Positions 1-64,000 of a stretch of DNA of 64,000 nucleotides are shown here, one piece after another. Source of the DNA: Bacteroidaceae bacterium (GTDB lineage Bacteria > Bacteroidota > Bacteroidia > Bacteroidales > Bacteroidaceae); the NCBI GenBank assembly GCA_017547165.1, contig JAFYQK010000001.1, positions 221,422 through 285,421 on the forward strand, read 5' to 3'. How positions within the stretch are numbered: the stretch's first letter is position 1; each line of letters opens with the position of its first letter. A model generated the notes under the pieces. It ran no database searches. It saw only the letters and a list, made by a program, of their open reading frames with translations, and was not told the DNA's origin. A program made the translations under genes and the position numbers.

Positions 1-2751
1 TGAGGTGCATGCGTAAAATGCCTTGTCGCCTATACGTGTTATACCCTCAGGCAGAGTTATGTTTGAGAGAGAAGAGCATCCTTCAAAAGCTGCATCGCCT
101 ATGGCAACCACAGAGAACGTTACGCCACAGAAACTTACAGACGTTGGTATCTCAACTTCGTCAGGCATATAGTCATAAGCAAGACCATATACCTCTACGG
201 TAGAGTCTGAAAGAATGCGATAACGGATGCCGCTACGGATGAAGATATTTGTAGTGATCTCGTCAGAGTCCGGAGTGTCGGAAGACTGCATGTTGCTGTA
301 AATGAAGTTTGCACGTCTTGTAAGCCACTGCTTGCTAAGTTCTGCCTGATAGAAATAATCGGTGTTGTTCATTTCTCTGATTTCAGCATCATTGTTGTGC
401 TCGATGCTGTATTGGGCAAACTCTGTGTAGTCGTCGATGTACTCCATCAACTCTTGCAGACGGTCTTCCTCCATGAACTTGTTCCATTCCTTCAGATATG
501 CCTCGCGGGCTGCCTCGCTCTTGCGCAGGGCATTGTAGAATTGGTAACCAGCCTTGTTATTTTTTGCGGCTTCACTGTATAGGTCTTCCTCTGCACCTGC
601 AATGAAATATGTGTAATCGTCCTCGTAACCGAATGCCCAGTCAAAGTCCCATGCAGGTCCGAACTTCCACTTCTCGCCCTCGGCTGGGTTCTCGTTGAAC
701 AGGTAGCAGCTCTTGGGGTGGTGTGTCTCCACATTGCGCACAAGATCGTTTACCAGCCAGAACTTTGCCCATGTCTCCATATCCACATGTTGTGAAATGT
801 CGCCACCTTCCATCAAGGTGGTGGTCATATCATTTACTGAAGCCACGATGTCAGCATATGTAACAACACGTTCGTCATCTTCTTCAGAGAAATCAGGGTC
901 CTTGATATTGACAGGCAGACCATAGGCGTCGTCCATGAACTTGAATGTCTCGTCGAAATAGTCGTCTAACTCCAGCAGACAACCTGTTGCCTCGTCTATG
1001 GCCACGCTGTTGTCGGCAATGCCAATCTTTTCTGTAAAGCAATATGAACCACGGTAATGTCCGTTGATGTAGACATCCACAGGAATCATGTGGCACAGAG
1101 CCTCGGCATCCACCATTGCCGCAATCTTCTGTGCTATGGAGTTGGAAGTCATGGAACCGTCTTGCTTGTTGGCAATGAACACCCACTGGCGGTCTTCTGT
1201 CAGATTGAAGGGAGACTGTTTGTTCTTCTTGGGGAATTTGATGCGGAATGGGTTCTTGCTTCTATAACTCTGTGACCATGAACTGTTGCCACGTCCACGT
1301 ATTTCACAACCCTCCACCTTGTCTATATCGGGCCATATGCCGGCACCGTCCAACTGGAAGGTGCAACCTTCTATCCATTCCTCCTTGGTCCAAACCCAGT
1401 CGCCATCGCTATTATAGGTGTACATGCCAATCCACTGGCTGTCATCCCACCTTGTTGTATCCTCGCCGAAGGTGATATAGACGGTAGGAATTTTGTAGGT
1501 ACCAGTGGCATAGTCTGTAAGATACTTCACATCTATCTTGCAGGGGCGTCCCAGAGGTTTGAACTCTCCAACCTGGTCGTCGTTTACGGTATAGATGTAA
1601 TGATTATCCTGTGCAAGGGTAAATACCATAGGGGAAGTGAAACGGAAATGGCTTTTGCCGCTTACAATCTGTCCTTCTTCAGAATAAAGCCCCGAGGCCT
1701 TGCTTGTTACGAAACTTGGACGCAAGCGTTTGCCAATAACCGGCACCTCCGCTCTTACCACGACGGTGTCGTTCTCCTCCGTTATAGTGGCAATGACATC
1801 CTTATATACCTGGTCGTTGTCCTCGTGTGTGAATCCGAATGATGTTAACTCTGATTTTGTACCCTCGTATTGGTTTCCAACAGATACAACGTCGGAAATG
1901 TTGTATGACCATTCCTCTCCGCCCGTGAGACTCAGTGTTAATACGTTACCTGACTGATTCTCGCTGAGGATATACTTTTCGGGTATGGCATATACACGGT
2001 CACCGGTCAAGGTGATGTAACGGATGGCATCTGCAGGTTCTCCTGTTCCTTCGTCAGAGAGAGCCACAATCTTTCCAAAACCGCTCCAAGGCGCTCTTGC
2101 CTTATAACTGTCAATAGAAGCAGCCGGAACATGCAGGGTGGCATATTCTGGATATGAATCAAATGCATTGCTATATGTAGAAGGCACCCTTTCTGCATAG
2201 CAATATACATCAAGGAGGTCGGAGCAACCAGAGAAAGCAAAATACCCTATGCTCGTCACACTATTGCCTATAGTAACCGAGGTCAAACCAGAGCAACCAA
2301 AGAAAGCATTCCCCCCTATGCTCGTCACACTATTGCCGATAGTAACCGAGGTCAAACCATCGCAATTATAGAAAGCACCATTCCCTATGCTCTCCACGCT
2401 ATTGCCGATAGTAACCGAGGTCAAACCATCGCAACTGTCAAAAGCATAATCCCCAATGCTCGTCACACTTTTGCCGATAGTCACCGAGGTCATACCTGAG
2501 CATTCAAAGAAAGCCCACTCCCCTATGCTTGTCACACTATAAGTAGTGCCCTCATGCTCCACTGACTCTGGAATAACAACTTCACCAGAATACTCGCCAC
2601 TATTTGATACAACAGCAGCCTGCTTTGTCTCTGCATTAAGATCATAGTTTATCCCATTAATCTCAACCTCTACTGCCAGCATGGGCAGGGACAGGAGCAC
2701 TGCCAGGGACAGGAACAGCGCCCGCAAGGAATTGTGTAAAAAATGTTTCAT
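1..2751 (-). CDS. BspA-like leucine-rich repeat surface protein with CotH domain (C-terminus beyond the window)
   Basis: At least 917 residues read without a stop from ATG at 2751 to the window edge. Residues 1-25 form a signal peptide. Residues about 60-170 hold five 23-residue BspA-type (LRR_5) repeats, seen in the DNA as an exact 69-bp period (positions 2251, 2320, 2389, 2458, 2527). A CotH-like domain fills roughly 420-830, with GRGNSSW at 486-492, KNPFRIKF just after, and a WDFDWAFGY motif near 700. From about 875 a second BspA-type block begins (ITLPEGITRIGDKAF) and runs off the edge. CotH proteins are atypical kinases that phosphorylate proteins; Bacteroidales homologues are exported and their substrate is unknown. 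Probably a cell-surface adhesin or processing enzyme. Confidence 0.85.
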   Translation of the reverse strand, partial: MKHFLHNSLRALFLSLAVLLSLPMLAVEVEINGINYDLNAETKQAAVVSNSGEYSGEVVIPESVEHEGTTYSVTSIGEWAFFECSGMTSVTIGKSVTSIGDYAFDSCDGLTSVTIGNSVESIGNGAFYNCDGLTSVTIGNSVTSIGGNAFFGCSGLTSVTIGNSVTSIGYFAFSGCSDLLDVYCYAERVPSTYSNAFDSYPEYATLHVPAASIDSYKARAPWSGFGKIVALSDEGTGEPADAIRYITLTGDRVYAIPEKYILSENQSGNVLTLSLTGGEEWSYNISDVVSVGNQYEGTKSELTSFGFTHEDNDQVYKDVIATITEENDTVVVRAEVPVIGKRLRPSFVTSKASGLYSEEGQIVSGKSHFRFTSPMVFTLAQDNHYIYTVNDDQVGEFKPLGRPCKIDVKYLTDYATGTYKIPTVYITFGEDTTRWDDSQWIGMYTYNSDGDWVWTKEEWIEGCTFQLDGAGIWPDIDKVEGCEIRGRGNSSWSQSYRSKNPFRIKFPKKNKQSPFNLTEDRQWVFIANKQDGSMTSNSIAQKIAAMVDAEALCHMIPVDVYINGHYRGSYCFTEKIGIADNSVAIDEATGCLLELDDYFDETFKFMDDAYGLPVNIKDPDFSEEDDERVVTYADIVASVNDMTTTLMEGGDISQHVDMETWAKFWLVNDLVRNVETHHPKSCYLFNENPAEGEKWKFGPAWDFDWAFGYEDDYTYFIAGAEEDLYSEAAKNNKAGYQFYNALRKSEAAREAYLKEWNKFMEEDRLQELMEYIDDYTEFAQYSIEHNNDAEIREMNNTDYFYQAELSKQWLTRRANFIYSNMQSSDTPDSDEITTNIFIRSGIRYRILSDSTVEVYGLAYDYMPDEVEIPTSVSFCGVTFSVVAIGDAAFEGCSSLSNITLPEGITRIGDKAFYACTS

Positions 2752-2826
2752 ATTTAATATTGTTTTTTCTCGCTCAAATCCCCAAGATATAGACGTTATA
2801 TAACGTAAAACTACAGGAACTGGGTA

Positions 2827-2858
2827 CAAAGTTACAATAAAAAAAAACGAAAGACAAT
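2827..2858 (-). promoter_or_regulatory. Promoter of the BspA/CotH gene
   Basis: On the minus strand TAACTTTG (2834-2827) matches the Bacteroidota -7 consensus TAnnTTTG, and ATTG (2858-2855), one mismatch from TTTG, lies 20 nt upstream. The leader before the ATG at 2751 would be about 70 nt. Confidence 0.55.
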
Positions 2859-2901
2859 GAATTAGAGTAAGATATATGCATGAGGTGGTGTTATAATTGC
2901 A

Positions 2902-3042
2902 TTAAGGATTGGAAGAGTTGTCTTCACCTTCCTTTAGTGCAGCAAAGGGGGCAAATTGTGCTGCCCGCATTTCCATTTTCATGCGCTTTCTGCCATGTGG
3001 CTCCCAATGGGGTAGGTTTATGATATCGTCGTATTGATTCAT
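2902..3042 (-). CDS. YolD-like microprotein next to the Y-family polymerase
   Basis: A 46-residue ORF starting 21 bp after the polymerase stop, same strand. It reads MNQYDDIINLPHW at the start and carries MRAAQFAPFAAL in the middle. This is the conserved core of the small YolD-like proteins that sit beside UmuC/DinB-type polymerases in Firmicutes. Family role is not settled; the constant pairing suggests an accessory or regulator of translesion synthesis. The protein stops soon after the core motif, shorter than typical YolD-like proteins (about 100 residues), so it may be a minimal or truncated version. Confidence 0.75.
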   Translation of the reverse strand: MNQYDDIINLPHWEPHGRKRMKMEMRAAQFAPFAALKEGEDNSSNP

Positions 3043-3063
3043 ATTCTGTTTTGTGTGGTGATT

Positions 3064-4476
3064 TTATTTCTTATGCCCTCCAAGTTGTCCATTGCGTTCT
3101 CGGCCAGTGGCGGCTTTGTCAAAATTTATTCCCTTCAATAGCATGTTCTTGCCATATTTCTTCCGTATCTCCAATGATGCCTGCATGAGGCGTTGTTCTT
3201 TTTCGTCTTGCTCGGATGGCAGCGTTTCATGTGACAGTGTTTCGGGCAGGTCGTTGAATAGGTCCAACTGCAAGGCCTGTCCATGGATATTGCTACAGGA
3301 GTTGCCTTCTTCAGAAAGATGTGCTGCCGTGATATTGATTCTGCGTACCAGCAGATTGTTATCTATAATCTCGTGATATAGCTGCAGGGTGGCATTGACG
3401 ATTTCTTGTACAGAACAGGTCGGATGGCGGAGGTTTTTGCTGCCATGCGCATGTTCGGGTACTTCTCTGCCGTAGAAATCGGTAGTCACCTTGCCCATAT
3501 ATTGTATTTGTGTCTCAGGATTGTTGAGTGATTCCAGATCGTATCCTATGGTTAATACAATTTGTTTGGTAAGAAGTTTTTTCGAAAGCAGGTCGAGTGA
3601 CAATGCCTCTGCCATTTCCTGTACCACGATGGCGGCATTGTCAGTGGAGTAGGGGTAATTCAGTACTTGTCCGCTGGATATTGACGAGGATTTGGGATGG
3701 TATTTCTTAATGTCCCTAATTGTGCAGGGCTCCCATCCCCAGGCATGGTCTATAAGCAATTCGGCATTGACGCCAAATAGTTTAAACAAAAGATTCTCGC
3801 TGCTGAGCGAGAATCTTGCCAATTGTCCCATGGTGTGTACACCGAATTTTGCCAACTTCTCTGCCGTACGTCGTCCCACCCTCCAAAAATCTGTCAAAGG
3901 ATGATGATTCCAAAGTTGTTCCCTGTAACTTTTCTCTGTAAGTTCGGCTATGCGCACCCCATTGGCATCGGCAGGAATGTGCTTTGCCACTATGTCCATT
4001 GCTACTTTGGCAAGATATAGATTTTCGCCAATGCCGGCCGTAGCAGTAATACCTGTGGTTTGTTGCACATCGCGTATTATACGCATGGTGATGTCGTGTG
4101 CAGATTCTTTGTATAGCCAGAGATAGTCGGTGAGGTCAATAAAAACCTCATCTACCGAGTATCGGTGTATGTCTTCAGGTGCGGCATATTTTTTGTACAC
4201 CTCCATCACTCTGTTACTATATTCAAGATACAGTCCCATGCGTGGAGGTGTTACAATATAGTCAATATTTTTCGCTCTTTGGCGTACCTCCCATAAGCGT
4301 GCTCTGCCAGAAATGCCATAAGCCTTAAGTGCTGGTGTAACGGCAAGGCATATGGTCTTATCAGTGCGACTCTCGTCCGCCACCACCAGTCTGGCGGTTA
4401 GCGGGTCGAGACCGCGTTCTACGCACTCAACGGAGGCGTAGAAGGATTTAAGATCAATGGCAATATACGTGCGCAC
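3064..4476 (-). CDS. Y-family DNA polymerase (UmuC/DinB-like)
   Basis: 470 residues. Translesion DNA polymerase that copies past damaged bases in the cytoplasm. The N-terminal catalytic part has the metal-binding Asp8 (IAIDLKSFYASVE) and the YSVDEVFID motif with Asp109-Glu110. A little-finger region and a less conserved tail follow, and the length fits the UmuC-like subgroup. The stretches ADESRTDKTICLAVTPALK and PEDIHRYSVDEVFIDLTDYL resemble Firmicutes UmuC-like polymerases more than classical DinB, and the YolD-like ORF behind it strengthens that link, so the pair may have been acquired together. A 14-bp perfect palindrome lies 30 bp upstream of the start and could be an operator. Confidence 0.9.
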   Translation of the reverse strand: MRTYIAIDLKSFYASVECVERGLDPLTARLVVADESRTDKTICLAVTPALKAYGISGRARLWEVRQRAKNIDYIVTPPRMGLYLEYSNRVMEVYKKYAAPEDIHRYSVDEVFIDLTDYLWLYKESAHDITMRIIRDVQQTTGITATAGIGENLYLAKVAMDIVAKHIPADANGVRIAELTEKSYREQLWNHHPLTDFWRVGRRTAEKLAKFGVHTMGQLARFSLSSENLLFKLFGVNAELLIDHAWGWEPCTIRDIKKYHPKSSSISSGQVLNYPYSTDNAAIVVQEMAEALSLDLLSKKLLTKQIVLTIGYDLESLNNPETQIQYMGKVTTDFYGREVPEHAHGSKNLRHPTCSVQEIVNATLQLYHEIIDNNLLVRRINITAAHLSEEGNSCSNIHGQALQLDLFNDLPETLSHETLPSEQDEKEQRLMQASLEIRKKYGKNMLLKGINFDKAATGRERNGQLGGHKK

Positions 4477-4505
4477 TTGATTTGGGGTAGATTTGGATTA
4501 GTGAC

Positions 4506-4519
4506 GTTTAACGTTAAAC
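4506..4519. promoter_or_regulatory. Perfect 14-bp palindrome GTTTAACGTTAAAC upstream of the polymerase
   Basis: The sequence equals its own reverse complement and lies 30 bp before the polymerase start, in the only intergenic space available for its promoter. Binding by a dimeric regulator such as a damage-response repressor is inference. Confidence 0.4.
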
Positions 4520-4617
4520 AGTTTCCCGTTTCCTCTTTATTAGTTATTCGCCTTCGGTTTCATCAAGCTCAAGCAGTCGCCTGCACTCATCATGCTCAGG
4601 CAAGTCCGTTCTTCATC

Positions 4618-6771
4618 CTATTTGCCAGCCTTGGCTTCAGCAGAAACCTTCTGACCTGGCTGTACTCCGAGGAAACCACGGTTCTTTAGCAATCCGTCAA
4701 TCTTGGGGTCGCGTCCGCGGAAACGACGGTACATCTCGTCACCGGGCAATATGCCGCCTGGTGTCAGCACCTCCTTACGGAATTTGTCAGCAACTTCCTG
4801 ATTGAAGATATCTCCAGTCTCCTTAAATGCCTCAAAAGCATCGGCATCGAGCACCTCGGCCCAGATGTAGCTGTAGTAACCGGCACTGTAGCCGCCACCC
4901 ATGGTGTGAGAGAAGTTTGTTACGCTGTAGCGAGGCAAGATTTGACTGGGCATGCCACGCTTTTTCATCTTCTCTGTCTGGAATTTCATAACATCCAATT
5001 TCTTGGGCATCTCGGTGAGCACATGAAGGTCGAGGTCGACATACGATGCTGCCAAATATTCCACTGTAGCAAAACCTTGTCCGTATTTGCTACTGGCATC
5101 AATCTTCTCGACCAATTCCTGTGGAATCACCTCACCAGTCTTGTAGTGACGTGCATATTGGCGCAATACCTCGGGTTCGAAAGCCCAGTGTTCGTTTATC
5201 TGTGAAGGAAGTTCTACAAAGTCGCGTTCCACACCGCCTGTTCCCTGATATTGTACATCGCGGAAGAAAGAATGAAGGGCATGGCCAAACTCATGGAACA
5301 TGGTAAGAACATTGTCAACAGTCTGCAATGCAGGACCGCCTTCCTCGGCAGGAAGGGTCATATTGCACACATTGGTAACAATGGGTTGCACGCGCATTGT
5401 GCCGTCGTACGATTGTGCGCGGAATCTGCCACACCATGCTCCAGCGCCCTTGCCATCACGGGGGAACATATCGCTATAGAAGATGGCTATCAGGTTGCCA
5501 CGCTCGTCGATTACATCCCAACTCTGCTGTTGCTTGTGATACTGTGGATAATCCTCGGTACGCTCACGGAATGTTACTCCATATAATTTGTTTGCTGTCC
5601 AGAAGATACCCTGCATGACGTTGTTAATCTCCAGATACTCACTTACTTCTGCCTCGCTGATATTGAACTTCTCCTGCTTTGCCTTGTCCAGATAGTACAT
5701 GTAATCCCAGGGCTTGGGCTCACCCTTAATGCCATCCTTGCGCATCATTTCACGGATGTCGTCCAACTCACGCTCAGCAGCCTCTACAGCAGGAGTCCAT
5801 ATTTGGTCAAGCAGGTTATACACATTTTCGGGTTTCTTTGCCATGCGGGTCTCCAACTGCATATCGGCAAAGTTGTTGTAGCCCATCAGTTTAGCCATTT
5901 CAAGACGAAGTTCCACAATCTGTGCTGAGATAGCCTTGTTGTCATACTTGTCGTTGTGGTTGCAACGGTTGTTGTACATTTCATATACCTGACGACGCAG
6001 TTCGCGGTTTTTGGCATACTGAAGAACGGGGTTGCAGCTTGGTCTCTGCATATTGAAACGATACTGACCCTTGGCTCCGGTGCGTGCTGCCAATGCTGCT
6101 GCCTTTTGGATGTCACCTTCCGACAATCCCTCAAGTTCCTTTACATCCGATACGGTAACGTATGTGTTGTTGGTGTCATGCAGAAGGTTCTGCGTGAATT
6201 GCAACTGCAACTTTGACAATTGCAGGTTTATTTCCGACATACGCTGTTTCTGTTCCTTGCCTAAAAGAGCACCGCCTCTTACAAATCCTTTGTATGTTTT
6301 TTCAAGCAAACGCTTCTGCTCGGTATTTAGGTTCAACGAAGCCTGTTGGTCGTAAACCTTCTTCACACGGGCAAACAAAGCCTCGTTCATGTTCATATAG
6401 TCGCTATGTGCCGAGAGTAGGGGAGAGAGTTCGCTCTCAAGTTGTTGATACTCTGGTGTAGAGCAAGAGCGGCTCAGTCCGTAGAACACACCTGCAGTAC
6501 GACTAAGAAGTTGCCCTGACTCATCCAGTGCAACAATAGTATTCTCAAATGTAGGAACTTCGCTATTGTTTATTATGGCATCTATTTCTTTCTTTTGCTC
6601 CTCCATGCCACGCAGGAAAGCCTCACGATAGTTTTCTGTTGTAATCTTATCAAACGGAGCAATTTCGTATGGTGTATTGAAACGACGCTCCAAAAGCGGA
6701 TTCTGTGTCTGTGCTACTGCACCCAATCCCATTGTCATTGCCATTGCTGCAACGATAAATCTTTTCTTCAT
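4618..6771 (-). CDS. dcp: M3 family peptidyl-dipeptidase (Dcp)
   Basis: 717 residues, the usual size for Dcp. A zinc metallopeptidase that removes C-terminal dipeptides from oligopeptides. Residues 1-20 form a signal peptide ending AVA-Q, so it acts in the periplasm. The catalytic motif FHEFGHALH puts HEFGH at 493-497; the third zinc ligand is probably Glu520 in DFVELPSQINEHW. The central helical region and the C-terminal YSAGYYSYIWAEV block are typical of M3 enzymes. It stands alone between the polymerase and the glucanotransferase; no convincing promoter motif was seen upstream. Confidence 0.93.
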   Translation of the reverse strand: MKKRFIVAAMAMTMGLGAVAQTQNPLLERRFNTPYEIAPFDKITTENYREAFLRGMEEQKKEIDAIINNSEVPTFENTIVALDESGQLLSRTAGVFYGLSRSCSTPEYQQLESELSPLLSAHSDYMNMNEALFARVKKVYDQQASLNLNTEQKRLLEKTYKGFVRGGALLGKEQKQRMSEINLQLSKLQLQFTQNLLHDTNNTYVTVSDVKELEGLSEGDIQKAAALAARTGAKGQYRFNMQRPSCNPVLQYAKNRELRRQVYEMYNNRCNHNDKYDNKAISAQIVELRLEMAKLMGYNNFADMQLETRMAKKPENVYNLLDQIWTPAVEAAERELDDIREMMRKDGIKGEPKPWDYMYYLDKAKQEKFNISEAEVSEYLEINNVMQGIFWTANKLYGVTFRERTEDYPQYHKQQQSWDVIDERGNLIAIFYSDMFPRDGKGAGAWCGRFRAQSYDGTMRVQPIVTNVCNMTLPAEEGGPALQTVDNVLTMFHEFGHALHSFFRDVQYQGTGGVERDFVELPSQINEHWAFEPEVLRQYARHYKTGEVIPQELVEKIDASSKYGQGFATVEYLAASYVDLDLHVLTEMPKKLDVMKFQTEKMKKRGMPSQILPRYSVTNFSHTMGGGYSAGYYSYIWAEVLDADAFEAFKETGDIFNQEVADKFRKEVLTPGGILPGDEMYRRFRGRDPKIDGLLKNRGFLGVQPGQKVSAEAKAGK

Positions 6772-6903
6772 AATTTCTTTTCCTATTCTTTGTTTTCTGT
6801 AATTATTTTTTACCTGAGTTAAGGCGACTGATGGTCTCTGAAGTTTTTAATAGCATAAGACTCCTTGAAGTCCCTGTAGTCCCTTTTAAAAACACTATTG
6901 TCT

Positions 6904-9651
6904 TTATCCTCTTCCTCCCCTCTCTATCATCACCTTAATCTTGTTGTTCAGTTCGTCAGCCTCCATCAACTGCTCTATGTTTAGATGCATACGATATCTC
7001 CAGTAATGGTTGGCATTGGAAGGAATGTTAATGCGCTCCTGCTCGATATTCTCTGCCCTCAGGTTCTCGTCTATCGACAACCAGTCCTGCAACGAAATCA
7101 GGCACAACATCGATGGCGAGAACAGATGTCTTGCAACCACCTCCTCGCAAAGCCATCCCGGCATTGTCTCCGGAGCCTTGCCATCTTTCTGCAATGCCTC
7201 GTTATAGAAATGCTGGCGTCGTTCCTCGTCCTCTTGCCACCATAGTCGCAGGGTGGGCATGTCGTGAGTGAATATCGTCACCACCGACATGTATGGGTTG
7301 TTCTCCAGTCTTCCGAATCTCACACCATACTCCTTTGGCATAGCCTGAATCTCAAGCGAGAGTATTCGGAGCTGATTCATCACCGGACCAACACATGCTG
7401 GCACCATACCCAAATCTTCGGCACAGCACAACATCTGTGTTGACTCCACTAGTGCCGGCAACTTCTTCATAGCCTCTGCCGCCCAGAAATCGTTGTGGCG
7501 ATAGTAGTAGAAATGTTCGTATATCTTGTTGAACGCCTCCTGCTCTGCCGACGAGAGCGATTCGTATATGTATGTCTTATGAGCCGAGATGCGAGGCACA
7601 AATCCTTCGCTAAGCGGAATGAACAAGATGTTTTGTACCAAAGTGCATAGGGCTTTCCTTATCTGTAGTAAACGGGGATTGTCGTCGATGTTTCCAAACT
7701 GCTCATGTATTTGGTTTTCTGTCTGATACTCCTTGCGCAGCACATACCAGTCGGGACCTACTGCCTCCAGGTATTTTGAACGAATCTCGTCTATATCTGC
7801 CTGATTCTCCAGTAGAGAACGCAGGAAGTTGTCGGTGATATATGGTGTTGTGAAGAACTTCTCTCTCCACTTCAGTCCCATATTCTCTATCTCCTCCACC
7901 GACATAGGCAGGCAAGGCTCGAAATGTCCCAGCAGTCCGCTTCTTGCCGATGTTGGTATCTCCCATATGCGGAAGAAGCCCAAAACATGGTCGATGCGAT
8001 AGGCATCAAAGTATTCCGCCATCTTACGGAATCTCTTTATCCACCACATGTTGCCATCCTTCTGCATCCGTTTCCAATTGTATGTTGGGAAGCCCCAGTT
8101 CTGGCCGTCGGCACTGAAGTCGTCGGGTGGCGCACCGGCCGAACCCTCCATGTTGAAGTATTCTGGTTCCATCCATGCCTCAACACTTGTGCGTGAAATG
8201 CCAATGGGGATATCGCCTTTGAGCAACACGCCATTGTCGCGAGCATAGTTTGTCACCGATGACAGTTGCACCGAAAGCAAATATTGTACGAAGGCATAGA
8301 AGTTCACCTCCACGGCATTAGCCGAGGCATAGGCACGAACCTCTTTCTCGTCATATGCCGAAAGTTCTTTCCAGACTGGGAAGTAACTGGTGTTGTCCTT
8401 GTCTCTGCGATGGCAGAACACGCTATAAGCCACCAACCACTCGTCGTTTCTCTTCATAAAGGTCTTGAAGGCTGCCGATGCCAGCACTTTCTCGCCCTCC
8501 TGTGCATACAGGCGGTGCAGATAGTCCATCTTCAGGTTTAGTGCTCCCTCGTAGTCCATCTGTGGCAGAGAGTTCAGTTCCTCCCTTCTGTGTTCGTAAC
8601 CAAGCATAAAGTCATCATCTTCAATCCTTGACAACTGACTAAGGTCAAGGTAGATGGGATGCAGTGCATATATGCTTATGGCGTTGTACGGATAGCAATC
8701 TCTCCAGGTCGATGTTTGCGTTGTGTCGTATATGGGCAGGAGCTGTATCACCCTCATGCCAGTTCTGTTGGCCCAGTCCACCAGTCGCTTCAGGTCGCCA
8801 AAGTCGCCCACGCCCTGACTTTTTCCGCTTCTGAGCGAGAAGACTGGTATCACAACACCTGCCGTCTTCCAATGCTCGTCAATCATACGCAATCGTCTAT
8901 CCCATATTACCTGCACCTGGTTGGCTCCCATCAGCATATTCTCCTTTTGCGTCTGCAATGCCGTTGGCATGCCAAAAGCGATGCCCTCAGGCATCTGGTT
9001 TTCTATCTTGGGCGAAACTCTGTTCTCTCCCTCTTCCCAGGCTATCAGTTCTCCTGTCTTCTCCTCAACCACAACATACTTGTATTCAAAGGGGAACTGC
9101 AATCCTGTGGCACTCAGAGTCAGGCACCACTCATGTGTGCCGCCCCGGCTCATTCTCATTGCACGCTCCGGCATCCATTCGCCCAACTGGGGCAGTGATC
9201 CTAACAATGCCAGTTCCTGCCCCTTTTTCAGTTGAGGCGCCTGCACTCTGAACAGCAATGTGCGGTCGTAATAATTTATCTCCGGCTCCTGTGCTATGCT
9301 GTGCGCAACGCAGTGGCTGTAGGCCGACGAGTACAGGTGGCTCAGTGGGGGGATATCCTTCCAATAGTCTTGCAGCAAGAATGTCTTTCCATTCGAATAA
9401 GGGAACAGGCGTGGCACTCCGTTCCATTCTCGGCGCACTATCTCGTCGCCGGCAGCGATGAAATAGCTGTAGCAAAACGATTTTGCATCTTTCTCATGCA
9501 GCACTATCTCGCCACTCCAGTTTATGCCATCCTCGGTGTTCAATACGTTGGTGTATGTCAGGTCCGAACCGCTCTTGCGCCTTACCGCTATCTCAACACG
9601 TACATCCTGTCCCCAACTTGTTTGATATTCTAATTTGAACTGAAGTTTCAT
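6904..9651 (-). CDS. malQ: 4-alpha-glucanotransferase with N-terminal CBM20 domains (GH77)
   Basis: 915 residues. Moves alpha-1,4-glucan segments between maltodextrins (amylomaltase). The first 240 residues hold two starch-binding CBM20-like modules (for example LALLGSLPQLGEWMPERAM at about 145-163), as in plant DPE2 and many Bacteroidota enzymes. The GH77 barrel follows, with the nucleophile Asp in YRIDHVLGFFRIWE, the acid/base Glu in CAEDLGMVP and the third Asp in FTHDMPTLR. An insertion within the barrel, also DPE2-like, explains the length. No signal peptide, so cytoplasmic glycogen or maltodextrin metabolism is likely. A minus-strand TAAATTTG promoter element lies at 9686-9693. Confidence 0.93.
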   Translation of the reverse strand: MKLQFKLEYQTSWGQDVRVEIAVRRKSGSDLTYTNVLNTEDGINWSGEIVLHEKDAKSFCYSYFIAAGDEIVRREWNGVPRLFPYSNGKTFLLQDYWKDIPPLSHLYSSAYSHCVAHSIAQEPEINYYDRTLLFRVQAPQLKKGQELALLGSLPQLGEWMPERAMRMSRGGTHEWCLTLSATGLQFPFEYKYVVVEEKTGELIAWEEGENRVSPKIENQMPEGIAFGMPTALQTQKENMLMGANQVQVIWDRRLRMIDEHWKTAGVVIPVFSLRSGKSQGVGDFGDLKRLVDWANRTGMRVIQLLPIYDTTQTSTWRDCYPYNAISIYALHPIYLDLSQLSRIEDDDFMLGYEHRREELNSLPQMDYEGALNLKMDYLHRLYAQEGEKVLASAAFKTFMKRNDEWLVAYSVFCHRRDKDNTSYFPVWKELSAYDEKEVRAYASANAVEVNFYAFVQYLLSVQLSSVTNYARDNGVLLKGDIPIGISRTSVEAWMEPEYFNMEGSAGAPPDDFSADGQNWGFPTYNWKRMQKDGNMWWIKRFRKMAEYFDAYRIDHVLGFFRIWEIPTSARSGLLGHFEPCLPMSVEEIENMGLKWREKFFTTPYITDNFLRSLLENQADIDEIRSKYLEAVGPDWYVLRKEYQTENQIHEQFGNIDDNPRLLQIRKALCTLVQNILFIPLSEGFVPRISAHKTYIYESLSSAEQEAFNKIYEHFYYYRHNDFWAAEAMKKLPALVESTQMLCCAEDLGMVPACVGPVMNQLRILSLEIQAMPKEYGVRFGRLENNPYMSVVTIFTHDMPTLRLWWQEDEERRQHFYNEALQKDGKAPETMPGWLCEEVVARHLFSPSMLCLISLQDWLSIDENLRAENIEQERINIPSNANHYWRYRMHLNIEQLMEADELNNKIKVMIERGGRG

Positions 9652-9685
9652 AACTTTACTTGGTTTCGTATTGTTTATCCTGTAG

Positions 9686-9693
9686 CAAATTTA
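9686..9693 (-). promoter_or_regulatory. -7 element of the malQ promoter
   Basis: TAAATTTG on the minus strand, 35 bp upstream of the ATG. An imperfect -33 (ATTG) lies about 20 nt further up. Confidence 0.45.
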
Positions 9694-9800
9694 TATAAAA
9701 AAGTTTGATGTCGCAATATCGCTGTCTTATTATACCTATTTATATAAAGTAAGAGAGAGTGATTTTACATTTTTTATTCTTTTATGTAAAAAAATAAATG

Positions 9801-9808
9801 TATATTTG
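9801..9808 (+). promoter_or_regulatory. -7 element upstream of the polyprenyl-phosphate transferase gene
   Basis: TATATTTG, a perfect TAnnTTTG match, ends 32 bp before the ATG at 9841. No clear TTTG sits at the expected -33 distance. Confidence 0.5.
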
Positions 9809-9840
9809 CCTATCGCAAAAAAGCATTTGTAGTAAGAAAC

Positions 9841-11103
9841 ATGGATTTGCAACTCTTGGCCACTTTGGTGGCATCAGCACTTTCTGCCCTGATAGCAGTG
9901 AGATGGGTATATTTCAAGGTCTTAAAACTTGCTAAAGAAAAAAATCTTGTTGACAACCCCGATGCGCGCAAGCTTCAGAAGAAGCCCGTTCCGGTAGTCG
10001 GTGGTATTGCCGTCTTCTTTGGTTTTGTTATGGGCGTGCTTGTGGGGTACACCATGTTATCGGTGTTTGGGTTTAACGATGTTCCGTTCATCTCGCTCCG
10101 CATCCTTGTTGTTATCCTCTCGATGTCGGTGATGTTGTATTCCGGAGCACTTGACGATATTGTGGGACTCTCTCCCTGTTCGCGTTTTGTTATAGAGATA
10201 TTCACCATCCTAGCCATTGTCTATACCACCGGCATCAGCATCAATTCGCTTCATGGCCTGTGGGGTATCGAGCAGTTCTCGTCCTGGGTGTCTGTTCCTT
10301 TGACGGTGTTTGCCGGTGTTGGCATCATCAATGCCATCAACATGATAGATGGAGTCAATGGTCTTTCCTCGGGTCTCTGCATCAGTTGCTGTCTTCTGTT
10401 TGGCTGCCTCTTCGTTGAACTTGGAGATGTCTTCAATGCCATTTTGGCATTCACAATGACAGCATCCCTCCTCCTGTTCTTTGTATTTAATGTATTCGGC
10501 GACAACAGTCGCATGTTCATTGGTGATGCTGGCACCATGGTTATGGGCATGTTAATGACATGGTTCGTCATCTGCGTCATGAGCGAGGAGAGTCTTGCCA
10601 CCGCCTATAACGACAATATCTGTGTCGTTGCCATGGTAGTTGCCTTTCTCTCTGTGCCTATTGCCGACACACTCCGTGTCATGACCGTCCGTATGCTCAA
10701 AGGCAAGAGTCCTTTTAGTCCCGACAAGACCCACCTTCATCATTCCTTCATTGCCATGGGAGTCAGTCACAGCATCACTTCGCTCTCCATCATTTTGATA
10801 AATATCACCGTTGTTGGCTTCTGGCGTCTCTCTGTTTTCTTGGGAGCTCCCCTTCATTGCCAACTCTATCTCGTCATTATTGTGGCAGCTATCCTGGTGT
10901 GGGGCACCTATGTCTTCCTCAAGCACGAGCAATACTCCACCAGCCGTAAGGCCCAGTGGTTGCGCCATTTATCTATCAAGACTCACTTCGGCAAGACCGA
11001 GTGGTGGCAACGCCTCGCCTTCTTCCTCGATGCTCCCGAGTTTAATGTCAGCCAGCGACGAGACCTCAAGGAAAAGCTCGAGCGAAAGTTCATGAACAGG
11101 TAA
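9841..11103 (+). CDS. MraY/WecA-family polyprenyl-phosphate N-acetylhexosamine-1-phosphate transferase
   Basis: 420 residues, about ten membrane helices. Transfers a sugar-1-phosphate from a UDP-sugar to undecaprenyl phosphate, the first step in making a lipid-linked glycan at the inner membrane. Family motifs: DNPDARKLQKKPVPVVGG near the start, NAINMIDGVNGL (Asp cluster) at about 162-173, FIGDAGTMVMG near 226 and DKTHLHH near 300. The pattern fits WecA/TagO-type enzymes rather than the peptidoglycan enzyme MraY. It stands alone, divergent from malQ and convergent with rlpA. The hydrophilic tail of about 50 residues may face the cytoplasm. Confidence 0.88.
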   Translation: MDLQLLATLVASALSALIAVRWVYFKVLKLAKEKNLVDNPDARKLQKKPVPVVGGIAVFFGFVMGVLVGYTMLSVFGFNDVPFISLRILVVILSMSVMLYSGALDDIVGLSPCSRFVIEIFTILAIVYTTGISINSLHGLWGIEQFSSWVSVPLTVFAGVGIINAINMIDGVNGLSSGLCISCCLLFGCLFVELGDVFNAILAFTMTASLLLFFVFNVFGDNSRMFIGDAGTMVMGMLMTWFVICVMSEESLATAYNDNICVVAMVVAFLSVPIADTLRVMTVRMLKGKSPFSPDKTHLHHSFIAMGVSHSITSLSIILINITVVGFWRLSVFLGAPLHCQLYLVIIVAAILVWGTYVFLKHEQYSTSRKAQWLRHLSIKTHFGKTEWWQRLAFFLDAPEFNVSQRRDLKEKLERKFMNR

Positions 11104-11141
11104 TTGCTTTTCTCAACCGTATGCAGAATGTTTGTTCTGTT

Positions 11142-11633
11142 TCATTTAGTTGTTTCTTTGTTGAAATTTATCCATATAGGGTCAGGATAGATGTCTACAA
11201 GATGATATTGGAGGTCTAATTCGGGAAGTTCTATATTTGTTTCTTCTTCGCTTAATCTGAAGGGGACTTTGGCTGGGGTGTATAAACTTATCTCCACGCG
11301 GGCAAAGCCTTTGCCTATGATGCCGAGGGAATCGGCTGCTGCTCGCGAGAGGTCGAGGATGTAGCGCTTGGAGAAGGGGCCGCGGTCGGTGACTTCTACT
11401 ATAACTTCTTTGTTGTTGCGTATGTTGCGTACCTTGAGCATGGTTCCGAAGGGGAGTTTGAGATGCGCGCAGGTTAGCTTGTTACGGTTGTATATCTCAC
11501 CGTTGCTCATCTTGTTGCCATGCAGAGCATCGTGGTAGTACGATGCCTTGCCTTTGAGAAGGAACTGTGCTCTTGACGTGATTGGCAATGTGGATAGCAC
11601 AAAGAGTAGGAGTGGTGTGATGATGATTCGCAT
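11142..11633 (-). CDS. rlpA: RlpA-like double-psi beta-barrel lipoprotein/septal protein
   Basis: 163 residues with a signal peptide (residues 1-22, ending SRAQ). The middle is an RlpA double-psi beta-barrel: KGKASYYHDALHGNKMSNGEIYN, then VTDRGPFSKRYILDLSRAAADSLG. RlpA proteins cleave glycan strands lacking stem peptides or bind them at the septum. There is no SPOR domain, so septal targeting by that route is not expected. Its start lies 19 bp after the comEC stop, so the two are probably co-transcribed. Confidence 0.85.
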   Translation of the reverse strand: MRIIITPLLLFVLSTLPITSRAQFLLKGKASYYHDALHGNKMSNGEIYNRNKLTCAHLKLPFGTMLKVRNIRNNKEVIVEVTDRGPFSKRYILDLSRAAADSLGIIGKGFARVEISLYTPAKVPFRLSEEETNIELPELDLQYHLVDIYPDPIWINFNKETTK

Positions 11634-11652
11634 TTTCTTATATTGCTTATTA

Positions 11653-12600
11653 TTATATTATAATGTATGCTCCAGGCAAATGGGATATGAATGTCATGGC
11701 CTGGTTTTGTATGTAAATAAGATATTCGGTGATGGTAACCATTGAGTCTATGCCAACATACAGAAATATGCTGGTGTAGATTATTCCTGTAGTGAGGGGA
11801 ATGCTCACCAAACTGGTGAGAGCGCTGTAAGTGGCAATGGTGCCGAAATAGTGTAGCGTTAAGGGTAGGGTGGCGAACTGCGCACAGAATGAAATGATGA
11901 GTGAGGCGAGGATGAATTTGGGTATGAAGTGCATGTGGGATATGTGTGCGAGAAATGGTATTCCAAGAATTATTATTCCCAGCATGGCGGCACATGATAA
12001 CTGAAAGCCTATGTCGAAGGCTGCTGCAGGGTCGAATAGCATGATGAGTGATGCACTGAAGGCAAGTATGTCAAGGGGCTTGCGTTGTTGCCCAAAGGTG
12101 TGGAGCAACAATGCAGTGGAGAGCATGGTGGCAGCACGGATGAGACTCTTTGGGCAGCCTGTCATTAGAGCATAGCTCCATATAAACAGGAGTGAGAGGA
12201 GTAGCACAACCCATTTCCAGTTGGTGTAAGACAGCTGTTTTGTGAAGTGGCGTATGGCGCCATAAACTATGCCAAGGTGCATGCCGGAGAGTGCAAGGAC
12301 GTGGGAGGCTCCTGCCTGACGGTATAGTAGTTTAGTTTCCGGACTCAGAATACTGCGGTCGCCAAGGGTGAGGGCAATGACTTGTGAGTATGTTTCGTTA
12401 CTTAGGTTCATCTCTGACAATTGCTGCTTCAGACTGTTAGCGCAATTTTGCCATATCAGGATAAACTGTTCGGCTAATCCCCATTCTGTCCAGTTTTGCC
12501 CCAAAGATTTGCCAAGGAGGAAATAAAACAGAAATCCGCAACACCATGCCCCAAGGAGCATGGCGATGCGGATGATGGGTCGCCTTAAAGAAGGATTCAT
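11653..12600 (-). CDS. ComEC/Rec2 family protein, competence domain only
   Basis: 315 residues. The start is set at ATG 12600 (MNPSLRRPIIRIAML), because the longer reading frame upstream lies inside tRNA-Pro. About eight membrane helices; the competence core reads YRQAGASHVLALSGMHLGIVYG and DIGFQLSCAAMLGIII. Full ComEC is about 700 residues with an N-terminal OB-type region and a C-terminal metallo-beta-lactamase domain; both are absent here. No stop or frameshift explains this, so it is either a natural minimal form or an old truncation. The family forms the inner-membrane channel for DNA uptake; whether this version works is unknown. Confidence 0.8.
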   Translation of the reverse strand: MNPSLRRPIIRIAMLLGAWCCGFLFYFLLGKSLGQNWTEWGLAEQFILIWQNCANSLKQQLSEMNLSNETYSQVIALTLGDRSILSPETKLLYRQAGASHVLALSGMHLGIVYGAIRHFTKQLSYTNWKWVVLLLSLLFIWSYALMTGCPKSLIRAATMLSTALLLHTFGQQRKPLDILAFSASLIMLFDPAAAFDIGFQLSCAAMLGIIILGIPFLAHISHMHFIPKFILASLIISFCAQFATLPLTLHYFGTIATYSALTSLVSIPLTTGIIYTSIFLYVGIDSMVTITEYLIYIQNQAMTFISHLPGAYIII

Positions 12601-12601
12601 G

Positions 12602-12674
12602 TCGGATAGAGGCGACTCGAACGCCCGACCCCTACGTCCCGAACGTAGTGCGCTACCAACTGCGCTACTATCCG
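12602..12674 (-). tRNA. tRNA-Pro (anticodon CGG)
   Basis: Read on the minus strand, a 7-bp acceptor stem CGGATAG/CTATCCG, an anticodon stem CTACG/CGTAG with loop TTCGGGA (anticodon CGG, T33 in place), and a T-arm containing GTTCGAGTC. Discriminator base A at 12602; CCA is not encoded. The comEC ATG begins one base after its 3' end. Confidence 0.93.
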
Positions 12675-12696
12675 AATGCATTTGTATAATGCTATG

Positions 12697-12704
12697 CAAA
12701 GATA
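12697..12704 (-). promoter_or_regulatory. -7 element of the tRNA-Pro/comEC/rlpA unit
   Basis: TATCTTTG on the minus strand, 22 bp upstream of the tRNA 5' end. No good TTTG at -33. Confidence 0.5.
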
Positions 12705-12795
12705 CATTAAAAAAGGAGATAATCGTAAAACGAGAATGGTAAAATGCTTTTGAGAGTTAAAAATGTAATTGAAATTGAAAAAACTTGTAGAAATA

Positions 12796-12827
12796 TTTGG
12801 GGGTTTTATTAAAAAGTCCTACCTTTG
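12796..12827 (+). promoter_or_regulatory. Promoter of tRNA-Phe
   Basis: TTTG (12796-12799), 20-nt spacer, TACCTTTG (12820-12827): a textbook Bacteroidota sigma-70-type promoter 25 bp before the tRNA. Confidence 0.75.
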
Positions 12828-12852
12828 CACTCGCTAAACAGATAAAGGTGAA

Positions 12853-12925
12853 GGTGCCATAGCTCAGTTGGTAGAGCAAAGGACTGAAAATCCTTGTGTC
12901 CCCGGTTCGATTCCTGGTGGCACCA
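12853..12925 (+). tRNA. tRNA-Phe (anticodon GAA)
   Basis: Acceptor stem GGTGCCA/TGGCACC, D-arm AGCTCAGTTGGTAGAGC, anticodon stem AAGGA/TCCTT with loop CTGAAAA (GAA), T-arm with GGTTCGATTCC, discriminator A. CCA is not encoded. A terminator follows at 12929. Confidence 0.95.
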
Positions 12926-12928
12926 CAG

Positions 12929-12961
12929 AAAGGGAAGTTGAGAAAATCAGCTTCCCTTTTT
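12929..12961 (+). terminator. Intrinsic terminator after tRNA-Phe
   Basis: Perfect 9-bp stem AAAGGGAAG / CTTCCCTTT around a 13-nt loop, followed by a T run. Confidence 0.8.
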
Positions 12962-13195
12962 CGTTAGGCCTACTGCACCGATGCAATCCTTACAGCACGC
13001 AGATGTCAAATAATCGGCATCATACTCAAATGTGTAGTCGTTCTCATCTTCCGTCAAGATGCCGGCTTTTGTGCCACGCAAAAAAAACAACAGCTATTTC
13101 ATCGCTCATCGGTTTTATTCATTGTTACGACACCAACTTCGCTGCCAAAGAGATTCAATATCTGATTCACCTTATCATTTAGAAATGAAACTCAT

Positions 13196-13210
13196 TTCCT
13201 GGTGGTACCA
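13196..13210 (+). repeat. Second copy of the tRNA-Phe 3' end
   Basis: TTCCTGGTGGTACCA differs in one base from the tRNA-Phe 3' terminus TTCCTGGTGGCACCA (12911-12925), 285 bp downstream. The rest of a tRNA is not present before it. The 448-bp gap 12926-13373 holds no gene I can support; besides this repeat it contains the two hairpins. It could be an old integration-site duplicate or the stub of a deleted tRNA gene. Confidence 0.55.
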
Positions 13211-13263
13211 AAAAGAAATCGCTAATAGTTGAACAATCAGACTGTTAGCGATTTTTCTTTTTG
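13211..13263. terminator. Hairpin downstream of the tRNA 3'-end copy
   Basis: AAAAAGAAATCGCTAA and its near-complement TTAGCGATTTTTCTTTTT flank a short loop. The T-rich 3' side fits a terminator on the plus strand, and its A-rich 5' side lets it serve the minus strand too, after the nucleotidyltransferase gene. Confidence 0.6.
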
Positions 13264-13373
13264 TTTGTTTGATGGGGTGTTGTCATGTTGTCTGCCAATG
13301 GAGTTGGTAGGTTTCATCAAGACTATTTTCGGTTTCTTCGTAAAAGTGTGCTTTTCTTTTTATGTGTTGTTAG

Positions 13374-14033
13374 TTAGCATAAATTCTTAATCCACCTTTT
13401 CGACCATTCAAACAATGCTTGGGATGCTTCTGTGAAATCAACATGCTCGTAGTGTTTGTGTTTCAAGAAAGTCTCCACAATCGTTTGTTCTTCAGGCATG
13501 GCCACATGAAGCAGTTGACTTTGATTCTTGATGTAGTTGCCTGTCTGTTTAAAGATGATGGCTTGTACTACAAAAGAGGCAGCCTTATACAATCCTCGCA
13601 ATACATCTTCGCTCTTTTCATGCAGCATATTGTGGACACATTCGTGATAGATGTTGCAGACTCCTGTCTTTATGGCTCTCTCAATGGCAGCATCGTCAAT
13701 CATAGGACGTAAACCGTCCAGACTTCCCTTAATCGGTGTGGTGTCGTGATAAAACTGGAAGAGATCGGATGCCTCCCAATGAAGAATTTCATCCTTGCCC
13801 GAGAGGAAGCCGCAGGTCAACTCTCTGTGTGGCAATGTATCCAGCATGTCATTATAAGTCTGAATGTCAGATGCATCTAATTCGTCCAGGATTACTACAA
13901 TATCTATGTCGCTGGTATCTGTTGCCTCGCCTCTGCCATAACTGCCTTGCAGACCAACAAACCAGACACGATTGGCAAAAACATTGTTAAGTTTCTGGAG
14001 AAAGTCATTCAGCCAAATATTTATGTCTATCAT
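13374..14033 (-). CDS. Nucleotidyltransferase domain protein (MNT/aminoglycoside nucleotidyltransferase type)
   Basis: 219 residues. The N-terminal half has the Pol-beta nucleotidyltransferase signature GLQGSYGRGEATDTSDIDIVV (Gly-Ser, then two Asp in SDIDIVV) at about 28-48, which binds metal and NTP. The helical C-terminal half (about 110-219) resembles HEPN or AadE-like C-terminal domains, so an antibiotic-modifying or toxin-neutralising role are both possible; nothing adjacent decides between them. Weakly linked to its neighbours: 120 bp from the carbonic anhydrase. Confidence 0.75.
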   Translation of the reverse strand: MIDINIWLNDFLQKLNNVFANRVWFVGLQGSYGRGEATDTSDIDIVVILDELDASDIQTYNDMLDTLPHRELTCGFLSGKDEILHWEASDLFQFYHDTTPIKGSLDGLRPMIDDAAIERAIKTGVCNIYHECVHNMLHEKSEDVLRGLYKAASFVVQAIIFKQTGNYIKNQSQLLHVAMPEEQTIVETFLKHKHYEHVDFTEASQALFEWSKRWIKNLC

Positions 14034-14153
14034 ATACTGTTTTATTTTAAAGCAGGTTATAACTAATTTGTATAATCAGTCTCAGATATTCTTCATTCCT
14101 CAACAATTATCGCCGTGGTAAATCATTTCTTGGTCATGTCAAATACAACCAAC

Positions 14154-14813
14154 CTAAAATGTTACTTTGCCTGTATTTACATCATAGTAGGCTTTCTTTA
14201 CCAGCAATTCGCCTTTCGCTATTTTCTCTGCCACATGAGGATAAGCAATGATGCGTTCAACCTGAACTTGTGTATGGTGATGTATTGCTGCATCAAGACA
14301 CTCTATCTTGCCGACATATTCGCTCACATCATTACGGATGGTGCCGAGGAGATGTCCAATATTTCCGTGTTCCTCTTCTCCTTCGGAAATGGCACCTGTA
14401 ACACCTCCGCAGGAACCGTGGCCTAGCACAAGCAGAAGTTTCACCCCAAGATGCTCAATTGCATAATCTACACTTCCCATAACCATTTCGCTGTTGACAT
14501 TGTTTCCGGCTGTACGGATAACGAATATGTCACCGATGCCCTGGTCGAAGAGCAATTCCACGGGTACGCGCGAATCAGAACAACCCACTACAGCGGCAAA
14601 TGGAGCCTGATGGGGAGCTGTCTCCGTTACTCTATCCATATCCCCATGCGAATGGATACTTTTGTTGTTCGAATAACGCTCATTTCCGGCAATCAACTCT
14701 GCCAAGGCCTCCTTTGGTGTTGATGGAACAGATTGCGATTGACTCTTGCACATTGTGAAGGTCATCACTGATAGGATTAAGCCTATCAAGATTAGAAATA
14801 ATTTTTTGTTCAT
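14154..14813 (-). CDS. Beta-carbonic anhydrase, exported lipoprotein
   Basis: 219 residues. Interconverts CO2 and bicarbonate. The zinc site is Cys78-Asp80-Arg82 (VVGCSDSRVP) with His132 and Cys135 (GHGSCGG). Unusually for a carbonic anhydrase it begins with a lipoprotein signal: a hydrophobic stretch from residue 5 to 20 and a lipobox TFTMC with Cys22. It should be lipid-anchored in the periplasm or outer membrane, where it could supply bicarbonate for uptake in CO2-dependent gut or oral bacteria. Promoter element at 14854-14861. Confidence 0.9.
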   Translation of the reverse strand: MNKKLFLILIGLILSVMTFTMCKSQSQSVPSTPKEALAELIAGNERYSNNKSIHSHGDMDRVTETAPHQAPFAAVVGCSDSRVPVELLFDQGIGDIFVIRTAGNNVNSEMVMGSVDYAIEHLGVKLLLVLGHGSCGGVTGAISEGEEEHGNIGHLLGTIRNDVSEYVGKIECLDAAIHHHTQVQVERIIAYPHVAEKIAKGELLVKKAYYDVNTGKVTF

Positions 14814-14853
14814 AATCTTTAATACATATATGTTAATGGTCTTTTACGATTTG

Positions 14854-14861
14854 CAAAAGTA
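14854..14861 (-). promoter_or_regulatory. -7 element of the carbonic anhydrase gene
   Basis: TACTTTTG on the minus strand, 40 bp upstream of the ATG. Confidence 0.5.
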
Positions 14862-15009
14862 ATAAAAATTTCGGCCATAAGTATCGCTAATTGCATTTAG
14901 TTATCTTTAGTCTGCTATATATGTATCAAATGGAGTGGAACTCAGCAGCAATGCACCGGCCAATGCCACTTGCACCATGTGTTGGCATAAGTTTAGAGAT
15001 TTAATATCA

Positions 15010-15260
15010 TCAGCATAAACTGTACGCCTGCTCCTCTTGCATCCGCTTTACATGCACGTTGCCAGCCAAGCGACCGATGGATGTAATGCCAGATGTCGTG
15101 TCGTTGCCGAATTCGTTTAGGTCTTTAGTTGCAATTGTATGCAGCAGTTCTGTAAGTTCCATGTAATGCTCACATTCATTGCTCCATGTCATTCCAGATA
15201 CTCCATGACCTTCTGCAGACGCTCTTCATTGGTGAACGGAGAGTGGTGAATACGACTTAT
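15010..15260 (-). pseudogene. Decayed winged-helix protein remnant
   Basis: On the minus strand, SPFTNEERLQKVMEYLE reads to a TGA near 15195, and a shifted frame continues from ATG 15192 for 60 residues (MELTELLHTIATKDLNEF, then GITSIGRLAGN). The two pieces together look like a small helix-turn-helix/winged-helix C-terminus, with T-A-T-K-D-L-N-E as the recognition helix. The break suggests a frameshifted remnant. The rest of the 950-bp gap 14814-15766 has no other gene; it holds a -7 motif at 15344 and the repeat at 15405. Confidence 0.35.
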
Positions 15261-15343
15261 GCCTACACGCGTCAATTTGCAACATGTGTCCACATTTGCT
15301 ATCATTCTCCTCTCCGTCAAAGAAACTCGCACGTTCTATTTTA

Positions 15344-15351
15344 CAAAGATA
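15344..15351 (-). promoter_or_regulatory. -7 element facing the winged-helix remnant
   Basis: TATCTTTG on the minus strand, between the remnant and the 22-bp repeats. No TTTG at -33. Confidence 0.35.
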
Positions 15352-15404
15352 ATAAGAAAGAATAATATAAGCAATAAGAACGTGATTTATTAAATATCCA
15401 CAAC

Positions 15405-15470
15405 ATTGTGGAGTATTGTACTCAATATTGTGTAGCATTGTACTAAACATTAAGTACAATTGTACACAAT
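15405..15470. repeat. 22-bp tandem repeat, three units
   Basis: Units begin at 15405, 15427 and 15449. The first two share ATTGTG at unit position 1 and ATTGTACT at position 11; the third keeps ATTGTAC. The core ATTGTAC recurs at 15415, 15437 and 15459, exactly 22 bp apart (two helical turns). The third unit lies inside a near-perfect 38-bp palindrome (15441-15478) centred on GTACAATTGTAC. The layout resembles an operator array or iterons. Not coding. Confidence 0.7.
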
Positions 15471-15730
15471 GTTTGGTACATTTTTATGAACACATATTTC
15501 ACCTCTTTGTTTGCTTGTCCAAAAGCTTTTGCTAAACGTAGCAAAACCTTTATGTTCTTGCCCCATTCTTCAAGTTATAAAGACGCGAGGCTGTCAGGTA
15601 TTTTTGTATTTGTTATGTAACATGTAAGGCATCTAAGATAAACACCCCAAATCCCCGTTCGTTGAGTTATAAAAATGTGGTATATGGGAAAAAAGTGCCT
15701 GATTAAAGATGTGTTTTCGTAGATTATCAC

Positions 15731-15738
15731 TAAATTTG
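15731..15738 (+). promoter_or_regulatory. -7 element of the defence island
   Basis: TAAATTTG, 29 bp before the XRE regulator ATG. No recognisable TTTG at -33, which might mean an activator or autorepressor site is needed. Confidence 0.45.
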
Positions 15739-15766
15739 CGCTATACGCCAATAAAATGTGTAAATA

Positions 15767-15958
15767 ATGAAAGATTTAAATAGACTAAAAGTAGTATTGG
15801 TTGAACAAAAGAAAACCGGCAAATGGCTTGCCGAGCAGTTAGGCAAGGACCCCTCAACAGTTTCTAAATGGTGCTCAAACAAAATGCAGCCATCGTTGGA
15901 GATGCTGTCGCAAATAGCAAAGACTCTTAATGTAGATACAAAAGAGTTGATAAATTAA
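15767..15958 (+). CDS. XRE-family small regulator of the R-M locus
   Basis: 63 residues, essentially one helix-turn-helix domain: WLAEQLGKDPSTVSKWCSNK gives the turn and recognition helix. Proteins of this size head type I restriction-modification loci in Bacteroidota, where they probably time expression of the nuclease, in the manner of C proteins. It starts 29 bp before the nuclease-methylase gene on the same strand and should form an operon with it. Confidence 0.85.
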   Translation: MKDLNRLKVVLVEQKKTGKWLAEQLGKDPSTVSKWCSNKMQPSLEMLSQIAKTLNVDTKELIN

Positions 15959-15987
15959 GATTATTTTATGTCATAAGACTATAAAGA

Positions 15988-18218
15988 ATGGAACTTCAAA
16001 TTAAGAACAATAAGATATTTGCCCCTCTCAAAAATAAGGAACTTGTTTTGACCCCTGAGGAGCGTGTGCGCCAAGAGTACATTTGTCGCTTGGTAAATCA
16101 CTATGGATATGACTTGTCGCAAATGGAGCAAGAACTGCAGGTAAATAATTCTCATCGCGGTCAAGGTAAGGCACGGGCTGATATTGTGGTATGGAAGTCT
16201 GCCACTGCAAGGAGCAACGAAGATGCTGCGGCAATCGTTGTTGAGTGCAAAGCAGAGCATATTACCATTCGTGAGGAGGATTACTTTCAGGGCTACAACT
16301 ATGCAGCTTGGGCAGGTGCTGATTTTTTTGTTACCACCAATCTCAAAGAGACCCGAGTATTCAAGGTGAACAAGGGTAAACTGCCCAAGCGTTTGGAGGA
16401 AATTGTGGATATTCCTAAAGTTGAAGAACTTAATAACGCTAAAAAGATAAAAGAGCTGTTAAGTCAGACCAAGGCATTCACTCGCGATGAATTTAGTAAA
16501 CTTCTCTTTAAGTGTCATAATATTATCCGTAATAATGATAAACTCTCTCCTGAGGCTGCATTTGACGAGATAAGTAAGGTTTTGTTTATGAAAATACGAT
16601 ACGAACGAAATAATACTGGCACACAAATTTCTCAGCGGAAGAGTTTGCAAAGTTACGTGAGGCTTATGACAAAACAAAATCAAAGCAGAGTTTGCCTTTC
16701 TATCAGCAGTTGTTTGAGCGTACAAAGGAGGATTATGTAAAAGATGATCTCTTCGAGCCTAACGATACGATCAAAATCAAGGAGGCAAGTTTTGAGGCGA
16801 TTGTAAAGGAGTTGGAAGTTTATAATCTATCTCGCACTGCAGATGACGTTAAGGGTATTGCCTTTGAGAAGTTCTTGGGCAAGACTTTCCGTGGCGAGTT
16901 GGGTCAATTCTTCACGCCTCGTACCATTGTGGATTTTATGGTAGCACTTCTCGACCCCGAAGAGGGTGAGATTATCTGCGATCCCTGCTGTGGTAGTGGT
17001 GGATTCTTGATTAAGGCGTTCGAGTATGTGCGTGAGAAGATTGAGAATGATATCCAGAGAGTAAAGGAGCAAATTAAGGCACAGCTTTTTGATGAAAAAT
17101 ATGATTCTTTGAGCGACAAGAAAAAGGCTGATATTGACGAGCGTGTCGATGAATATTTCACCATTCTCAATCGAGAGCTCGACACTATTCACACTGATAG
17201 TCGTTTGCAACATCTGTCGAGTGATTGCATCTTCGGCACAGATGCCAATCCTCGTATGGCTCGTACTGCCAAGATGAATATGATTATGCATGGCGATGGC
17301 CACGGTGGCGTACATCATCACGATGGCTTGTTGAATGTTAATGGCATTTTCGAGAATCGCTTCGATGTGATTCTGACCAATCCTCCTTTCGGGTCACGAG
17401 TTGAGAAGAGTTTGAAAATTACCGAGGCTGACAAGTTTACAGACGAGGCAAAAATCAAACACTACACTAAGCGTTATGGCGAGGAGTACACCAAGGCCTT
17501 GGAACAGGTCAATGGTAATATCGGTGAATCTGTCCTCAGTCTCTACGACTCAGGCAAACTTAGCGGCTTGACCGAGGTGTTGTTTATTGAGCGTTGCTTG
17601 CGACTGCTCAAACCAGGTGGTCGCTTGGGTATCGTATTGCCGGAAGGCGTGTTGAATACCACTCAACTCCAAAGCGTGCGTGAACTATTCGAGGGTCTGG
17701 CGAAGATTATTTTGATTACTTCAATCCCACAAGATGTCTTCATGGCATCGGGTGCAACTGTGAAGCCAAGCCTTATGTTCTTTAAGAAGTTTACGGCTGA
17801 GGAGGTCGCACAATACGAACAGGCAAAAACAAAGGCTTACGAGCAGGTAACGGCTAAATATGCCGAGGAACTTGCTACATTAAACACCTTTATTGCCGAC
17901 AAGAATAATCCTCGCTCAGAAATTAAGACGAAGAAAGCAGAATTTAAGGCACTTGAAGCAAAAATTGCCGAAGAGGTTAAGCCAATAATTAAACAACTTT
18001 TCGATTACCAGATTCCTATCGCTCAGGTACAGAAGGCTGGTATTACCACTACTGGTGCCGAGTGCGAGAACGAATTGGAAGAGTTGCTCAAAGAGTATGC
18101 ACCTTATCGCAAGGAGCATAAACTATGGGAGGCGACTGCAAAACGCTATGAATATAAGGTTGAAGGCAACCACCTTTACAAGAAGTTGAACAACGGCGAA
18201 TGGGAGGAGATATGCTAA
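15988..18218 (+). pseudogene. Nuclease-methylase fusion (HSDR_N + N6-adenine methyltransferase), split by a 1-nt frameshift
   Basis: Two overlapping frames: 15988-16740 (250 residues) and 16692-18218 (TTG start). Frame 1 runs correctly to ...RYERNNTGTQI, then becomes nonsense; frame 2 read upstream gives FSAEEFAKLREAYDKTKS, which continues the same protein. One extra T in the TTT at 16628-16630 restores a single chain of about 743 residues. The N-terminus is a PD-(D/E)XK nuclease of the HSDR_N type (Asp65 in ARADIVV, Glu86-x-Lys88 in VVECKAEH). The rest is an N6-adenine methylase with DPCCGSGGF (motif I) and LTNPPFGS (motif IV). No separate HsdR is encoded, so cutting and methylation are carried by one chain, as in BcgI-like enzymes. 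The frameshift is either decay or a sequencing error. Confidence 0.85.
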
Positions 18219-19576
18219 GTGCAATGAAATATATTTCGACAGTCCCATTTAGCGGAATGTTCAATTGGGATGTAAAAATCATACTTGGGGATAATATCAT
18301 AACCTCTAAGAAGCATCCTATGAAACCCTTTTCGTATTTTACTAGACCTGCCAATATCCAAAAGGTCAAAATTGAAGACGAACAGGAATATAAGATAATA
18401 GGCGTTAGATCTTATGGATTGGGCGCATACAAGAATAGGATAACAAAGGGTAAATATCTAAAAATGAAAGTATATCAACAGGCAAAATTAAATCATTTAT
18501 TTTGGTGCAAGGTTGATACTAAAAATGGTGCTTTTGGTATTATCACCCAGGAACTATCTGATGGTATTGCATCTTCCAATATGATGTTTGCCGAGTTGGA
18601 TCTATCTCGAATTAATCCAGACTATTTACAACTTCTATTTAGATGTCCTAAAATTAATACATATATGGATAGTATGGTAACAGGGACCACAAATAGAAAG
18701 TATATAAGATTTTCAGATTTACTTAACAATGTTAAGGTCCCCATTCCATCATTAGAGGAGCAGAATGAGTTGGTAAAGGCATACAATGATATTATGGTTT
18801 TCATAAAGATGGAAGAGATGAAAGCCATTGATATTGACTTAAAAGCAACGGTTAATGTCCGGAATGCGTTAGGAGTAGCCCCATACCCCGGACATATCGA
18901 GAAGAAATTAGTGCATTATATTGATTATTGCGCAATAGATTCTTGGAGTGTCCCTCAGATATTACACGCAGAAAATTCTCCATTTGGGAAAAGTAAATTT
19001 GCTTGCAGGAAATTATCGGATTTGGCATTTATAAACCCTAAGACAGACTTGTCTATGTTGTCAGATGCGGATAACATGTCATTTATTCCTATGGAAGATA
19101 TTTCAGATGACTATGGAGAATGGATCGGTAAACGAGTTGGTAGTAAATCAAATATAAAAGGATATACCAAATTCCAGGATGGTGATATTATATGGGCAAA
19201 AATAACCCCTTGTATGCAAAATGGCAAATCGACAATATTAAAGAACTTGGTTAATGGAAAAGGATATGGGTCAACTGAATTTCATGTTATTCGCATAAAG
19301 TCGAACGATGTGTTACCTCAGTATATCCATACTCTATTACGCCACTTCGATGTGTTATCTGATGCTAAAAAGTATTTTACAGGATCAGCCGGTCAACAAC
19401 GAGTTCCAACATCATACTTGGAGAATCTACTAATACCAATTCCTCCATTAGATGTTCAAAAGCAAATAGCAGATGAATACACAAAAGGCATTGAACAAGC
19501 CAAGCAGGGGTATATGAAGATATACAATTACAAACAAGAATTGAAGAAGAACTTCGAAACCCAAATTTTTGAGTAA
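18200..19576 (+). CDS. hsdS: Restriction-modification specificity subunit (HsdS-like)
   Basis: About 458 residues; starts at ATG 18200, 18212 or 18224 all overlap or abut the methylase stop (18216-18218). Two target-recognition domains, each ending in the family's conserved segment: VKVPIPSLEEQNELVKAY (near 190) and LLIPIPPLDVQKQIADEY (near 425), followed by helical spacers. Each domain reads half of a bipartite DNA site and together they direct the methylase and nuclease. AT-rich compared with the methylase, as is common for S subunits that exchange domains. Confidence 0.88.
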   Translation: MGGDMLSAMKYISTVPFSGMFNWDVKIILGDNIITSKKHPMKPFSYFTRPANIQKVKIEDEQEYKIIGVRSYGLGAYKNRITKGKYLKMKVYQQAKLNHLFWCKVDTKNGAFGIITQELSDGIASSNMMFAELDLSRINPDYLQLLFRCPKINTYMDSMVTGTTNRKYIRFSDLLNNVKVPIPSLEEQNELVKAYNDIMVFIKMEEMKAIDIDLKATVNVRNALGVAPYPGHIEKKLVHYIDYCAIDSWSVPQILHAENSPFGKSKFACRKLSDLAFINPKTDLSMLSDADNMSFIPMEDISDDYGEWIGKRVGSKSNIKGYTKFQDGDIIWAKITPCMQNGKSTILKNLVNGKGYGSTEFHVIRIKSNDVLPQYIHTLLRHFDVLSDAKKYFTGSAGQQRVPTSYLENLLIPIPPLDVQKQIADEYTKGIEQAKQGYMKIYNYKQELKKNFETQIFE

Positions 19577-19579
19577 TAT

Positions 19580-21001
19580 ATGGAAGATAGAGAAACCATA
19601 CACACTGAGGTCGCAAGAATCAAACAGCTAAGGGCTGATTACGATGCTTTAGCTATGGATATCAACAGCCGTAGGACTATCGAGGCGTATCACACATGGT
19701 ATGACGAATCGAGCGTTGTGTTTAGCCATTACTTTGATGATAATTGCAAAGAGTATAGCAATTTTACCTGTGTAGATAATAATGGAAATGGCTATGTGTT
19801 AAACGGTAATTACCAAAAGATTCGTAAGGATTTTTGTGTGCTGGTAGATAAATTGGAACGAGGTGATTTTGGCTTGAATACGCAAACTGTAATCGCACCA
19901 ACACAACAATCGACATCATCATCGAAGAAAAGAATTTTTATTAGCCACGCATCTAAAGATAAAGAATTGATAGGTAAATTTGTGGATTCAATATTCCTTT
20001 TAGGAATGGGTATGGTCTCTGAGATTATAGCCTACACCTCTCGTGAAGATACTGGTGTACCGGCAGGAGAAAGTATCCCGCAATTTATCCAAGACAACAT
20101 TGCGTGTGCAGATATTGTTTTGTTGATGATTTCTGACAACTACAAGAGTAGCGAGGTATGTTTAAATGAGATGGGTGCAGCGTGGGCACTAAATAAGCAT
20201 ATTATCCAGATTTTACTACCTAATACATCATTTGATAAATTAGGTTGGTTATGTTCATTGGATAAAGCCTTGAAAATAGATGATGCTGATTCAATAGATG
20301 GTCTATGTGAAGTATTCACAGACAAACTAGATATAGGCATTAAGCCATCAGCATGGAATAGGAACAAGGCTGCATTTCTTGCATACTGTTCAACATTCTC
20401 AACAACACTACTACCTTCTGTTATTGAGCCAGAAGTTGTAGAGGTTACAGAAGACGATGTGGAAGAATGGGGATTTTTGGATTACAAAGACCATTTAGAT
20501 GAGGAAACTGTCAATGTAACCAACATATGCTCTACATTAACAGATGCCATGTTGAAGCATAATGAAATGCTTAATTCTAATACTCGAAAGCTACAGAGCA
20601 TCAATCCTACTCATCCAAACATTTCCCAAGCTAAAGGAATTATGAGGACTACTGCCAATGGAATGGATAAACTATCTTTAATATTCGAAGATAATACCCC
20701 ATTATTGCAGTCTTCATTCTTTAACATGGTAGACTATGCTACCAAAATGAAGTCTCTTACAGCACCTGATAGTGAAGAGACTATGGAGGAAGAATATAAT
20801 GCAATTAACACACTTCTAAAATCAATATCTGAGGCAAAATCAGGTTGTACTGGGTTTAGGGATGCTATTGACACATTACCTAAGGCAGAAAAAACTATCA
20901 ATAAGTCAAAGAAGAGACTATCTAATAATTTAACCAATATTATTGGAGTATTAGATGAGTGTATCTCAAAAGGTCAGGAATTATCAAAAAGTATTTTATA
21001 A
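19580..21001 (+). CDS. TIR-domain defence protein
   Basis: 473 residues, starting 4 bp after hsdS. Residues 1-115 are an uncharacterised N-terminal region. A TIR domain spans about 117-250: KRIFISHASKDKEL opens it, and SDNYKSSEVCLNEMGAAW holds the likely catalytic Glu197, matching the S-x2-C-L-x-E arrangement of NAD-cleaving TIR domains. A helical C-terminal region of about 200 residues could oligomerise or sense a trigger. Bacterial TIR proteins with this Glu usually deplete NAD+ or make a cyclic-ADP-ribose signal during phage infection. The TIR sits in the middle of the chain, which differs from most known TIR effectors. Function here is inferred from domain and context. Confidence 0.82.
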   Translation: MEDRETIHTEVARIKQLRADYDALAMDINSRRTIEAYHTWYDESSVVFSHYFDDNCKEYSNFTCVDNNGNGYVLNGNYQKIRKDFCVLVDKLERGDFGLNTQTVIAPTQQSTSSSKKRIFISHASKDKELIGKFVDSIFLLGMGMVSEIIAYTSREDTGVPAGESIPQFIQDNIACADIVLLMISDNYKSSEVCLNEMGAAWALNKHIIQILLPNTSFDKLGWLCSLDKALKIDDADSIDGLCEVFTDKLDIGIKPSAWNRNKAAFLAYCSTFSTTLLPSVIEPEVVEVTEDDVEEWGFLDYKDHLDEETVNVTNICSTLTDAMLKHNEMLNSNTRKLQSINPTHPNISQAKGIMRTTANGMDKLSLIFEDNTPLLQSSFFNMVDYATKMKSLTAPDSEETMEEEYNAINTLLKSISEAKSGCTGFRDAIDTLPKAEKTINKSKKRLSNNLTNIIGVLDECISKGQELSKSIL

Positions 21002-21017
21002 AGCAAATCTCTAATAT

Positions 21018-21845
21018 ATGGGAAAAGTAATAACTACATACCTAATTGACGGAGATCCCAAGGGAACTCAATACGCATTCATCAGCAACAAAATTTGTCA
21101 GATGTTTGTTGTACCACGCTCAAATCTCGCATATCTCAATACGCAGGAGAAGTTGCAGAAACCTGCGTTTTACATACTTCTCGGTGAAGATGAAGCGACC
21201 AAACCACAAGCATATATAGGCGAAACTGAAAATTTCCGTGAGCGTGTGAAAGACCACGACAGCAAGAAGTCTTTTTGGCAAAAGGCACTCATATTTGTAT
21301 CGAAAGATGCTGATATGACCAAAGCTGATGTGCAATACTTGGAACATAAGGCTATAGCAGAAGCAAAGAAGGCCAATGCTTTCGTGTTAAATGATAATAA
21401 GCAAACTCCTAAAGCTCCAAATTTGCCCGAATATCAAAAGGACTCAATGGATGAATTCTTTGAGGATGTGAAGTTCTTGGCGTCGTTCATTGGTTGTAAT
21501 ATCTTTGAAGTATCACAACCAAAGACGGAACATATTTTCTATACCAAAGGTCGAGGATGTGAGGCAAAGGGTTTTTACAACTCTAATGGTTTTACTGTTC
21601 TGAAAGGCAGTGTAATCTCCAAAACGATGGTGCCATCATTCAACTGGAGGGATAAACGTGAAAGCATGCTAAAGGAGTATACCGCCATTGAGAATGATAA
21701 ATTAGTATTGACATCTGATAAAACTTTCTCAAGTCCTAGCACTGCTGCAGACTTCTGTGTAGGCAGTAGCAACAACGGCTGGCTTGTTTGGAAAGACAAG
21801 GATGGTAACACATTGGATTCAGTTTATAGAAAGCAGTTGGAGTAA
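21018..21845 (+). CDS. GIY-YIG nuclease with DUF4357
   Basis: 275 residues, 16 bp after the TIR gene. The GIY-YIG core lies at about 50-125: FYILLGED, YIGETENFRERVKDH (with the conserved Arg), then an Asn in the VLNDN region. The C-terminus (about 235-275) is DUF4357, with PSTAADFCVGSSNNGWLVWKD. This two-domain family is found with restriction-modification and other defence genes, and probably cuts DNA. The first 45 residues are extra and unassigned. Its stop overlaps the next ATG (TAATG), so it is translationally coupled to the membrane protein. Confidence 0.82.
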   Translation: MGKVITTYLIDGDPKGTQYAFISNKICQMFVVPRSNLAYLNTQEKLQKPAFYILLGEDEATKPQAYIGETENFRERVKDHDSKKSFWQKALIFVSKDADMTKADVQYLEHKAIAEAKKANAFVLNDNKQTPKAPNLPEYQKDSMDEFFEDVKFLASFIGCNIFEVSQPKTEHIFYTKGRGCEAKGFYNSNGFTVLKGSVISKTMVPSFNWRDKRESMLKEYTAIENDKLVLTSDKTFSSPSTAADFCVGSSNNGWLVWKDKDGNTLDSVYRKQLE

Positions 21846-22447
21846 TGGTTATGGAAAATTATAATATGATTATCGCAGGTGTTATAGGGTCTGCTGTAAC
21901 TTTGCTATTAACTGCGCTTCTCGATTATTTAAAAGAGAGACATCATTCTAAGATTGAGATTCGCAAACTTGTTTTTCAAAGAAAAGTTGATGCAGCAGAA
22001 AATGCCGTATCTTGGCTTCAAGAAGGAATAGATTGTTTAAGGATGATGCAATCAGCTTGTGACGATATTGAAGAAGATTATAATCCAGTAGTTTGCGAGC
22101 GACTGTTCAAGTCTGCCACACAAGCAAATATTTTGTTTGAGAATGCAGGCAATTCTCTAAATCGCATTTATTTATATTATAATTTTGCAGATATTGAAAA
22201 CAAATACAATACATTACAATCCTGGGAATATATAAATTTTGCTTTAACGGAAATAGGGAAATTAGATCAACAAGCACTTGCTTTACGGAATAGCGGTTTA
22301 TCTGATGATAGTGAAGAAATCAAATCATTACAAGCTAAAGCAATAAAGTTTTTTAGAAATTTATCAAAATCTCTTAACGCTAATATTGCTACGATGGTAG
22401 AAATACTTAATAAGTTAAGGTTGGAATTTGATAAATATTCAAAATAA
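21845..22447 (+). CDS. Membrane-anchored helical protein of unknown function
   Basis: 200 residues. One N-terminal membrane helix (about 8-28, IIAGVIGSAVTLLLTALL), then a soluble, mostly helical, charged region. I do not recognise a family. The overlap with the preceding stop (TAATG) and the order TIR / GIY-YIG / membrane protein suggest it belongs to the same functional unit; a membrane anchor or membrane-damaging partner is one possibility, but this is inference. Confidence 0.6.
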   Translation: MVMENYNMIIAGVIGSAVTLLLTALLDYLKERHHSKIEIRKLVFQRKVDAAENAVSWLQEGIDCLRMMQSACDDIEEDYNPVVCERLFKSATQANILFENAGNSLNRIYLYYNFADIENKYNTLQSWEYINFALTEIGKLDQQALALRNSGLSDDSEEIKSLQAKAIKFFRNLSKSLNANIATMVEILNKLRLEFDKYSK

Positions 22448-22472
22448 ATGCCAAAACTAAGAATAAAACCAT

Positions 22473-22544
22473 ATGACCGAAACCAACCGCATAGAATATA
22501 AAAGAGAATTGCCCCCTGAACTTGATATAAAGCCTAAGAAATAA
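22473..22544 (+). pseudogene. 5' stub of an AlbA_2/Schlafen-type ATP-binding protein gene
   Basis: ATG at 22473 opens MTETNRIEYKREL, the characteristic N-terminus of AlbA_2 (Schlafen-like) ATP-binding proteins, then diverges and stops after 23 codons at 22544. The matching C-terminal piece lies 1.2 kb downstream, beyond the DUF1016 gene. Confidence 0.6.
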
Positions 22545-22561
22545 TTAAGTTTGCAAAGAAT

Positions 22562-23721
22562 ATGAATAACAATATGACATCAACCGATTTGAAGCAAGCC
22601 GTTCTGACAATTAAGACGGCAATATTGCAGAGCCAAAGTCGCGCTGTAAGAATGGTGAGCGGCACGCAACTGTCATTATACTTTGGCGTGGGGCTTTATG
22701 TATCTGCTAATTCTCGCAGAGGAACTTGGGGAACAGGAGCCATTGATGCCATAAGTGAACAACTGCGGAGAGAACTTCCTGGACTACGTGGCTTCTCGGC
22801 ACAAAACATCAGAAACATGCGCCAATTTGCAGAATTTTGGCAACCATTCTTAATTCACTCGCCAATGGCGAGCAAATTAGGAATTGAATCTTTGCATGCT
22901 GAAATAGAATGCGATAGATTGTCTTTAGCAAAATGGTCGCCATGGCGAGCGAAATTAACCGAGATGAGTTCTTGGGCATCAGCTTCTCTCATCATATGGA
23001 GATTCTACACAAGACAAAAAACATTGATGAGGTTCTGCTTTGTATACACGAGACAGTAGTGCATCAGTGGGATAAATATACTTTGAGATCTATACTGAAG
23101 ACTGGTATACCTGCACCTGATGGCACTGCTCCAAATAATTTTATACAGACAATACCATCTACCCGACAGGCGATAAAAGCTATAAGGATGTTCAAAGATG
23201 AGTATTTGCTTGATTATATCAATGTGGAAGATATCGATGCACAGGAAGAAGATGTGGACGAAAGATTGGTAGAGCAGCGAATTGTGCATAATATCAAGCG
23301 ATTCATTATGACACTTGGAAGAGACTTCACATTCGTAGGCAATCAATATCATTTGGAAATATACGGTGAGGAGATGTGGAGCGACTTGCTATTCTTTAAC
23401 CGAGAACTGAATGCTTTGGTTGCTATAGAACTAAAAATTGGAAAATTCAAGCCTGCATACTTAGGACAATTGCAAGCCTATCTGCAAGTACTTGACGATA
23501 AGGTACGCAAGCCACATGAGAATCCAAGTATAGGCATTGTACTTTGCAAAAGTGCTAATCAGGCGTATGCAGAGTATGCTGTTCGTGATTACAACAAGCC
23601 GATGGGCGTTGCAACGTATAAAACAATCGCCGATATGCCAAAAGAGATGCAGCATACCCTTCCTGATATCGAAGACCTAAAAAAGTTGATGAATGACGAT
23701 GAGGATACCTTGACTATGTAA
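22562..23721 (+). pseudogene. DUF1016 (YhcG-type) PD-(D/E)XK nuclease gene with a 1-nt frameshift
   Basis: Frame 1 (22562 to about 22941) gives the DUF1016 N-terminal domain: GTQLSLYFGVGLYVS, RELPGLRGFSAQNIRNMRQF. Frame 2 (from about 22942 to 23721) gives the end of that domain (MASEINRDEFLGISFSHHMEI) and the YhcG C-terminal nuclease with Asp in WSDLLFFNREL and Glu-x-Lys in VAIELKIGKFKPA. The join is at TCGCC/ATGGCG (22937-22950); an identical motif at 22859-22873 reads TCGCCAATGGCG, so one A was lost. Repaired length is about 386 residues, normal for the family. DUF1016 nucleases often sit inside type I R-M loci. Confidence 0.82.
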
Positions 23722-23980
23722 GTACCATGCAAGTGACCATGCAAGTGTACAAGTGGAGAAACTTGTTTCTATATTGACTGGTGAGATGGGGCGTTCGGAA
23801 TTGCAGGGATTGTTGTCTATTAAAAATAGAGATTATTTTAGAACGGACTATTTGAATCCTGCTATTAGTAATGGTTATATAGAACTTACGATTCCTGATA
23901 AGCCCAATAGTCAGAACCAAAAATACCGTCTTACAGCAAAGGGGATTACTTTGAAAAATAGCCTAACAAATAATAAGTAA
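23711..23980 (+). pseudogene. 3' stub of the AlbA_2-type gene (C-terminal winged helix)
   Basis: The frame that gives a 75-residue ORF from GTG 23753 extends upstream as YHASDHASVQVEKLVSIL to a TGA at 23711. EMGRSELQGLLSIKNRDYF and ELTIPDKPNSQNQKYRLT are the usual C-terminus of AlbA_2/Fic-associated ATP-binding proteins. No separate start makes sense, so this is the tail of a gene whose middle is gone. A 12-bp direct repeat (ACCATGCAAGTG, twice, 23724-23747) encodes the HASDHAS stretch, a short His-rich repeat common in this family. Confidence 0.6.
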
Positions 23981-23988
23981 TTTTGCTT

Positions 23989-24042
23989 AACCTATCATAT
24001 AATATGTAAAAACCAGACTTTTTCTATATTTTATGATAGGTT
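23989..24042. repeat. 11-bp inverted repeat at the right end of the island
   Basis: AACCTATCATA (23989-23999) and TATGATAGGTT (24032-24042) are perfect complements 32 nt apart, in the 96-bp gap between the AlbA_2 stub and the small unknown gene. It could be an operator pair, a transcript hairpin or an old recombination end. Confidence 0.5.
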
Positions 24043-24076
24043 ATGATTATGAACCATTTTAGTAATACGGTTAGAT

Positions 24077-24418
24077 ATGAATAATTCTGTAATAGATGTT
24101 GCTTTTATTGCAGCAAAGGTAGCCGCAATAAAGGATGAAAAGGCAAGAATGATTGTTGGTGGAGCATCATTATTATATAATGTAGCTCAAATTGCTCGTT
24201 TTCGTTCAATGATTGTAGAGCTGTCTCAAATATGCAATTACATTGTATCCAAAGCTCAGATTATAGGCTCTTATACACTAGAAGAATATAATCTTGCTGT
24301 TGAATGTCAACGACAAATTGAAGAGTGCTATCAGCAGATAGCCAAGCACGGAACAATGACCGTCATAGATAGTATATCTTTGCTAATTGATGCCTTTAAC
24401 AATCTTAACAGAATGTAG
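24077..24418 (+). CDS. Small helical protein of unknown function
   Basis: 113 residues, no recognised family. The first half is mildly hydrophobic (FIAAKVAAIKD, MIVGGASLLYNVAQIA) and the second half is helical and charged (EECYQQIAKH). It is the last gene of the AT-rich island on this strand. There is no close partner: 96 bp from the stub before it and 127 bp to the exporter start. It might be a small effector or immunity-type protein; this is a guess. Confidence 0.45.
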   Translation: MNNSVIDVAFIAAKVAAIKDEKARMIVGGASLLYNVAQIARFRSMIVELSQICNYIVSKAQIIGSYTLEEYNLAVECQRQIEECYQQIAKHGTMTVIDSISLLIDAFNNLNRM

Positions 24419-24487
24419 AGGGTTGGGTTTAGAATTAAGCTTTTTGCCTCTCTTTTTTTGTGTCCATTTTATTACCTCGTTAAATAG

Positions 24488-24519
24488 TTTGGTTTTATTT
24501 GAGCTTTTGTGTATATTTG
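24488..24519 (+). promoter_or_regulatory. Promoter of the MsbA-like exporter
   Basis: TTTG (24488-24491), 20-nt spacer, TATATTTG (24512-24519). It fixes the exporter start at ATG 24546 instead of the longer upstream frame. Confidence 0.7.
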
Positions 24520-24545
24520 CAAAAAGTATAAAATCAAGACTATAT

Positions 24546-26384
24546 ATGCTGAAGCATTTTTTACAGATAATGGGTCGTTATCTGAAGCCTTATAGAAAAT
24601 ATCTTTTAGGTTCGGTATTGCTGAATTTCTTCTCGCAATGGATGAATGTTTTCTCGTTTATGGTGTTGATTCCAATACTGAACATCCTTTTTAAGGTAGA
24701 CCAAACCGTGTATACTTATAAGGAGTGGTCCTGGGCTACGCTCAGCAAGGAAGTTGTTGTGAACAATGGCTATGCTTTTGTGCAGGGACTGATTAATGAG
24801 CATGGTGCATTTTTGACATTGGTGATAATGGGTATTGCCTTGGTGCTGATGACGGGTGTGAAGACTTTCGGATACTTTGCTTCAAGTGCAGTGATGGTGC
24901 CACTGAGAACTGGTGTTGTGAGGGATATCAGAACGCAATTGTATGACAAGGTGCTGTCTTTACCTTTGAGTTTCTTCTCTGAGGAGAGAAAGGGTGACAT
25001 AATTGCGAGAATGAGTGCTGATGTGCAATGTGTGGAGACGGCGGTGATGTCGTCCGTTGATATGCTGATACGTCAGCCCATAGCCATAGTGGTGTGTTTC
25101 GTGACATTGTTCAGCGTAAGTTGGCAACTGACTCTCTTTGTCTTTAGCGTTGCTCCGTTGGCAGGTTGGGTGATGGGCAAGGTGAGTCGCAAACTAAAGA
25201 GTCAGTCTGCCAGTGTACAGAGCAGATGGGGTGACATCATTGCTCATCTCGACGAGACATTGGGTGGTCTTCGCATCATTAAGGCTTTCATCGCTGAGAA
25301 GAAGATGTCGCAGCGTTTTTACGAAAAGAACAACGAGTATCGCAGAGAAATGACGGAGATGGTGGTGAGGCAAAATGCTGCTCATCCCATGTCGGAGTTT
25401 CTGGGTACTTCTATAATAGTTGTTGTGCTTTGGTTTGGTGGTTGGCTGATACTGAATGGTACCAATATGATAGATGCTTCGACATTTATTTTCTATATGG
25501 TGATTTTGTATAGCGTGATAAATCCGTTGAAGGACTTGTCTAAGGCCTCGTATCAGATTCCTCATGGCCTTGCATCGATGGACCGCATAGACTTCATACT
25601 AAAGGCAGAGAATCCTATAAAGGAACTGCCTAAGCCAGAGGAACTGTCAAAGCTTGAAAAGGAGATTGAATTGCGCAATGTAGGTTTCCATTACCAGGAG
25701 GGTGGCAGGGAAGTATTGAAGAATATAAGCCTTACCGTTCCCAAGGGCAAGACCATTGCTTTGGTGGGGCAGTCGGGTAGTGGCAAGTCAACATTGGTGG
25801 ACCTGATTCCCAGATATCATGATGTTTCTGAGGGGCAGATATTGATAGACGGTAAGGATGTGAAGAGTGTACGCATCAGAGATTTGCGTGCCTTGATTGG
25901 TAATGTGAACCAGGAGGCAATATTGTTTAACGACACATTCTATAATAACATTACTTTCGGTGTTGATAATTCAACAATGGAACAGGTTGTGGAAGCAGCA
26001 AAGATTGCCAATGCGCATGATTTCATTATGGAGAGTGAGAATGGATATGATACAATGATTGGCGATCGTGGCGGACGCTTGTCGGGCGGTCAACGTCAGC
26101 GAATCAGTATAGCACGTGCCATATTGAAGAATCCCCCGATATTGATTTTGGATGAGGCTACATCGGCGCTGGATACAGAGTCGGAGCGCTTGGTGCAAGA
26201 GGCTTTGGAACGTCTGATGAAGAGTCGCACCACCATAGCTATAGCGCACCGTTTGTCGACTATCAGGAATGCCGACGAGATTTGTGTGCTTTACGAAGGC
26301 GAGATAGTAGAGCGTGGCGGTCACGATGAGCTGATAGCAAAGAACGGGTATTACAAGAGACTGTATGACATGCAGCAACTTTGA
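24546..26384 (+). CDS. MsbA-like ABC exporter (lipid or drug)
   Basis: 612 residues from ATG 24546 (MLKHFLQIMGRYLKPYRKYLL). One half-transporter: six membrane helices in residues 20-310, then an ATPase domain with Walker A GQSGSGKST, Q-loop, signature LSGGQRQR, Walker B ILILDEATSALD and an H-loop IAHRLSTI. The type flips lipid A-core or other amphiphiles across the inner membrane as a homodimer; Bacteroidota carry several, so the substrate is not certain. It directly precedes a regulator (22 bp) and faces the glycan operon that ends with lpxL-type acylation, consistent with envelope lipid export. Confidence 0.9.
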   Translation: MLKHFLQIMGRYLKPYRKYLLGSVLLNFFSQWMNVFSFMVLIPILNILFKVDQTVYTYKEWSWATLSKEVVVNNGYAFVQGLINEHGAFLTLVIMGIALVLMTGVKTFGYFASSAVMVPLRTGVVRDIRTQLYDKVLSLPLSFFSEERKGDIIARMSADVQCVETAVMSSVDMLIRQPIAIVVCFVTLFSVSWQLTLFVFSVAPLAGWVMGKVSRKLKSQSASVQSRWGDIIAHLDETLGGLRIIKAFIAEKKMSQRFYEKNNEYRREMTEMVVRQNAAHPMSEFLGTSIIVVVLWFGGWLILNGTNMIDASTFIFYMVILYSVINPLKDLSKASYQIPHGLASMDRIDFILKAENPIKELPKPEELSKLEKEIELRNVGFHYQEGGREVLKNISLTVPKGKTIALVGQSGSGKSTLVDLIPRYHDVSEGQILIDGKDVKSVRIRDLRALIGNVNQEAILFNDTFYNNITFGVDNSTMEQVVEAAKIANAHDFIMESENGYDTMIGDRGGRLSGGQRQRISIARAILKNPPILILDEATSALDTESERLVQEALERLMKSRTTIAIAHRLSTIRNADEICVLYEGEIVERGGHDELIAKNGYYKRLYDMQQL

Positions 26385-26405
26385 AAACGGAGAACTTAAA
26401 TCGAA

Positions 26406-27014
26406 ATGATGAATCAAGGCGCTTTTCGTATAGCGGTTGTGGATGCCAACATATTGGCTTGCATGGGACTGGAGATGCTATTGGGTGAACTCATACCAAT
26501 GGCAGAGATTGTAACATGTGAATCCTTTGAAGAATTGCTGTCAAAGGATGAAACGGAGTTTGTCCATTATTTTGTTTCCTCCCGTGTATACTTTGAACAT
26601 ACAGCATATTTCCGTGCCAAGAAGGGACGTAGCATAGTGATGGTGAGTGGTGATATGAGTATAAGTGGCGTGGTCACCCTGAATGTTTGTCAGAGCAGGG
26701 CTGAGCTGATAAGTGATTTGCTTGCCTTGCATCGGAGGGGACATGAGGGAGCGCAAATGTCACACAAAGGGCCAGAGGGTATAGCTGGATTTGCTCCTTG
26801 TGGCGGACAAATGCAGAATATCTTGTCGTCAAGGGAGATAGAAGTGGCTTTGCTTCTTTGTCAGGGATATATAAACAAGGAGGTGGCGGACAAACTGAAT
26901 ATAAGTCTTACCACGGTGATAACACACAGAAAGAATATAATGGAAAAACTGGGGGGGCGATCACTTGCCGATGTTATCGTTTATTGTGTGATGAACGGGG
27001 TGTATAGTGTGTAG
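26406..27014 (+). CDS. LuxR-type HTH regulator with degenerate receiver-like domain
   Basis: 202 residues. The N-terminal 110 residues look like a weak response-regulator fold (FRIAVVDANILACMGLEML) but lack the usual acidic triad and phosphorylatable Asp pattern. The C-terminus (about 138-200) is a LuxR/NarL helix-turn-helix: LSSREIEVALLLCQGYINKE, then VADKLNISLTTVITHRKNIM. Probably binds DNA without phosphorelay control. It follows the exporter by 22 bp and is probably co-transcribed; its target is unknown. Convergent with the glycan operon. Confidence 0.82.
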   Translation: MMNQGAFRIAVVDANILACMGLEMLLGELIPMAEIVTCESFEELLSKDETEFVHYFVSSRVYFEHTAYFRAKKGRSIVMVSGDMSISGVVTLNVCQSRAELISDLLALHRRGHEGAQMSHKGPEGIAGFAPCGGQMQNILSSREIEVALLLCQGYINKEVADKLNISLTTVITHRKNIMEKLGGRSLADVIVYCVMNGVYSV

Positions 27015-27024
27015 GAGATACAAT

Positions 27025-27813
27025 TCATTTTTCTTTTTCCAAAATTGATTTAATGTGTGGGAAGTGTTTCATGATAGCTTCAAGCGCCTTTAAGTTTTTA
27101 TCGTCGTTTTGTTTTAAATTGATGTTTTTAAGGGATAAATTTAAAGGCTTTCCTATTTCAATTAGTTTGGGCTGCCATCTGGGTACAGGGATAACATAAG
27201 TTCCTTGTGAAATAGCTGCTGTCCAGAACCAAATATCATCTGTTGTTGGGGCTATAGTCATAAACAAATCGGGGTTTAACATTTTTTCGTCAAGTGAGTG
27301 AGGTGGATATAGAACACCACCAACTCCTGTTTGCATAGACAGATGATGTTTAATGCTTCTATTAAAAATAAAATCATACCATTTGTATTTTCTCCAGAAA
27401 CGGTATGGCTTGTGCAATCTGGCTTTTCTTACCCTGTTAGCTATGATGGATGTTGGGTGTTTCTTGTGCCACATAACCAGATTTCGGAGCATGTGCTTGT
27501 GGTATGCTATGTCATCATCGATGGTAACGATGATGTCATCAGGAAAATCCTTGAGTGCAGGTATGAGTTTCTTGTATGAACGTATATCCATTGGATTGAA
27601 CCTGATATCCAAGATATGATATTGTCGTTTTAGGTTTTCAAGTTCATAGGGAATCTTCCCTTCCGGAAATTTTTCGGTGTCGAGATACAAAACGATCTTG
27701 TTTGGAAGGATTGAACCATTTATTATGCTCAAAATCGCCTTTATAGCATAGGGTATGGCTTCTGGAAACGATGTAAGTGATACGATTATATCGGGGTTGG
27801 ATTTGATGTTCAT
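27025..27813 (-). CDS. Glycosyltransferase, GT-A type (paralogue A)
   Basis: 262 residues. Family 2-like nucleotide-sugar binding: IIVSLTSFPEAIPYA at the N-terminus and VTIDDDIAYH (DxD metal motif) near 97. The block GVGGVLYPPHSLDEKMLNPDLF and APTTDDIWFW is shared almost word for word with the upstream gene, so the two are tandem duplicates. The start overlaps the upstream stop by 4 bp. It probably adds a sugar to a surface glycan; donor and acceptor unknown. Last gene of the AT-rich operon. Confidence 0.8.
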   Translation of the reverse strand: MNIKSNPDIIVSLTSFPEAIPYAIKAILSIINGSILPNKIVLYLDTEKFPEGKIPYELENLKRQYHILDIRFNPMDIRSYKKLIPALKDFPDDIIVTIDDDIAYHKHMLRNLVMWHKKHPTSIIANRVRKARLHKPYRFWRKYKWYDFIFNRSIKHHLSMQTGVGGVLYPPHSLDEKMLNPDLFMTIAPTTDDIWFWTAAISQGTYVIPVPRWQPKLIEIGKPLNLSLKNINLKQNDDKNLKALEAIMKHFPHIKSILEKEK

Positions 27814-28595
27814 TGATGTATCTTTCTTTTGATTTCAGGATATTTGTCAAGGATAGCCTTAAGGGTAGAAGCATTAAGGTCTGTTGTGGATTTGAAATTC
27901 AAGGTTTTTAACGACAGTTCGCGTGGTTTGTGTAGTCCGCGTGGTTTATTGTAACCAAATGGGACAGGAATGATGGGGTAGTCATTAGCTACCGCTGCTG
28001 CCCAAAACCAGATATCGTCAGTGGTTGGTGCTATACTTGTAAACAGGGTTGGGTTTAACATCTCGGATTTCAGAGAATGTGGCGGATATAGCACTCCTCC
28101 AACCCCCGTTTGTATGTTAAAAAAACTGCTATGTATCTTTTTAAAGAGAAAATGATACCATCTGAATTTTCTCCATTTGCGATATGCTTTGTCGGGTTTT
28201 ATAAGTTTTGCTCTGTGAGCGAGAATTGCATGTGGAAATTGCTTGTGTAGGTCCAACAAGGCCTGAAGCATATTTTTATGGTATTTCACATCGTCATCAA
28301 TTGTTACGATAATTGCATCGGGGAAATCTATCAGTGCAGGAATAAGTTTTCGATATGACTTTATATCGGTGGGATAGTCGCGTATTTCAAAAATGCTGTT
28401 TTCCTTGCTAATATTTATAATATCATTTAGGATATCTGTTCCGGCAAATTGTGACAGAGTTACATACAGGACAAGTTTGTCAGGCAGTGTATTCCCATAT
28501 AGGATTGAAAGGATAGCTTCTTTTGCATATGGTATTGCTGCCGGGAACGAAGTTAGGGAAACTATAACTTGTGGGGTGTTAGAGTGTCTATTCAT
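27810..28595 (-). CDS. Glycosyltransferase, GT-A type (paralogue B)
   Basis: 262 residues from ATG 28595 (MNRHSNTPQVIVSLTSF), chosen because it aligns with the start of paralogue A; an ATG 21 bp earlier is also possible. Carries VTIDDDVKYH (DxD) and the same GVGGVLYPPHSL and TTDDIWFW blocks as its neighbour. Duplicate of the downstream gene, diverged most in the acceptor-side segments, which suggests they add related sugars in sequence. Confidence 0.8.
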   Translation of the reverse strand: MNRHSNTPQVIVSLTSFPAAIPYAKEAILSILYGNTLPDKLVLYVTLSQFAGTDILNDIINISKENSIFEIRDYPTDIKSYRKLIPALIDFPDAIIVTIDDDVKYHKNMLQALLDLHKQFPHAILAHRAKLIKPDKAYRKWRKFRWYHFLFKKIHSSFFNIQTGVGGVLYPPHSLKSEMLNPTLFTSIAPTTDDIWFWAAAVANDYPIIPVPFGYNKPRGLHKPRELSLKTLNFKSTTDLNASTLKAILDKYPEIKRKIHQ

Positions 28596-28648
28596 GTGAA
28601 CCTGATGTTTGTGCAAATGTCGTTTTTCTTATAGGGTACCAAGACAGG

Positions 28649-29629
28649 TTATGCAAGCAAAATTCTTTCAAAGGGTATTTCATTAACCTTTGCAGCATAT
28701 AGGGGAAACTCTGTAGGATACATTTCTTTAGTTCCTAAAGAGAATATCTTTTTGCTATTAGCAAGCATGTAAAAATCAACGAATGAATTCATGTAAGTAT
28801 TATGGTCTGCATCTGCTGTGCATCCAATATGAACTCTAGTGCCGCCAATAGTGTGGACATAGTCCATAGAACTAACATGAGCAATGAAGAAACTACTGTC
28901 AGAGGTGACAAGTATAGTGGTGTCTGGATATTTGTTATGTAGGGAATCGAGCCCCTTGATACATTGTCTAATTAAGAACATCTTCTCATCTGTATCAGTT
29001 AAAACGGGGTAGTTGTATTCTTTAAAGTCTCCTAATAAATTTTGAAATCTAAAAACTGCGGTAATGTATGGTTTGCCTATCTTTGCAATATTTTCGTCAA
29101 TAATTTCATTTAATGCTCGGGAAGGTTTAAATAGTTCTTTAAACAATCCTCCCCAAGAATAATTAGTGGCGCCTGTTTGATTTATGTATTCCAGGAAATC
29201 GCGATTGCCGTAATAGTGAATTTGTTTGTTTATATGTTTTTTCTTGACAAGTCTTTGTCCATATTCTCCTCTAGCGCGCATTAGGCTTGCGTCCCAAAAG
29301 CATGTGGTATATTCATGATTTTTCAAACGCCAATCATATTCAGCAGGAGCTAAAAAGTCAGATAAATCAAAAGGAAATATGTGTCTTATGCGAAAGTTTA
29401 TGTTTTGCTGCTTACACCATGCATATGTTGATATAATGCCTTTAAATCTGTCGACCATACCTCCAACATAAAAGCCTTTTGTATTGGTTACCATGAATAT
29501 AAGCATGTTTGTGCATGCCTGTTTGTTGGTCCTTATCCAATTGTAGTTTTTTAGCGCATAAAGATATTCGTGTATGCGATGAGATGTTTCTACTATGAAT
29601 TGGTTTTTACTTCGCATAATAGTGAACAA
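28649..29629 (-). CDS. Probable glycosyltransferase of the surface glycan operon (fucosyltransferase-like ending)
   Basis: 326 residues, no family recognised with confidence. Features: a central VFRFQNLLGDF segment, ILVTSDSSFF (nucleotide-sugar-like fold), and a C-terminal SLGTKEMYPTEFPLYAAKVNEIPF. The last stretch recalls alpha-1,2/1,6-fucosyltransferase-type enzymes, in which SGFPYYAAxL is common, but the usual HxRxGD motif was not found. It starts 7 bp after the GT92 gene on the same strand. Confidence 0.5.
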   Translation of the reverse strand: MFTIMRSKNQFIVETSHRIHEYLYALKNYNWIRTNKQACTNMLIFMVTNTKGFYVGGMVDRFKGIISTYAWCKQQNINFRIRHIFPFDLSDFLAPAEYDWRLKNHEYTTCFWDASLMRARGEYGQRLVKKKHINKQIHYYGNRDFLEYINQTGATNYSWGGLFKELFKPSRALNEIIDENIAKIGKPYITAVFRFQNLLGDFKEYNYPVLTDTDEKMFLIRQCIKGLDSLHNKYPDTTILVTSDSSFFIAHVSSMDYVHTIGGTRVHIGCTADADHNTYMNSFVDFYMLANSKKIFSLGTKEMYPTEFPLYAAKVNEIPFERILLA

Positions 29630-29636
29630 AATGTTT

Positions 29637-30509
29637 TTATTCTTCGATATCGTTTAGGTCGTAACGCTCAAAATATCCTAAATCACGTTTGCTGTTTACC
29701 CGAGCACGTCCCCTTGCCCGTTTTGATAAAAATTCTTCATATGACTTAATTGCATAATGATTTATACGGATTACGTCTTGTTGGGGTTTACGTTTTTTTC
29801 TTCCTTGGGTAATAATATTTCCATGTGAGTCAACGGTAGTTCCAATGATGCACGCTGCCTCATGACAACCTATCATTGAACACACGCAACGTGGATTGAC
29901 AATGCTTTTGACATGATGGTTCAGTGGGTGGTCGGGTAGGGAATGTTTTCTGAACCTGTCCATCACCTTGCCAGATTCTTTGCGTTCTGCCCCACTGCTG
30001 CCATATACTAACCAATTGATTTCAACCACAGAGTGGTCTTCAATGCTATTCAGAAAATCAACGATATTTTTATGTTTTATAGGAACAATGAATTCATCAA
30101 GATCTATGATAGCCATCCAGCGTGACTCTAAGCGGTGTCGTTCAAAACAATCGTCGTAGGCTGGGAGTTGCTGTTTGGTCCCTGGCCAAAAAATGTATTC
30201 GACTAATCCTGATTTGATGTAGGGTTCTAAAACTTCCTTTGTGTTATCAGAACTATTGTTGTCATAAATATAAAATTTTTCTGCTCCTTGATTGTGATGC
30301 CAATCGATCCACTCTTTAAAATATACTCCTTCGTTTTTGGCAATTGCGCAAATTGTAAAATAATGTTTGGGCGAGGTGTTTTCCAATTTCATCCTCCGCT
30401 TCAGCCTTATAGCTTTAAAGAGTCCATATCGCAGGATCCCACGCCATTTGTCTCTCAGACGCTTTTGTGGAATTATTCCTGCAATTATTTCGGCGAATAT
30501 CTTTTTCAT
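29637..30509 (-). CDS. Glycosyltransferase family 92 protein
   Basis: 290 residues. A GT92 (DUF23) enzyme: ICAIAKNEGVYFKEWIDWHH, then FYIYDNNSSDNT and the metal site WMAIIDLDEFIVP near 130. GT92 enzymes in animals add galactose to core fucose; bacterial members act on surface polysaccharide or LPS. The C-terminal part includes KRKPQQDVIRINHYAIKSYEEF, usual for the family. The start overlaps the stop of the Stealth gene by 4 bp. Confidence 0.82.
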   Translation of the reverse strand: MKKIFAEIIAGIIPQKRLRDKWRGILRYGLFKAIRLKRRMKLENTSPKHYFTICAIAKNEGVYFKEWIDWHHNQGAEKFYIYDNNSSDNTKEVLEPYIKSGLVEYIFWPGTKQQLPAYDDCFERHRLESRWMAIIDLDEFIVPIKHKNIVDFLNSIEDHSVVEINWLVYGSSGAERKESGKVMDRFRKHSLPDHPLNHHVKSIVNPRCVCSMIGCHEAACIIGTTVDSHGNIITQGRKKRKPQQDVIRINHYAIKSYEEFLSKRARGRARVNSKRDLGYFERYDLNDIEE

Positions 30510-31498
30510 ACTTCAAAACTCGACTTATGTGGCAAAATATGTTCAAAGGCCAGAATGATGTTTTGGGTTACTTCTTCGTATTTGCGAATGTGTATGTTGT
30601 CATTAAGGCAAATTAGTTTATATTGCTGATTGCGAATAGCTTTGATGGCTTGTTTGGATTTTATCATCAACGGAAACATTTGGGTGTCGCAATAAGTATT
30701 GTAGGGTTCGAAATTTCCCTTACAGATTTGCCATGTTCGAAATAGTTCTGGGGTGTAATCGTTCAATGCCCTGAATTTGTTTACAGAGGTTTCACTCAAT
30801 TCTTTGCCTGCAGCACTCCAAACTTCTTCAAATGTTTGTTTGAGATATGGCTGTGCGTTGTGCGGAGTACGTAATGTGATAAACTTGCTGTAGGGTTTTA
30901 GAATATAGTTCCATATGGTCTTTTTACCATAACTTGAGTGAAACCACTTGTTGTGGTGGCATTTCAATACTTCTTTCTTGTTAAAATGACGGTTAATGAT
31001 TCTTATGTTGTTTTTTATACGAACATACCATTGTGACCATGAGGGATTATATTGAAAAGTGGCAATGTCGCACGGAAGGCCATTTTTGAAAAAGCGTTCG
31101 GGGGTGATGCCTTGAATGATAAAGAAATCGTCATTGAAATAAACAAAATGCTCAGCCAAACCAGGTATCTTGTGAATATAGCGCTCAATAACCACTGAGT
31201 TGTAGGTTGGCAGGTATTGTGCTGGAATAAAGTCTTTGTGGTCGATAATGTTAATTTTGGAATTGCTTATGTCAAGCCAATTGGGTATTTGACAGCAGGT
31301 GACGAAATGAATTTTGCGAACCCATGGCGCAAATTTCTCCACTCCACGGAACCAATATCTAAGAAACCCATTGTCACGAAAACGTGCTTTAGATACCCCG
31401 TTAGATGTATTTTGGGGGTTGTTGGAATATTTATTAAATTCGGCCTGCCACTTGGGGTCTGTCATGTCAACCCATGTTATAACAAAATCAATGTCCAT
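30506..31498 (-). CDS. Stealth family capsular sugar-phosphate transferase
   Basis: 330 residues. All four Stealth regions are present: CR1 IDFVITWVDMTDPKW at the N-terminus; CR2 ARFRDNGFLRYWFRGVEKF through YFNDDFFI; CR3 with RTPHNAQPYLKQTF; CR4 near the C-terminus (LICLND). Stealth enzymes transfer a sugar-1-phosphate to make phosphodiester-linked polymers, as in meningococcal and other capsules, and resemble the human GlcNAc-1-phosphotransferase. It follows the acyltransferase by 3 bp, so a phosphodiester-linked surface glycan attached to or made with lipid A is a fair inference. Confidence 0.88.
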   Translation of the reverse strand: MDIDFVITWVDMTDPKWQAEFNKYSNNPQNTSNGVSKARFRDNGFLRYWFRGVEKFAPWVRKIHFVTCCQIPNWLDISNSKINIIDHKDFIPAQYLPTYNSVVIERYIHKIPGLAEHFVYFNDDFFIIQGITPERFFKNGLPCDIATFQYNPSWSQWYVRIKNNIRIINRHFNKKEVLKCHHNKWFHSSYGKKTIWNYILKPYSKFITLRTPHNAQPYLKQTFEEVWSAAGKELSETSVNKFRALNDYTPELFRTWQICKGNFEPYNTYCDTQMFPLMIKSKQAIKAIRNQQYKLICLNDNIHIRKYEEVTQNIILAFEHILPHKSSFEV

Positions 31499-31501
31499 AT
31501 G

Positions 31502-32377
31502 TTAAGTGTTGTATTTTGCATGTTTGAAGCGATTGTGTGTCCAAAGATATAGTTCAGGACACATGCAGATCATTTCTTCAAGTAAATCGTAATAAATACT
31601 GGTTAGTTTGTAATCGTCTAAATTTTGAGCATTTTCATGCATTTTTATGAATTCTGCTTCATAAAAACCTCTTTTTTTGCGTGTTACTTTAACAAACCAT
31701 GGCTCGTAATCATAACGTTTTATAATCTTTTCTGTACCAACTAGAACTGGGGTTGTATGATTAAGGAAATGCAAAAAGTGTTTTGCATCTTTTTTTGTGG
31801 GTGATTGGTCTGCTATAAAACCAATAGTACAAACATTACCTAAATTGGCTTGTGTGTTCACAAATCGTGCAGTTTTCCTCATTTCAATATTTGATGAACC
31901 CATACGCCCTCGTATTGTAAGCATCAATTGGTCAAGTGTCTTATTACGTAATTCATGATAGATTTGTGCTCCTATAATATTAGAGTCTAACCATATAGGC
32001 AACGAAGAGATCCACTCCCAATTTCCATAATGTCCCAAAAATAAAGCTATTGACTTCCCGCTTCTTTGAGAAACCTTTATATCCTCGACATTTTTAAACT
32101 TCATATGTAGTTTAATGTCTTTGGGAGATATGGTGTATAATTTTATTGTTTCTAATATTAAATCGCAAAAATGTTGATAAAATTTTGTTTCTATTGAAAT
32201 AATCTCTTTAGTGCTTTTTTGTGGAAAGGATTCAATTAAATTTTTTCGAACTAATTTACGTCGATATCTGAATAGGTTGTAGACTATGGTATATAGACAG
32301 TTTGATATAATATATAGAATGCTGAACGGTATGTATGATATTAACTTAATGACAAAAGACAGGAGTAAGTACAGCAT
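31502..32377 (-). CDS. Lipid A acyltransferase (LpxL/HtrB family)
   Basis: 291 residues. Adds a secondary acyl chain to lipid A at the cytoplasmic face of the inner membrane. N-terminal membrane anchor (about 1-36), then the catalytic H-x4-E motif in GHYGNWEW near 120 and FIADQSP near 192. First gene of the AT-rich glycan operon: a minus-strand TATCTTTG element lies at 32399-32406, 22 bp before the ATG. The lower GC compared with the manA side suggests acquisition of the operon as a block. Confidence 0.88.
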   Translation of the reverse strand: MLYLLLSFVIKLISYIPFSILYIISNCLYTIVYNLFRYRRKLVRKNLIESFPQKSTKEIISIETKFYQHFCDLILETIKLYTISPKDIKLHMKFKNVEDIKVSQRSGKSIALFLGHYGNWEWISSLPIWLDSNIIGAQIYHELRNKTLDQLMLTIRGRMGSSNIEMRKTARFVNTQANLGNVCTIGFIADQSPTKKDAKHFLHFLNHTTPVLVGTEKIIKRYDYEPWFVKVTRKKRGFYEAEFIKMHENAQNLDDYKLTSIYYDLLEEMICMCPELYLWTHNRFKHAKYNT

Positions 32378-32398
32378 GGTAAAATCTTTTTCTCATTG

Positions 32399-32406
32399 CA
32401 AAGATA
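32399..32406 (-). promoter_or_regulatory. -7 element of the glycan operon
   Basis: TATCTTTG on the minus strand close to the acyltransferase ATG (32377); no matching -33. Confidence 0.5.
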
Positions 32407-32512
32407 TAAAAAAAGAATTATTTTGTGTAGGTTGAGTGGATAAATGATATTATCTGTTTTCTGCCAATTATATAAATCCCCAATTGACTAACACAGGAAA
32501 TAAGAACGATAA

Positions 32513-32544
32513 TTTGTTTATTTGGATTCTTAATCGTATCTTTG
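32513..32544 (+). promoter_or_regulatory. Promoter of manA
   Basis: TTTG (32513-32516), 20-nt spacer, TATCTTTG (32537-32544). It overlaps a TTG at 32542 that would otherwise be taken as the start, so translation must begin at ATG 32563 or 32566. Confidence 0.75.
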
Positions 32545-32562
32545 CGATGTTTTTATAGAATC

Positions 32563-33534
32563 ATGATGTTATACCCTTTTTTGTTTGAAGCAAATTTATT
32601 CCCAATAGTATGGGGAGGAAATCGCCTTAAAAAGATTAAGGAGATGTCCGAAATTAATGAACCTATCGGTGAAAGCTGGGAGGTTAGTGCTTTGGCAGAA
32701 AGAGAGTCAATTGTGGCAAATGGTTCACTTAAAGGTTGTAATTTAAGAGAATTAGTTGACCAATATGGCGCTTCTTTGTTGGGTGAAGCTGTCTACAAGA
32801 AATATGGTAAGGAATTTCCTTTACTTGTGAAGTTTATTGATGCAGAGACAGATTTAAGCATCCAGGTACACCCTAATGATGAACTGGCTAGAGAGCGTCA
32901 TGCTTGTATGGGCAAAACAGAGATGTGGTATATTGTTGATGCTATGCCAGGGGCTTATCTATATGCTGGTTTTTCCAAGGAAATTAGCACAGAGGAATAT
33001 TGCCAAAGAATAGATGATGGGTCTATTTGTGATGTCTTAAATAAATACGAGGTAAAAAAGGGCGATGTGCTCTATATACCTTCAGGGTGTGTACATTCCA
33101 TATGTGCAGGAATCTTTTTAGTGGAGGTGCAGCAGAGTTGTGATGTTACGTATCGTCTGTTTGACTATGGCAGAAAGGATATGAATGGTGAACTTAGAGA
33201 GTTGCATACTGACTTGGCAATTGATGCTTTGAGCCTCAGTCCAACACATAATTGTTTCATACCTTACGACAACAACCAAAATGATGTTGATTTGTTGTGT
33301 AAGTGTGATTATTTTACGGTAAGGCATTTGCACTTTGATTCACCTCAGACTTATAGGGTCAAGGAGGGGGATTCTTTCGTGATCTATGTGTGCATCAATG
33401 GGGAATGTATGGTTGGAGACTCAATTTTGCTTGAACATGGAAGAAGTTGTCTTGTTCCTGCTTCCTGCAAGGATATTAACATTACGGTAGGTGATGGTGA
33501 GGTGGAGTTGCTGGAGGTTTTTGTTTCGATATAG
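32563..33534 (+). CDS. manA: Class I mannose-6-phosphate isomerase
   Basis: 323 residues (MMLYPFLFEANLFPIVWGGNRL). Interconverts mannose-6-phosphate and fructose-6-phosphate, linking glycolysis to GDP-mannose and GDP-fucose. Zinc-site segments: VHPND near 105 (LSIQVHPNDELA) and the IPSGCVHSI block near 170, with EVQQSCDVTYRLFDY after it. Length matches short bacterial class I enzymes. Transcribed away from the glycan operon, which may use the mannose-derived sugars it provides. Confidence 0.9.
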   Translation: MMLYPFLFEANLFPIVWGGNRLKKIKEMSEINEPIGESWEVSALAERESIVANGSLKGCNLRELVDQYGASLLGEAVYKKYGKEFPLLVKFIDAETDLSIQVHPNDELARERHACMGKTEMWYIVDAMPGAYLYAGFSKEISTEEYCQRIDDGSICDVLNKYEVKKGDVLYIPSGCVHSICAGIFLVEVQQSCDVTYRLFDYGRKDMNGELRELHTDLAIDALSLSPTHNCFIPYDNNQNDVDLLCKCDYFTVRHLHFDSPQTYRVKEGDSFVIYVCINGECMVGDSILLEHGRSCLVPASCKDINITVGDGEVELLEVFVSI

Positions 33535-33600
33535 AACTAAGGTCTTCCAATCCCTTCCACCCAAAAGAGTTGTATCACTTATTATTTATCAAAGTCAGGT

Positions 33601-34275
33601 CTAAGGTGCCACAATGTGTGCGCAATAGTTTTCGACTCTAAACTTGATGTTGGTGCCACAGAATTCGAAACTATAGATTCTTGTAGTGTCGTCTTGATAA
33701 TGTGGACGTGGATCGCCTGCCAGAATGCCTTCAATTGCTTTCCATTGGCGTTCGGTGAAATTGTACTGCTTGCTGACAGATTCCTCGATGATGACTTGAA
33801 GGTTGTTGGTCTGCACTTCTGTGGTCCAACCTGATGTTGCCTCTGGATGCGAGTCGGTGAATGGCAGATATGGTTTGATATCCAGAATGGGTGTGCCGTT
33901 CATAAGGTCTGCTCCTTCAATATGTATGACAGGTCCATCTGGTGTGTCAAGTTCTATTTTTGTTATGCGTACTGAAGAGAGACCAATATTGTTGGGCCTG
34001 AATGGCGAACGTGTGGCCCACACCCCCATTCGTTTGTTACCTCCAAGTCTGGGGGGGCGTACTGTGGGAGACCATTTGTTGTTGTGAGCTTCGCTGAAAT
34101 CCCATAGGAGCCATATATGCGAGAAACCTTCCAGACCGCGTAGTGCCTCGATGTTGCGGTATTCCGGACAGAATACAATTTTTGCATCCAGACCTTCGAC
34201 CAACCCGCTTTGGCGGGGAACTCCGAATTTGGTGTCAAAATCGTTATGGATGTGTGCTATGGTAATCATAGACAA
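33601..34275 (-). CDS. trmO: tRNA (N6-threonylcarbamoyladenosine-37) methyltransferase TrmO
   Basis: 224 residues. Methylates t6A37 in threonine tRNAs using S-adenosylmethionine. Family blocks: IAHIHNDFDTKFGVPRQSGL, FSHIWLLWDF, RMGVWATRSPFRPNNIGLS, and ILDIKPYLPFTDS. The start overlaps the end of the DUF554 gene by 10 bp. Size and motifs match full-length TrmO with its C-terminal extension. Confidence 0.92.
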   Translation of the reverse strand: MSMITIAHIHNDFDTKFGVPRQSGLVEGLDAKIVFCPEYRNIEALRGLEGFSHIWLLWDFSEAHNNKWSPTVRPPRLGGNKRMGVWATRSPFRPNNIGLSSVRITKIELDTPDGPVIHIEGADLMNGTPILDIKPYLPFTDSHPEATSGWTTEVQTNNLQVIIEESVSKQYNFTERQWKAIEGILAGDPRPHYQDDTTRIYSFEFCGTNIKFRVENYCAHIVAP

Positions 34276-34982
34276 ATAGATTCTATAAAGTGTTTGGCGA
34301 TAAAGAATAATATTGGCACAAAGAGTGAGGGCAGAAGGTTTAATGTCTTACAATCCTTGATGCCCAGGATAGCGAGTCCGGAGGCGGCAATCAGTGTTCC
34401 GCCAACTATGCTCATCTCACAAATCATTTCCTCAGGTATAATGTTGCCAAATAGCTTTGCTATCATATACCATGAGCTTTGCCAACAGAAGAGTACGGGA
34501 GCTGCCCAAACCATGCCATAGCCATAAGTAGTGGCAAGTGCGGCACTAGTTACGAGGTCTAGTGTGGCATTGGTGAGTAGAAATGTCTCGTCTCCCATGA
34601 GGGCACTATTTATTGGGCCCAGTATGCTTAGTGTGCCGATACAATATAGCAGTATTCCTGTAGACAGTCCTTGTGCAAGGTCCTTGCCAGAGTGTGTCTT
34701 GTTGCTCTTCTGCTTTAACTTTTCCACAAGAGTATCAAATCTGCCTGACAGATTGAGCATAGTACCCAGAAGTGAGCCTATAGACAAAGATATGATAAAG
34801 AGTATGGGATACTGGCTCTTGGGCATGTTGTTGCAAACGGCATTAAATCCAAGTGCAAGGGAGGCAAGTCCCATTGCGGTGTACAAGACGTTTTGCCACT
34901 GTGGGCGGATGCGTTGTTTCAGTACTGCCCCAGCAATACTGCCGATGAGGATTGTACAGGTGTTTACTATTGTGCCGAGCAT
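34266..34982 (-). CDS. DUF554 membrane protein
   Basis: 238 residues, six to seven membrane helices. The start MLGTIVNTCTILIGSIAGAV and GIGTLSILGPINSALMGD (near 117) are typical of DUF554 (YdfK/YqgA-type) proteins. Function is unknown; a transporter role has been suggested for relatives. Probably co-transcribed with trmO. Confidence 0.85.
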   Translation of the reverse strand: MLGTIVNTCTILIGSIAGAVLKQRIRPQWQNVLYTAMGLASLALGFNAVCNNMPKSQYPILFIISLSIGSLLGTMLNLSGRFDTLVEKLKQKSNKTHSGKDLAQGLSTGILLYCIGTLSILGPINSALMGDETFLLTNATLDLVTSAALATTYGYGMVWAAPVLFCWQSSWYMIAKLFGNIIPEEMICEMSIVGGTLIAASGLAILGIKDCKTLNLLPSLFVPILFFIAKHFIESICL

Positions 34983-35115
34983 GTTAAAAACGGGGTACGG
35001 AAAATAGAAAGGTGAAAAATTGTTTATATGAGAAGTTGGAGACTGCTTAAATTGAGGGGCCTTAGAGAAGGATATTGTGGAACCAAAGCAACAAAACGGA
35101 CAGTACTCTCGTTCC

Positions 35116-35601
35116 CTATATTTCTATTACTTCCAGGTCTTTGAATAGCTTGCCGTCAATAGAGAAGCGAACAAGTGTACGGACTGTGTGCCAACCTTGA
35201 ATACCTGCTGAACCGGGATTGATGTGGAGGCAGGATAGAATGGGGTCGTATTGTACCTTGAGAATATGACTGTGACCACTGATGAACAGGTTGGGTAAGG
35301 TGGAATAAAGTGTCTTGCGTATGCGAGGGTCGTATTTACCAGGATAACCACCTATGTGTGTCATCAAAATTTTTGCATCTTCGCATTGCCATGACAAAGT
35401 CTCACTATAAAGCTGGCGAAGCTCTCCTCCGTCAATGTTTCCATATACGGCTTTGAAAGGAGCAATCTCTTGCAAACGCATGGCCAAGTCAAGTGAACCT
35501 ATGTCGCCGGCATGCCAAATTTCATCACATTCGCCCAAATACTTGATATAGCGGTCATCCCAATATCCATGGGTGTCAGAGAGAAGACCTATCCTTTTCA
35601 T
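35116..35601 (-). CDS. Metallophosphoesterase (YfcE/MJ0936 type)
   Basis: 161 residues. Calcineurin-like phosphodiesterase with all metal-binding motifs: LLSDTHGYWDDRY (D-x-H), HAGDIGS (GD), YGNIDG (GN[HD]), LMTHIGGYPGKYD and SGHSHILKV (GHxH). Small cytosolic members cleave phosphodiesters such as cyclic nucleotides in vitro; the physiological substrate is not known. It starts 10 bp after tyrA, as the tail of the aromatic operon. Confidence 0.88.
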   Translation of the reverse strand: MKRIGLLSDTHGYWDDRYIKYLGECDEIWHAGDIGSLDLAMRLQEIAPFKAVYGNIDGGELRQLYSETLSWQCEDAKILMTHIGGYPGKYDPRIRKTLYSTLPNLFISGHSHILKVQYDPILSCLHINPGSAGIQGWHTVRTLVRFSIDGKLFKDLEVIEI

Positions 35602-35611
35602 CGTCTTAGAA

Positions 35612-36385
35612 TTAGTCTATGTTTTTGCGGATTTTAGACAAATATGCATTCATGGCCGTCTCGTCTTTATCGTCTATGATTTGTATCAATTGTTTGAGTT
35701 CGGCTCGAATGTTCTCCACATGGTTCTTTGTGCGTGGGTTAAACAGAATCTCACGAAGAAGGGTGTCGTCTTCTGATAATACTCCACGGGCAATTTTGTG
35801 ATGTCGTTTGAAAGTTGTTCCTGGTGCATCCTGGTGTTTCATTACTGCTGAGAATACGAATGTACTGACAAATGGAACTGACAATGAATATGCCATAGCT
35901 TCGTCGTGCTCGTCAAAAGAGTATTCGTGTACATTGAGTCCAAGACGGCGGTAAAGGTCAAGAAAAAATATTCGTCCCATATAGTCGCCTTGGTTAATGA
36001 CAATGGCATTCTCTGTGCTAAGTTTGCCAAGATTGGCAAAAGTGGGACCAAACATTGGATGTGTGCTGACATAGCGCATGCCGGTCTGTTCGTAAAAATC
36101 GAGAAAACCACTCTTCACACTGGATATATCGCTGATTATACAATCTTTGGGTAGATAAGGGATTACTTCATTAAATACGGAAAGAGTGTATTTGAGAGTA
36201 ACTGCATTGATAACGAGTTCGGGGCGGAAATCCTGAATCTCCTGCATGGTTGTGAAACGACGTGTGTTATATAAATAACGCATGCGTTTTTGGTCTACTT
36301 CATATACGGCGCATTCGTGGTCAAAACAGAGTGTGTCCGTAAAGAAGCTTCCCATCTTGCCTGCACCAAGGATAAGTATTCTCAT
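35612..36385 (-). CDS. tyrA: Prephenate dehydrogenase
   Basis: 257 residues. Oxidises prephenate to 4-hydroxyphenylpyruvate for tyrosine. The Rossmann motif ILGAGKMGSFFTDTL opens the protein; SDISSVKSGFLDFYE and HPMFGP (active-site region) follow. Shorter than fused TyrA proteins; the chorismate mutase activity lies in the next gene upstream in the operon. Confidence 0.9.
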   Translation of the reverse strand: MRILILGAGKMGSFFTDTLCFDHECAVYEVDQKRMRYLYNTRRFTTMQEIQDFRPELVINAVTLKYTLSVFNEVIPYLPKDCIISDISSVKSGFLDFYEQTGMRYVSTHPMFGPTFANLGKLSTENAIVINQGDYMGRIFFLDLYRRLGLNVHEYSFDEHDEAMAYSLSVPFVSTFVFSAVMKHQDAPGTTFKRHHKIARGVLSEDDTLLREILFNPRTKNHVENIRAELKQLIQIIDDKDETAMNAYLSKIRKNID

Positions 36386-36396
36386 CTCCAGAATGA

Positions 36397-37461
36397 TTAT
36401 TTGTTGAGCAGATTTATTTGTTGGCGTACACTTTCCTCATGTATGCTCTCAAAGATTTTCTTAATACATTCTGCTTCAATGCCTTTGAGCGAACCTTGTG
36501 CTGCGCGTTTGTCCAGAATCTCACTATAACGTTTAGTTTGTACAATGGTCATGCCCTTGTCGCGCTTATATGCACCAATTTCTCTAGATATGCCCATGCG
36601 TTTGGCCAAGAGGTCGATGAGTTCATTGTCAATCTCGTCAATGGCTTTTCGCAAGGTACTGAGTGAGGCGGTTAGGTCTACATTTTCGCGGATGATGAGC
36701 ATAGAGAGTATGTAATCAAGAACTTCTGGCGTTACTTGTTGTGAGGCATCGCTCCATGCCTTGTCGGGGTCGCAATGACTTTCGACCATCAGACCATCCA
36801 TACCAAGGTCCATAGCTTGTTGGCATAGGGACGCAATAAGATCGCGACGACCGCTGATGTGGCTTGGGTCGTTCACAATTGGGAGTGAAGGCATGCGGCG
36901 GTGTAGTTCTATGGGAATCTGCCACATAGGTATGTTGCGGTACAGTTTTTTCTCATAGCTGGTGAAACCGCGGTGTATGGCTCCCAAACGTTTTATCCCC
37001 GCACCATTGAGACGTTCCAGAGCACCAATCCAAAGCTCAAGGTCGGGGTTAACTGGATTTTTGACCAAGACGGGTATGTCCACTCCTTTTAGTGCATCTG
37101 CAACTGATTGCATAGCAAAAGGGTTTGCTGTGGTCCTGGCTCCAATCCACAGTAGGTCGATGCCATATTTCAAAGCCAGTTCTACATGTTCTGCTGTTGC
37201 AACCTCGGTGGCCGTCATCATGCCAGTTTCCTGTTTTGCCTGTTGCATCCATGGCAATGCCTTTTCTCCATTGCCTTCGAATCCACCTGGTTTTGTGCGT
37301 GGCTTCCATATGCCTGCTCGGAATATGCGAAAACCTTTACCTGCCAACTGTTTGGCGGTGTTGATTACCTGGTCTTCTGTTTCTGCAGAACATGGACCTG
37401 CGATTACGAATGGTCTTTCGCTATTGCTGGGTAGGTTTAGTGGCTGTAAATTTAATTCCAT
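36397..37461 (-). CDS. Bifunctional DAHP synthase / chorismate mutase type II
   Basis: 354 residues. The N-terminal part is a KDPG-aldolase-related (type I-beta) DAHP synthase: FVIAGPCSAETEDQV, GIWKPRTKPGGFEG, VVNDPSHISGRRD and VESHCDPDKAWSDA. From about 265 a chorismate mutase AroQ domain follows (LSTLRKAIDEIDNELIDLLAKRMG). It makes the first shikimate-pathway product and rearranges chorismate to prephenate, a fusion typical of Bacteroidota. The mutase domain probably provides feedback control by prephenate or tyrosine/phenylalanine. Confidence 0.92.
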   Translation of the reverse strand: MELNLQPLNLPSNSERPFVIAGPCSAETEDQVINTAKQLAGKGFRIFRAGIWKPRTKPGGFEGNGEKALPWMQQAKQETGMMTATEVATAEHVELALKYGIDLLWIGARTTANPFAMQSVADALKGVDIPVLVKNPVNPDLELWIGALERLNGAGIKRLGAIHRGFTSYEKKLYRNIPMWQIPIELHRRMPSLPIVNDPSHISGRRDLIASLCQQAMDLGMDGLMVESHCDPDKAWSDASQQVTPEVLDYILSMLIIRENVDLTASLSTLRKAIDEIDNELIDLLAKRMGISREIGAYKRDKGMTIVQTKRYSEILDKRAAQGSLKGIEAECIKKIFESIHEESVRQQINLLNK

Positions 37462-37522
37462 ATTATGATTATTGTGGTGTTTTAGTCCTTATTTAGAATA
37501 TTAAATGTAAAAGAGACTATTT

Positions 37523-38692
37523 TTATGTCCATTTTACGGCCTTTATTCTTTCGATAGCTTCCTTGAATTTGCTATCCTTGGCACAAAGACTGATGCGAAT
37601 ATATCTGTCTCCGTTGGAACCAAAAATAAATCCAGGTGTGATGAAAACCCTTGCTTCGTGAAGAACGCGCTCAGTCAGCTCTTCAACATTGGTGTATGCT
37701 TCTGGTATCTTCCCCCAAAGAAACATTCCTACCTGTTTTGAATCGTAGGTGCAATTCAGGATGCTCATAATCTCCTCGGCCATTGCGCGTCGTTTGGCAT
37801 AGGTGTTTATGTTGGTCTCTGTGTGCCACTGATCGCTGTTGTTATATGCTTCTGCTGCAGCCAGTTGTAGAGGGCGGAATGTTCCGCTGTCAATGTTGCT
37901 TTTTACTTTCAGAATCCAGGATATGAATTCACTGTTTGTCGCAAGCATTCCTACACGCCATCCTGGCATATTGTGGCTCTTTGACATAGAATTGAACTCG
38001 ATGCAACAATCTTTTGCTCCAGGAATTTGAAGTAGACTCAGTTTCTCGTCTTGGTTGAGGATGAATGAATAAGGATTATCATTAACAATGACGATATTGT
38101 GACGTTTGCCAAATTGTACAAGTTTTTCAAATGTTTCTCGACAAGCTCTGCTACCAGTTGGCATATTGGGATAGTTGGTCCACATTAGCTTAATGCCTGT
38201 TAGGTCCATGCTTTCAAGTTGCTTGAAATTCGGTTGCCAACCGTTTTCTGCGGTTAGGTCGTAATTAACTACCTGTGCTCCAAGCAGTCGACTGAGTGAT
38301 GTGTATGTTGGATATCCGGGGTTGGGTACGAGTACACTATCTCCAGGATTAACAAAAGCCAAGGTTACATGCAATATGCCCTCTTTTGAACCAATTAGAG
38401 GTTGTATCTCATTTGTTGGATTTAACTTGACATTGTACCAACGCTTGTAGAACTCTGCCATAGCCTCTCTGAGTTGTGGAATGCCACTCGTCGGTTGGTA
38501 ACCATGCGCTTCTTGATTCCTGGCTTCACGACAAAGTGTTTCTATGGTCTCTTCTGAGGGAGGCATATCTGGACTGCCTATGGCCAGAGAGATTATATCT
38601 TTCCCCTGAGAGTTGAGCATGGCAACCTCTTTGAGTTTGCGCGAAAAGTAGTATTCGTTAACGGAATTTAGTCTGTGGGCCGGTTGTATCAT
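37523..38692 (-). CDS. PLP-dependent aminotransferase, class I/II (aromatic amino acid type)
   Basis: 389 residues. Fold-type I aminotransferase with VLVPNPGYPTYTSL, WTNYPNMPTGSRA, VNDNPYSFIL and the PLP-lysine in NSMSKSHNMPGWRVGM (Lys near 235). Position between prephenate dehydratase and DAHP synthase points to transamination of phenylpyruvate and 4-hydroxyphenylpyruvate. The sequence also resembles LL-diaminopimelate aminotransferases, so context is the main argument. Confidence 0.88.
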   Translation of the reverse strand: MIQPAHRLNSVNEYYFSRKLKEVAMLNSQGKDIISLAIGSPDMPPSEETIETLCREARNQEAHGYQPTSGIPQLREAMAEFYKRWYNVKLNPTNEIQPLIGSKEGILHVTLAFVNPGDSVLVPNPGYPTYTSLSRLLGAQVVNYDLTAENGWQPNFKQLESMDLTGIKLMWTNYPNMPTGSRACRETFEKLVQFGKRHNIVIVNDNPYSFILNQDEKLSLLQIPGAKDCCIEFNSMSKSHNMPGWRVGMLATNSEFISWILKVKSNIDSGTFRPLQLAAAEAYNNSDQWHTETNINTYAKRRAMAEEIMSILNCTYDSKQVGMFLWGKIPEAYTNVEELTERVLHEARVFITPGFIFGSNGDRYIRISLCAKDSKFKEAIERIKAVKWT

Positions 38693-38716
38693 GGCATGAT
38701 GCTTGGTGCAAAGGGA

Positions 38717-39562
38717 TTATAGTGTTTGTTCACCATCAATATAAATACCCAAATTTTTTAATTCTCTTGTCAAAGGAGTGATGGCATTGATGGCTTGATT
38801 GAGACGTTGTATATCTTGGAAAATAACATCAATATAAAACATATATTGCCATTCTTTGCCGATTATGGGTAGAGATTGAATTTTTGTCAGGTTCAGTTTG
38901 TAGAACGATAGAACCGATAAAATTGCAGAAAGTGAACCTTCTTCGTGAGGAAGAGTAAAAACCAGTGTTGATTTATTCGCTTTAGTGATGTCGCGCAGTT
39001 TTTCTGCCTTTTCTTGGTTTGCAAGGACAAGAAAACGAGTGAAATTGTGTTTGTTCGTTTCGATGCCTTCATACAGGATCTTAAGACCATAGGTTGTAGC
39101 CGTATCTTTATGACAAATGGCTGCATGACCTCTAAGATTATTTCTGCTAATATTTTCTGCTGCGCCAGCAGTATCTGCAACTTCCACAACCTTAAAAGAG
39201 GGATGTGCTTCTAAAAAAGCGCGACATTGCATCAATGCTACTGGGTGTGAATTTACTTCTGTAATGTCATCAATGTTGTCTTCTGGCAGACACATAATGC
39301 TGTGTTGTATGCGTAGCTTGTGTTCGCCAATAATGGTGCTTCCGGAATCGCGCAATAATTCGTAGTTGTGTAGGAGCGAACCTGCAATGGTGTTTTCAAT
39401 GGCAACTAATGCAATAATTTCGGAATCCTGTTTCATCGCATTAAAAACTTCCTCAAATGTATTGCATTGTATTAGCTCAATGTCTTCGTTTGCGAAGAAC
39501 CTTTGCGATGTGATATCGTGGAAGGAACCTCTGATACCTTGTATTGCAACTTTCTTTTTCAT
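38717..39562 (-). CDS. pheA: Prephenate dehydratase
   Basis: 281 residues. Converts prephenate to phenylpyruvate. Catalytic domain (1-185): VAIQGIRGSFHDITSQRFF, VAIENTIAGSLLHNYELL, and NFTRFLVLA (Thr-Arg-Phe). An ACT regulatory domain (about 200-275) has HEEGSLSAILSVLSF and LTKIQSLPIIGKEWQYMFY and should bind phenylalanine. First gene of the operon pheA - aminotransferase - DAHPS/CM - tyrA - phosphoesterase, with TACCTTTG just upstream. Confidence 0.93.
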   Translation of the reverse strand: MKKKVAIQGIRGSFHDITSQRFFANEDIELIQCNTFEEVFNAMKQDSEIIALVAIENTIAGSLLHNYELLRDSGSTIIGEHKLRIQHSIMCLPEDNIDDITEVNSHPVALMQCRAFLEAHPSFKVVEVADTAGAAENISRNNLRGHAAICHKDTATTYGLKILYEGIETNKHNFTRFLVLANQEKAEKLRDITKANKSTLVFTLPHEEGSLSAILSVLSFYKLNLTKIQSLPIIGKEWQYMFYIDVIFQDIQRLNQAINAITPLTRELKNLGIYIDGEQTL

Positions 39563-39570
39563 ATCGTAAG

Positions 39571-39578
39571 CAAAGGTA
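39571..39578 (-). promoter_or_regulatory. -7 element of the phenylalanine/tyrosine operon
   Basis: TACCTTTG on the minus strand, 9 bp before the pheA ATG. The leader would be nearly absent, arguing against an attenuator here. Confidence 0.5.
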
Positions 39579-39654
39579 TAGTTTTTTGTTCGTACCAGTA
39601 CTTTTCTACCAATAAAAAAGAAATATATTCGGTATTTGGGTAGAAATAGTACCT

Positions 39655-39858
39655 TTATTTGTTGAACTCTCCGTTAATATTTTCAACAATTGACGGATCG
39701 ATACTTACAGCCTCCTTTAAATCTTCCAATGCTCCCTTTTTATCACCTATTATCATTTTCAGTCTTCCGCGCTCTTTTAGTATATTTGCATTTGGTCCAT
39801 CCTTTGTTAATTCGGCATCCATAGCTGCTATCATTGCCGCTATTATATTTTTTTCCAT
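39655..39858 (-). CDS. Small TPR-like protein
   Basis: 67 residues from ATG 39858, which follows the upstream stop by one base. LKERGRLKMIIGDKKGALEDLKEAV matches a tetratricopeptide-type helix pair. Too short for more than one or two repeats. Co-transcribed with the nucleosidase-like gene; function unknown. Confidence 0.65.
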   Translation of the reverse strand: MEKNIIAAMIAAMDAELTKDGPNANILKERGRLKMIIGDKKGALEDLKEAVSIDPSIVENINGEFNK

Positions 39859-39859
39859 A

Positions 39860-40582
39860 TTAGTCAATGTTTGTAAGATAATCAATAACTCTAGTATTTG
39901 CTTTTTTAAGTGCTTGACTTGCTAATGCAAGGTTTTTGCTGAATTCTTCAAAAGTTTCCGCACCACTATCGCACAGATCGGTTACACTCTTGACAAAAAG
40001 GATAGGGGTGTTCAAAAGAGAGCAAACGAATGCAACAGCTGCACCTTCCATATCTTTCAGTTCACCTTTATTTTCCTTTATGATTGACAAATCGCATGGT
40101 TGCATATCAAGTGAAGAACCAGTTGTAACTTTTCCCATTGGCATTTTCAATTCTTGAGCGAGTTGTGAAGCTTTGTCCCATACGGGATAGTTGCCAAGAG
40201 CTTGTGTTCCCCATTGGTCATCTCCGGGGACACGACGGTCGTGAAACATACATCCATTGCCGATGTAGACCTTGGCTATGCTTGCTCCGTTTTCGAGAAA
40301 GGCTCCGCATGTGCCGCTATTGATAACAATGTCAGGATGGATGCGCTCAATGGCGGCCAATGTTGCAACAGAGGCAGCCTCGCAACCTACAAGATCACTG
40401 CCATGTTGTTGGCCATTTAGAACAACATTTAAGACGGATTCCTTTCCGTTGTTGTTTGTTATAGTGGTGCGATATAGCTTACATGGCAAGGGATAGAAAA
40501 AATTATTTACTTCTTCTACACCGTAGTGCTCAATGAAAGGTTGTGCTTCAGCTTGCATAGCTATGATATAAAGTATGTTCAT
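39860..40582 (-). CDS. MTA/SAH nucleosidase-like protein (PNP/UDP superfamily)
   Basis: 240 residues. Nucleoside-cleaving fold: LYIIAMQAEAQPFIEHYG at the start, VINSGTCGAF near 90, and MEGAAVAFVCSLLNTPILFVKSVTDLCD with the purine-binding Met-Glu-Gly and catalytic Asp. Likely cleaves 5'-methylthioadenosine or S-adenosylhomocysteine; a futalosine hydrolase role is possible. TAACTTTG at 40627-40620 is its -7 element, back to back with the antiporter promoter. Confidence 0.82.
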   Translation of the reverse strand: MNILYIIAMQAEAQPFIEHYGVEEVNNFFYPLPCKLYRTTITNNNGKESVLNVVLNGQQHGSDLVGCEAASVATLAAIERIHPDIVINSGTCGAFLENGASIAKVYIGNGCMFHDRRVPGDDQWGTQALGNYPVWDKASQLAQELKMPMGKVTTGSSLDMQPCDLSIIKENKGELKDMEGAAVAFVCSLLNTPILFVKSVTDLCDSGAETFEEFSKNLALASQALKKANTRVIDYLTNID

Positions 40583-40619
40583 CTCTCAATTTATATTAAT
40601 AAGGTGTGTTTATTTATGA

Positions 40620-40627
40620 CAAAGTTA
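40620..40627 (-). promoter_or_regulatory. -7 element of the nucleosidase-like gene
   Basis: TAACTTTG on the minus strand, 38 bp upstream of the ATG. Confidence 0.5.
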
Positions 40628-40670
40628 AGAAAAGATATTCTTAATTAAGTAACTAATGGTGGAAAAATAG

Positions 40671-40678
40671 TATCTTTG
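40671..40678 (+). promoter_or_regulatory. -7 element of the antiporter/O-acetylation operon
   Basis: TATCTTTG, 30 bp before the antiporter ATG; divergent from the preceding element. Confidence 0.5.
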
Positions 40679-40708
40679 CAGATGTTTGTTTAAAAAAATA
40701 AGAAGACT

Positions 40709-42163
40709 ATGATATTTACTGCTGAAAACATCCTTTTGATAGGCTCGATACTTATTTTCTTTAGTATCGTTATTAGTAAGACAGGTTACCGTTTTGGTAT
40801 CCCTACCTTGTTGTTGTTCCTTGTTGTTGGTATGCTTTTTGGCAGTGATGGTCTTGGATTGCAGTTTGATAGTGCCAAGCAGGCTCAATTTATAGGTTGC
40901 ATAGCTTTAAGTATTATATTGTTTACTGGTGGTATGGATACCAAGATCAGGGATATCAAACCAGTAATTACCCAGGGTATGCTACTTTCTACTGCTGGTG
41001 TTCTTCTGACAACAGTGCTTACAGGTAGTTTTATTTATTGGTTGTCGGGATTTACCGATATGAATATCGCTATGCCAGTGCTCACTTGCATGTTATTGGC
41101 GGCTACAATGTCTTCAACCGATTCGGCTTCGGTGTTTAGTCTTTTGAGGTCACAAAAAATGAATCTGAAGGAGAATCTTAAGCCAATGCTTGAATTGGAG
41201 AGCGGTAGTAACGATCCAATGGCTTATATGTTAACAATTGCTTTGATACAAGTGATTGCCAGTGGTAGCGGTTTCAGTGTCGGAGCACTTGTCAAGGACT
41301 TGCTGATACAGTTTGTAGTGGGTGGTGTAATGGGTTATGCGATTGGTAGATTGGCCGTGTGGCTTGTCAATAAGATAAATCTTACAAATAGCTCGCTGTA
41401 CCCAATATTATTATTAAGTTTCGTATTTATAACATTTACGGCCACAAATTTGATGCATGGAAATGGCTATCTTGCGGTTTATATACTTGGCGTAGTAGTG
41501 GGTAATGCACGATTGGTTTTCCGTAAGGAGATAAACACTTTCATGAATGGTTTGACATGGTTCTTCCAAATTGTAATGTTCCTGTCTTTAGGTTTGTTGG
41601 TTAATCCCCATGAGATGTTTGATGTAACCATAGCGGCAGTTTTAATAAGTGTGTTTATGGTTTTTGTCGCACGTCCATTAAGCGTAGCATTATGTTTGTT
41701 GCCATTCCGCAATATGAGTCTAAAGGCTAAGTGTTTTGTCTCTTGGGTGGGCTTGCGTGGAGCTGTTCCCATAATATTTGCGACATATCCTGTAGTGGCA
41801 GAAATTCCTGGTTCTAAGGTGATTTTCAATATCGTTTTCTTCATTACGTTGATATCTTTGATTTTCCAGGGAATGACCATCGCTTCGGTAGCTCGTTGGT
41901 TGAAGTTGGACTTGCCTCAGGAGAAGGAAGGTAATGACTTTGGGGTTGAGATTCCTGAGGAGATAGATAGTCAATTGACCGACGTAACCCTTACAGCAGA
42001 GATGCTAGAGGATGGCAATCGTTTGATGGATATGCATATTGCTCCAGGTACGCTGGTAATGCTTGTAAAGCGTGGTAAGGAGTTTATGATTCCAAATGGT
42101 CGTATGGAACTGAAGGTAGGCGACAAATTGCTATATATTTCTGAAAACAAGAAGGAGGAATAA
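40709..42163 (+). CDS. CPA1-family potassium/proton antiporter (CvrA/NhaP2-like)
   Basis: 484 residues. About 12-13 membrane helices (1-400) with the family blocks RFGIPTLLLFLVVGMLFGSDG, AATMSSTDSASVFSLLR (ion-binding Asp region) and LESGSNDPMAYML, then a cytosolic TrkA_C-type domain (about 415-484: MHIAPGTLVMLVKRGKEF). Exchanges K+ or Na+ for protons at the inner membrane. It ends 3 bp before the MBOAT gene, so the three plus-strand genes are probably one transcript. Confidence 0.88.
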   Translation: MIFTAENILLIGSILIFFSIVISKTGYRFGIPTLLLFLVVGMLFGSDGLGLQFDSAKQAQFIGCIALSIILFTGGMDTKIRDIKPVITQGMLLSTAGVLLTTVLTGSFIYWLSGFTDMNIAMPVLTCMLLAATMSSTDSASVFSLLRSQKMNLKENLKPMLELESGSNDPMAYMLTIALIQVIASGSGFSVGALVKDLLIQFVVGGVMGYAIGRLAVWLVNKINLTNSSLYPILLLSFVFITFTATNLMHGNGYLAVYILGVVVGNARLVFRKEINTFMNGLTWFFQIVMFLSLGLLVNPHEMFDVTIAAVLISVFMVFVARPLSVALCLLPFRNMSLKAKCFVSWVGLRGAVPIIFATYPVVAEIPGSKVIFNIVFFITLISLIFQGMTIASVARWLKLDLPQEKEGNDFGVEIPEEIDSQLTDVTLTAEMLEDGNRLMDMHIAPGTLVMLVKRGKEFMIPNGRMELKVGDKLLYISENKKEE

Positions 42164-42166
42164 AGT

Positions 42167-43654
42167 ATGGTGTTCTCTGACCTGTTCTTCTTGTTTGTGT
42201 TTCTGCCATTGTTTTTTGGCAGTTACATGTTAGCAACTTTTGTAGACAAGAAGATTTTTTCGTCGTATAAATGTCGAAACACCACATTGGTTGTCGCCTC
42301 ATTGCTATTCTATGCCTGGGGGGAACCTGTGTATGTGTTTTTGATGCTCGGACTTGTGTTGATGAACTTCTATGTTGGAAGAATCATTGACTCTGATACA
42401 CCTCACCGTAGGTTGGTGCTTAATGTCGGCGTGATTCTTAATGTTTTGGCATTAGGTGTGTTTAAATATGCGTCGCTTACAGCAACCACATTGACTTTGT
42501 TAGGCTTCCATATGCCTGATCCAAGAATCGCTCTTCCTATCGGCATCAGTTTCTATATCTTCCAAAGTATATCCTATCTTATTGATGTGTACAAGAAGGA
42601 AAGTCCATCGCAACGTAATTTCATGGATCTTCTTCTTTACATAAGCATGTTTCCTCAGCTTATTGCTGGTCCGATTGTCAGATATGGTACTATAGCAAGC
42701 GAGATACATGACAGAAAGGTCTGCATGCGCGATATGGCTGATGGCATCTTCCGTTTTATATATGGTTTGGGTAAGAAGGTTATCATTGCCAATCAGATGA
42801 GTATTGTTGCAGAACAGTTTCTCGTGAATGGTTTTGAGAGTTGCACCACAACTGGTGCATGGATTGGTATTCTGGCATATTCTCTTCAAGTATACTTTGA
42901 TTTCTCTGGTTATTCTGATATGGCAATAGGTATAGGCAGGTGTCTTGGTTTCCATTTCAACGAGAACTTCCGTCATCCATATTGCTGTAACTCAATCACT
43001 GACTTCTGGCATAGGTGGCACATTTCTTTGGGAAGTTTCTTCCGTGATTATGTTTATATTCCTTTAGGAGGTAATAGACGTCATCAGTGGTTCAATATTC
43101 TTGCTACTTGGTTTTTGACAGGTTTTTGGCATGGTGCAAGCTGGAACTTTGCATGCTGGGGTTTGTATTTTGGAGTAATATTGCTTTTCGAGAAATATAC
43201 TTTGATGAAGAGTGTTGGTTCGCCATTACCAACGCCTGACGCCAAGGGCAGACCAAGGTATCGGAAGGTTATGGATTATATACCATCACCATTGCTGCAC
43301 ATTTATGCAATGGGACTTGTCACTTTAGGTAGAGGGTTGTTCTACTTTACAGATTTTGCCCAGATGAAGATATTTTTTGTGAAAGCTTTTGGTGGTGCGG
43401 AAGAACTACATTCATATGTAAGCATAACGGCCATAACCGACCACTTCTGGCTTTGGGTTATTGCTATCTTGTTCTGTATGCCTGTCCGTCAATGGTGTTA
43501 TAATCATCTGGTGCAGTTGGTTGGCGAAGAGAGTCAGGTGGCAAGGAGTGTCGTATTCCTTTCGCGCACAGTTCTTTCTGTTGTCATCATGCTCATTAGT
43601 GTGACATTGCTGATAGGAGAGACAAACAATCCATTTATCTATACACGCTTTTAA
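42167..43654 (+). CDS. MBOAT family O-acyltransferase (AlgI-like)
   Basis: 495 residues, about ten membrane helices. Motifs: ALPIGISFYIFQSISYLID, DFWHRWHISLGSFFRDYVYI, and the catalytic His block LTGFWHGASWNF. Moves an acetyl group across the inner membrane for addition to an exported polysaccharide. The DHHW protein 12 bp downstream is its usual partner; the acetylated glycan here is not known. Confidence 0.9.
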   Translation: MVFSDLFFLFVFLPLFFGSYMLATFVDKKIFSSYKCRNTTLVVASLLFYAWGEPVYVFLMLGLVLMNFYVGRIIDSDTPHRRLVLNVGVILNVLALGVFKYASLTATTLTLLGFHMPDPRIALPIGISFYIFQSISYLIDVYKKESPSQRNFMDLLLYISMFPQLIAGPIVRYGTIASEIHDRKVCMRDMADGIFRFIYGLGKKVIIANQMSIVAEQFLVNGFESCTTTGAWIGILAYSLQVYFDFSGYSDMAIGIGRCLGFHFNENFRHPYCCNSITDFWHRWHISLGSFFRDYVYIPLGGNRRHQWFNILATWFLTGFWHGASWNFACWGLYFGVILLFEKYTLMKSVGSPLPTPDAKGRPRYRKVMDYIPSPLLHIYAMGLVTLGRGLFYFTDFAQMKIFFVKAFGGAEELHSYVSITAITDHFWLWVIAILFCMPVRQWCYNHLVQLVGEESQVARSVVFLSRTVLSVVIMLISVTLLIGETNNPFIYTRF

Positions 43655-43666
43655 TATAGGATAACA

Positions 43667-45235
43667 ATGAAATTGGATAAGATTTATGTTATACTGACAA
43701 CTATTGTCTTTCTTTCTTTTGCAATAGTTTTCGATACTTTTCCCCGACCTCGCTATTCTGAATTGGAAAAGCGGGATCTTGCATTGTTTCCTAATTTTAC
43801 AACAGATAGTTTGTGGAGTGGTGATTTTGCAGAAGCTGTAAGTGCTTGGTTTTCTGACTCTCAACCATATCGAGACCGTTTTATGACATTCTCTTTGATG
43901 CTTGAGGATTGGGCTAAATTAAAGACGGGTGAGGATAATGTCACTTTTCATGCCTCTACCGAAACTCTTGCCGACTTCTCAATAGAGGAGAGTACTTCTT
44001 CTGACGAGGGTAACGAAGATGAACGTAATCCGAAGCAATATGTAAACGAACTAACTGCTAATGAAAAAGCTAAGGTATCCAATGCTGGTATTGTAATAGT
44101 CGGTGGAGAAGGCAAGGTGAGAGCTTTGATGTGCTTTGGTGGTACTGATAAATCCGGTACACCATATGCCAATGTATGTAATAAATATAAGAGAACTTTT
44201 CCTGATATTAATATATATTGTATGATTGTTCCATCTGCTGCTGCTTACTATATGCCAGAGAAGGTGAAACGTATGAGTAAGGATCAGTCAGTAACGCTCC
44301 GCAATATATATTCGCATCTTGATTCTTTAGTTTATGTTGTAGATGTTTATTCCGAACTTGCCAAGCATGCGGAAGAGAATATATATCTACGTACCGACCA
44401 TCATTGGTCTCCTCTCGGAGCATATTATGCCGCAAAAAAGTTTGCGGAGGTAGCTGGAGTTCCTTTTCATGATATTAAAGAAAAGGAATACTATAGAACG
44501 GATACCATACAACGTTTTGTGGGGTCAATGTATGGATATAGTAAGGATATATCTGTGAAGAAGTCACCTGAAGACTTCATTTATTACACCCCGCTCAAAG
44601 CAAAGTACGAAGCGACATTTGTCAATTATGATGTTGATGAGAATTACCAGGTTGTAGGTGTAGGACGTCCACATAAAGAGGAGTTTTTCAAGAAGTTCCG
44701 CAATGGTAGTTCTATGGCATATAGCACTTTCATGGGGGGGGATACTAAACTGACACAGGTTCGCACAGATGTTAGCAATGGTCGACGTTTGATTATTCTG
44801 AAAGACAGTTATGGCAATGCACTTCCAGGTTACCTTTTCTATTCATTTGAAGAGATTCATGTTATAGACGGTCGTTATTTCACTCACAATATGAAGGAGT
44901 ATGTAAAAAAGAATAAGATTACAGACATACTTTTTGCTAACAATATATTCCAGGCATGCGGAGGTCGTTATCGTGCATATGATTTCTTCTTAAATATGCC
45001 AGAAGGATGTACGAATAATCCCAGCACAGCTTTCTTTAAGGAACGCGCAGAGGAACTTAGTATGAGTGAATCAGATTCTCTTGTAGCATCGCATAAAGAT
45101 AATCCTGTAAATGTAGGGTCAAATACAACATCGGTTAGCGATGCTGATAGTATGAGTAGATCTACGCAAACAATTGCCACTTCTGTGTTAGATAATGATG
45201 CATTAGATAAGCAAGATTCGTTGATTGCTCAATAA
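43667..45235 (+). CDS. DHHW/AlgX-type SGNH acetyltransferase partner
   Basis: 522 residues. One N-terminal membrane helix (5-25), then a periplasmic SGNH-like domain with YLRTDHHWSPLGAYYAAKKFA (DHHW motif near 245) and a nucleophile region LIILKDSYGNALPGYL (Ser near 385). Completes transfer of acetate supplied by the MBOAT protein. An acidic Ser/Glu-rich insert lies at about 108-122, and the last 70 residues are low-complexity and Ser/Asp-rich, atypical for the family. Confidence 0.85.
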   Translation: MKLDKIYVILTTIVFLSFAIVFDTFPRPRYSELEKRDLALFPNFTTDSLWSGDFAEAVSAWFSDSQPYRDRFMTFSLMLEDWAKLKTGEDNVTFHASTETLADFSIEESTSSDEGNEDERNPKQYVNELTANEKAKVSNAGIVIVGGEGKVRALMCFGGTDKSGTPYANVCNKYKRTFPDINIYCMIVPSAAAYYMPEKVKRMSKDQSVTLRNIYSHLDSLVYVVDVYSELAKHAEENIYLRTDHHWSPLGAYYAAKKFAEVAGVPFHDIKEKEYYRTDTIQRFVGSMYGYSKDISVKKSPEDFIYYTPLKAKYEATFVNYDVDENYQVVGVGRPHKEEFFKKFRNGSSMAYSTFMGGDTKLTQVRTDVSNGRRLIILKDSYGNALPGYLFYSFEEIHVIDGRYFTHNMKEYVKKNKITDILFANNIFQACGGRYRAYDFFLNMPEGCTNNPSTAFFKERAEELSMSESDSLVASHKDNPVNVGSNTTSVSDADSMSRSTQTIATSVLDNDALDKQDSLIAQ

Positions 45236-45260
45236 TTCATATTTTGAAATACAGGCTCAT

Positions 45261-45353
45261 AGTTTCTGTGGATTCAAAACATCGTAATGTTTACGCATAG
45301 ACAAAGTAAAGTTTCTGTCCATTCATAGTAATGTTTGATGCTTGACAAAGTAA
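45261..45353 (+). repeat. Imperfect tandem duplication in the gap before the radical SAM gene
   Basis: Two units, 45261-45309 and 45310-45353. Both open with AGTTTCTGT, contain GTAATGTTT and end GACAAAGTAA; the second is 5 bp shorter. Not coding; lies in the only promoter space of the next gene. Confidence 0.6.
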
Positions 45354-45377
45354 TGAATTTAGTTGCTTGTTCTTGAA

Positions 45378-46244
45378 ATGAATGAAAGTAAAAAATCCGC
45401 AATAAAACAGCAGAAAATAATGCTTGATGGTGGATTCACTTGTCCCAACCGTGATGGACGTGTTGGACGTGGTGGATGTACTTTTTGTTTGTGCGAATCA
45501 TTTAATCCAAATTATTGTCGACGTCATAAGAGCATTCGTGATCAGATTTTAGCCGGGAAGGAATTCTTTAAGGGGAAATACCATAATATGAAGTATTTGG
45601 CATATTTCCAGGCATATAGTTCTACTTATGCTCCTTTGGATGTACTTAGTGAACGATATGATGAGGCTTTGGCGGATGAAGATGTTGTTGGACTGGTTGT
45701 TGCGACACGTCCCGACTGTTTGGATGATTCAGTTTTGTCACTTCTTGTGTCTATTCGGGAGCGTGGATATAGTGTTGGCATTGAATTAGGGTGCGAGTCT
45801 TTTTATGACCGAACATTAAGCAGAGTTAATCGTGGCCATACTTCTGCCGAATCCATCGCTGCAATTAAACTTTGTCATTCATATTCCATACCAGTCACGG
45901 TTCATCTTATGATTGGTTTGCCTGGTGAGAGTAGAGATGATATTCTCGCTCAAGCAGATATCATAAATACATTACCTGTATCTTCGTTGAAATTACATCA
46001 GTTGCAGATACTAAGCGGAACAGCTATTGCAAAGGAATGGACGGAGAGGCCAGATGAGTTTTTAGACTTTACTTTTGAAGACTATGCAGAACTTATTGCT
46101 GATTTTGTTTGCAGACTTAGGAGTGATATTAGGATAGAACGCTATGCTTCTTCTGCCCCAATGGATATGTTGTTGGCTCCTCGTTTTGGCGTTAAGCCTT
46201 CAATGGTAGAGAAGCGCATAAAGGTTCTTTTGGCACGGAAATAG
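45378..46244 (+). CDS. TIGR01212 family radical SAM protein (YhcC-like)
   Basis: 288 residues from ATG 45378; an in-frame TAG at 45360-45362 rules out a longer start. The 4Fe-4S cysteines lie in TCPNRDGRVGRGGCTFC (Cys22, 34, 37). SAM-radical barrel blocks VVATRPDCLDD, GIELGCESFYDRTL, VTVHLMIGLPGE and SSLKLHQLQILSGT are all present. The family is of uncertain function, possibly tRNA modification. The usual segment before the cysteine cluster is about 10-15 residues longer in relatives, so this N-terminus is short. Confidence 0.88.
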   Translation: MNESKKSAIKQQKIMLDGGFTCPNRDGRVGRGGCTFCLCESFNPNYCRRHKSIRDQILAGKEFFKGKYHNMKYLAYFQAYSSTYAPLDVLSERYDEALADEDVVGLVVATRPDCLDDSVLSLLVSIRERGYSVGIELGCESFYDRTLSRVNRGHTSAESIAAIKLCHSYSIPVTVHLMIGLPGESRDDILAQADIINTLPVSSLKLHQLQILSGTAIAKEWTERPDEFLDFTFEDYAELIADFVCRLRSDIRIERYASSAPMDMLLAPRFGVKPSMVEKRIKVLLARK

Positions 46245-46323
46245 CAAAAATATGCTTGACCGCTATAGAATGTCAACATAAATCACTATCTTTACAATGT
46301 AAAAACAATTAATAATTGCATTT

Positions 46324-47226
46324 ATGAAAGGAATTGTTTTAGCCGGTGGTTCTGGAACTCGCCTTTATCCTATCACTAAAGGCATCTCCAAACAATTGAT
46401 GCCTATCTATGACAAACCAATGGTATATTATCCTATCAGTGTTTTGATGTTGGCAGGAATCCGCGAGATCCTTATCATTTCTACACCTCATGACTTACCA
46501 GGGTTTAAGCGCCTTTTGGGTGATGGTTCTGACTATGGTGTAGAGTTTACTTATGCAGAACAACCTTCTCCCGATGGATTGGCGCAGGCTTTCACAATTG
46601 GTGCTGATTTTATTGGAAACGATAGCGCTTGTTTGGTTCTGGGAGATAATATCTTTCATGGTGCAGGATTTACTGGTATGCTCAAGGAAGCCGTCCGTAC
46701 GGTGAATGAAGAGGACAAGGCTGTAGTGTTTGGCTATTGGGTCAATGATCCAGAAAGGTATGGTGTTGCTGAATTTGATGTGGATGGCAATTGTCTTTCC
46801 ATAGAGGAAAAACCAGCTAATCCCAGAAGTAATTATGCGGTTGTAGGACTTTATTTTTACCCCAATAGAGTTGTTGATGTTGCGCGCAATATTCAGCCTT
46901 CGGCCAGAGGGGAATATGAGATAACAACAGTTAATCAGCATTTTTTGGAGAAGGGAGATTTGAAGGTGCAGACGCTTCAACGTGGTTTTGCATGGCTTGA
47001 TACTGGTACCCATGATTCTCTGAGTGAGGCCTCAACTTATATCGAAGTGCTTGAAAAGAGGCAGGGATTGAAGATTGCTTGTCTTGAGGGTATAGCATAT
47101 CGTCAAGGGTGGATTACAGAAGAGCGAATGCGCGAATTGGCCCAACCAATGATAAAGAATCAGTATGGTCAGTATCTGTTGAAGGTTATCGACGAGTTGA
47201 AGGGAACTGGCAAATCAAATTTATAG
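46324..47226 (+). CDS. rfbA: Glucose-1-phosphate thymidylyltransferase
   Basis: 300 residues. Makes dTDP-glucose, the first step of dTDP-rhamnose synthesis. [16 protein letters not shown] (nucleotide loop), [21 protein letters not shown] and [13 protein letters not shown] are all standard RmlA motifs. It is separated from rfbC and rfbB by about 4 kb. A weak -7-like TATCTTTA lies at 46287-46294. Confidence 0.95.
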
Positions 47227-47247
47227 TTAGTTATTAAACCGATCCAA

Positions 47248-48603
47248 ATGAGAGATTTTAAAGACCTTAGAATTGCTGTTGCTGGCACTGGGTATGTGGG
47301 ATTGAGCATAGCCACTCTGTTATCACAGAATCATCAGGTTACTGCTGTTGATGTCATTGCAGAGAAGGTTGATAAGATAAATAGGCGCATATCACCCATT
47401 CAAGATGAATATATTGAACGATTCTTTGCGGAAAAGGTTCTGAATCTTACTGCTACACTGGATGGTGCAAGTGCATATGCTGAGGCGGATTATGTGGTTA
47501 TAGCTGCGCCAACAAATTATGATCCCGTCAAGAATTTCTTTGATACACACCACATTGAGGACGTTATTGACTTGGTTTTGCAAGTCAATCCTGAAGCGAC
47601 GATGGTAATCAAATCAACTATTCCTGTTGGCTATTGTCGCAGCCTTTATGTTAAGTATGCTGAAAAGTTTGCTTCTTTGGGTTTAAACGACAGAAAGTTG
47701 CGCCTACTTTTTTCTCCAGAATTCTTGCGTGAGAGTAAGGCCTTGTACGATAACCTATATCCATCTCGCATCATTGTAGGTTATCCCAAGATGATATGTG
47801 CCAATGAAGAGGAGACTGCTTGTAATCAAATAATCTCCCAAATTGCACCTTCTGATCTTGAACACGCGGCGCATATTTTCGCTTCTCTTTTAAAAGAAGG
47901 AGCGATATCTGATGATATACCCTGCCTCTTTATGGGAACCAAGGAGGCTGAGGCTGTTAAACTCTTTGCCAATACATATCTTGCACTCAGAGTAAGTTAT
48001 TTCAATGAGCTTGATACTTATGCAGAGATGAAGGGACTGGATTCCGCATCGATAATTCAAGGAATTGGACTTGACCCCCGTATTGGTTCTCATTATAATA
48101 ATCCCAGTTTTGGATATGGGGGGTATTGTTTGCCAAAGGATACCAAACAACTTTTAGCCAACTATCAGGATGTTCCCCAACAGATGATGACTGCTATTGT
48201 AGAAAGTAACCGTACAAGAAAGGATTATATTGCAGATGCTGTTTTACGTAAGACTGGGTGGTATGGATACTCGTCAAACAACCAATACTTTAGGTCAAAT
48301 GATACAGAGTTTGGTGGAGTACCAATTGTTGGAATATATCGTTTAACGATGAAATCCAATTCTGATAATTTTCGCCAAAGTGCCATACAAGGTATAATGA
48401 AGCGTATCAAGGCAAAGGGAGCTCAAGTTATTATATATGAACCTACCCTTGATGATGGTTCCACATTTTTTGGTTCTGCAGTAGTCAATGATCTTGACAA
48501 ATTCAAAGAAATTAGTCATGCTATAATTGCCAATAGATATGACAATGTTTTGGATGATGTTATTGCTAAAGTTTATACTCGCGACATATTTAGACGTGAT
48601 TGA
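47248..48603 (+). CDS. Nucleotide-sugar 6-dehydrogenase (UDP-glucose dehydrogenase family)
   Basis: 451 residues. NAD-dependent two-step oxidation of a UDP-sugar to the uronic acid. Rossmann motif [15 protein letters not shown], active-site segment [15 protein letters not shown] (catalytic Cys near 293), and [18 protein letters not shown]. Substrate could be UDP-glucose, UDP-GlcNAc or UDP-ManNAc; the sequence alone does not decide. It follows rfbA by 21 bp. Confidence 0.9.
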
Positions 48604-48623
48604 TTTTACGATATGGAATTTCA

Positions 48624-48667
48624 TAAAACAAAAGAAACATCTCCAATGAGGTGTTTCTTTTGTTTTA
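48624..48667. terminator. Bidirectional terminator between ugd-like and PepSY-like genes
   Basis: A perfect 16-bp A/T-rich stem (48624-48639 with 48652-48667) with a 12-nt loop, lying between two convergent genes. Confidence 0.8.
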
Positions 48668-48681
48668 TAGAAGCTAATAGA

Positions 48682-49128
48682 TTAATCATCAATACGAACG
48701 AAGTTTCCTTTTTTATCAAATACTAATTCCAAGTCGTTATCTAATTCTATAACTTGCTTGTTATTATCTCTAGACCATTCTATGATTTGTGCGTTTGGGA
48801 AGTTTTTGTTTACATATTCTGTAATTTTAACAGATAACACAGATTTTGGCAAATTGCTATTTCTGTTTTTTGATTCAATTTTTTGGACAACCCCCTTTTC
48901 GTTAAATTCTAATTTATAGATGTTTTTTGTGTTACTAATATAAACAGTATGCTCAATATCAATAATATCTCTGTCTTTTTCGTAGTGATTGATAGTGTAG
49001 TCCTTAAAATGTTTGGAGAGGTAATCCTTAGCATTTTGGGGTAGGCTTTTGTGTGTTTGTGCTTGAATAGTAAGAATAGTGAGGGTTGTGAATAGCGCAC
49101 CCAACACAAATAATAATGACTTTCTCAT
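48682..49128 (-). CDS. Secreted PepSY-like (DUF2874) protein
   Basis: 148 residues. Signal peptide 1-23 (ends IQA-Q). Two beta-alpha PepSY-like repeats: LPQNAKDYLSKHFKDYTI at about 30-47, and LSVKITEYVNKNFPNAQIIEW at about 98-118 with ELDNDLELVFDKKGNFVRID. Periplasmic; this fold is found in inhibitor-like and regulator-like proteins, and the role in Bacteroidota is unknown. A possible TACTTTTG lies at 49230-49223. Confidence 0.82.
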   Translation of the reverse strand: MRKSLLFVLGALFTTLTILTIQAQTHKSLPQNAKDYLSKHFKDYTINHYEKDRDIIDIEHTVYISNTKNIYKLEFNEKGVVQKIESKNRNSNLPKSVLSVKITEYVNKNFPNAQIIEWSRDNNKQVIELDNDLELVFDKKGNFVRIDD

Positions 49129-49324
49129 AATAGTGGGGTTGTTTGTTTTTCTTTTCTATCTTAATATAATCTTTGATAGTTTAAAATAGTTTTTGCGATT
49201 TTAATCGTTGTATTTTCCGATTCAAAAGTATGCTTATTTAGTATATCGGCAAAATCATTTTTGCTTTTCTAAATATTTATATTATACATTTAGCATTTTT
49301 TTGCTAAAATCAAGATAAATAGTC

Positions 49325-49355
49325 TTTGTCATGTGTGTAAAATTGCTTAACTTTG
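49325..49355 (+). promoter_or_regulatory. Promoter of kbl
   Basis: TTTG (49325-49328), 19-nt spacer, TAACTTTG (49348-49355). The 302-bp gap 49129-49430 is otherwise empty; it leaves a leader of about 65 nt before the kbl ATG. Confidence 0.75.
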
Positions 49356-49430
49356 GCACGTATATATCATATTATACTACGTTGTAATATCAAAATGTAT
49401 TAATAATATAAACAATATAATTTAAAGATT

Positions 49431-50618
49431 ATGTACGGAAAAATGAAAGAGCATCATTGTCAGACTTTGGCAGAGATTAAGGAAGCAGGACTTTACAAGA
49501 ACGAGCGTCTTATTGAGAGCCCCCAGCAGGCAGAGATTCAGGTAGCAGGCAAAGAGGTGTTGAACTTCTGTGCTAATAATTATCTTGGTCTTTCTAATCA
49601 TCCCCGTCTTATCGAAGCTGCTAAGAAAGCTCTGGATAGTCGTGGTTTTGGTATGTCAAGCGTGCGTTTCATCTGTGGTACTGCAGATATCCATAAGGAA
49701 CTTGAGGCTGAGATCAGCGAATACTTTAAGACCGAAGATACCATACTTTATGCTGCTTGTTTTGATGCTAATGGTGGTGTATTCGAACCTCTGTTGACCG
49801 AGGAGGATGCAATCATCTCAGATGCATTGAACCACGCTTCCATTATTGATGGTGTGCGTTTGTGTAAGGCAAAACGCTATCGTTATGCAAATGCCGATAT
49901 GGCAGAGTTGGAGAAGTGTTTGCAGGAGGCACAGGCTCAGCGTTTCCGCATTATCGTTACTGATGGTGTGTTCTCTATGGATGGTAATGTCGCTCCAATG
50001 GATAAGATTTGTGACTTGGCAGAGAAATATGATGCTTTGGTGATGGTTGACGAGAGTCACTCTGCTGGTGTTGTTGGTGCTACAGGCCATGGTGTCAGCG
50101 AGTTCTACAACACCTACGACCGTGTGGACATCTACACCGGCACATTGGGCAAGAGCTTCGGCGGTGCTATGGGTGGCTTCACCACTGGCAAGAAGGAGAT
50201 TATCGACCTGTTGCGCCAGCGCAGTCGTCCCTACCTCTTCTCCAACTCTCTGGCTCCCTCACTCGTGGGCGCAGGCATAGAGATGTTCCGCATGCTCAAG
50301 GAGAGCAACGCCATCCACGACAAGCTAGTTGAGAATGTCAATTACTTCCGTGATAAGATGATTGCTGCTGGTTTTGATATCAAACCTACACAAAGCGCTA
50401 TTTGTGCAGTAATGCTCTATGATGCCAAGTTGAGCCAGGACTTCGCTGCACGTCTGCAGGACGAGGGTATCTACGTGACAGGTTTCTACTATCCCGTTGT
50501 TCCCAAGGGCCAGGCACGTATCCGCGTGCAGGTTTCTGCCGGTCACGAGCGCGAGCACCTCGACAAGTGTATCGCTGCCTTCACCAAGATCGGTAAGGAA
50601 ATGGGCGTGCTGAAGTAA
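49431..50618 (+). CDS. kbl: Glycine C-acetyltransferase (2-amino-3-ketobutyrate CoA ligase)
   Basis: 395 residues. PLP enzyme that joins glycine and acetyl-CoA, or cleaves 2-amino-3-ketobutyrate in threonine breakdown. FCANNYLGLSNHPRL, DALNHASIIDGVRLCKA, MVDESHSAGVVGATGHG and the PLP-lysine in GTLGKSFGGAMGG are all present. No threonine dehydrogenase gene is next to it. Related serine palmitoyltransferase-like enzymes share the fold; length and motifs favour Kbl. Confidence 0.9.
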   Translation: MYGKMKEHHCQTLAEIKEAGLYKNERLIESPQQAEIQVAGKEVLNFCANNYLGLSNHPRLIEAAKKALDSRGFGMSSVRFICGTADIHKELEAEISEYFKTEDTILYAACFDANGGVFEPLLTEEDAIISDALNHASIIDGVRLCKAKRYRYANADMAELEKCLQEAQAQRFRIIVTDGVFSMDGNVAPMDKICDLAEKYDALVMVDESHSAGVVGATGHGVSEFYNTYDRVDIYTGTLGKSFGGAMGGFTTGKKEIIDLLRQRSRPYLFSNSLAPSLVGAGIEMFRMLKESNAIHDKLVENVNYFRDKMIAAGFDIKPTQSAICAVMLYDAKLSQDFAARLQDEGIYVTGFYYPVVPKGQARIRVQVSAGHEREHLDKCIAAFTKIGKEMGVLK

Positions 50619-50658
50619 TTCCCCCCCGAGCGCAAGAATTAATATTAAGCATTATACC

Positions 50659-50701
50659 GTCCCCGACTCCGCCATTGCCGACGGTTCGGGGACTTTTCTT
50701 T
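50659..50701 (+). terminator. Terminator after kbl
   Basis: GTCCCCGA (50659-50666) pairs with TCGGGGAC (50686-50693), with a further CCG/CGG inside, followed by TTTTCTTT. Confidence 0.7.
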
Positions 50702-50716
50702 GACAACAAGACGCAC

Positions 50717-51184
50717 ATGAACGTAGGAGACAGAATACCCGAATACCTTGGCAAGGACCAGGACGGCAACGAGATAAAGGCCAGCGACTACAAGGGGCGC
50801 AAGATAGTGCTCTATTCCTATCCCAAGGCCAACACCAGCGGCTGCACCGCCGAGGCTTGCTCCCTGCAGGCACACAAGGCACAGCTGGAGGCGGCTGGTT
50901 ATAGCATCATCGGTGTGAGCAAGGACAGGGAAGGCCTGCAGAAGAAGTTTGCCGAGGCACAGGGACTTGAATTTCCCCTGATTGCCGACACTGACACCAC
51001 GCTGCTCCAGATCCTCGGATGCTGGGGCGAGAAGGTGGCTTGCGGACGCCGCACCATAGGTACCCTGCGCACCACCTACCTTGTCAGCGAGGACGGAGTG
51101 ATAGAGAAGATTTTTACTCCCAAGGAGATAAAGACCAAGATTCACGCCGAGCAGATACTTTCTTATATAAATGGAAATAATTAA
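50717..51184 (+). CDS. bcp: Peroxiredoxin (BCP type)
   Basis: 155 residues from ATG 50717 (MNVGDRIPEYLGKDQDG); a longer frame from 50675 lies inside the terminator. Thiol peroxidase reducing H2O2 and organic peroxides. The peroxidatic Cys is in NTSGCTAEACSLQ, with the likely resolving Cys five residues on. Overlaps the following rfbC by 14 bp. GC content rises from here to about 57500. Confidence 0.88.
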   Translation: MNVGDRIPEYLGKDQDGNEIKASDYKGRKIVLYSYPKANTSGCTAEACSLQAHKAQLEAAGYSIIGVSKDREGLQKKFAEAQGLEFPLIADTDTTLLQILGCWGEKVACGRRTIGTLRTTYLVSEDGVIEKIFTPKEIKTKIHAEQILSYINGNN

Positions 51185-51752
51185 GACAGGCATCGAGGGG
51201 CTCCTTATCCTGGAGCCCCGCATCTTCCAGGATGCCCGCGGATACTTCTTCGAGTCCTTCTCCCAGCGCGAGTTCGAGGAGAGGGTGGGGCACGTGCACT
51301 TCGTGCAGGACAACGAGAGCATGAGCACCTATGGCGTGATGCGAGGGCTGCACTTCCAGCGCCCGCCCTACACGCAGACGAAGTTGGTGCGTTGTGTCAG
51401 CGGTGCCGTGCTCGACGTGGCGGTGGACATCCGCCAGGGCTCGCCCACCTATGGCCAGCATGTAGCCGTGGAACTCACCGCCGAGAACCACCGTCAGTTC
51501 TTCATCCCCAAGGGTTTTGCACATGGCTTTGCCGTGCTCAGCCCGACGGCCGTGTTCCAGTACAAGTGTGACGAGTTCTACCATCCCGAGGCAGATGCCG
51601 GCATCAGCATCCTGGACGATAGCCTGGGCATAGATTGGCGCATTCCCAAGGACAAGGCCATCCTCTCCGACAAGGACACGCGCCACGGCATGCTCGCAGA
51701 TTTCCATAGCCCCTTCACCTATCCCGTAACCATTAACACTGAGGTACAATGA
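51171..51752 (+). CDS. rfbC: dTDP-4-dehydrorhamnose 3,5-epimerase
   Basis: 193 residues. Epimerises dTDP-4-keto-6-deoxyglucose. IEGLLILEPRIFQDARGYFFE, MRGLHFQRPPYTQTKLVR and FIPKGFAHGF (catalytic His region) are standard. Its stop overlaps the rfbB start by 4 bp. Confidence 0.95.
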   Translation: MEIIKTGIEGLLILEPRIFQDARGYFFESFSQREFEERVGHVHFVQDNESMSTYGVMRGLHFQRPPYTQTKLVRCVSGAVLDVAVDIRQGSPTYGQHVAVELTAENHRQFFIPKGFAHGFAVLSPTAVFQYKCDEFYHPEADAGISILDDSLGIDWRIPKDKAILSDKDTRHGMLADFHSPFTYPVTINTEVQ

Positions 51753-52885
51753 AGAGAAGCATAGTCATCACCGGCGGAGCCGGATTCATAGGCAGCCATG
51801 TGGTACGCCTGTTCGTGAACAAGTACCCAGACTACAATATCATCAACCTGGACAAACTCACCTATGCCGGCAATCTTGCCAACTTGAAGGACGTGGAGAA
51901 CTGCCCCAACTACAAGTTCGTGCGCATGGACATCTGCGACTTCGAGGCCTTCTATGCCCTCATGCAGGAGGAGCAGGTGGATGGCATCATTCACCTGGCG
52001 GCCGAGAGCCATGTGGACCGTAGCATCAAGGACCCCTTCACCTTTGCGCGTACCAACGTGATGGGCACGCTGAGCCTCCTGCAGGCGGCAAAGCTCTACT
52101 GGGAGTCACTGCCCGAGAGGTACGAGGGCAAGCGCTTCTACCACATCTCCACCGACGAGGTGTATGGTGCACTGGAACTCACTCACCCCGAGGGTATCGA
52201 ACCTCCCTTCACCACCACCGCCTCATCTTCAGAGCACCACCTGGCATACGGTACGGACTTCTTCTACGAAACCACCAAGTACAACCCCCATTCGCCATAT
52301 TCTGCCGCCAAGGCAAGCAGCGACCACTTCGTGCGTGCATATCACGACACCTATGGCATGCCCACCGTGGTGACCAACTGCTCCAACAACTATGGCCCAT
52401 ATCAGTTCCCCGAGAAACTGATACCTCTCTTCATCAACAACATCCGCCACCGCCGCCCCCTTCCCGTCTATGGCAAGGGTGAGAACGTGCGCGACTGGCT
52501 CTATGTTGAGGACCATGCACGTGCCATAGACCTGATTTTCCATGAGGGCAAGATGGCGGAGACATACAACATCGGCGGCTTCAACGAGTGGAAGAACATC
52601 GACTTGATCAAGGTGATGATAAAGACCGTGGACCGTCTGCTGGGCAATCCCGAGGGTTCGTCGCTCGAACTGATTACCTACGTCACCGACCGTGCCGGTC
52701 ACGACCTCCGCTATGCCATCGATTCAACCAAACTCCAGAAGGAACTCGGATGGGAACCCAGCCTTCAGTTCGAGGAGGGCATAGAAAAGACGGTAAGATG
52801 GTATCTCGACAACCAGGAATGGATGGACAACATCACCTCCGGCGAGTACGAAAAATACTACGAAAGCATGTATTCCGGCAGATAG
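51749..52885 (+). CDS. rfbB: dTDP-glucose 4,6-dehydratase
   Basis: 378 residues. NAD-dependent dehydratase giving dTDP-4-keto-6-deoxyglucose. VITGGAGFIGSHVVRLF, AAESHVDRSIKDP, HISTDEVYGAL and SPYSAAKASSDHF (Tyr-x3-Lys) are present. RmlD, the last enzyme of dTDP-rhamnose synthesis, is not encoded in the window; a terminator follows 55 bp later. Confidence 0.95.
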   Translation: MKRSIVITGGAGFIGSHVVRLFVNKYPDYNIINLDKLTYAGNLANLKDVENCPNYKFVRMDICDFEAFYALMQEEQVDGIIHLAAESHVDRSIKDPFTFARTNVMGTLSLLQAAKLYWESLPERYEGKRFYHISTDEVYGALELTHPEGIEPPFTTTASSSEHHLAYGTDFFYETTKYNPHSPYSAAKASSDHFVRAYHDTYGMPTVVTNCSNNYGPYQFPEKLIPLFINNIRHRRPLPVYGKGENVRDWLYVEDHARAIDLIFHEGKMAETYNIGGFNEWKNIDLIKVMIKTVDRLLGNPEGSSLELITYVTDRAGHDLRYAIDSTKLQKELGWEPSLQFEEGIEKTVRWYLDNQEWMDNITSGEYEKYYESMYSGR

Positions 52886-52940
52886 CGCTTGTCCGTTACC
52901 CCGTTTTTAATCCAAATCGGTCATTAGCGCTTACCACATC

Positions 52941-52976
52941 AAAACACTCATAGGTATGCCCTGTGGGTGTTTTTTG
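52941..52976 (+). terminator. Terminator after rfbB
   Basis: AAAACACTCATAGG pairs with CCTGTGGGTGTTTT (52960-52973 region) with GU pairs, followed by TTT. Confidence 0.7.
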
Positions 52977-53068
52977 TGCTCATTTTCCTCGTTCTCTCTT
53001 GCAAAATTCAATGCAAAGGGTGGGGGATGTAGGTGGCTATGACTAACCGTCTTATGAAAATTCTTTAC

Positions 53069-53148
53069 ACATGTTCAGTGTCAGTGCAGGGCGGAAATCC
53101 TCGTTTTATCCAGGCTTATTCCTCGTGTGGACTATGCCCTGAACATGT
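53069..53148. repeat. 10-bp inverted repeat in the rfbB-sppA gap
   Basis: ACATGTTCAG (53069-53078) and CTGAACATGT (53139-53148), 60 nt apart. First of several structured stretches in the 1.3-kb non-coding gap 52886-54196. No gene was supported in that gap. Confidence 0.45.
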
Positions 53149-53404
53149 ATTGCTGAAGACCTGACAATATGTCAGTTCCTTGCTGATAGTGCAACGGTAC
53201 GTAAAGAAGTCCCCTATGAAACCAAATTTGCATACAGAAGGTGCATGAAAATGCAATATAAGACGCTGTGTAACAATGGAATAGCAATATAGGTCGGGTG
53301 CATTGTATCGGGCTAATGTGAGCGTTGGTGTAAATTCTGCTAACCGCTGCTCACTTCTCGTTAAATATTAGTTGAGGTTGAATTATCTTTACATTTCTGT
53401 GTTA

Positions 53405-53575
53405 CGGCGTTACAGCGTTACAGCGTTACAGTTAAAATTACCGCTATGCCTGAAACCCTAATGAGAAAGTTTATTATAATATAATAAAATCTATTTTTCA
53501 TGTTTTTTCAGTCTCAGCAGATAAATAGCCCATTTTATAACTGTCACGCTGTAACGCTGTCACGCTGTAACGCCG
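53405..53575. repeat. Inverted repeat built from 10-nt units
   Basis: The left arm 53405-53434 has three units of the type GCGTTACA at 10-nt spacing; the right arm 53538-53575 is the reverse complement with four units, alternating between GTTACA and GTGACA. Both arms end in TAACTG/CAGTTA and the outer CGGCG. The arms are about 104 nt apart. Confidence 0.7.
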
Positions 53576-53660
53576 TGTGTCTTTTGCTGAAAAGGTTGAC
53601 TCTCTCGTCTGAGTATAGTTGACTACTTTCACTGGAGAGGTTGACCGCTCATAGATTATT

Positions 53661-53700
53661 TCGCTCTATCTCGCTCTAAGTCGCTCTAACTCGCTTTGCG
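53661..53700 (+). repeat. 10-bp tandem repeat TCGCTCTAnn, four units
   Basis: Four consecutive 10-nt units: TCGCTCTATC, TCGCTCTAAG, TCGCTCTAAC, TCGCTTTGCG. One unit per helical turn. The last unit contains a TTTG that may serve as -33 for the downstream -7. Confidence 0.7.
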
Positions 53701-53714
53701 CAAGATGGATGTAG

Positions 53715-54121
53715 TATCTTTGCATCGTATTCGTTGCGGGGGAGCAGATGACGCCCTAAGGCAGGGCCCCCTCCTTTGAATAGCGTTCTTTGACTTGCTG
53801 ATACAATTGCTTGTCTCCCCAAAATCCACTTGGTGCACAGGGTGGAGGAGCCGTAGAGCGAACTGTTGCTTTTTCCTGAAGAATGAGCGGAACTTTAGGT
53901 TTACAAGCGAAACAGGTCGCACAGCATTAGAGGGAGATGACCTATTTGCAGGGGCATATCGTCCGTTGGTCTGAGGCGTGAGTCCCGCCTTTGTGCAGGA
54001 TGTTCCAAAACGGAACGCCCCACTGGAGGAGGGTCTGATGAGCACCTCTCTCTCTTGCCTGGCTTGACGAAATGATGCGGAAAAATGATTTTTTGCTTGC
54101 AAGTGTGCGGAATTTCGTCAA
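53715..54121 (+). ncRNA. Candidate structured RNA downstream of the 10-bp repeats
   Basis: A perfect -7 match TATCTTTG at 53715-53722 has a TTTG 16 nt upstream (shorter than usual). The roughly 390 nt that follow contain short exact hairpins: GCCCT/AGGGC (53753-53767), AGGCG/CGCCT (53974-53990), GTTCC/GGAAC (54002-54016), and a 10-bp long-range pair TTGACGAAAT/ATTTCGTCAA (54064-54073 with 54112-54121). No T-run terminator is seen at the end. Not matched to a known RNA family; an interspersed repeat is the main alternative. A 138-codon antisense frame overlaps it but looks non-coding. Confidence 0.35.
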
Positions 54122-54128
54122 AAAGATG

Positions 54129-54136
54129 TAATTTTG
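54129..54136 (+). promoter_or_regulatory. -7 element of sppA
   Basis: TAATTTTG, 60 bp before the ATG. No clear -33. Confidence 0.45.
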
Positions 54137-54196
54137 TGTGTTGAATGTGCGTCTAATGCACAGTAAAGGAAAACAAACAAAACATCAATACACAAA

Positions 54197-55972
54197 ATGA
54201 AAAGTTTTATCAAGTACACATTGGCAACCGTGGTGGGTATATTCCTGACCATGACGTTGTTCACAATCATCAGCATCATCTCCCTGGCAGGAATGATTGC
54301 CACCGAGGGTATGAGCGCTCCTATCCAGGAGAAGAGTATCCTACGTATTAACCTTAGTGGCGAACTGGTTGAGCGAAGCGAAGAAAATCCCTTTGCCTCA
54401 CTGATGGGCGAGGTTTCTGCAAGCATTTCGCTGGAGGATGCCCTGCTGGCTTTGGATAAGGCGGCAAAGAACGATAATGTAGTGGGTGTCTATCTGGAAG
54501 GTGGCGCTATGGCCGCCAACCCCGGCATGGCACAGGAATTGCGCCAGGCTCTGGTGGAGTTCAAGAAGAGCGGCAAGTGGGTTGTTGCCTATGGCGACTC
54601 CTATGGCAAGACGGCATACTACCTGTCTTCCGTGGCCGACTCCGTCCTGCTCAACCCCGAGGGCAATGTGGACTTCAGCGGTATGGCAACGCAGATCATG
54701 TTCTACAAGGACGTGATGGAGAAGGTGGGCGTGAAGATGCAGGTGTTCAAGGTGGGCACATACAAGAGCGCCGTGGAGCCCTTCATCTGCTCCGAGATGT
54801 CTCCTGCCAACCGCGAGCAGGTTACTTCCTACCTGTTCAGCATCTGGACAAACATGCTGAAGGATGTGGCCGAGAGCCGCAATATGGAGGTTAGCAAACT
54901 GAACTCGCTGGCCGATTCTCTGACCATGATTTCCGATGCCGCTATGGCCCTGAACGGCGGTATGGTGGACAAGCTCTGCTACATGGACGAGGTGAAGGCC
55001 ATCCTGCGCGAGAAGTGCGGCTATGAGGACAAGGACGACGACCTGGTGTTCACCACCGTGGCAGATGTTGCCAAGAGCGAGACACTGGACGAGAAGGTGG
55101 ACGAGGAGGTTGCCGTCTACTATGCCTACGGCGAGATAGTGCAGAGTCAGAGCACAGCCCTGTCAATGGACCAGGAGCACCAGATTGTGGGCGAGAAGAT
55201 GATAAAGGACCTTCAGAAGCTTCGCGAGGATGACGACGTGAAGGCCGTGGTAATCCGTGTGAACAGTCCCGGCGGCAGTGCCTTTGCCAGCGAGCAGATC
55301 TGGCGCGAGGTGTGCCTGCTGAAGGAGAAGAAGCCCGTGGTGGTGAGCATGGGCGGCATGGCAGCCAGCGGCGGATACTACATCAGTTGTGCCGCCAACC
55401 GCATCTTTGCCGAGCCTACTACACTGACCGGTTCCATTGGCATCTTCGGCATGATACCCGATGCAAGCGAACTCCTGACCGAGAAGATAGGCCTGAAGTT
55501 TGACGTGGTGAAGACCAACGAGATGTCCGACATAGGCTCCATGGGACGCCCCTTCAATGCTGCCGAGAGCGCACAGTTGCAGAAGATGATAAACCGCGGC
55601 TACGAGACCTTCACCAAGCGTGTGGCTGACGGCCGTGGCATGGCTCAGGACAGCGTGAAGATGATTGCCGAAGGCCGTGTGTGGACAGGCGAGCAGGGCC
55701 TGAAGATAGGTCTTGTTGACGAACTTGGCAACCTGGACGATGCCGTGGCACATGCCGCAGAACTAGCCAAGGTGGAGAAGTACCGTGCCGTTGGCTATCC
55801 CGCTCCCGACAATCCATTCGAGAAGTTGCTCAAAGTAAAGAAGTCGGGCTATCTGGATGCCGAGATGCAGGAACTCCTGGGCGAGGGCTATGCCGTGTAC
55901 TCTCTCATGAAGGGTGTGAAGAATGCCGACCGCATCCAGGCACGCATGCCATTTGAGATGATTGTAAAGTAA
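54197..55972 (+). CDS. sppA: Signal peptide peptidase SppA, 67-kDa type
   Basis: 591 residues. Inner-membrane serine protease that degrades cleaved signal peptides. N-terminal membrane helix (about 7-32), then two tandem SppA repeats. The catalytic Lys is in GDSYGKTAYYL (near 140) and the nucleophile Ser in MAASGGYYISCAAN (near 392), the Ser/Lys dyad split over the two repeats as in E. coli SppA. VNSPGGSAFASEQIW is also present. Confidence 0.93.
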   Translation: MKSFIKYTLATVVGIFLTMTLFTIISIISLAGMIATEGMSAPIQEKSILRINLSGELVERSEENPFASLMGEVSASISLEDALLALDKAAKNDNVVGVYLEGGAMAANPGMAQELRQALVEFKKSGKWVVAYGDSYGKTAYYLSSVADSVLLNPEGNVDFSGMATQIMFYKDVMEKVGVKMQVFKVGTYKSAVEPFICSEMSPANREQVTSYLFSIWTNMLKDVAESRNMEVSKLNSLADSLTMISDAAMALNGGMVDKLCYMDEVKAILREKCGYEDKDDDLVFTTVADVAKSETLDEKVDEEVAVYYAYGEIVQSQSTALSMDQEHQIVGEKMIKDLQKLREDDDVKAVVIRVNSPGGSAFASEQIWREVCLLKEKKPVVVSMGGMAASGGYYISCAANRIFAEPTTLTGSIGIFGMIPDASELLTEKIGLKFDVVKTNEMSDIGSMGRPFNAAESAQLQKMINRGYETFTKRVADGRGMAQDSVKMIAEGRVWTGEQGLKIGLVDELGNLDDAVAHAAELAKVEKYRAVGYPAPDNPFEKLLKVKKSGYLDAEMQELLGEGYAVYSLMKGVKNADRIQARMPFEMIVK

Positions 55973-56045
55973 AAATATCAAACACTCTGATGTCCCTAAT
56001 GCCCTTGAACAGTTTTTGAGGTCTTAGGGACATCTTGTTTCCAAT

Positions 56046-57545
56046 ATGAACAAATACCGTCTTTACCGTTTACTCACAGAGCAGCAGGAACTGAAGGACA
56101 AGCGGCACCCCATGTTCGAGAAGAACCGCTTCATGAAGATTCTGATGTGGTTCATGGTTCTCTACTATGCCGCCATCCTGCTGCTTATGGGAGCGATGCT
56201 GCCCATGGGCTTCAGTGGCATGTATCCCGGTGTGGCTGCTTTCCATGTTCTTGATGGAGCCTTGCCGTGGCTGCTTCTGGTGGACTTTTGGATACGCTTT
56301 ATCGTGCAGGAGACTCCTGCCCAGCAGGTGCGCCAGTACAGCCTCTTGCCCGTGCGAAGGACGTTCCTGATGAACATGTACCTGCTTCGCACCGCCTTCA
56401 GCACCGGCAACCTGTTCTGGGGATTCATGCTTGTGCCCTTTGGCGCCATCTGCGTTCTGCCCCTGATGGGGTGGGGAGGATTCCTCTCGTGGATGCTTGG
56501 CTGGTGGCTGCTTTGTGTGGCCAATGGGCTGTGCTACCTGCTATGCCGTGCCCTGTGCATGAAGAGTTTCCTGTGGCTGCTGCTGCCCCTGGCCGTGCAC
56601 GGAGGCATAGTGGCGCTGATGCTCGTGCCCGACAAGAACCCTCTGGACATTCCCTGCACCATGCTCATGTACGAGTATGCCAAGGGCAACCTTATATATA
56701 TAATAGGTGCGGCCGCTCTCATTGCCCTGTTCTACTGGGCAAACTATGCCCTGCAGATGCGCATGGTCTGCAACGAGGTGGCAAAGAAGGAGGAGGTGGA
56801 ACTGAAGAGCACCACACAGATGAACTACCTGAACCGCTGGGGCGCACTGGGCGAGTACCTGAAGATGGAGGTGAAGCTGAGAATGCGCAACAACCAGGTG
56901 CGCATGCAGTTCCTTGTGGGCATAGCCTTGATAGTGTTCTTCTCCGTGGTGCAGTATTTCAGCGATGTGTATAGCGGAGCCTTCATGTCGTCCTTCGTGT
57001 GCATGTACGACTACATCATACTGGGCATGATGACCCTCATCACCATCATGTGCTACGAGGGCAACTACATAGACGGCCTCATGGCTAGAAGAGAGAGCAT
57101 CTATGCTCTGTTGCGTGCCAAGTACTACTTCAACACCGCCCTGCTCATATTCCCCTTCCTCATTGTTATGCCTCTGATAGTTACTGGCAGAAGTTCCCTG
57201 TGGATGAACCTCGGCTATATGTTCATGACGGCTGGTGTCATGTACCCCATGATATTCCAGATGGCGGTTTACAACAACAACACCTTGCCTCTGAACCAGA
57301 AACTCACCGGCAAGCAGGGCAATACGATGCAGCAGATAGTCAGTTTCGTTGCCCTGTTCCTGCCCATAGCCTTGGAAAAGTTGCTGGTGCTCCTGCTGGG
57401 CGATGTGTGGGGATATGTTGCATTGATAGTTGTGGGTTGCATTGGCATCGCTACGCACCGCTTGTGGCTGCGCAATATATACGAGAGATTCATGGCACGC
57501 CGATATGCCAACATGGACGGCTTCCGTGCAAGCAGAAATTCCTGA
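56046..57545 (+). CDS. DUF5687 ABC-transporter permease
   Basis: 499 residues, about ten to twelve membrane helices. The N-terminus (KDKRHPMFEKNRFMKILMWF) and overall layout match DUF5687, a Bacteroidota membrane family paired with an ABC ATPase. The following gene is that ATPase. Substrate unknown. Confidence 0.85.
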   Translation: MNKYRLYRLLTEQQELKDKRHPMFEKNRFMKILMWFMVLYYAAILLLMGAMLPMGFSGMYPGVAAFHVLDGALPWLLLVDFWIRFIVQETPAQQVRQYSLLPVRRTFLMNMYLLRTAFSTGNLFWGFMLVPFGAICVLPLMGWGGFLSWMLGWWLLCVANGLCYLLCRALCMKSFLWLLLPLAVHGGIVALMLVPDKNPLDIPCTMLMYEYAKGNLIYIIGAAALIALFYWANYALQMRMVCNEVAKKEEVELKSTTQMNYLNRWGALGEYLKMEVKLRMRNNQVRMQFLVGIALIVFFSVVQYFSDVYSGAFMSSFVCMYDYIILGMMTLITIMCYEGNYIDGLMARRESIYALLRAKYYFNTALLIFPFLIVMPLIVTGRSSLWMNLGYMFMTAGVMYPMIFQMAVYNNNTLPLNQKLTGKQGNTMQQIVSFVALFLPIALEKLLVLLLGDVWGYVALIVVGCIGIATHRLWLRNIYERFMARRYANMDGFRASRNS

Positions 57546-57564
57546 TAAAAATCACGATACTACT

Positions 57565-58305
57565 ATGAAGATACAGATAGAGAACCTGAAGAAATCCTTT
57601 GGCGAGAAGATTGCCGTGGATATAGAACAATACGAGATCAAGGACGGTGAGATGCTGGGCCTTGTGGGTAACAACGGCGCAGGTAAAAGTACGCTCTTCC
57701 GTTTGATGCTTGACCTTGTCAAGGCCGATGGTGGACGTGTGCTCATGCATCCCTCTGTGGAGGAACAGAATCAGGGTATTGTCAAGGGTAGTGTAGATGT
57801 AGCACAGACCGAGGATTGGAAAGACTGGACAGGTGCCTTTGTTGATGAGTCCTTCTTGATTGACTATCTCACCCCCGACGAGTATTTTCAGTTCATCGGA
57901 CGCATATCGGGTCGCAAGCAGGAAGACGTGGATGCTTTCCTACAGGACTTTGAACAGTTCATGGCTGGCGAAGTGGTAGGACAGAAGAAACTTATCCGCA
58001 ACCTCTCTGCCGGCAACAAGCAGAAGGTGGGTATTGTTGCCGCCATGCTGCTCCAACCCAAGGTGCTCATTCTGGACGAACCATTCAATTTCCTTGATCC
58101 CTCAAGCCAAAGTGCTATCAAACGTCTTTTGGTTGATTACAACAAGAAGACTGGTGCCACCATTCTTGTATCGAGCCATAACCTTCAGCACACCGTGGAC
58201 ATTTGTCCACGCATAGCATTGCTGGAGCATGGCGTTATAATCCGAGATATAGATAATACAGACCGACAGGCCGCCACAGAACTGGAAAACTACTTCGAGG
58301 TATAG
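57565..58305 (+). CDS. ABC transporter ATP-binding protein (partner of DUF5687)
   Basis: 246 residues from ATG 57565; the longer frame upstream overlaps the permease in another frame. Walker A GNNGAGKSTL near 35, signature NLSAGNKQKVGI, Walker B VLILDEPFNFLDP and SSHNLQHT (H-loop). The stretch QKVGIVAAML is usual for drug- and lantibiotic-type ATPases. It probably drives an exporter together with the preceding permease, 19 bp apart. Confidence 0.9.
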   Translation: MKIQIENLKKSFGEKIAVDIEQYEIKDGEMLGLVGNNGAGKSTLFRLMLDLVKADGGRVLMHPSVEEQNQGIVKGSVDVAQTEDWKDWTGAFVDESFLIDYLTPDEYFQFIGRISGRKQEDVDAFLQDFEQFMAGEVVGQKKLIRNLSAGNKQKVGIVAAMLLQPKVLILDEPFNFLDPSSQSAIKRLLVDYNKKTGATILVSSHNLQHTVDICPRIALLEHGVIIRDIDNTDRQAATELENYFEV

Positions 58306-58337
58306 TTCTCGTAGCATATCCATTCCGTTGCGGTGTC

Positions 58338-58420
58338 AGTACCAATACTGTGGTACTGCAGTTTTCTGCTATTAGTACTCCAGTACCACAGTATTGGTAC
58401 TATAGTACCGAAGCATCGGT
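58338..58420. repeat. Two nested hairpins made from GTACC/GGTAC half-sites
   Basis: A perfect 21-bp inverted repeat (58338-58358 with 58381-58401) with a 22-nt loop, then a second hairpin, AGTACCGA/TCGGTACT (58400-58419) with loop AGCA, and a further GGTACT at about 58428. The GGTACTG half-site recurs throughout. It fills most of the 190-bp gap between the ABC ATPase and the Fur-type regulator, so it could be a terminator, an operator cluster or both. Confidence 0.75.
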
Positions 58421-58495
58421 ACTGAGTCGGTACTGGGAAGTCTCGTTCGAGATACTCATATCCATGATTATTGTTAAACATAGAACAAACCATTT

Positions 58496-58927
58496 ATGTC
58501 CGTTTCAAATACATATGAGGACCTTCTCTCCGAGGTGGGAATACGCATCACGGCGGTGCGATTGCTTGTTCTCAGGGTGATACGCGAAAAGATGCACGGC
58601 GGTGCATTCTCTCTACAGGATGTGTTGCATGAAATACCCACAGCAGACAACTCATCAGTATTCCGCTCTCTTACACTCTTTGCCGAGAAGGGACTCTTGC
58701 ATACTATTGACGATGGTACAGGCATGCAGAAATATTGCCTCTGCACATGTGCCGATAGCGGGCATCACCATCGCCATGTTCATTTCACCTGTATTCGTTG
58801 TCAGCGCACGCTTTGTTTGGAAGAGGTTCCCATACCACATATAACCTTGCCGGAAGGATTTGTGGCAGAGGACACCGAACTTGTGGTTAAGGGAATATGT
58901 CCCAAGTGTTCCTTGAAAACTATTTAG
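58496..58927 (+). CDS. Fur-family metal-responsive regulator (Zur-like)
   Basis: 143 residues. N-terminal winged helix (GIRITAVRLLVLRVI, SSVFRSLTLFAEKGLL). The metal-binding C-terminal part has HHHRHVHFTCIRCQRTLCLE and ICPKCSL, giving the CxxC-CxxC structural zinc site plus His ligands. Likely a zinc sensor, since the downstream gene is a Cu/Zn efflux-type permease; an iron or peroxide role is not excluded. Hairpin cluster just upstream. Confidence 0.85.
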   Translation: MSVSNTYEDLLSEVGIRITAVRLLVLRVIREKMHGGAFSLQDVLHEIPTADNSSVFRSLTLFAEKGLLHTIDDGTGMQKYCLCTCADSGHHHRHVHFTCIRCQRTLCLEEVPIPHITLPEGFVAEDTELVVKGICPKCSLKTI

Positions 58928-59058
58928 TGAAGGGAAGAATATAACTTCCAATCACACGAATTATTATGAGTAACGGATATTTAGTATGTAACTTAGTTGT
59001 AAGTGTCTGTGGTTTGAGGAATTATCTTCAAAACTGAATTTGAATTTGATTTTGAGTT

Positions 59059-60153
59059 ATGCATGATATAATAACCTTGATAAATGAAATGTCGCCCTAT
59101 CTTTTGTTGGGCTTTCTTTTGGCTGGTGTCATGCACACCTTTGTACCAGCACGATTCTATCAGAAATTTCTGTCGCGTAAATCCTTTAGCAGTGTGCTTT
59201 ATGCGGCGCTTTTCGGTATACCCTTGCCTTTATGCTCGTGTGGAGTTATACCGACTGCTATGTCCCTGCGTAAAGAAGGTGCATCCAAGGGAGCAGTGAC
59301 ATCTTTCCTCATAGCGACACCTCAGACTGGTGTAGATTCCATCATCGCCACCTTCTCTCTTATGGGTTTACCGTTTGCTATAGTCCGTCCTATTGCAGCA
59401 CTTCTGATTGCCGTGTTTGGCGGAGCGATGGTTGATATTGTTGATATGGACGAGGATGAAGATAAACCAATGAGATGCTGTTGTCATGACAAGGAAGAGG
59501 TTCACGCTTGTTCTTGCCATTCACATCAACACTCGTCTAATTCTTCAGTTTCAATACTTGACGGTTTTTGGACAAAATGTATTGGCACCCTGAAATATTC
59601 CTTTGTTGATATGATAGAGGATATCGGTAAGTGGTTGATTGTGGGTTTGCTGATTGCTGGTACAATTACGACCTTGATACCAACTGAATATTTTGCTATT
59701 TTCAAGGACAATACTTTTGCCAGCATGCTCTTGGTGTTGTGTATTACCATACCTATGTACCTTTGTGCCACAGGAAGTATACCCATTGCACTGGCGCTGC
59801 TTATGAAAGGACTAACCCCAGGTGCAGCTTTGGTTCTGCTGATTGCCGGTCCTGCATGCAACTTTGCTTCTCTGGTGGTTTTGCGTAGCTTCCTGGGAAC
59901 TCGCTCTATGTTTTTCTATATAATTTCCATAGTGGTTGGAACGATTGCTTTCGGTTGCCTTGTTGACTGGATGCAGTTCTCTGGTATGGTGGACTTTCTT
60001 CACCACCTGCGCGTTGCCGAAACTTGTTGCGAGCATGGTCCGTCACTATTCCAATGGATTTGCACTGCAGTGTTGGCTATTCTTGTAGTCAATGCGCTTG
60101 TTTTACCCAAAATCGGATTGAGAAAGAATAAATCTTGTTGTCATCATCATTGA
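59059..60153 (+). CDS. SO_0444-type Cu/Zn efflux permease
   Basis: 364 residues, about ten membrane helices in two halves. The first half has IPLPLCSCGVIPTAMSLRK and the second IPMYLCATGSIPIALALLM. A central cytosolic loop (about 135-158) is rich in Cys and His (RCCCHDKEEVHACSCHSHQH), and the C-terminus ends KSCCHHH: both are metal-binding. Exports divalent metal or copper. It follows the Fur-type gene, 131 bp apart, and is probably controlled by it. Confidence 0.88.
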   Translation: MHDIITLINEMSPYLLLGFLLAGVMHTFVPARFYQKFLSRKSFSSVLYAALFGIPLPLCSCGVIPTAMSLRKEGASKGAVTSFLIATPQTGVDSIIATFSLMGLPFAIVRPIAALLIAVFGGAMVDIVDMDEDEDKPMRCCCHDKEEVHACSCHSHQHSSNSSVSILDGFWTKCIGTLKYSFVDMIEDIGKWLIVGLLIAGTITTLIPTEYFAIFKDNTFASMLLVLCITIPMYLCATGSIPIALALLMKGLTPGAALVLLIAGPACNFASLVVLRSFLGTRSMFFYIISIVVGTIAFGCLVDWMQFSGMVDFLHHLRVAETCCEHGPSLFQWICTAVLAILVVNALVLPKIGLRKNKSCCHHH

Positions 60154-60161
60154 TATGTTGT

Positions 60162-60983
60162 ATGAATAAGTTCATTTTTACCATAATCTTATCTTTGGCC
60201 GTTTTCTTATGCATGAACTTTATGCAAGAGGGTGAAATTACGCTTGAATCAGAAACTTGTAGTGTGACCGAGGTCACAAAGGCAGAAAAGAAACGCTACG
60301 AAATCCCAGTATGGAAGAAGCAACAGAATGAGATACGTTTGGAGCAATATGGCTATACGGTGTCATACAACACCAAACTTTGTATCCCTAACTGGGTGGC
60401 ATGGGAATTGAATTCCGAGAAACTGGTGGAACGCGAAAGCAGAAATAATAAATTCCTTCCTAATCCCAAGTTACCTAAGCATCAGGCTGTTACAACAGAC
60501 GAGTATAAAGGTAGTGGATGGGATAGGGGACATATGTGTCCGGCCGGCGACAATAAGTATCATTGGCGTGCTATGGACGAGAGTTTCTACATGACCAATA
60601 TTTGTCCTCAGAATAACAATCTGAATCGTGGCGACTGGAAAGAACTCGAAGAGGATTGTCGCAGATGGGCAACAAAGGAACCTGTCTATATAGCTTGTGG
60701 TCCAATTCTGTATAACAAACCTAAATATGGATTTATTGGCAGGAAATTTATGATTAGGGTTCCCGATGCCTTTTTCAAGGTTGTGCTGACCGGTTTAAAT
60801 AGCGGGAAACCTCGCGCAATTGGTTTTATATACAAAAACGAATCAGGAAATAACAAGCGCGATAAGTATGTCAATTCTGTTGATGATGTGGAGAGAATTA
60901 CCTCACTTGATTTTTTTGCTAATTTGCCTGATGAGATAGAGAATAAGATAGAGGCTTCGTATAAACTCAGTGAATGGAGGTAA
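60162..60983 (+). CDS. Secreted DNA/RNA non-specific endonuclease
   Basis: 273 residues from ATG 60162 (MNKFIFTIILSLAVFLC); an upstream frame start at 60135 would overlap the permease. Signal or lipoprotein anchor in residues 1-17, lipobox-like AVFLC. The His-Asn nuclease motif DRGHMCPAGDNKYH (catalytic His near 119) and NICPQNNNLNRGDW are complete. Degrades nucleic acids in the periplasm or outside, for nutrition or DNA processing. Convergent with the next gene, 15 bp apart. Confidence 0.9.
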   Translation: MNKFIFTIILSLAVFLCMNFMQEGEITLESETCSVTEVTKAEKKRYEIPVWKKQQNEIRLEQYGYTVSYNTKLCIPNWVAWELNSEKLVERESRNNKFLPNPKLPKHQAVTTDEYKGSGWDRGHMCPAGDNKYHWRAMDESFYMTNICPQNNNLNRGDWKELEEDCRRWATKEPVYIACGPILYNKPKYGFIGRKFMIRVPDAFFKVVLTGLNSGKPRAIGFIYKNESGNNKRDKYVNSVDDVERITSLDFFANLPDEIENKIEASYKLSEWR

Positions 60984-60998
60984 AAGAAAACAATATAT

Positions 60999-61829
60999 TC
61001 ATTTACTCAACTTCTTGAGTATCTTCTGAAGTTCCTTAGCAAAATTCCTTCCGGTATAAAATTTCCAAAAGTTATCTCCTCGGGAAGTGTCTACAGCAAA
61101 AATGGATATTTCTTTATTCTTGTTTATTAAAATTTCTAAATCATTTCTGCTGAGTATGAATCGAGGATAGCAGAAATAATCATTACTGTTGCTTGTAAAA
61201 GAAGTTTCATTGTCCATTGAATAGTTAGATGTAGTCCTGACGTGTGGATCGTATGTCTTGGGACGACCTTCGTAAGGGACTGCCGTTTCAATGTTTTCGG
61301 TTTTGATAAGTATATGCCCTTTAAAATTTTGAATACAAAGCATTCTGCCTTTTGGGTATTGTTCTACTCCGTTATAAACTCTAACAGGTATAATGAGAGC
61401 ATATGTAGTGTCGGATAATTGTTCAATCCATACTATTTGGGGTACTATTCGTCCATTTAGGTGACCAACTAAAAGTTTAGATGTTTCTATTTTTTTCTTA
61501 TATGTGTAAATAACATTAGTGCTACTATCTTTTTCTAAAATGATGTTCCATTTGCGAGTTATTCCAATTTTGCAAACGTATTTTTTCATTCCTTCAGCAC
61601 TTACCCTAATGGAAGTATTTTCTCCACTGACTTTTAGGTTAAAAAAGCCCTGATCATCTGTATTGGTTTGATTCAGGATACGAAGGTTCTGGTCTATTTC
61701 AACGACTTGTGCATTGATTATACCTTGACCATTGTTAGAAACTTGTCCAGAGATATTAATCTTTTGTGCATGACACAATGGTGAAATGCAAACTAAAAAT
61801 ATAATACACAAAATAGAGTTAATCCTCAT
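60999..61829 (-). CDS. Secreted protein with carboxypeptidase-regulatory-like domain
   Basis: 276 residues. Signal peptide (1-21, CHA-Q). Residues about 25-95 form a CarboxypepD_reg-type beta sandwich (ISGQVSNNGQGIINAQV, then NTDDQGFFNLKV). The C-terminal 180 residues are not recognised. Such domains precede TonB-dependent receptors and many surface proteins in this phylum. TATTTTTG at 61860-61853 is its -7 element. Confidence 0.7.
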   Translation of the reverse strand: MRINSILCIIFLVCISPLCHAQKINISGQVSNNGQGIINAQVVEIDQNLRILNQTNTDDQGFFNLKVSGENTSIRVSAEGMKKYVCKIGITRKWNIILEKDSSTNVIYTYKKKIETSKLLVGHLNGRIVPQIVWIEQLSDTTYALIIPVRVYNGVEQYPKGRMLCIQNFKGHILIKTENIETAVPYEGRPKTYDPHVRTTSNYSMDNETSFTSNSNDYFCYPRFILSRNDLEILINKNKEISIFAVDTSRGDNFWKFYTGRNFAKELQKILKKLSK

Positions 61830-61852
61830 ATTATAATTGATATGTTGTGTTG

Positions 61853-61860
61853 CAAAAATA
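61853..61860 (-). promoter_or_regulatory. -7 element of the carboxypeptidase-regulatory-like gene
   Basis: TATTTTTG on the minus strand, 24 bp upstream of the ATG. Confidence 0.45.
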
Positions 61861-61955
61861 TCAAATTAAGCATATAGAAATATTATGAGTAAATAAATAA
61901 AACTATATTATAAACAAAAAAAATAAAAAATCTTGTCTAATTCATCTTTATGATT

Positions 61956-61963
61956 TATCTTTA
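61956..61963 (+). promoter_or_regulatory. Possible -7 element for the secreted unknown/thioredoxin pair
   Basis: TATCTTTA, one mismatch to TAnnTTTG, with CTTG 20 nt upstream (61932-61935); 25 bp before the ATG at 61989. Confidence 0.4.
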
Positions 61964-61988
61964 CATCTTGAAATATCAATAATTTAAT

Positions 61989-62819
61989 ATGAAAAAAATA
62001 TTATTTTTACCATTATTGTTTTTGGCATTATCACTTTACGCAAAAACAGAAAGGATTCCATCTTATAAGTCTTTTGTATATTGGATACAAGGAAATGATT
62101 CTGTTTATGAAGAAAACAATACTCTTTTACAAGAATCATATTCTCCAGATGGCACTATAATTGTTCGAGTTCGACATGAGGATTGGAGAAGTACAGTGAC
62201 AGAAAAGAGTCTTATGCGTTTGGCTCCATGGCATAGAATAGTCTCTTTAAAAAGAGGTATAAGAGCAATTTTGCATCAGGGGGGGGCTAATACAGATGCA
62301 ATGATGCCCATGAAAATGATTCCTGGTGTTATGCCGAATGCTCTACATATAAATAATTTATCTTCTGAAACAGAAAAATACGAGATGAATTATGCAACTG
62401 AGTATATGGTCGAAAATAATAGTGATCAGGAAGTTGTCGTAAATGATTTGAATCGTGGACTTGTATGGTATATACCTGCACATAATTATTTGCTACTTAA
62501 TATGGGCAAGTTACCTCAGGCTTGTTTGTTAAGAATCTCAAATACAGATCCGTTACACCCATCTGTCAAATATGCAATTGTCGCCAGCGCATGTTATACC
62601 GTGAAATATACCGTGGCTTATGAGGATGATGATTGCTGGATATTTTTAATTGATGAGGAGACAAAAGATAATGAGGAATATATTGATATGGGTAAGGCTT
62701 TAGGAAAAAGTCATAATGTGATTAAAACCCACTACGTTAGACGTGATAAGGATAGTTTTATAGATATACCAATGCTTAAAGAAGAAGTATTCGATATTAT
62801 TAAGAAATCAAAAGAATAA
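61989..62819 (+). CDS. Secreted protein of unknown function
   Basis: 276 residues, signal peptide 1-18 (ends LYA-K). No family recognised. Aromatic-rich beta pattern (SFVYWIQGND, EDDDCWIFLIDEET); no Cys cluster. Followed 15 bp later by a thioredoxin-like gene, so the two may work together, for example as substrate and oxidoreductase. Confidence 0.6.
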   Translation: MKKILFLPLLFLALSLYAKTERIPSYKSFVYWIQGNDSVYEENNTLLQESYSPDGTIIVRVRHEDWRSTVTEKSLMRLAPWHRIVSLKRGIRAILHQGGANTDAMMPMKMIPGVMPNALHINNLSSETEKYEMNYATEYMVENNSDQEVVVNDLNRGLVWYIPAHNYLLLNMGKLPQACLLRISNTDPLHPSVKYAIVASACYTVKYTVAYEDDDCWIFLIDEETKDNEEYIDMGKALGKSHNVIKTHYVRRDKDSFIDIPMLKEEVFDIIKKSKE

Positions 62820-62834
62820 CCATACTTAATTAAT

Positions 62835-63371
62835 ATGAAAAGAAATTTATATTTAATAATTCTAATGTTCATGGGCACGTTATTGGCCTATGCTGGAGGT
62901 AACATTATTAATGATGTAAAAGTTAATGATAAGCAAAAGGTTTTGCATTCAGATTTTAAAGATGCAACTTTTGTAACTATCCAAGGAGATAGTGTTAAGT
63001 TATCAGATTATGTTGGTAAGTATGATTATGTTTTAGTCGATTTTTGGGCAAGTTGGTGTGGTCCATGTATGCGCGAGATGCCTAACGTAAAAACTGCATA
63101 CGAAAAATATAAAGGACGTGGTTTGCAGATAGTTGGAATCAGTTTAGATAAGGATAAGACAGCATGGAAAAATGCACTAACACGTTTGGCTATTACCTGG
63201 CCTCAGTTAACTGATATGAATGCTCAAGGTAGTTTCTCTGCAAGTCTTTATGGCGTTCAGTACATTCCTTATATAGTGATTTTTGATAAATCAGGTAAAA
63301 TTATTGCAAAAAATCTTCATGGTCCAGAATTACTTAATAAATTAGAGGAATTAATGCCATCCAAGAAATAA
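62835..63371 (+). CDS. TlpA/thioredoxin-like periplasmic oxidoreductase
   Basis: 178 residues. Signal peptide about 1-21, then a thioredoxin fold with VDFWASWCGPCMREMP (Cys75-x-x-Cys78), ISLDKDKTAW, and a cis-Pro region VQYIPYIVIFDKSG. Reduces or exchanges disulfides in the periplasm. Terminator follows at 63447. Confidence 0.88.
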   Translation: MKRNLYLIILMFMGTLLAYAGGNIINDVKVNDKQKVLHSDFKDATFVTIQGDSVKLSDYVGKYDYVLVDFWASWCGPCMREMPNVKTAYEKYKGRGLQIVGISLDKDKTAWKNALTRLAITWPQLTDMNAQGSFSASLYGVQYIPYIVIFDKSGKIIAKNLHGPELLNKLEELMPSKK

Positions 63372-63446
63372 TTATTAAGGTAATTATATATTACTTTACA
63401 GTAATACTCTTTTCTTATAAAAATAACAAAAGTACATAAAAAATTA

Positions 63447-63476
63447 AAGTCCTAGAAAACTCTAGGGCTTTTTTAT
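63447..63476 (+). terminator. Terminator after the thioredoxin-like gene
   Basis: AAGTCCTAGA / TCTAGGGCTT, 10-bp stem with one GU pair, loop AAAC, then TTTTTATT. Confidence 0.8.
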
Positions 63477-63553
63477 TACCTTTGTAATACTGTAAATAAA
63501 CATATATAAATATTAAAGACTGCAGTAGAAAGGAGGTGGTTATGAAGAATCTT

Positions 63554-63883
63554 TCAAACTACATAAAGAATACATTTTTCTATAGAAACATAAGGTTCTC
63601 CTTTCTTGGTTTTAATTACCTTATAAAAGACTACATGATGACTCTTCTTGTCAATATGCATATTATGACTATCCGCACTATAATTAAACTCTTTTGGAAA
63701 AATGGAATCAGAATGGTCATCTTTTTTACCGATAGAACTACTAATATTATCTCTTAACTTTTTCTTTTCATCTTCTGGTTTTACATGATGATACTTATCA
63801 GAGTTGGATTTCTTTAATTCTTGAAGATGGTCTTTATATTTTCTAAAATCATCTCTAGTATCAGGAGAAAACTTGACTTTCAT
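63554..63883 (-). CDS. Putative RelE/ParE-like small protein (toxin candidate)
   Basis: 109 residues, highly charged (MKVKFSPDTRDDFRKYKDHL, KKDDHSDS). The opening resembles RelE/ParE toxins (MKVxFSPxxxxDL) and the end has VVFYKVIKTKKGEPYVSIE. Its ATG overlaps the stop of an upstream gene (TAATG), a classic toxin-antitoxin coupling. Weak homology; a phage or plasmid protein is possible. Confidence 0.45.
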   Translation of the reverse strand: MKVKFSPDTRDDFRKYKDHLQELKKSNSDKYHHVKPEDEKKKLRDNISSSIGKKDDHSDSIFPKEFNYSADSHNMHIDKKSHHVVFYKVIKTKKGEPYVSIEKCILYVV

Positions 63884-64000
63884 TATTCCATAATCATATT
63901 TTTAATCTCTTCTACGTTAATACCTTCATATATAATATTTCCGTTACGAATCTCATCTAAATACTCTTCATTTTCACAAAGATATTTGGTTACACCTTGT
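63883..64000 (-). CDS. C-terminal part of a gene coupled to the RelE/ParE-like gene (antitoxin candidate)
   Basis: The final 38 codons of a gene extending past the window edge: GVTKYLCENEEYLDEIRNG, IIYEGINVEEIKNMIME, then TAA overlapping the next ATG. Acidic C-terminus fits an antitoxin, but identity cannot be decided from this part. Confidence 0.4.
   Translation of the reverse strand, partial: QGVTKYLCENEEYLDEIRNGNIIYEGINVEEIKNMIME

Follow-up and report, generated by a model that had tools for sequence, protein, structure and literature searches.

Three genes lie directly behind a DNA modification and specificity pair in a Bacteroidaceae genome, encoding a TIR protein, a GIY-YIG/DUF4357 protein and a one-helix membrane protein, and the question they raise is whether they constitute a single anti-phage module, as a sequence-only reading of the locus had proposed, or are separate passengers at a common site. 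We analysed them within a stretch of 64,000 nucleotides (hereafter the window) from a 2.26-Mb assembly of 26 contigs that is given as 84.5% complete and is G000 in our genome set; other genomes are likewise given by G numbers and loci by L numbers. The gene structure described in that reading was exact in every detail: the three frames are open, all lie on the forward strand, and they are spaced by a 16-bp gap (21002-21017) and then a 1-base TAATG overlap (Table 1). Such tight packing may mean that the three genes are co-transcribed and co-operate in this strain. We consider it likely that these are exchangeable defence genes lined up as cargo beside HsdM/HsdS: a self-sufficient TIR NADase, a solo nuclease and a rare third passenger. 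We do not read the trio as one machine because the three genes do not co-occur in the other genomes searched, because similarity to other loci comes in gene-sized blocks, and because relatives of the TIR gene are found between unrelated genes.

Table 1. Features of the locus, in window coordinates.
Feature	Position	Strand	Basis
Small HTH (Cro/C1-type) protein, first gene of the locus	15767..15958	+	Pfam HTH_3, E 9.4e-12
HsdM, first piece, HSDR_N nuclease-like domain	15988..16740	+	Pfam HSDR_N_2, 4.6e-27; PADLOC PDLC03018 positions 2-224
HsdM, second piece, N6 adenine methylase domain	16692..18218	+	Pfam N6_Mtase, 4.3e-35; PDLC03018 positions 238-747
HsdS specificity subunit	18200..19576	+	Pfam Methylase_S, 4.6e-14
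TIR protein, 473 aa	19580..21001	+	N domain 1-111, SpbK-type TIR 112-267 with Glu197, C domain 268-473
GIY-YIG/DUF4357 protein, 275 aa, PADLOC candidate PDC-S14	21018..21845	+	PDC-S14, 7.4e-85
One-helix membrane-anchored protein, 200 aa	21845..22447	+	Open frame and hydrophobic stretch; start possibly 21851
Remnant, 5' end of SLFN_AlbA_2/HATPase_c_4/Fic-like_C (AlbA) gene	22471..22532	+	DNA identity to gene starts of relatives; domains from the L021 gene
DUF1016/YhcG nuclease gene (PADLOC PDC-S02), two frames, between the AlbA remnants	22562..23721	+	Pfam, PADLOC
Remnant, 3' end of AlbA gene (Fic-like_C) and sequence beyond	23713..24044	+	Pfam Fic-like_C, 5.8e-24 on 23753-23977
113-aa protein without Pfam match	24077-24418		Pfam search

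All genes between 15.8 and 24.0 kb of the window lie on the forward strand, the first of them encoding the small HTH protein that is presumably a regulator. The trio had been placed inside an R-M locus, a description that needs amending: R-M genes (HsdM in two frames, and HsdS) are found upstream only, and the trio stands directly downstream of this modification and specificity pair, with 3 bp between the end of HsdS and the start of the TIR gene. We take HsdM and HsdS to resemble BcgI. The first HsdM piece departs from the frame of its relatives after about residue 214, and the counterpart is a single frame in L021 (748 aa) and L020 (746 aa); HsdS is present yet HsdM is in two frames, so that the pair is not an intact one of Type I or BcgI-like R-M, and no separate HsdR was recognised among the window proteins scanned. 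On the other side of the trio, between 22471 and 24044, the DUF1016 gene lies between the two ends of the AlbA gene, as if the middle of the latter had been replaced. Over 57-67 bp, the DNA of the 5' remnant is 90-96% identical to the start of the gene in L020, L021, L022, L052 and L134; that of the 3' remnant is 83% identical to L052 (23713-23943) and 86% to L021 (23893-24044). The stretch 23983-24417 has 91% DNA identity to L022, where the same kind of locus adjoins, and the 113-aa protein may therefore belong to the moving segment; further downstream lie an ABC transporter and then a luxR-type regulator. Divergent genes for tRNA-Pro and tRNA-Phe occupy 12601-12926, about 3 kb before the locus. 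Rfam returned nothing besides these two tRNAs, and at 46-64 kb, towards the end of the window, no defence gene was recognised by eye among frames of at least 250 aa.

Signs of decay surround the trio, in that HsdM and DUF1016 are each in two frames and the AlbA gene survives as remnants; moreover, the TIR gene of L020 (L020:8001-9410) has an in-frame stop at residue 194, just ahead of the position of the catalytic Glu, which is either an inactivation or an assembly error. The whole could thus be a decaying island without present function. We hold this to be very improbable: all three genes of the trio are open, the frame breaks of HsdM and DUF1016 may both be assembly errors, and dN/dS between relatives is low, at 0.03-0.08 for the TIR core and 0.01-0.03 for the GIY-YIG gene (each calculable in four of five codon comparisons, dS being saturated or not calculable in several).

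Whether the three genes belong together was asked of 393 genomes of the order, with the window's own genome counted and weak matches up to E 1e-3 included. Relatives of the TIR protein were present in 16 genomes, of the GIY-YIG/DUF4357 protein in 37 and of the membrane protein in 7, and all three were present in one, G000 itself. The trio thus recurred in 0 of the 392 other genomes, and the membrane gene was found at 0 of the 63 loci that a contig scan with the TIR protein returned. On these counts the three-gene system was rejected; the proposal of an anti-phage role survives for the TIR protein (as spbK-type) and the GIY-YIG protein (as PDC-S14) taken separately, for each of which it is plausible, and is not supported for the module, which lacks co-occurrence. 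The TIR and GIY-YIG genes have five genomes in common (G000, G083, G273, G279 and G310), where about 1.5 would be expected if they were independent (16 x 37 / 393); in the four besides G000, the two genes are either on separate contigs or some 15 kb from each other, and contig breaks may hide their adjacency in G083, G273 and G279. In the contig scan, the GIY-YIG gene stood within 2 kb downstream of the TIR gene at 4 of the 63 loci (L020, L021, L022 and L052). It follows the TIR gene in three of the seven loci with a three-domain TIR protein of at least 48% identity (L018-L024) and was not found near it in L018, L019 and L023, the sequence of L024 holding less than 0.6 kb downstream of the TIR gene, too little to judge.

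Comparison of individual loci indicates that genes change places one at a time. L020, L021, L022 and L052 share the row HsdS, TIR, GIY-YIG, Hypoth_Ymh protein and SLFN_AlbA protein, relative to which the membrane gene of the window stands in the place of the Ymh gene. An AAA ATPase gene separates TIR and GIY-YIG in L020, and its remnant does so in L021; the gap is 16 bp in L022 and 3 bp in L052. Recurrence of the TIR-GIY arrangement in L022 and L052, and of the same order in L020 and L021, indicates that a preference for that slot exists. In L052 the slot is held by a different TIR protein of 268 aa, ahead of a 91%-identical GIY-YIG, and in L134 a fragment of the GIY-YIG start precedes a HATPase gene, after which comes AlbA. 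At eight further loci (L118-L125), DNA similarity to the window covers the GIY-YIG gene and stops within about 12 bp of either end; the one other similar stretch is an extra 87-bp GIY-YIG fragment in L122. Since L119 and L125 have a common neighbourhood, these amount to at most seven independent contexts, and none of the eight stretches had a labelled TIR relative. By eye, no flanking motif or end is common to all 13 GIY-YIG copies, and subgroups from the same kind of locus have one side in common. A pairing of the TIR gene with the AAA ATPase gene was also considered and rejected as general, the ATPase following the TIR gene only in L020 and as the remnant in L021. No AAA ATPase relative reached E 1e-5 at other loci, the nearest being L055 (1.2e-5, some 8 kb off on the opposite strand) and L071 (0.004); the TIR gene of L019 is followed by a short open start that resembles, by eye only, the start of an AAA protein.

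These observations bear on a joint system in which the TIR protein would work together with the GIY-YIG protein, and perhaps with the membrane protein as well, the nuclease or the anchor for example sensing the phage and triggering the TIR. The close spacing, the order retained in four other loci and the five genomes with both genes speak for such a system, which we nevertheless judge unlikely in view of the single genome with the full trio, the GIY-YIG stretches without a labelled TIR and the TIR genes without GIY-YIG, the ATPase gene or its remnant intervening in L020 and L021, and the exchange of the TIR itself in L052.

Reading the trio as exchangeable cargo directs attention to the TIR protein. 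Pfam TIR_2 matches residues 119-215 (E 4.8e-10), and residues 112-266 align with SpbK (PDB 9phb; E 4e-20). Glu197 had been singled out as catalytic-type, and rightly, as it aligns with SpbK Glu192 in the common CLNEMGA motif; PMC11984713 describes Glu192 as required in B. subtilis both for the loss of NAD+ and for defence. The PADLOC spbK profile matches the protein at 2.8e-34 over residues 9-267, and it also matches all 24 proteins of an alignment picked from among the TIR relatives, including those in which the TIR comes first, so the profile mainly reports the TIR core. The TIR lies in the middle of the 473-residue chain, as had been described, and both flanks are without a match in the libraries searched (PADLOC, and Pfam above cut-off). 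Taken alone, neither the N nor the C domain matched a PADLOC profile at E<=1, a test that is weak for the N domain because the N domains of other spbK-matching proteins, taken alone, also gave no spbK match. Against Pfam, each domain gave only sub-threshold families, none above the curated cut-off, and a profile comparison of the N domain with 14 N domains of short Bacteroidales relatives returned a probability of 0.1. As the N domain alone has no spbK match, though the profile covers residues 9-267, only the TIR is counted as SpbK-like. Comparison with solved structures yielded weak matches, to helical or calmodulin chains, for the N domain, the C domain and the membrane protein; the sole match below 0.001, of the C domain to a spike-derived helical chain (7y9n, 5.4e-4), is taken as coiled-coil likeness. 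The possibility that the TIR protein is an already described effector acting alone is therefore partly borne out: its core is SpbK-type and its relatives have no fixed partners, but its two flanking domains match no library entry searched.

The outer domains also differ from the core in their rate of change. Across five codon comparisons dN was 0.025-0.086 for the TIR core, 0.143-0.355 for the N domain and 0.043-0.470 for the C domain, that is, 2.1-8.1 times the core value for the N domain and 1.7-5.5 times for the C domain. Similarity along the gene is mosaic-like, the nearest relative being L021 at residues 1-66 (0.80-0.93) and L018 at residues 298-462 (0.93-0.99). This shift, together with the faster outer domains, fits recombination of the outer domains around a conserved core, and from their sequences they look recombined. 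The relatives closest by identity (L018, at 87%, L019, at 77%, and L020) are from assemblies labelled Rikenellaceae, Alistipes and Bacteroidales. Matches to the TIR protein in 19 plasmid and 4 phage records span at most 40% of it, around the TIR, and no match to the C domain was confirmed in viral contigs. The window's genome has a second SpbK-type TIR gene (L133:6520-7332, on G000:C21), of 270 aa and with a TIR of 45-50% identity; it overlaps the end of an HsdM gene and lies directly before a gene 68-69% identical to the Fic gene of L018, a PDC-S04 member.

The setting behind HsdS is itself recurrent, the TIR gene following HsdS at a distance of 2-18 bp in L020, L021, L022, L052 and L132 as well as in the window, and it raises the possibility that the TIR protein guards the R-M system: were HsdM/HsdS blocked by a phage anti-restriction protein, or were modification to fail, the TIR would be released and kill the cell, much as PrrC responds when EcoprrI is inhibited. 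PrrC and PARIS, described as R-M guardians in PMC12707154, are precedents, and relatives of the TIR gene adjoin type I, Eco57I-like, type III-like and BREX genes. Their surroundings were tabulated in 67 rows, L028 and L130 being one locus counted twice and L001, L002, L003, L004, L006, L007, L081, L088 and L042 being left out as duplicates or short. Of the 129 neighbours, the 73 that share the strand of the TIR gene and lie within 100 bp of it were compared with Pfam, in a count that has no background control and in which one protein can match several families; among the best 25 of 48 families were Eco57I (7), N6_Mtase (6), Methylase_S (6) and MmeI_Mtase (3), then BsuBI/PstI endonuclease, N6_N4_Mtase, putAbiC, DUF4357 and Fic (2 each), and BrxL, PglZ, DUF1016 and AbiH (1 each). 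In 14 of the 67 rows, neither side of the TIR gene had a same-strand neighbour within 100 bp. This variety of modification neighbours, with the neighbourless rows, suggests that TIR genes of this type are often at modification-based loci and have no fixed partner. The TIR-first relatives of L026 (L026:7977-9645) and L027 (L027:7995-10686) end 4 bp before the next gene, which in L027 encodes an N6_N4 methylase, probably of type III.

The TIR genes of L018 and L019 are flanked by a putAbiC gene and a Fic gene. Other surroundings fit a guard less well: the TIR-first gene of L025 lies between metabolic genes (GGGtGRT and fucosidase); the immediate upstream neighbours in L024 and L028 are AbiH, which the TIR gene of L024 follows, or unmatched; and L023 has an AAA_14/DUF4143 gene downstream on the other strand and, upstream, only a helicase-domain gene 878 bp away, possibly a defence gene in its own right. 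The R-M types beside the TIR relatives also differ widely, HsdM is split in the window, and the general clustering of defence genes accounts for the same adjacency. Consequently, we give a guard of the R-M system a low probability. There is a similarly small chance that the protein is a two-sensor NADase, whose N and C domains, exchangeable through recombination, would watch for different signals of phage or of R-M inhibition and act on one SpbK-type trigger, a NAD-depleting restriction guard behind hsdS.

DUF4357 covers residues 214-266 of the second protein (1.3e-18), and GIY-YIG residues 51-113, at 21.4 bits against a Pfam cut-off of 22.6. Among the candidate catalytic residues of the GIY-YIG domain, Tyr66, Arg76 and Glu109 are invariant across all 11 aligned copies, L118 has another residue in place of Gly68, and residue 74 and the Asn vary. 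PDC-S14 is matched nearly over its full length (residues 2-271 on positions 16-296 of 301). PMC4619093 notes the combination of GIY-YIG with DUF4357, and PMC12988326 describes PDCs as mostly untested single-gene candidates. The third protein has a single strongly hydrophobic stretch (residues 8-26) and no Pfam match at E<=1, consistent with the earlier view of it as a one-helix membrane protein of no known family; its start is perhaps better set at 21851, where its best relative, in L126 (36% identity), begins. That relative lies in a type III R-M locus (L126:4629-6894), with a type III restriction helicase gene on one side and, 4 bp after it, a further SLFN_AlbA-type gene. The membrane gene thus precedes an AlbA-type gene in L126 and the AlbA remnant in the window, two cases only. 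In 201 genomes of the window's own family, its profile matched twice, to the window and to a stop-bearing fragment; it had no plasmid or phage match, and none was confirmed in viral contigs. With the partial plasmid and phage matches of the TIR protein, these searches led us to reject an origin on a phage or plasmid.

For the trio as a row of exchangeable cargo, the following mode of action can be suggested. The TIR protein would probably act on its own as an abortive-infection NADase of the SpbK type. The analogy with SpbK suggests that its outer domains would hold the TIR in an inactive state until a phage product binds to one of them, whereupon the TIR domains would cluster and hydrolyse NAD+ through Glu197, halting cell and phage alike. 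Since neither outer domain has a PADLOC match and both have sub-threshold Pfam matches only, SpbK-like sensing is an analogy here. The GIY-YIG/DUF4357 protein would be a solo nuclease acting separately, probably by cutting or nicking DNA that enters the cell, and the one-helix protein would be the rare third passenger. The candidate three-gene system is accordingly struck from the list, and the three-domain TIR protein becomes the part of interest: if its flanking domains prove to be sensors, the family lets one ask how a common NADase core gains new phage triggers. The locus also illustrates clearly how cargo at R-M loci of Bacteroidales is exchanged gene by gene.

Set against known systems, the TIR protein resembles Thoeris ThsB weakly (PDLC00436, E 1.3e-7), far less than it does spbK, and no SIR2/ThsA partner appeared among the Pfam and PADLOC matches listed for the ten proteins at 15767-23977; Thoeris was rejected on both grounds. 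With SpbK of Bacillus subtilis ICEBs1 it shares the TIR core (residues 112-266) and the CLNEMGA motif with the catalytic Glu. It differs in an N domain that alone has no spbK match (a weak test) and in an added C domain, so that 206 residues follow the TIR where SpbK ends with it, and we therefore do not claim full SpbK membership. The TIR-first proteins of Bacteroidales assemblies (L025, L026, L027, L029 and L030) share both TIR core and C domain at 33-41% identity and lack the N domain, with 0-38 residues ahead of the TIR. The GIY-YIG protein, for its part, is like the PADLOC defence candidate PDC-S14 over nearly its full length, with no difference seen. A search of the open-access literature found no paper joining at least four of R-M, embedding, TIR domain, GIY-YIG and phage defence candidate. 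That defence genes are embedded in R-M loci is already known from DarTG2, which, as PMC12255303 describes it, lies between hsdS and hsdR of an E. coli type I R-M locus and accompanies the published search idea of 'guilt-by-embedding'. There hsdR follows the cargo, whereas downstream of the trio no R-M gene was found and the cargo genes are others; common to both is the arrangement of defence genes behind hsdS with a small regulator gene upstream.
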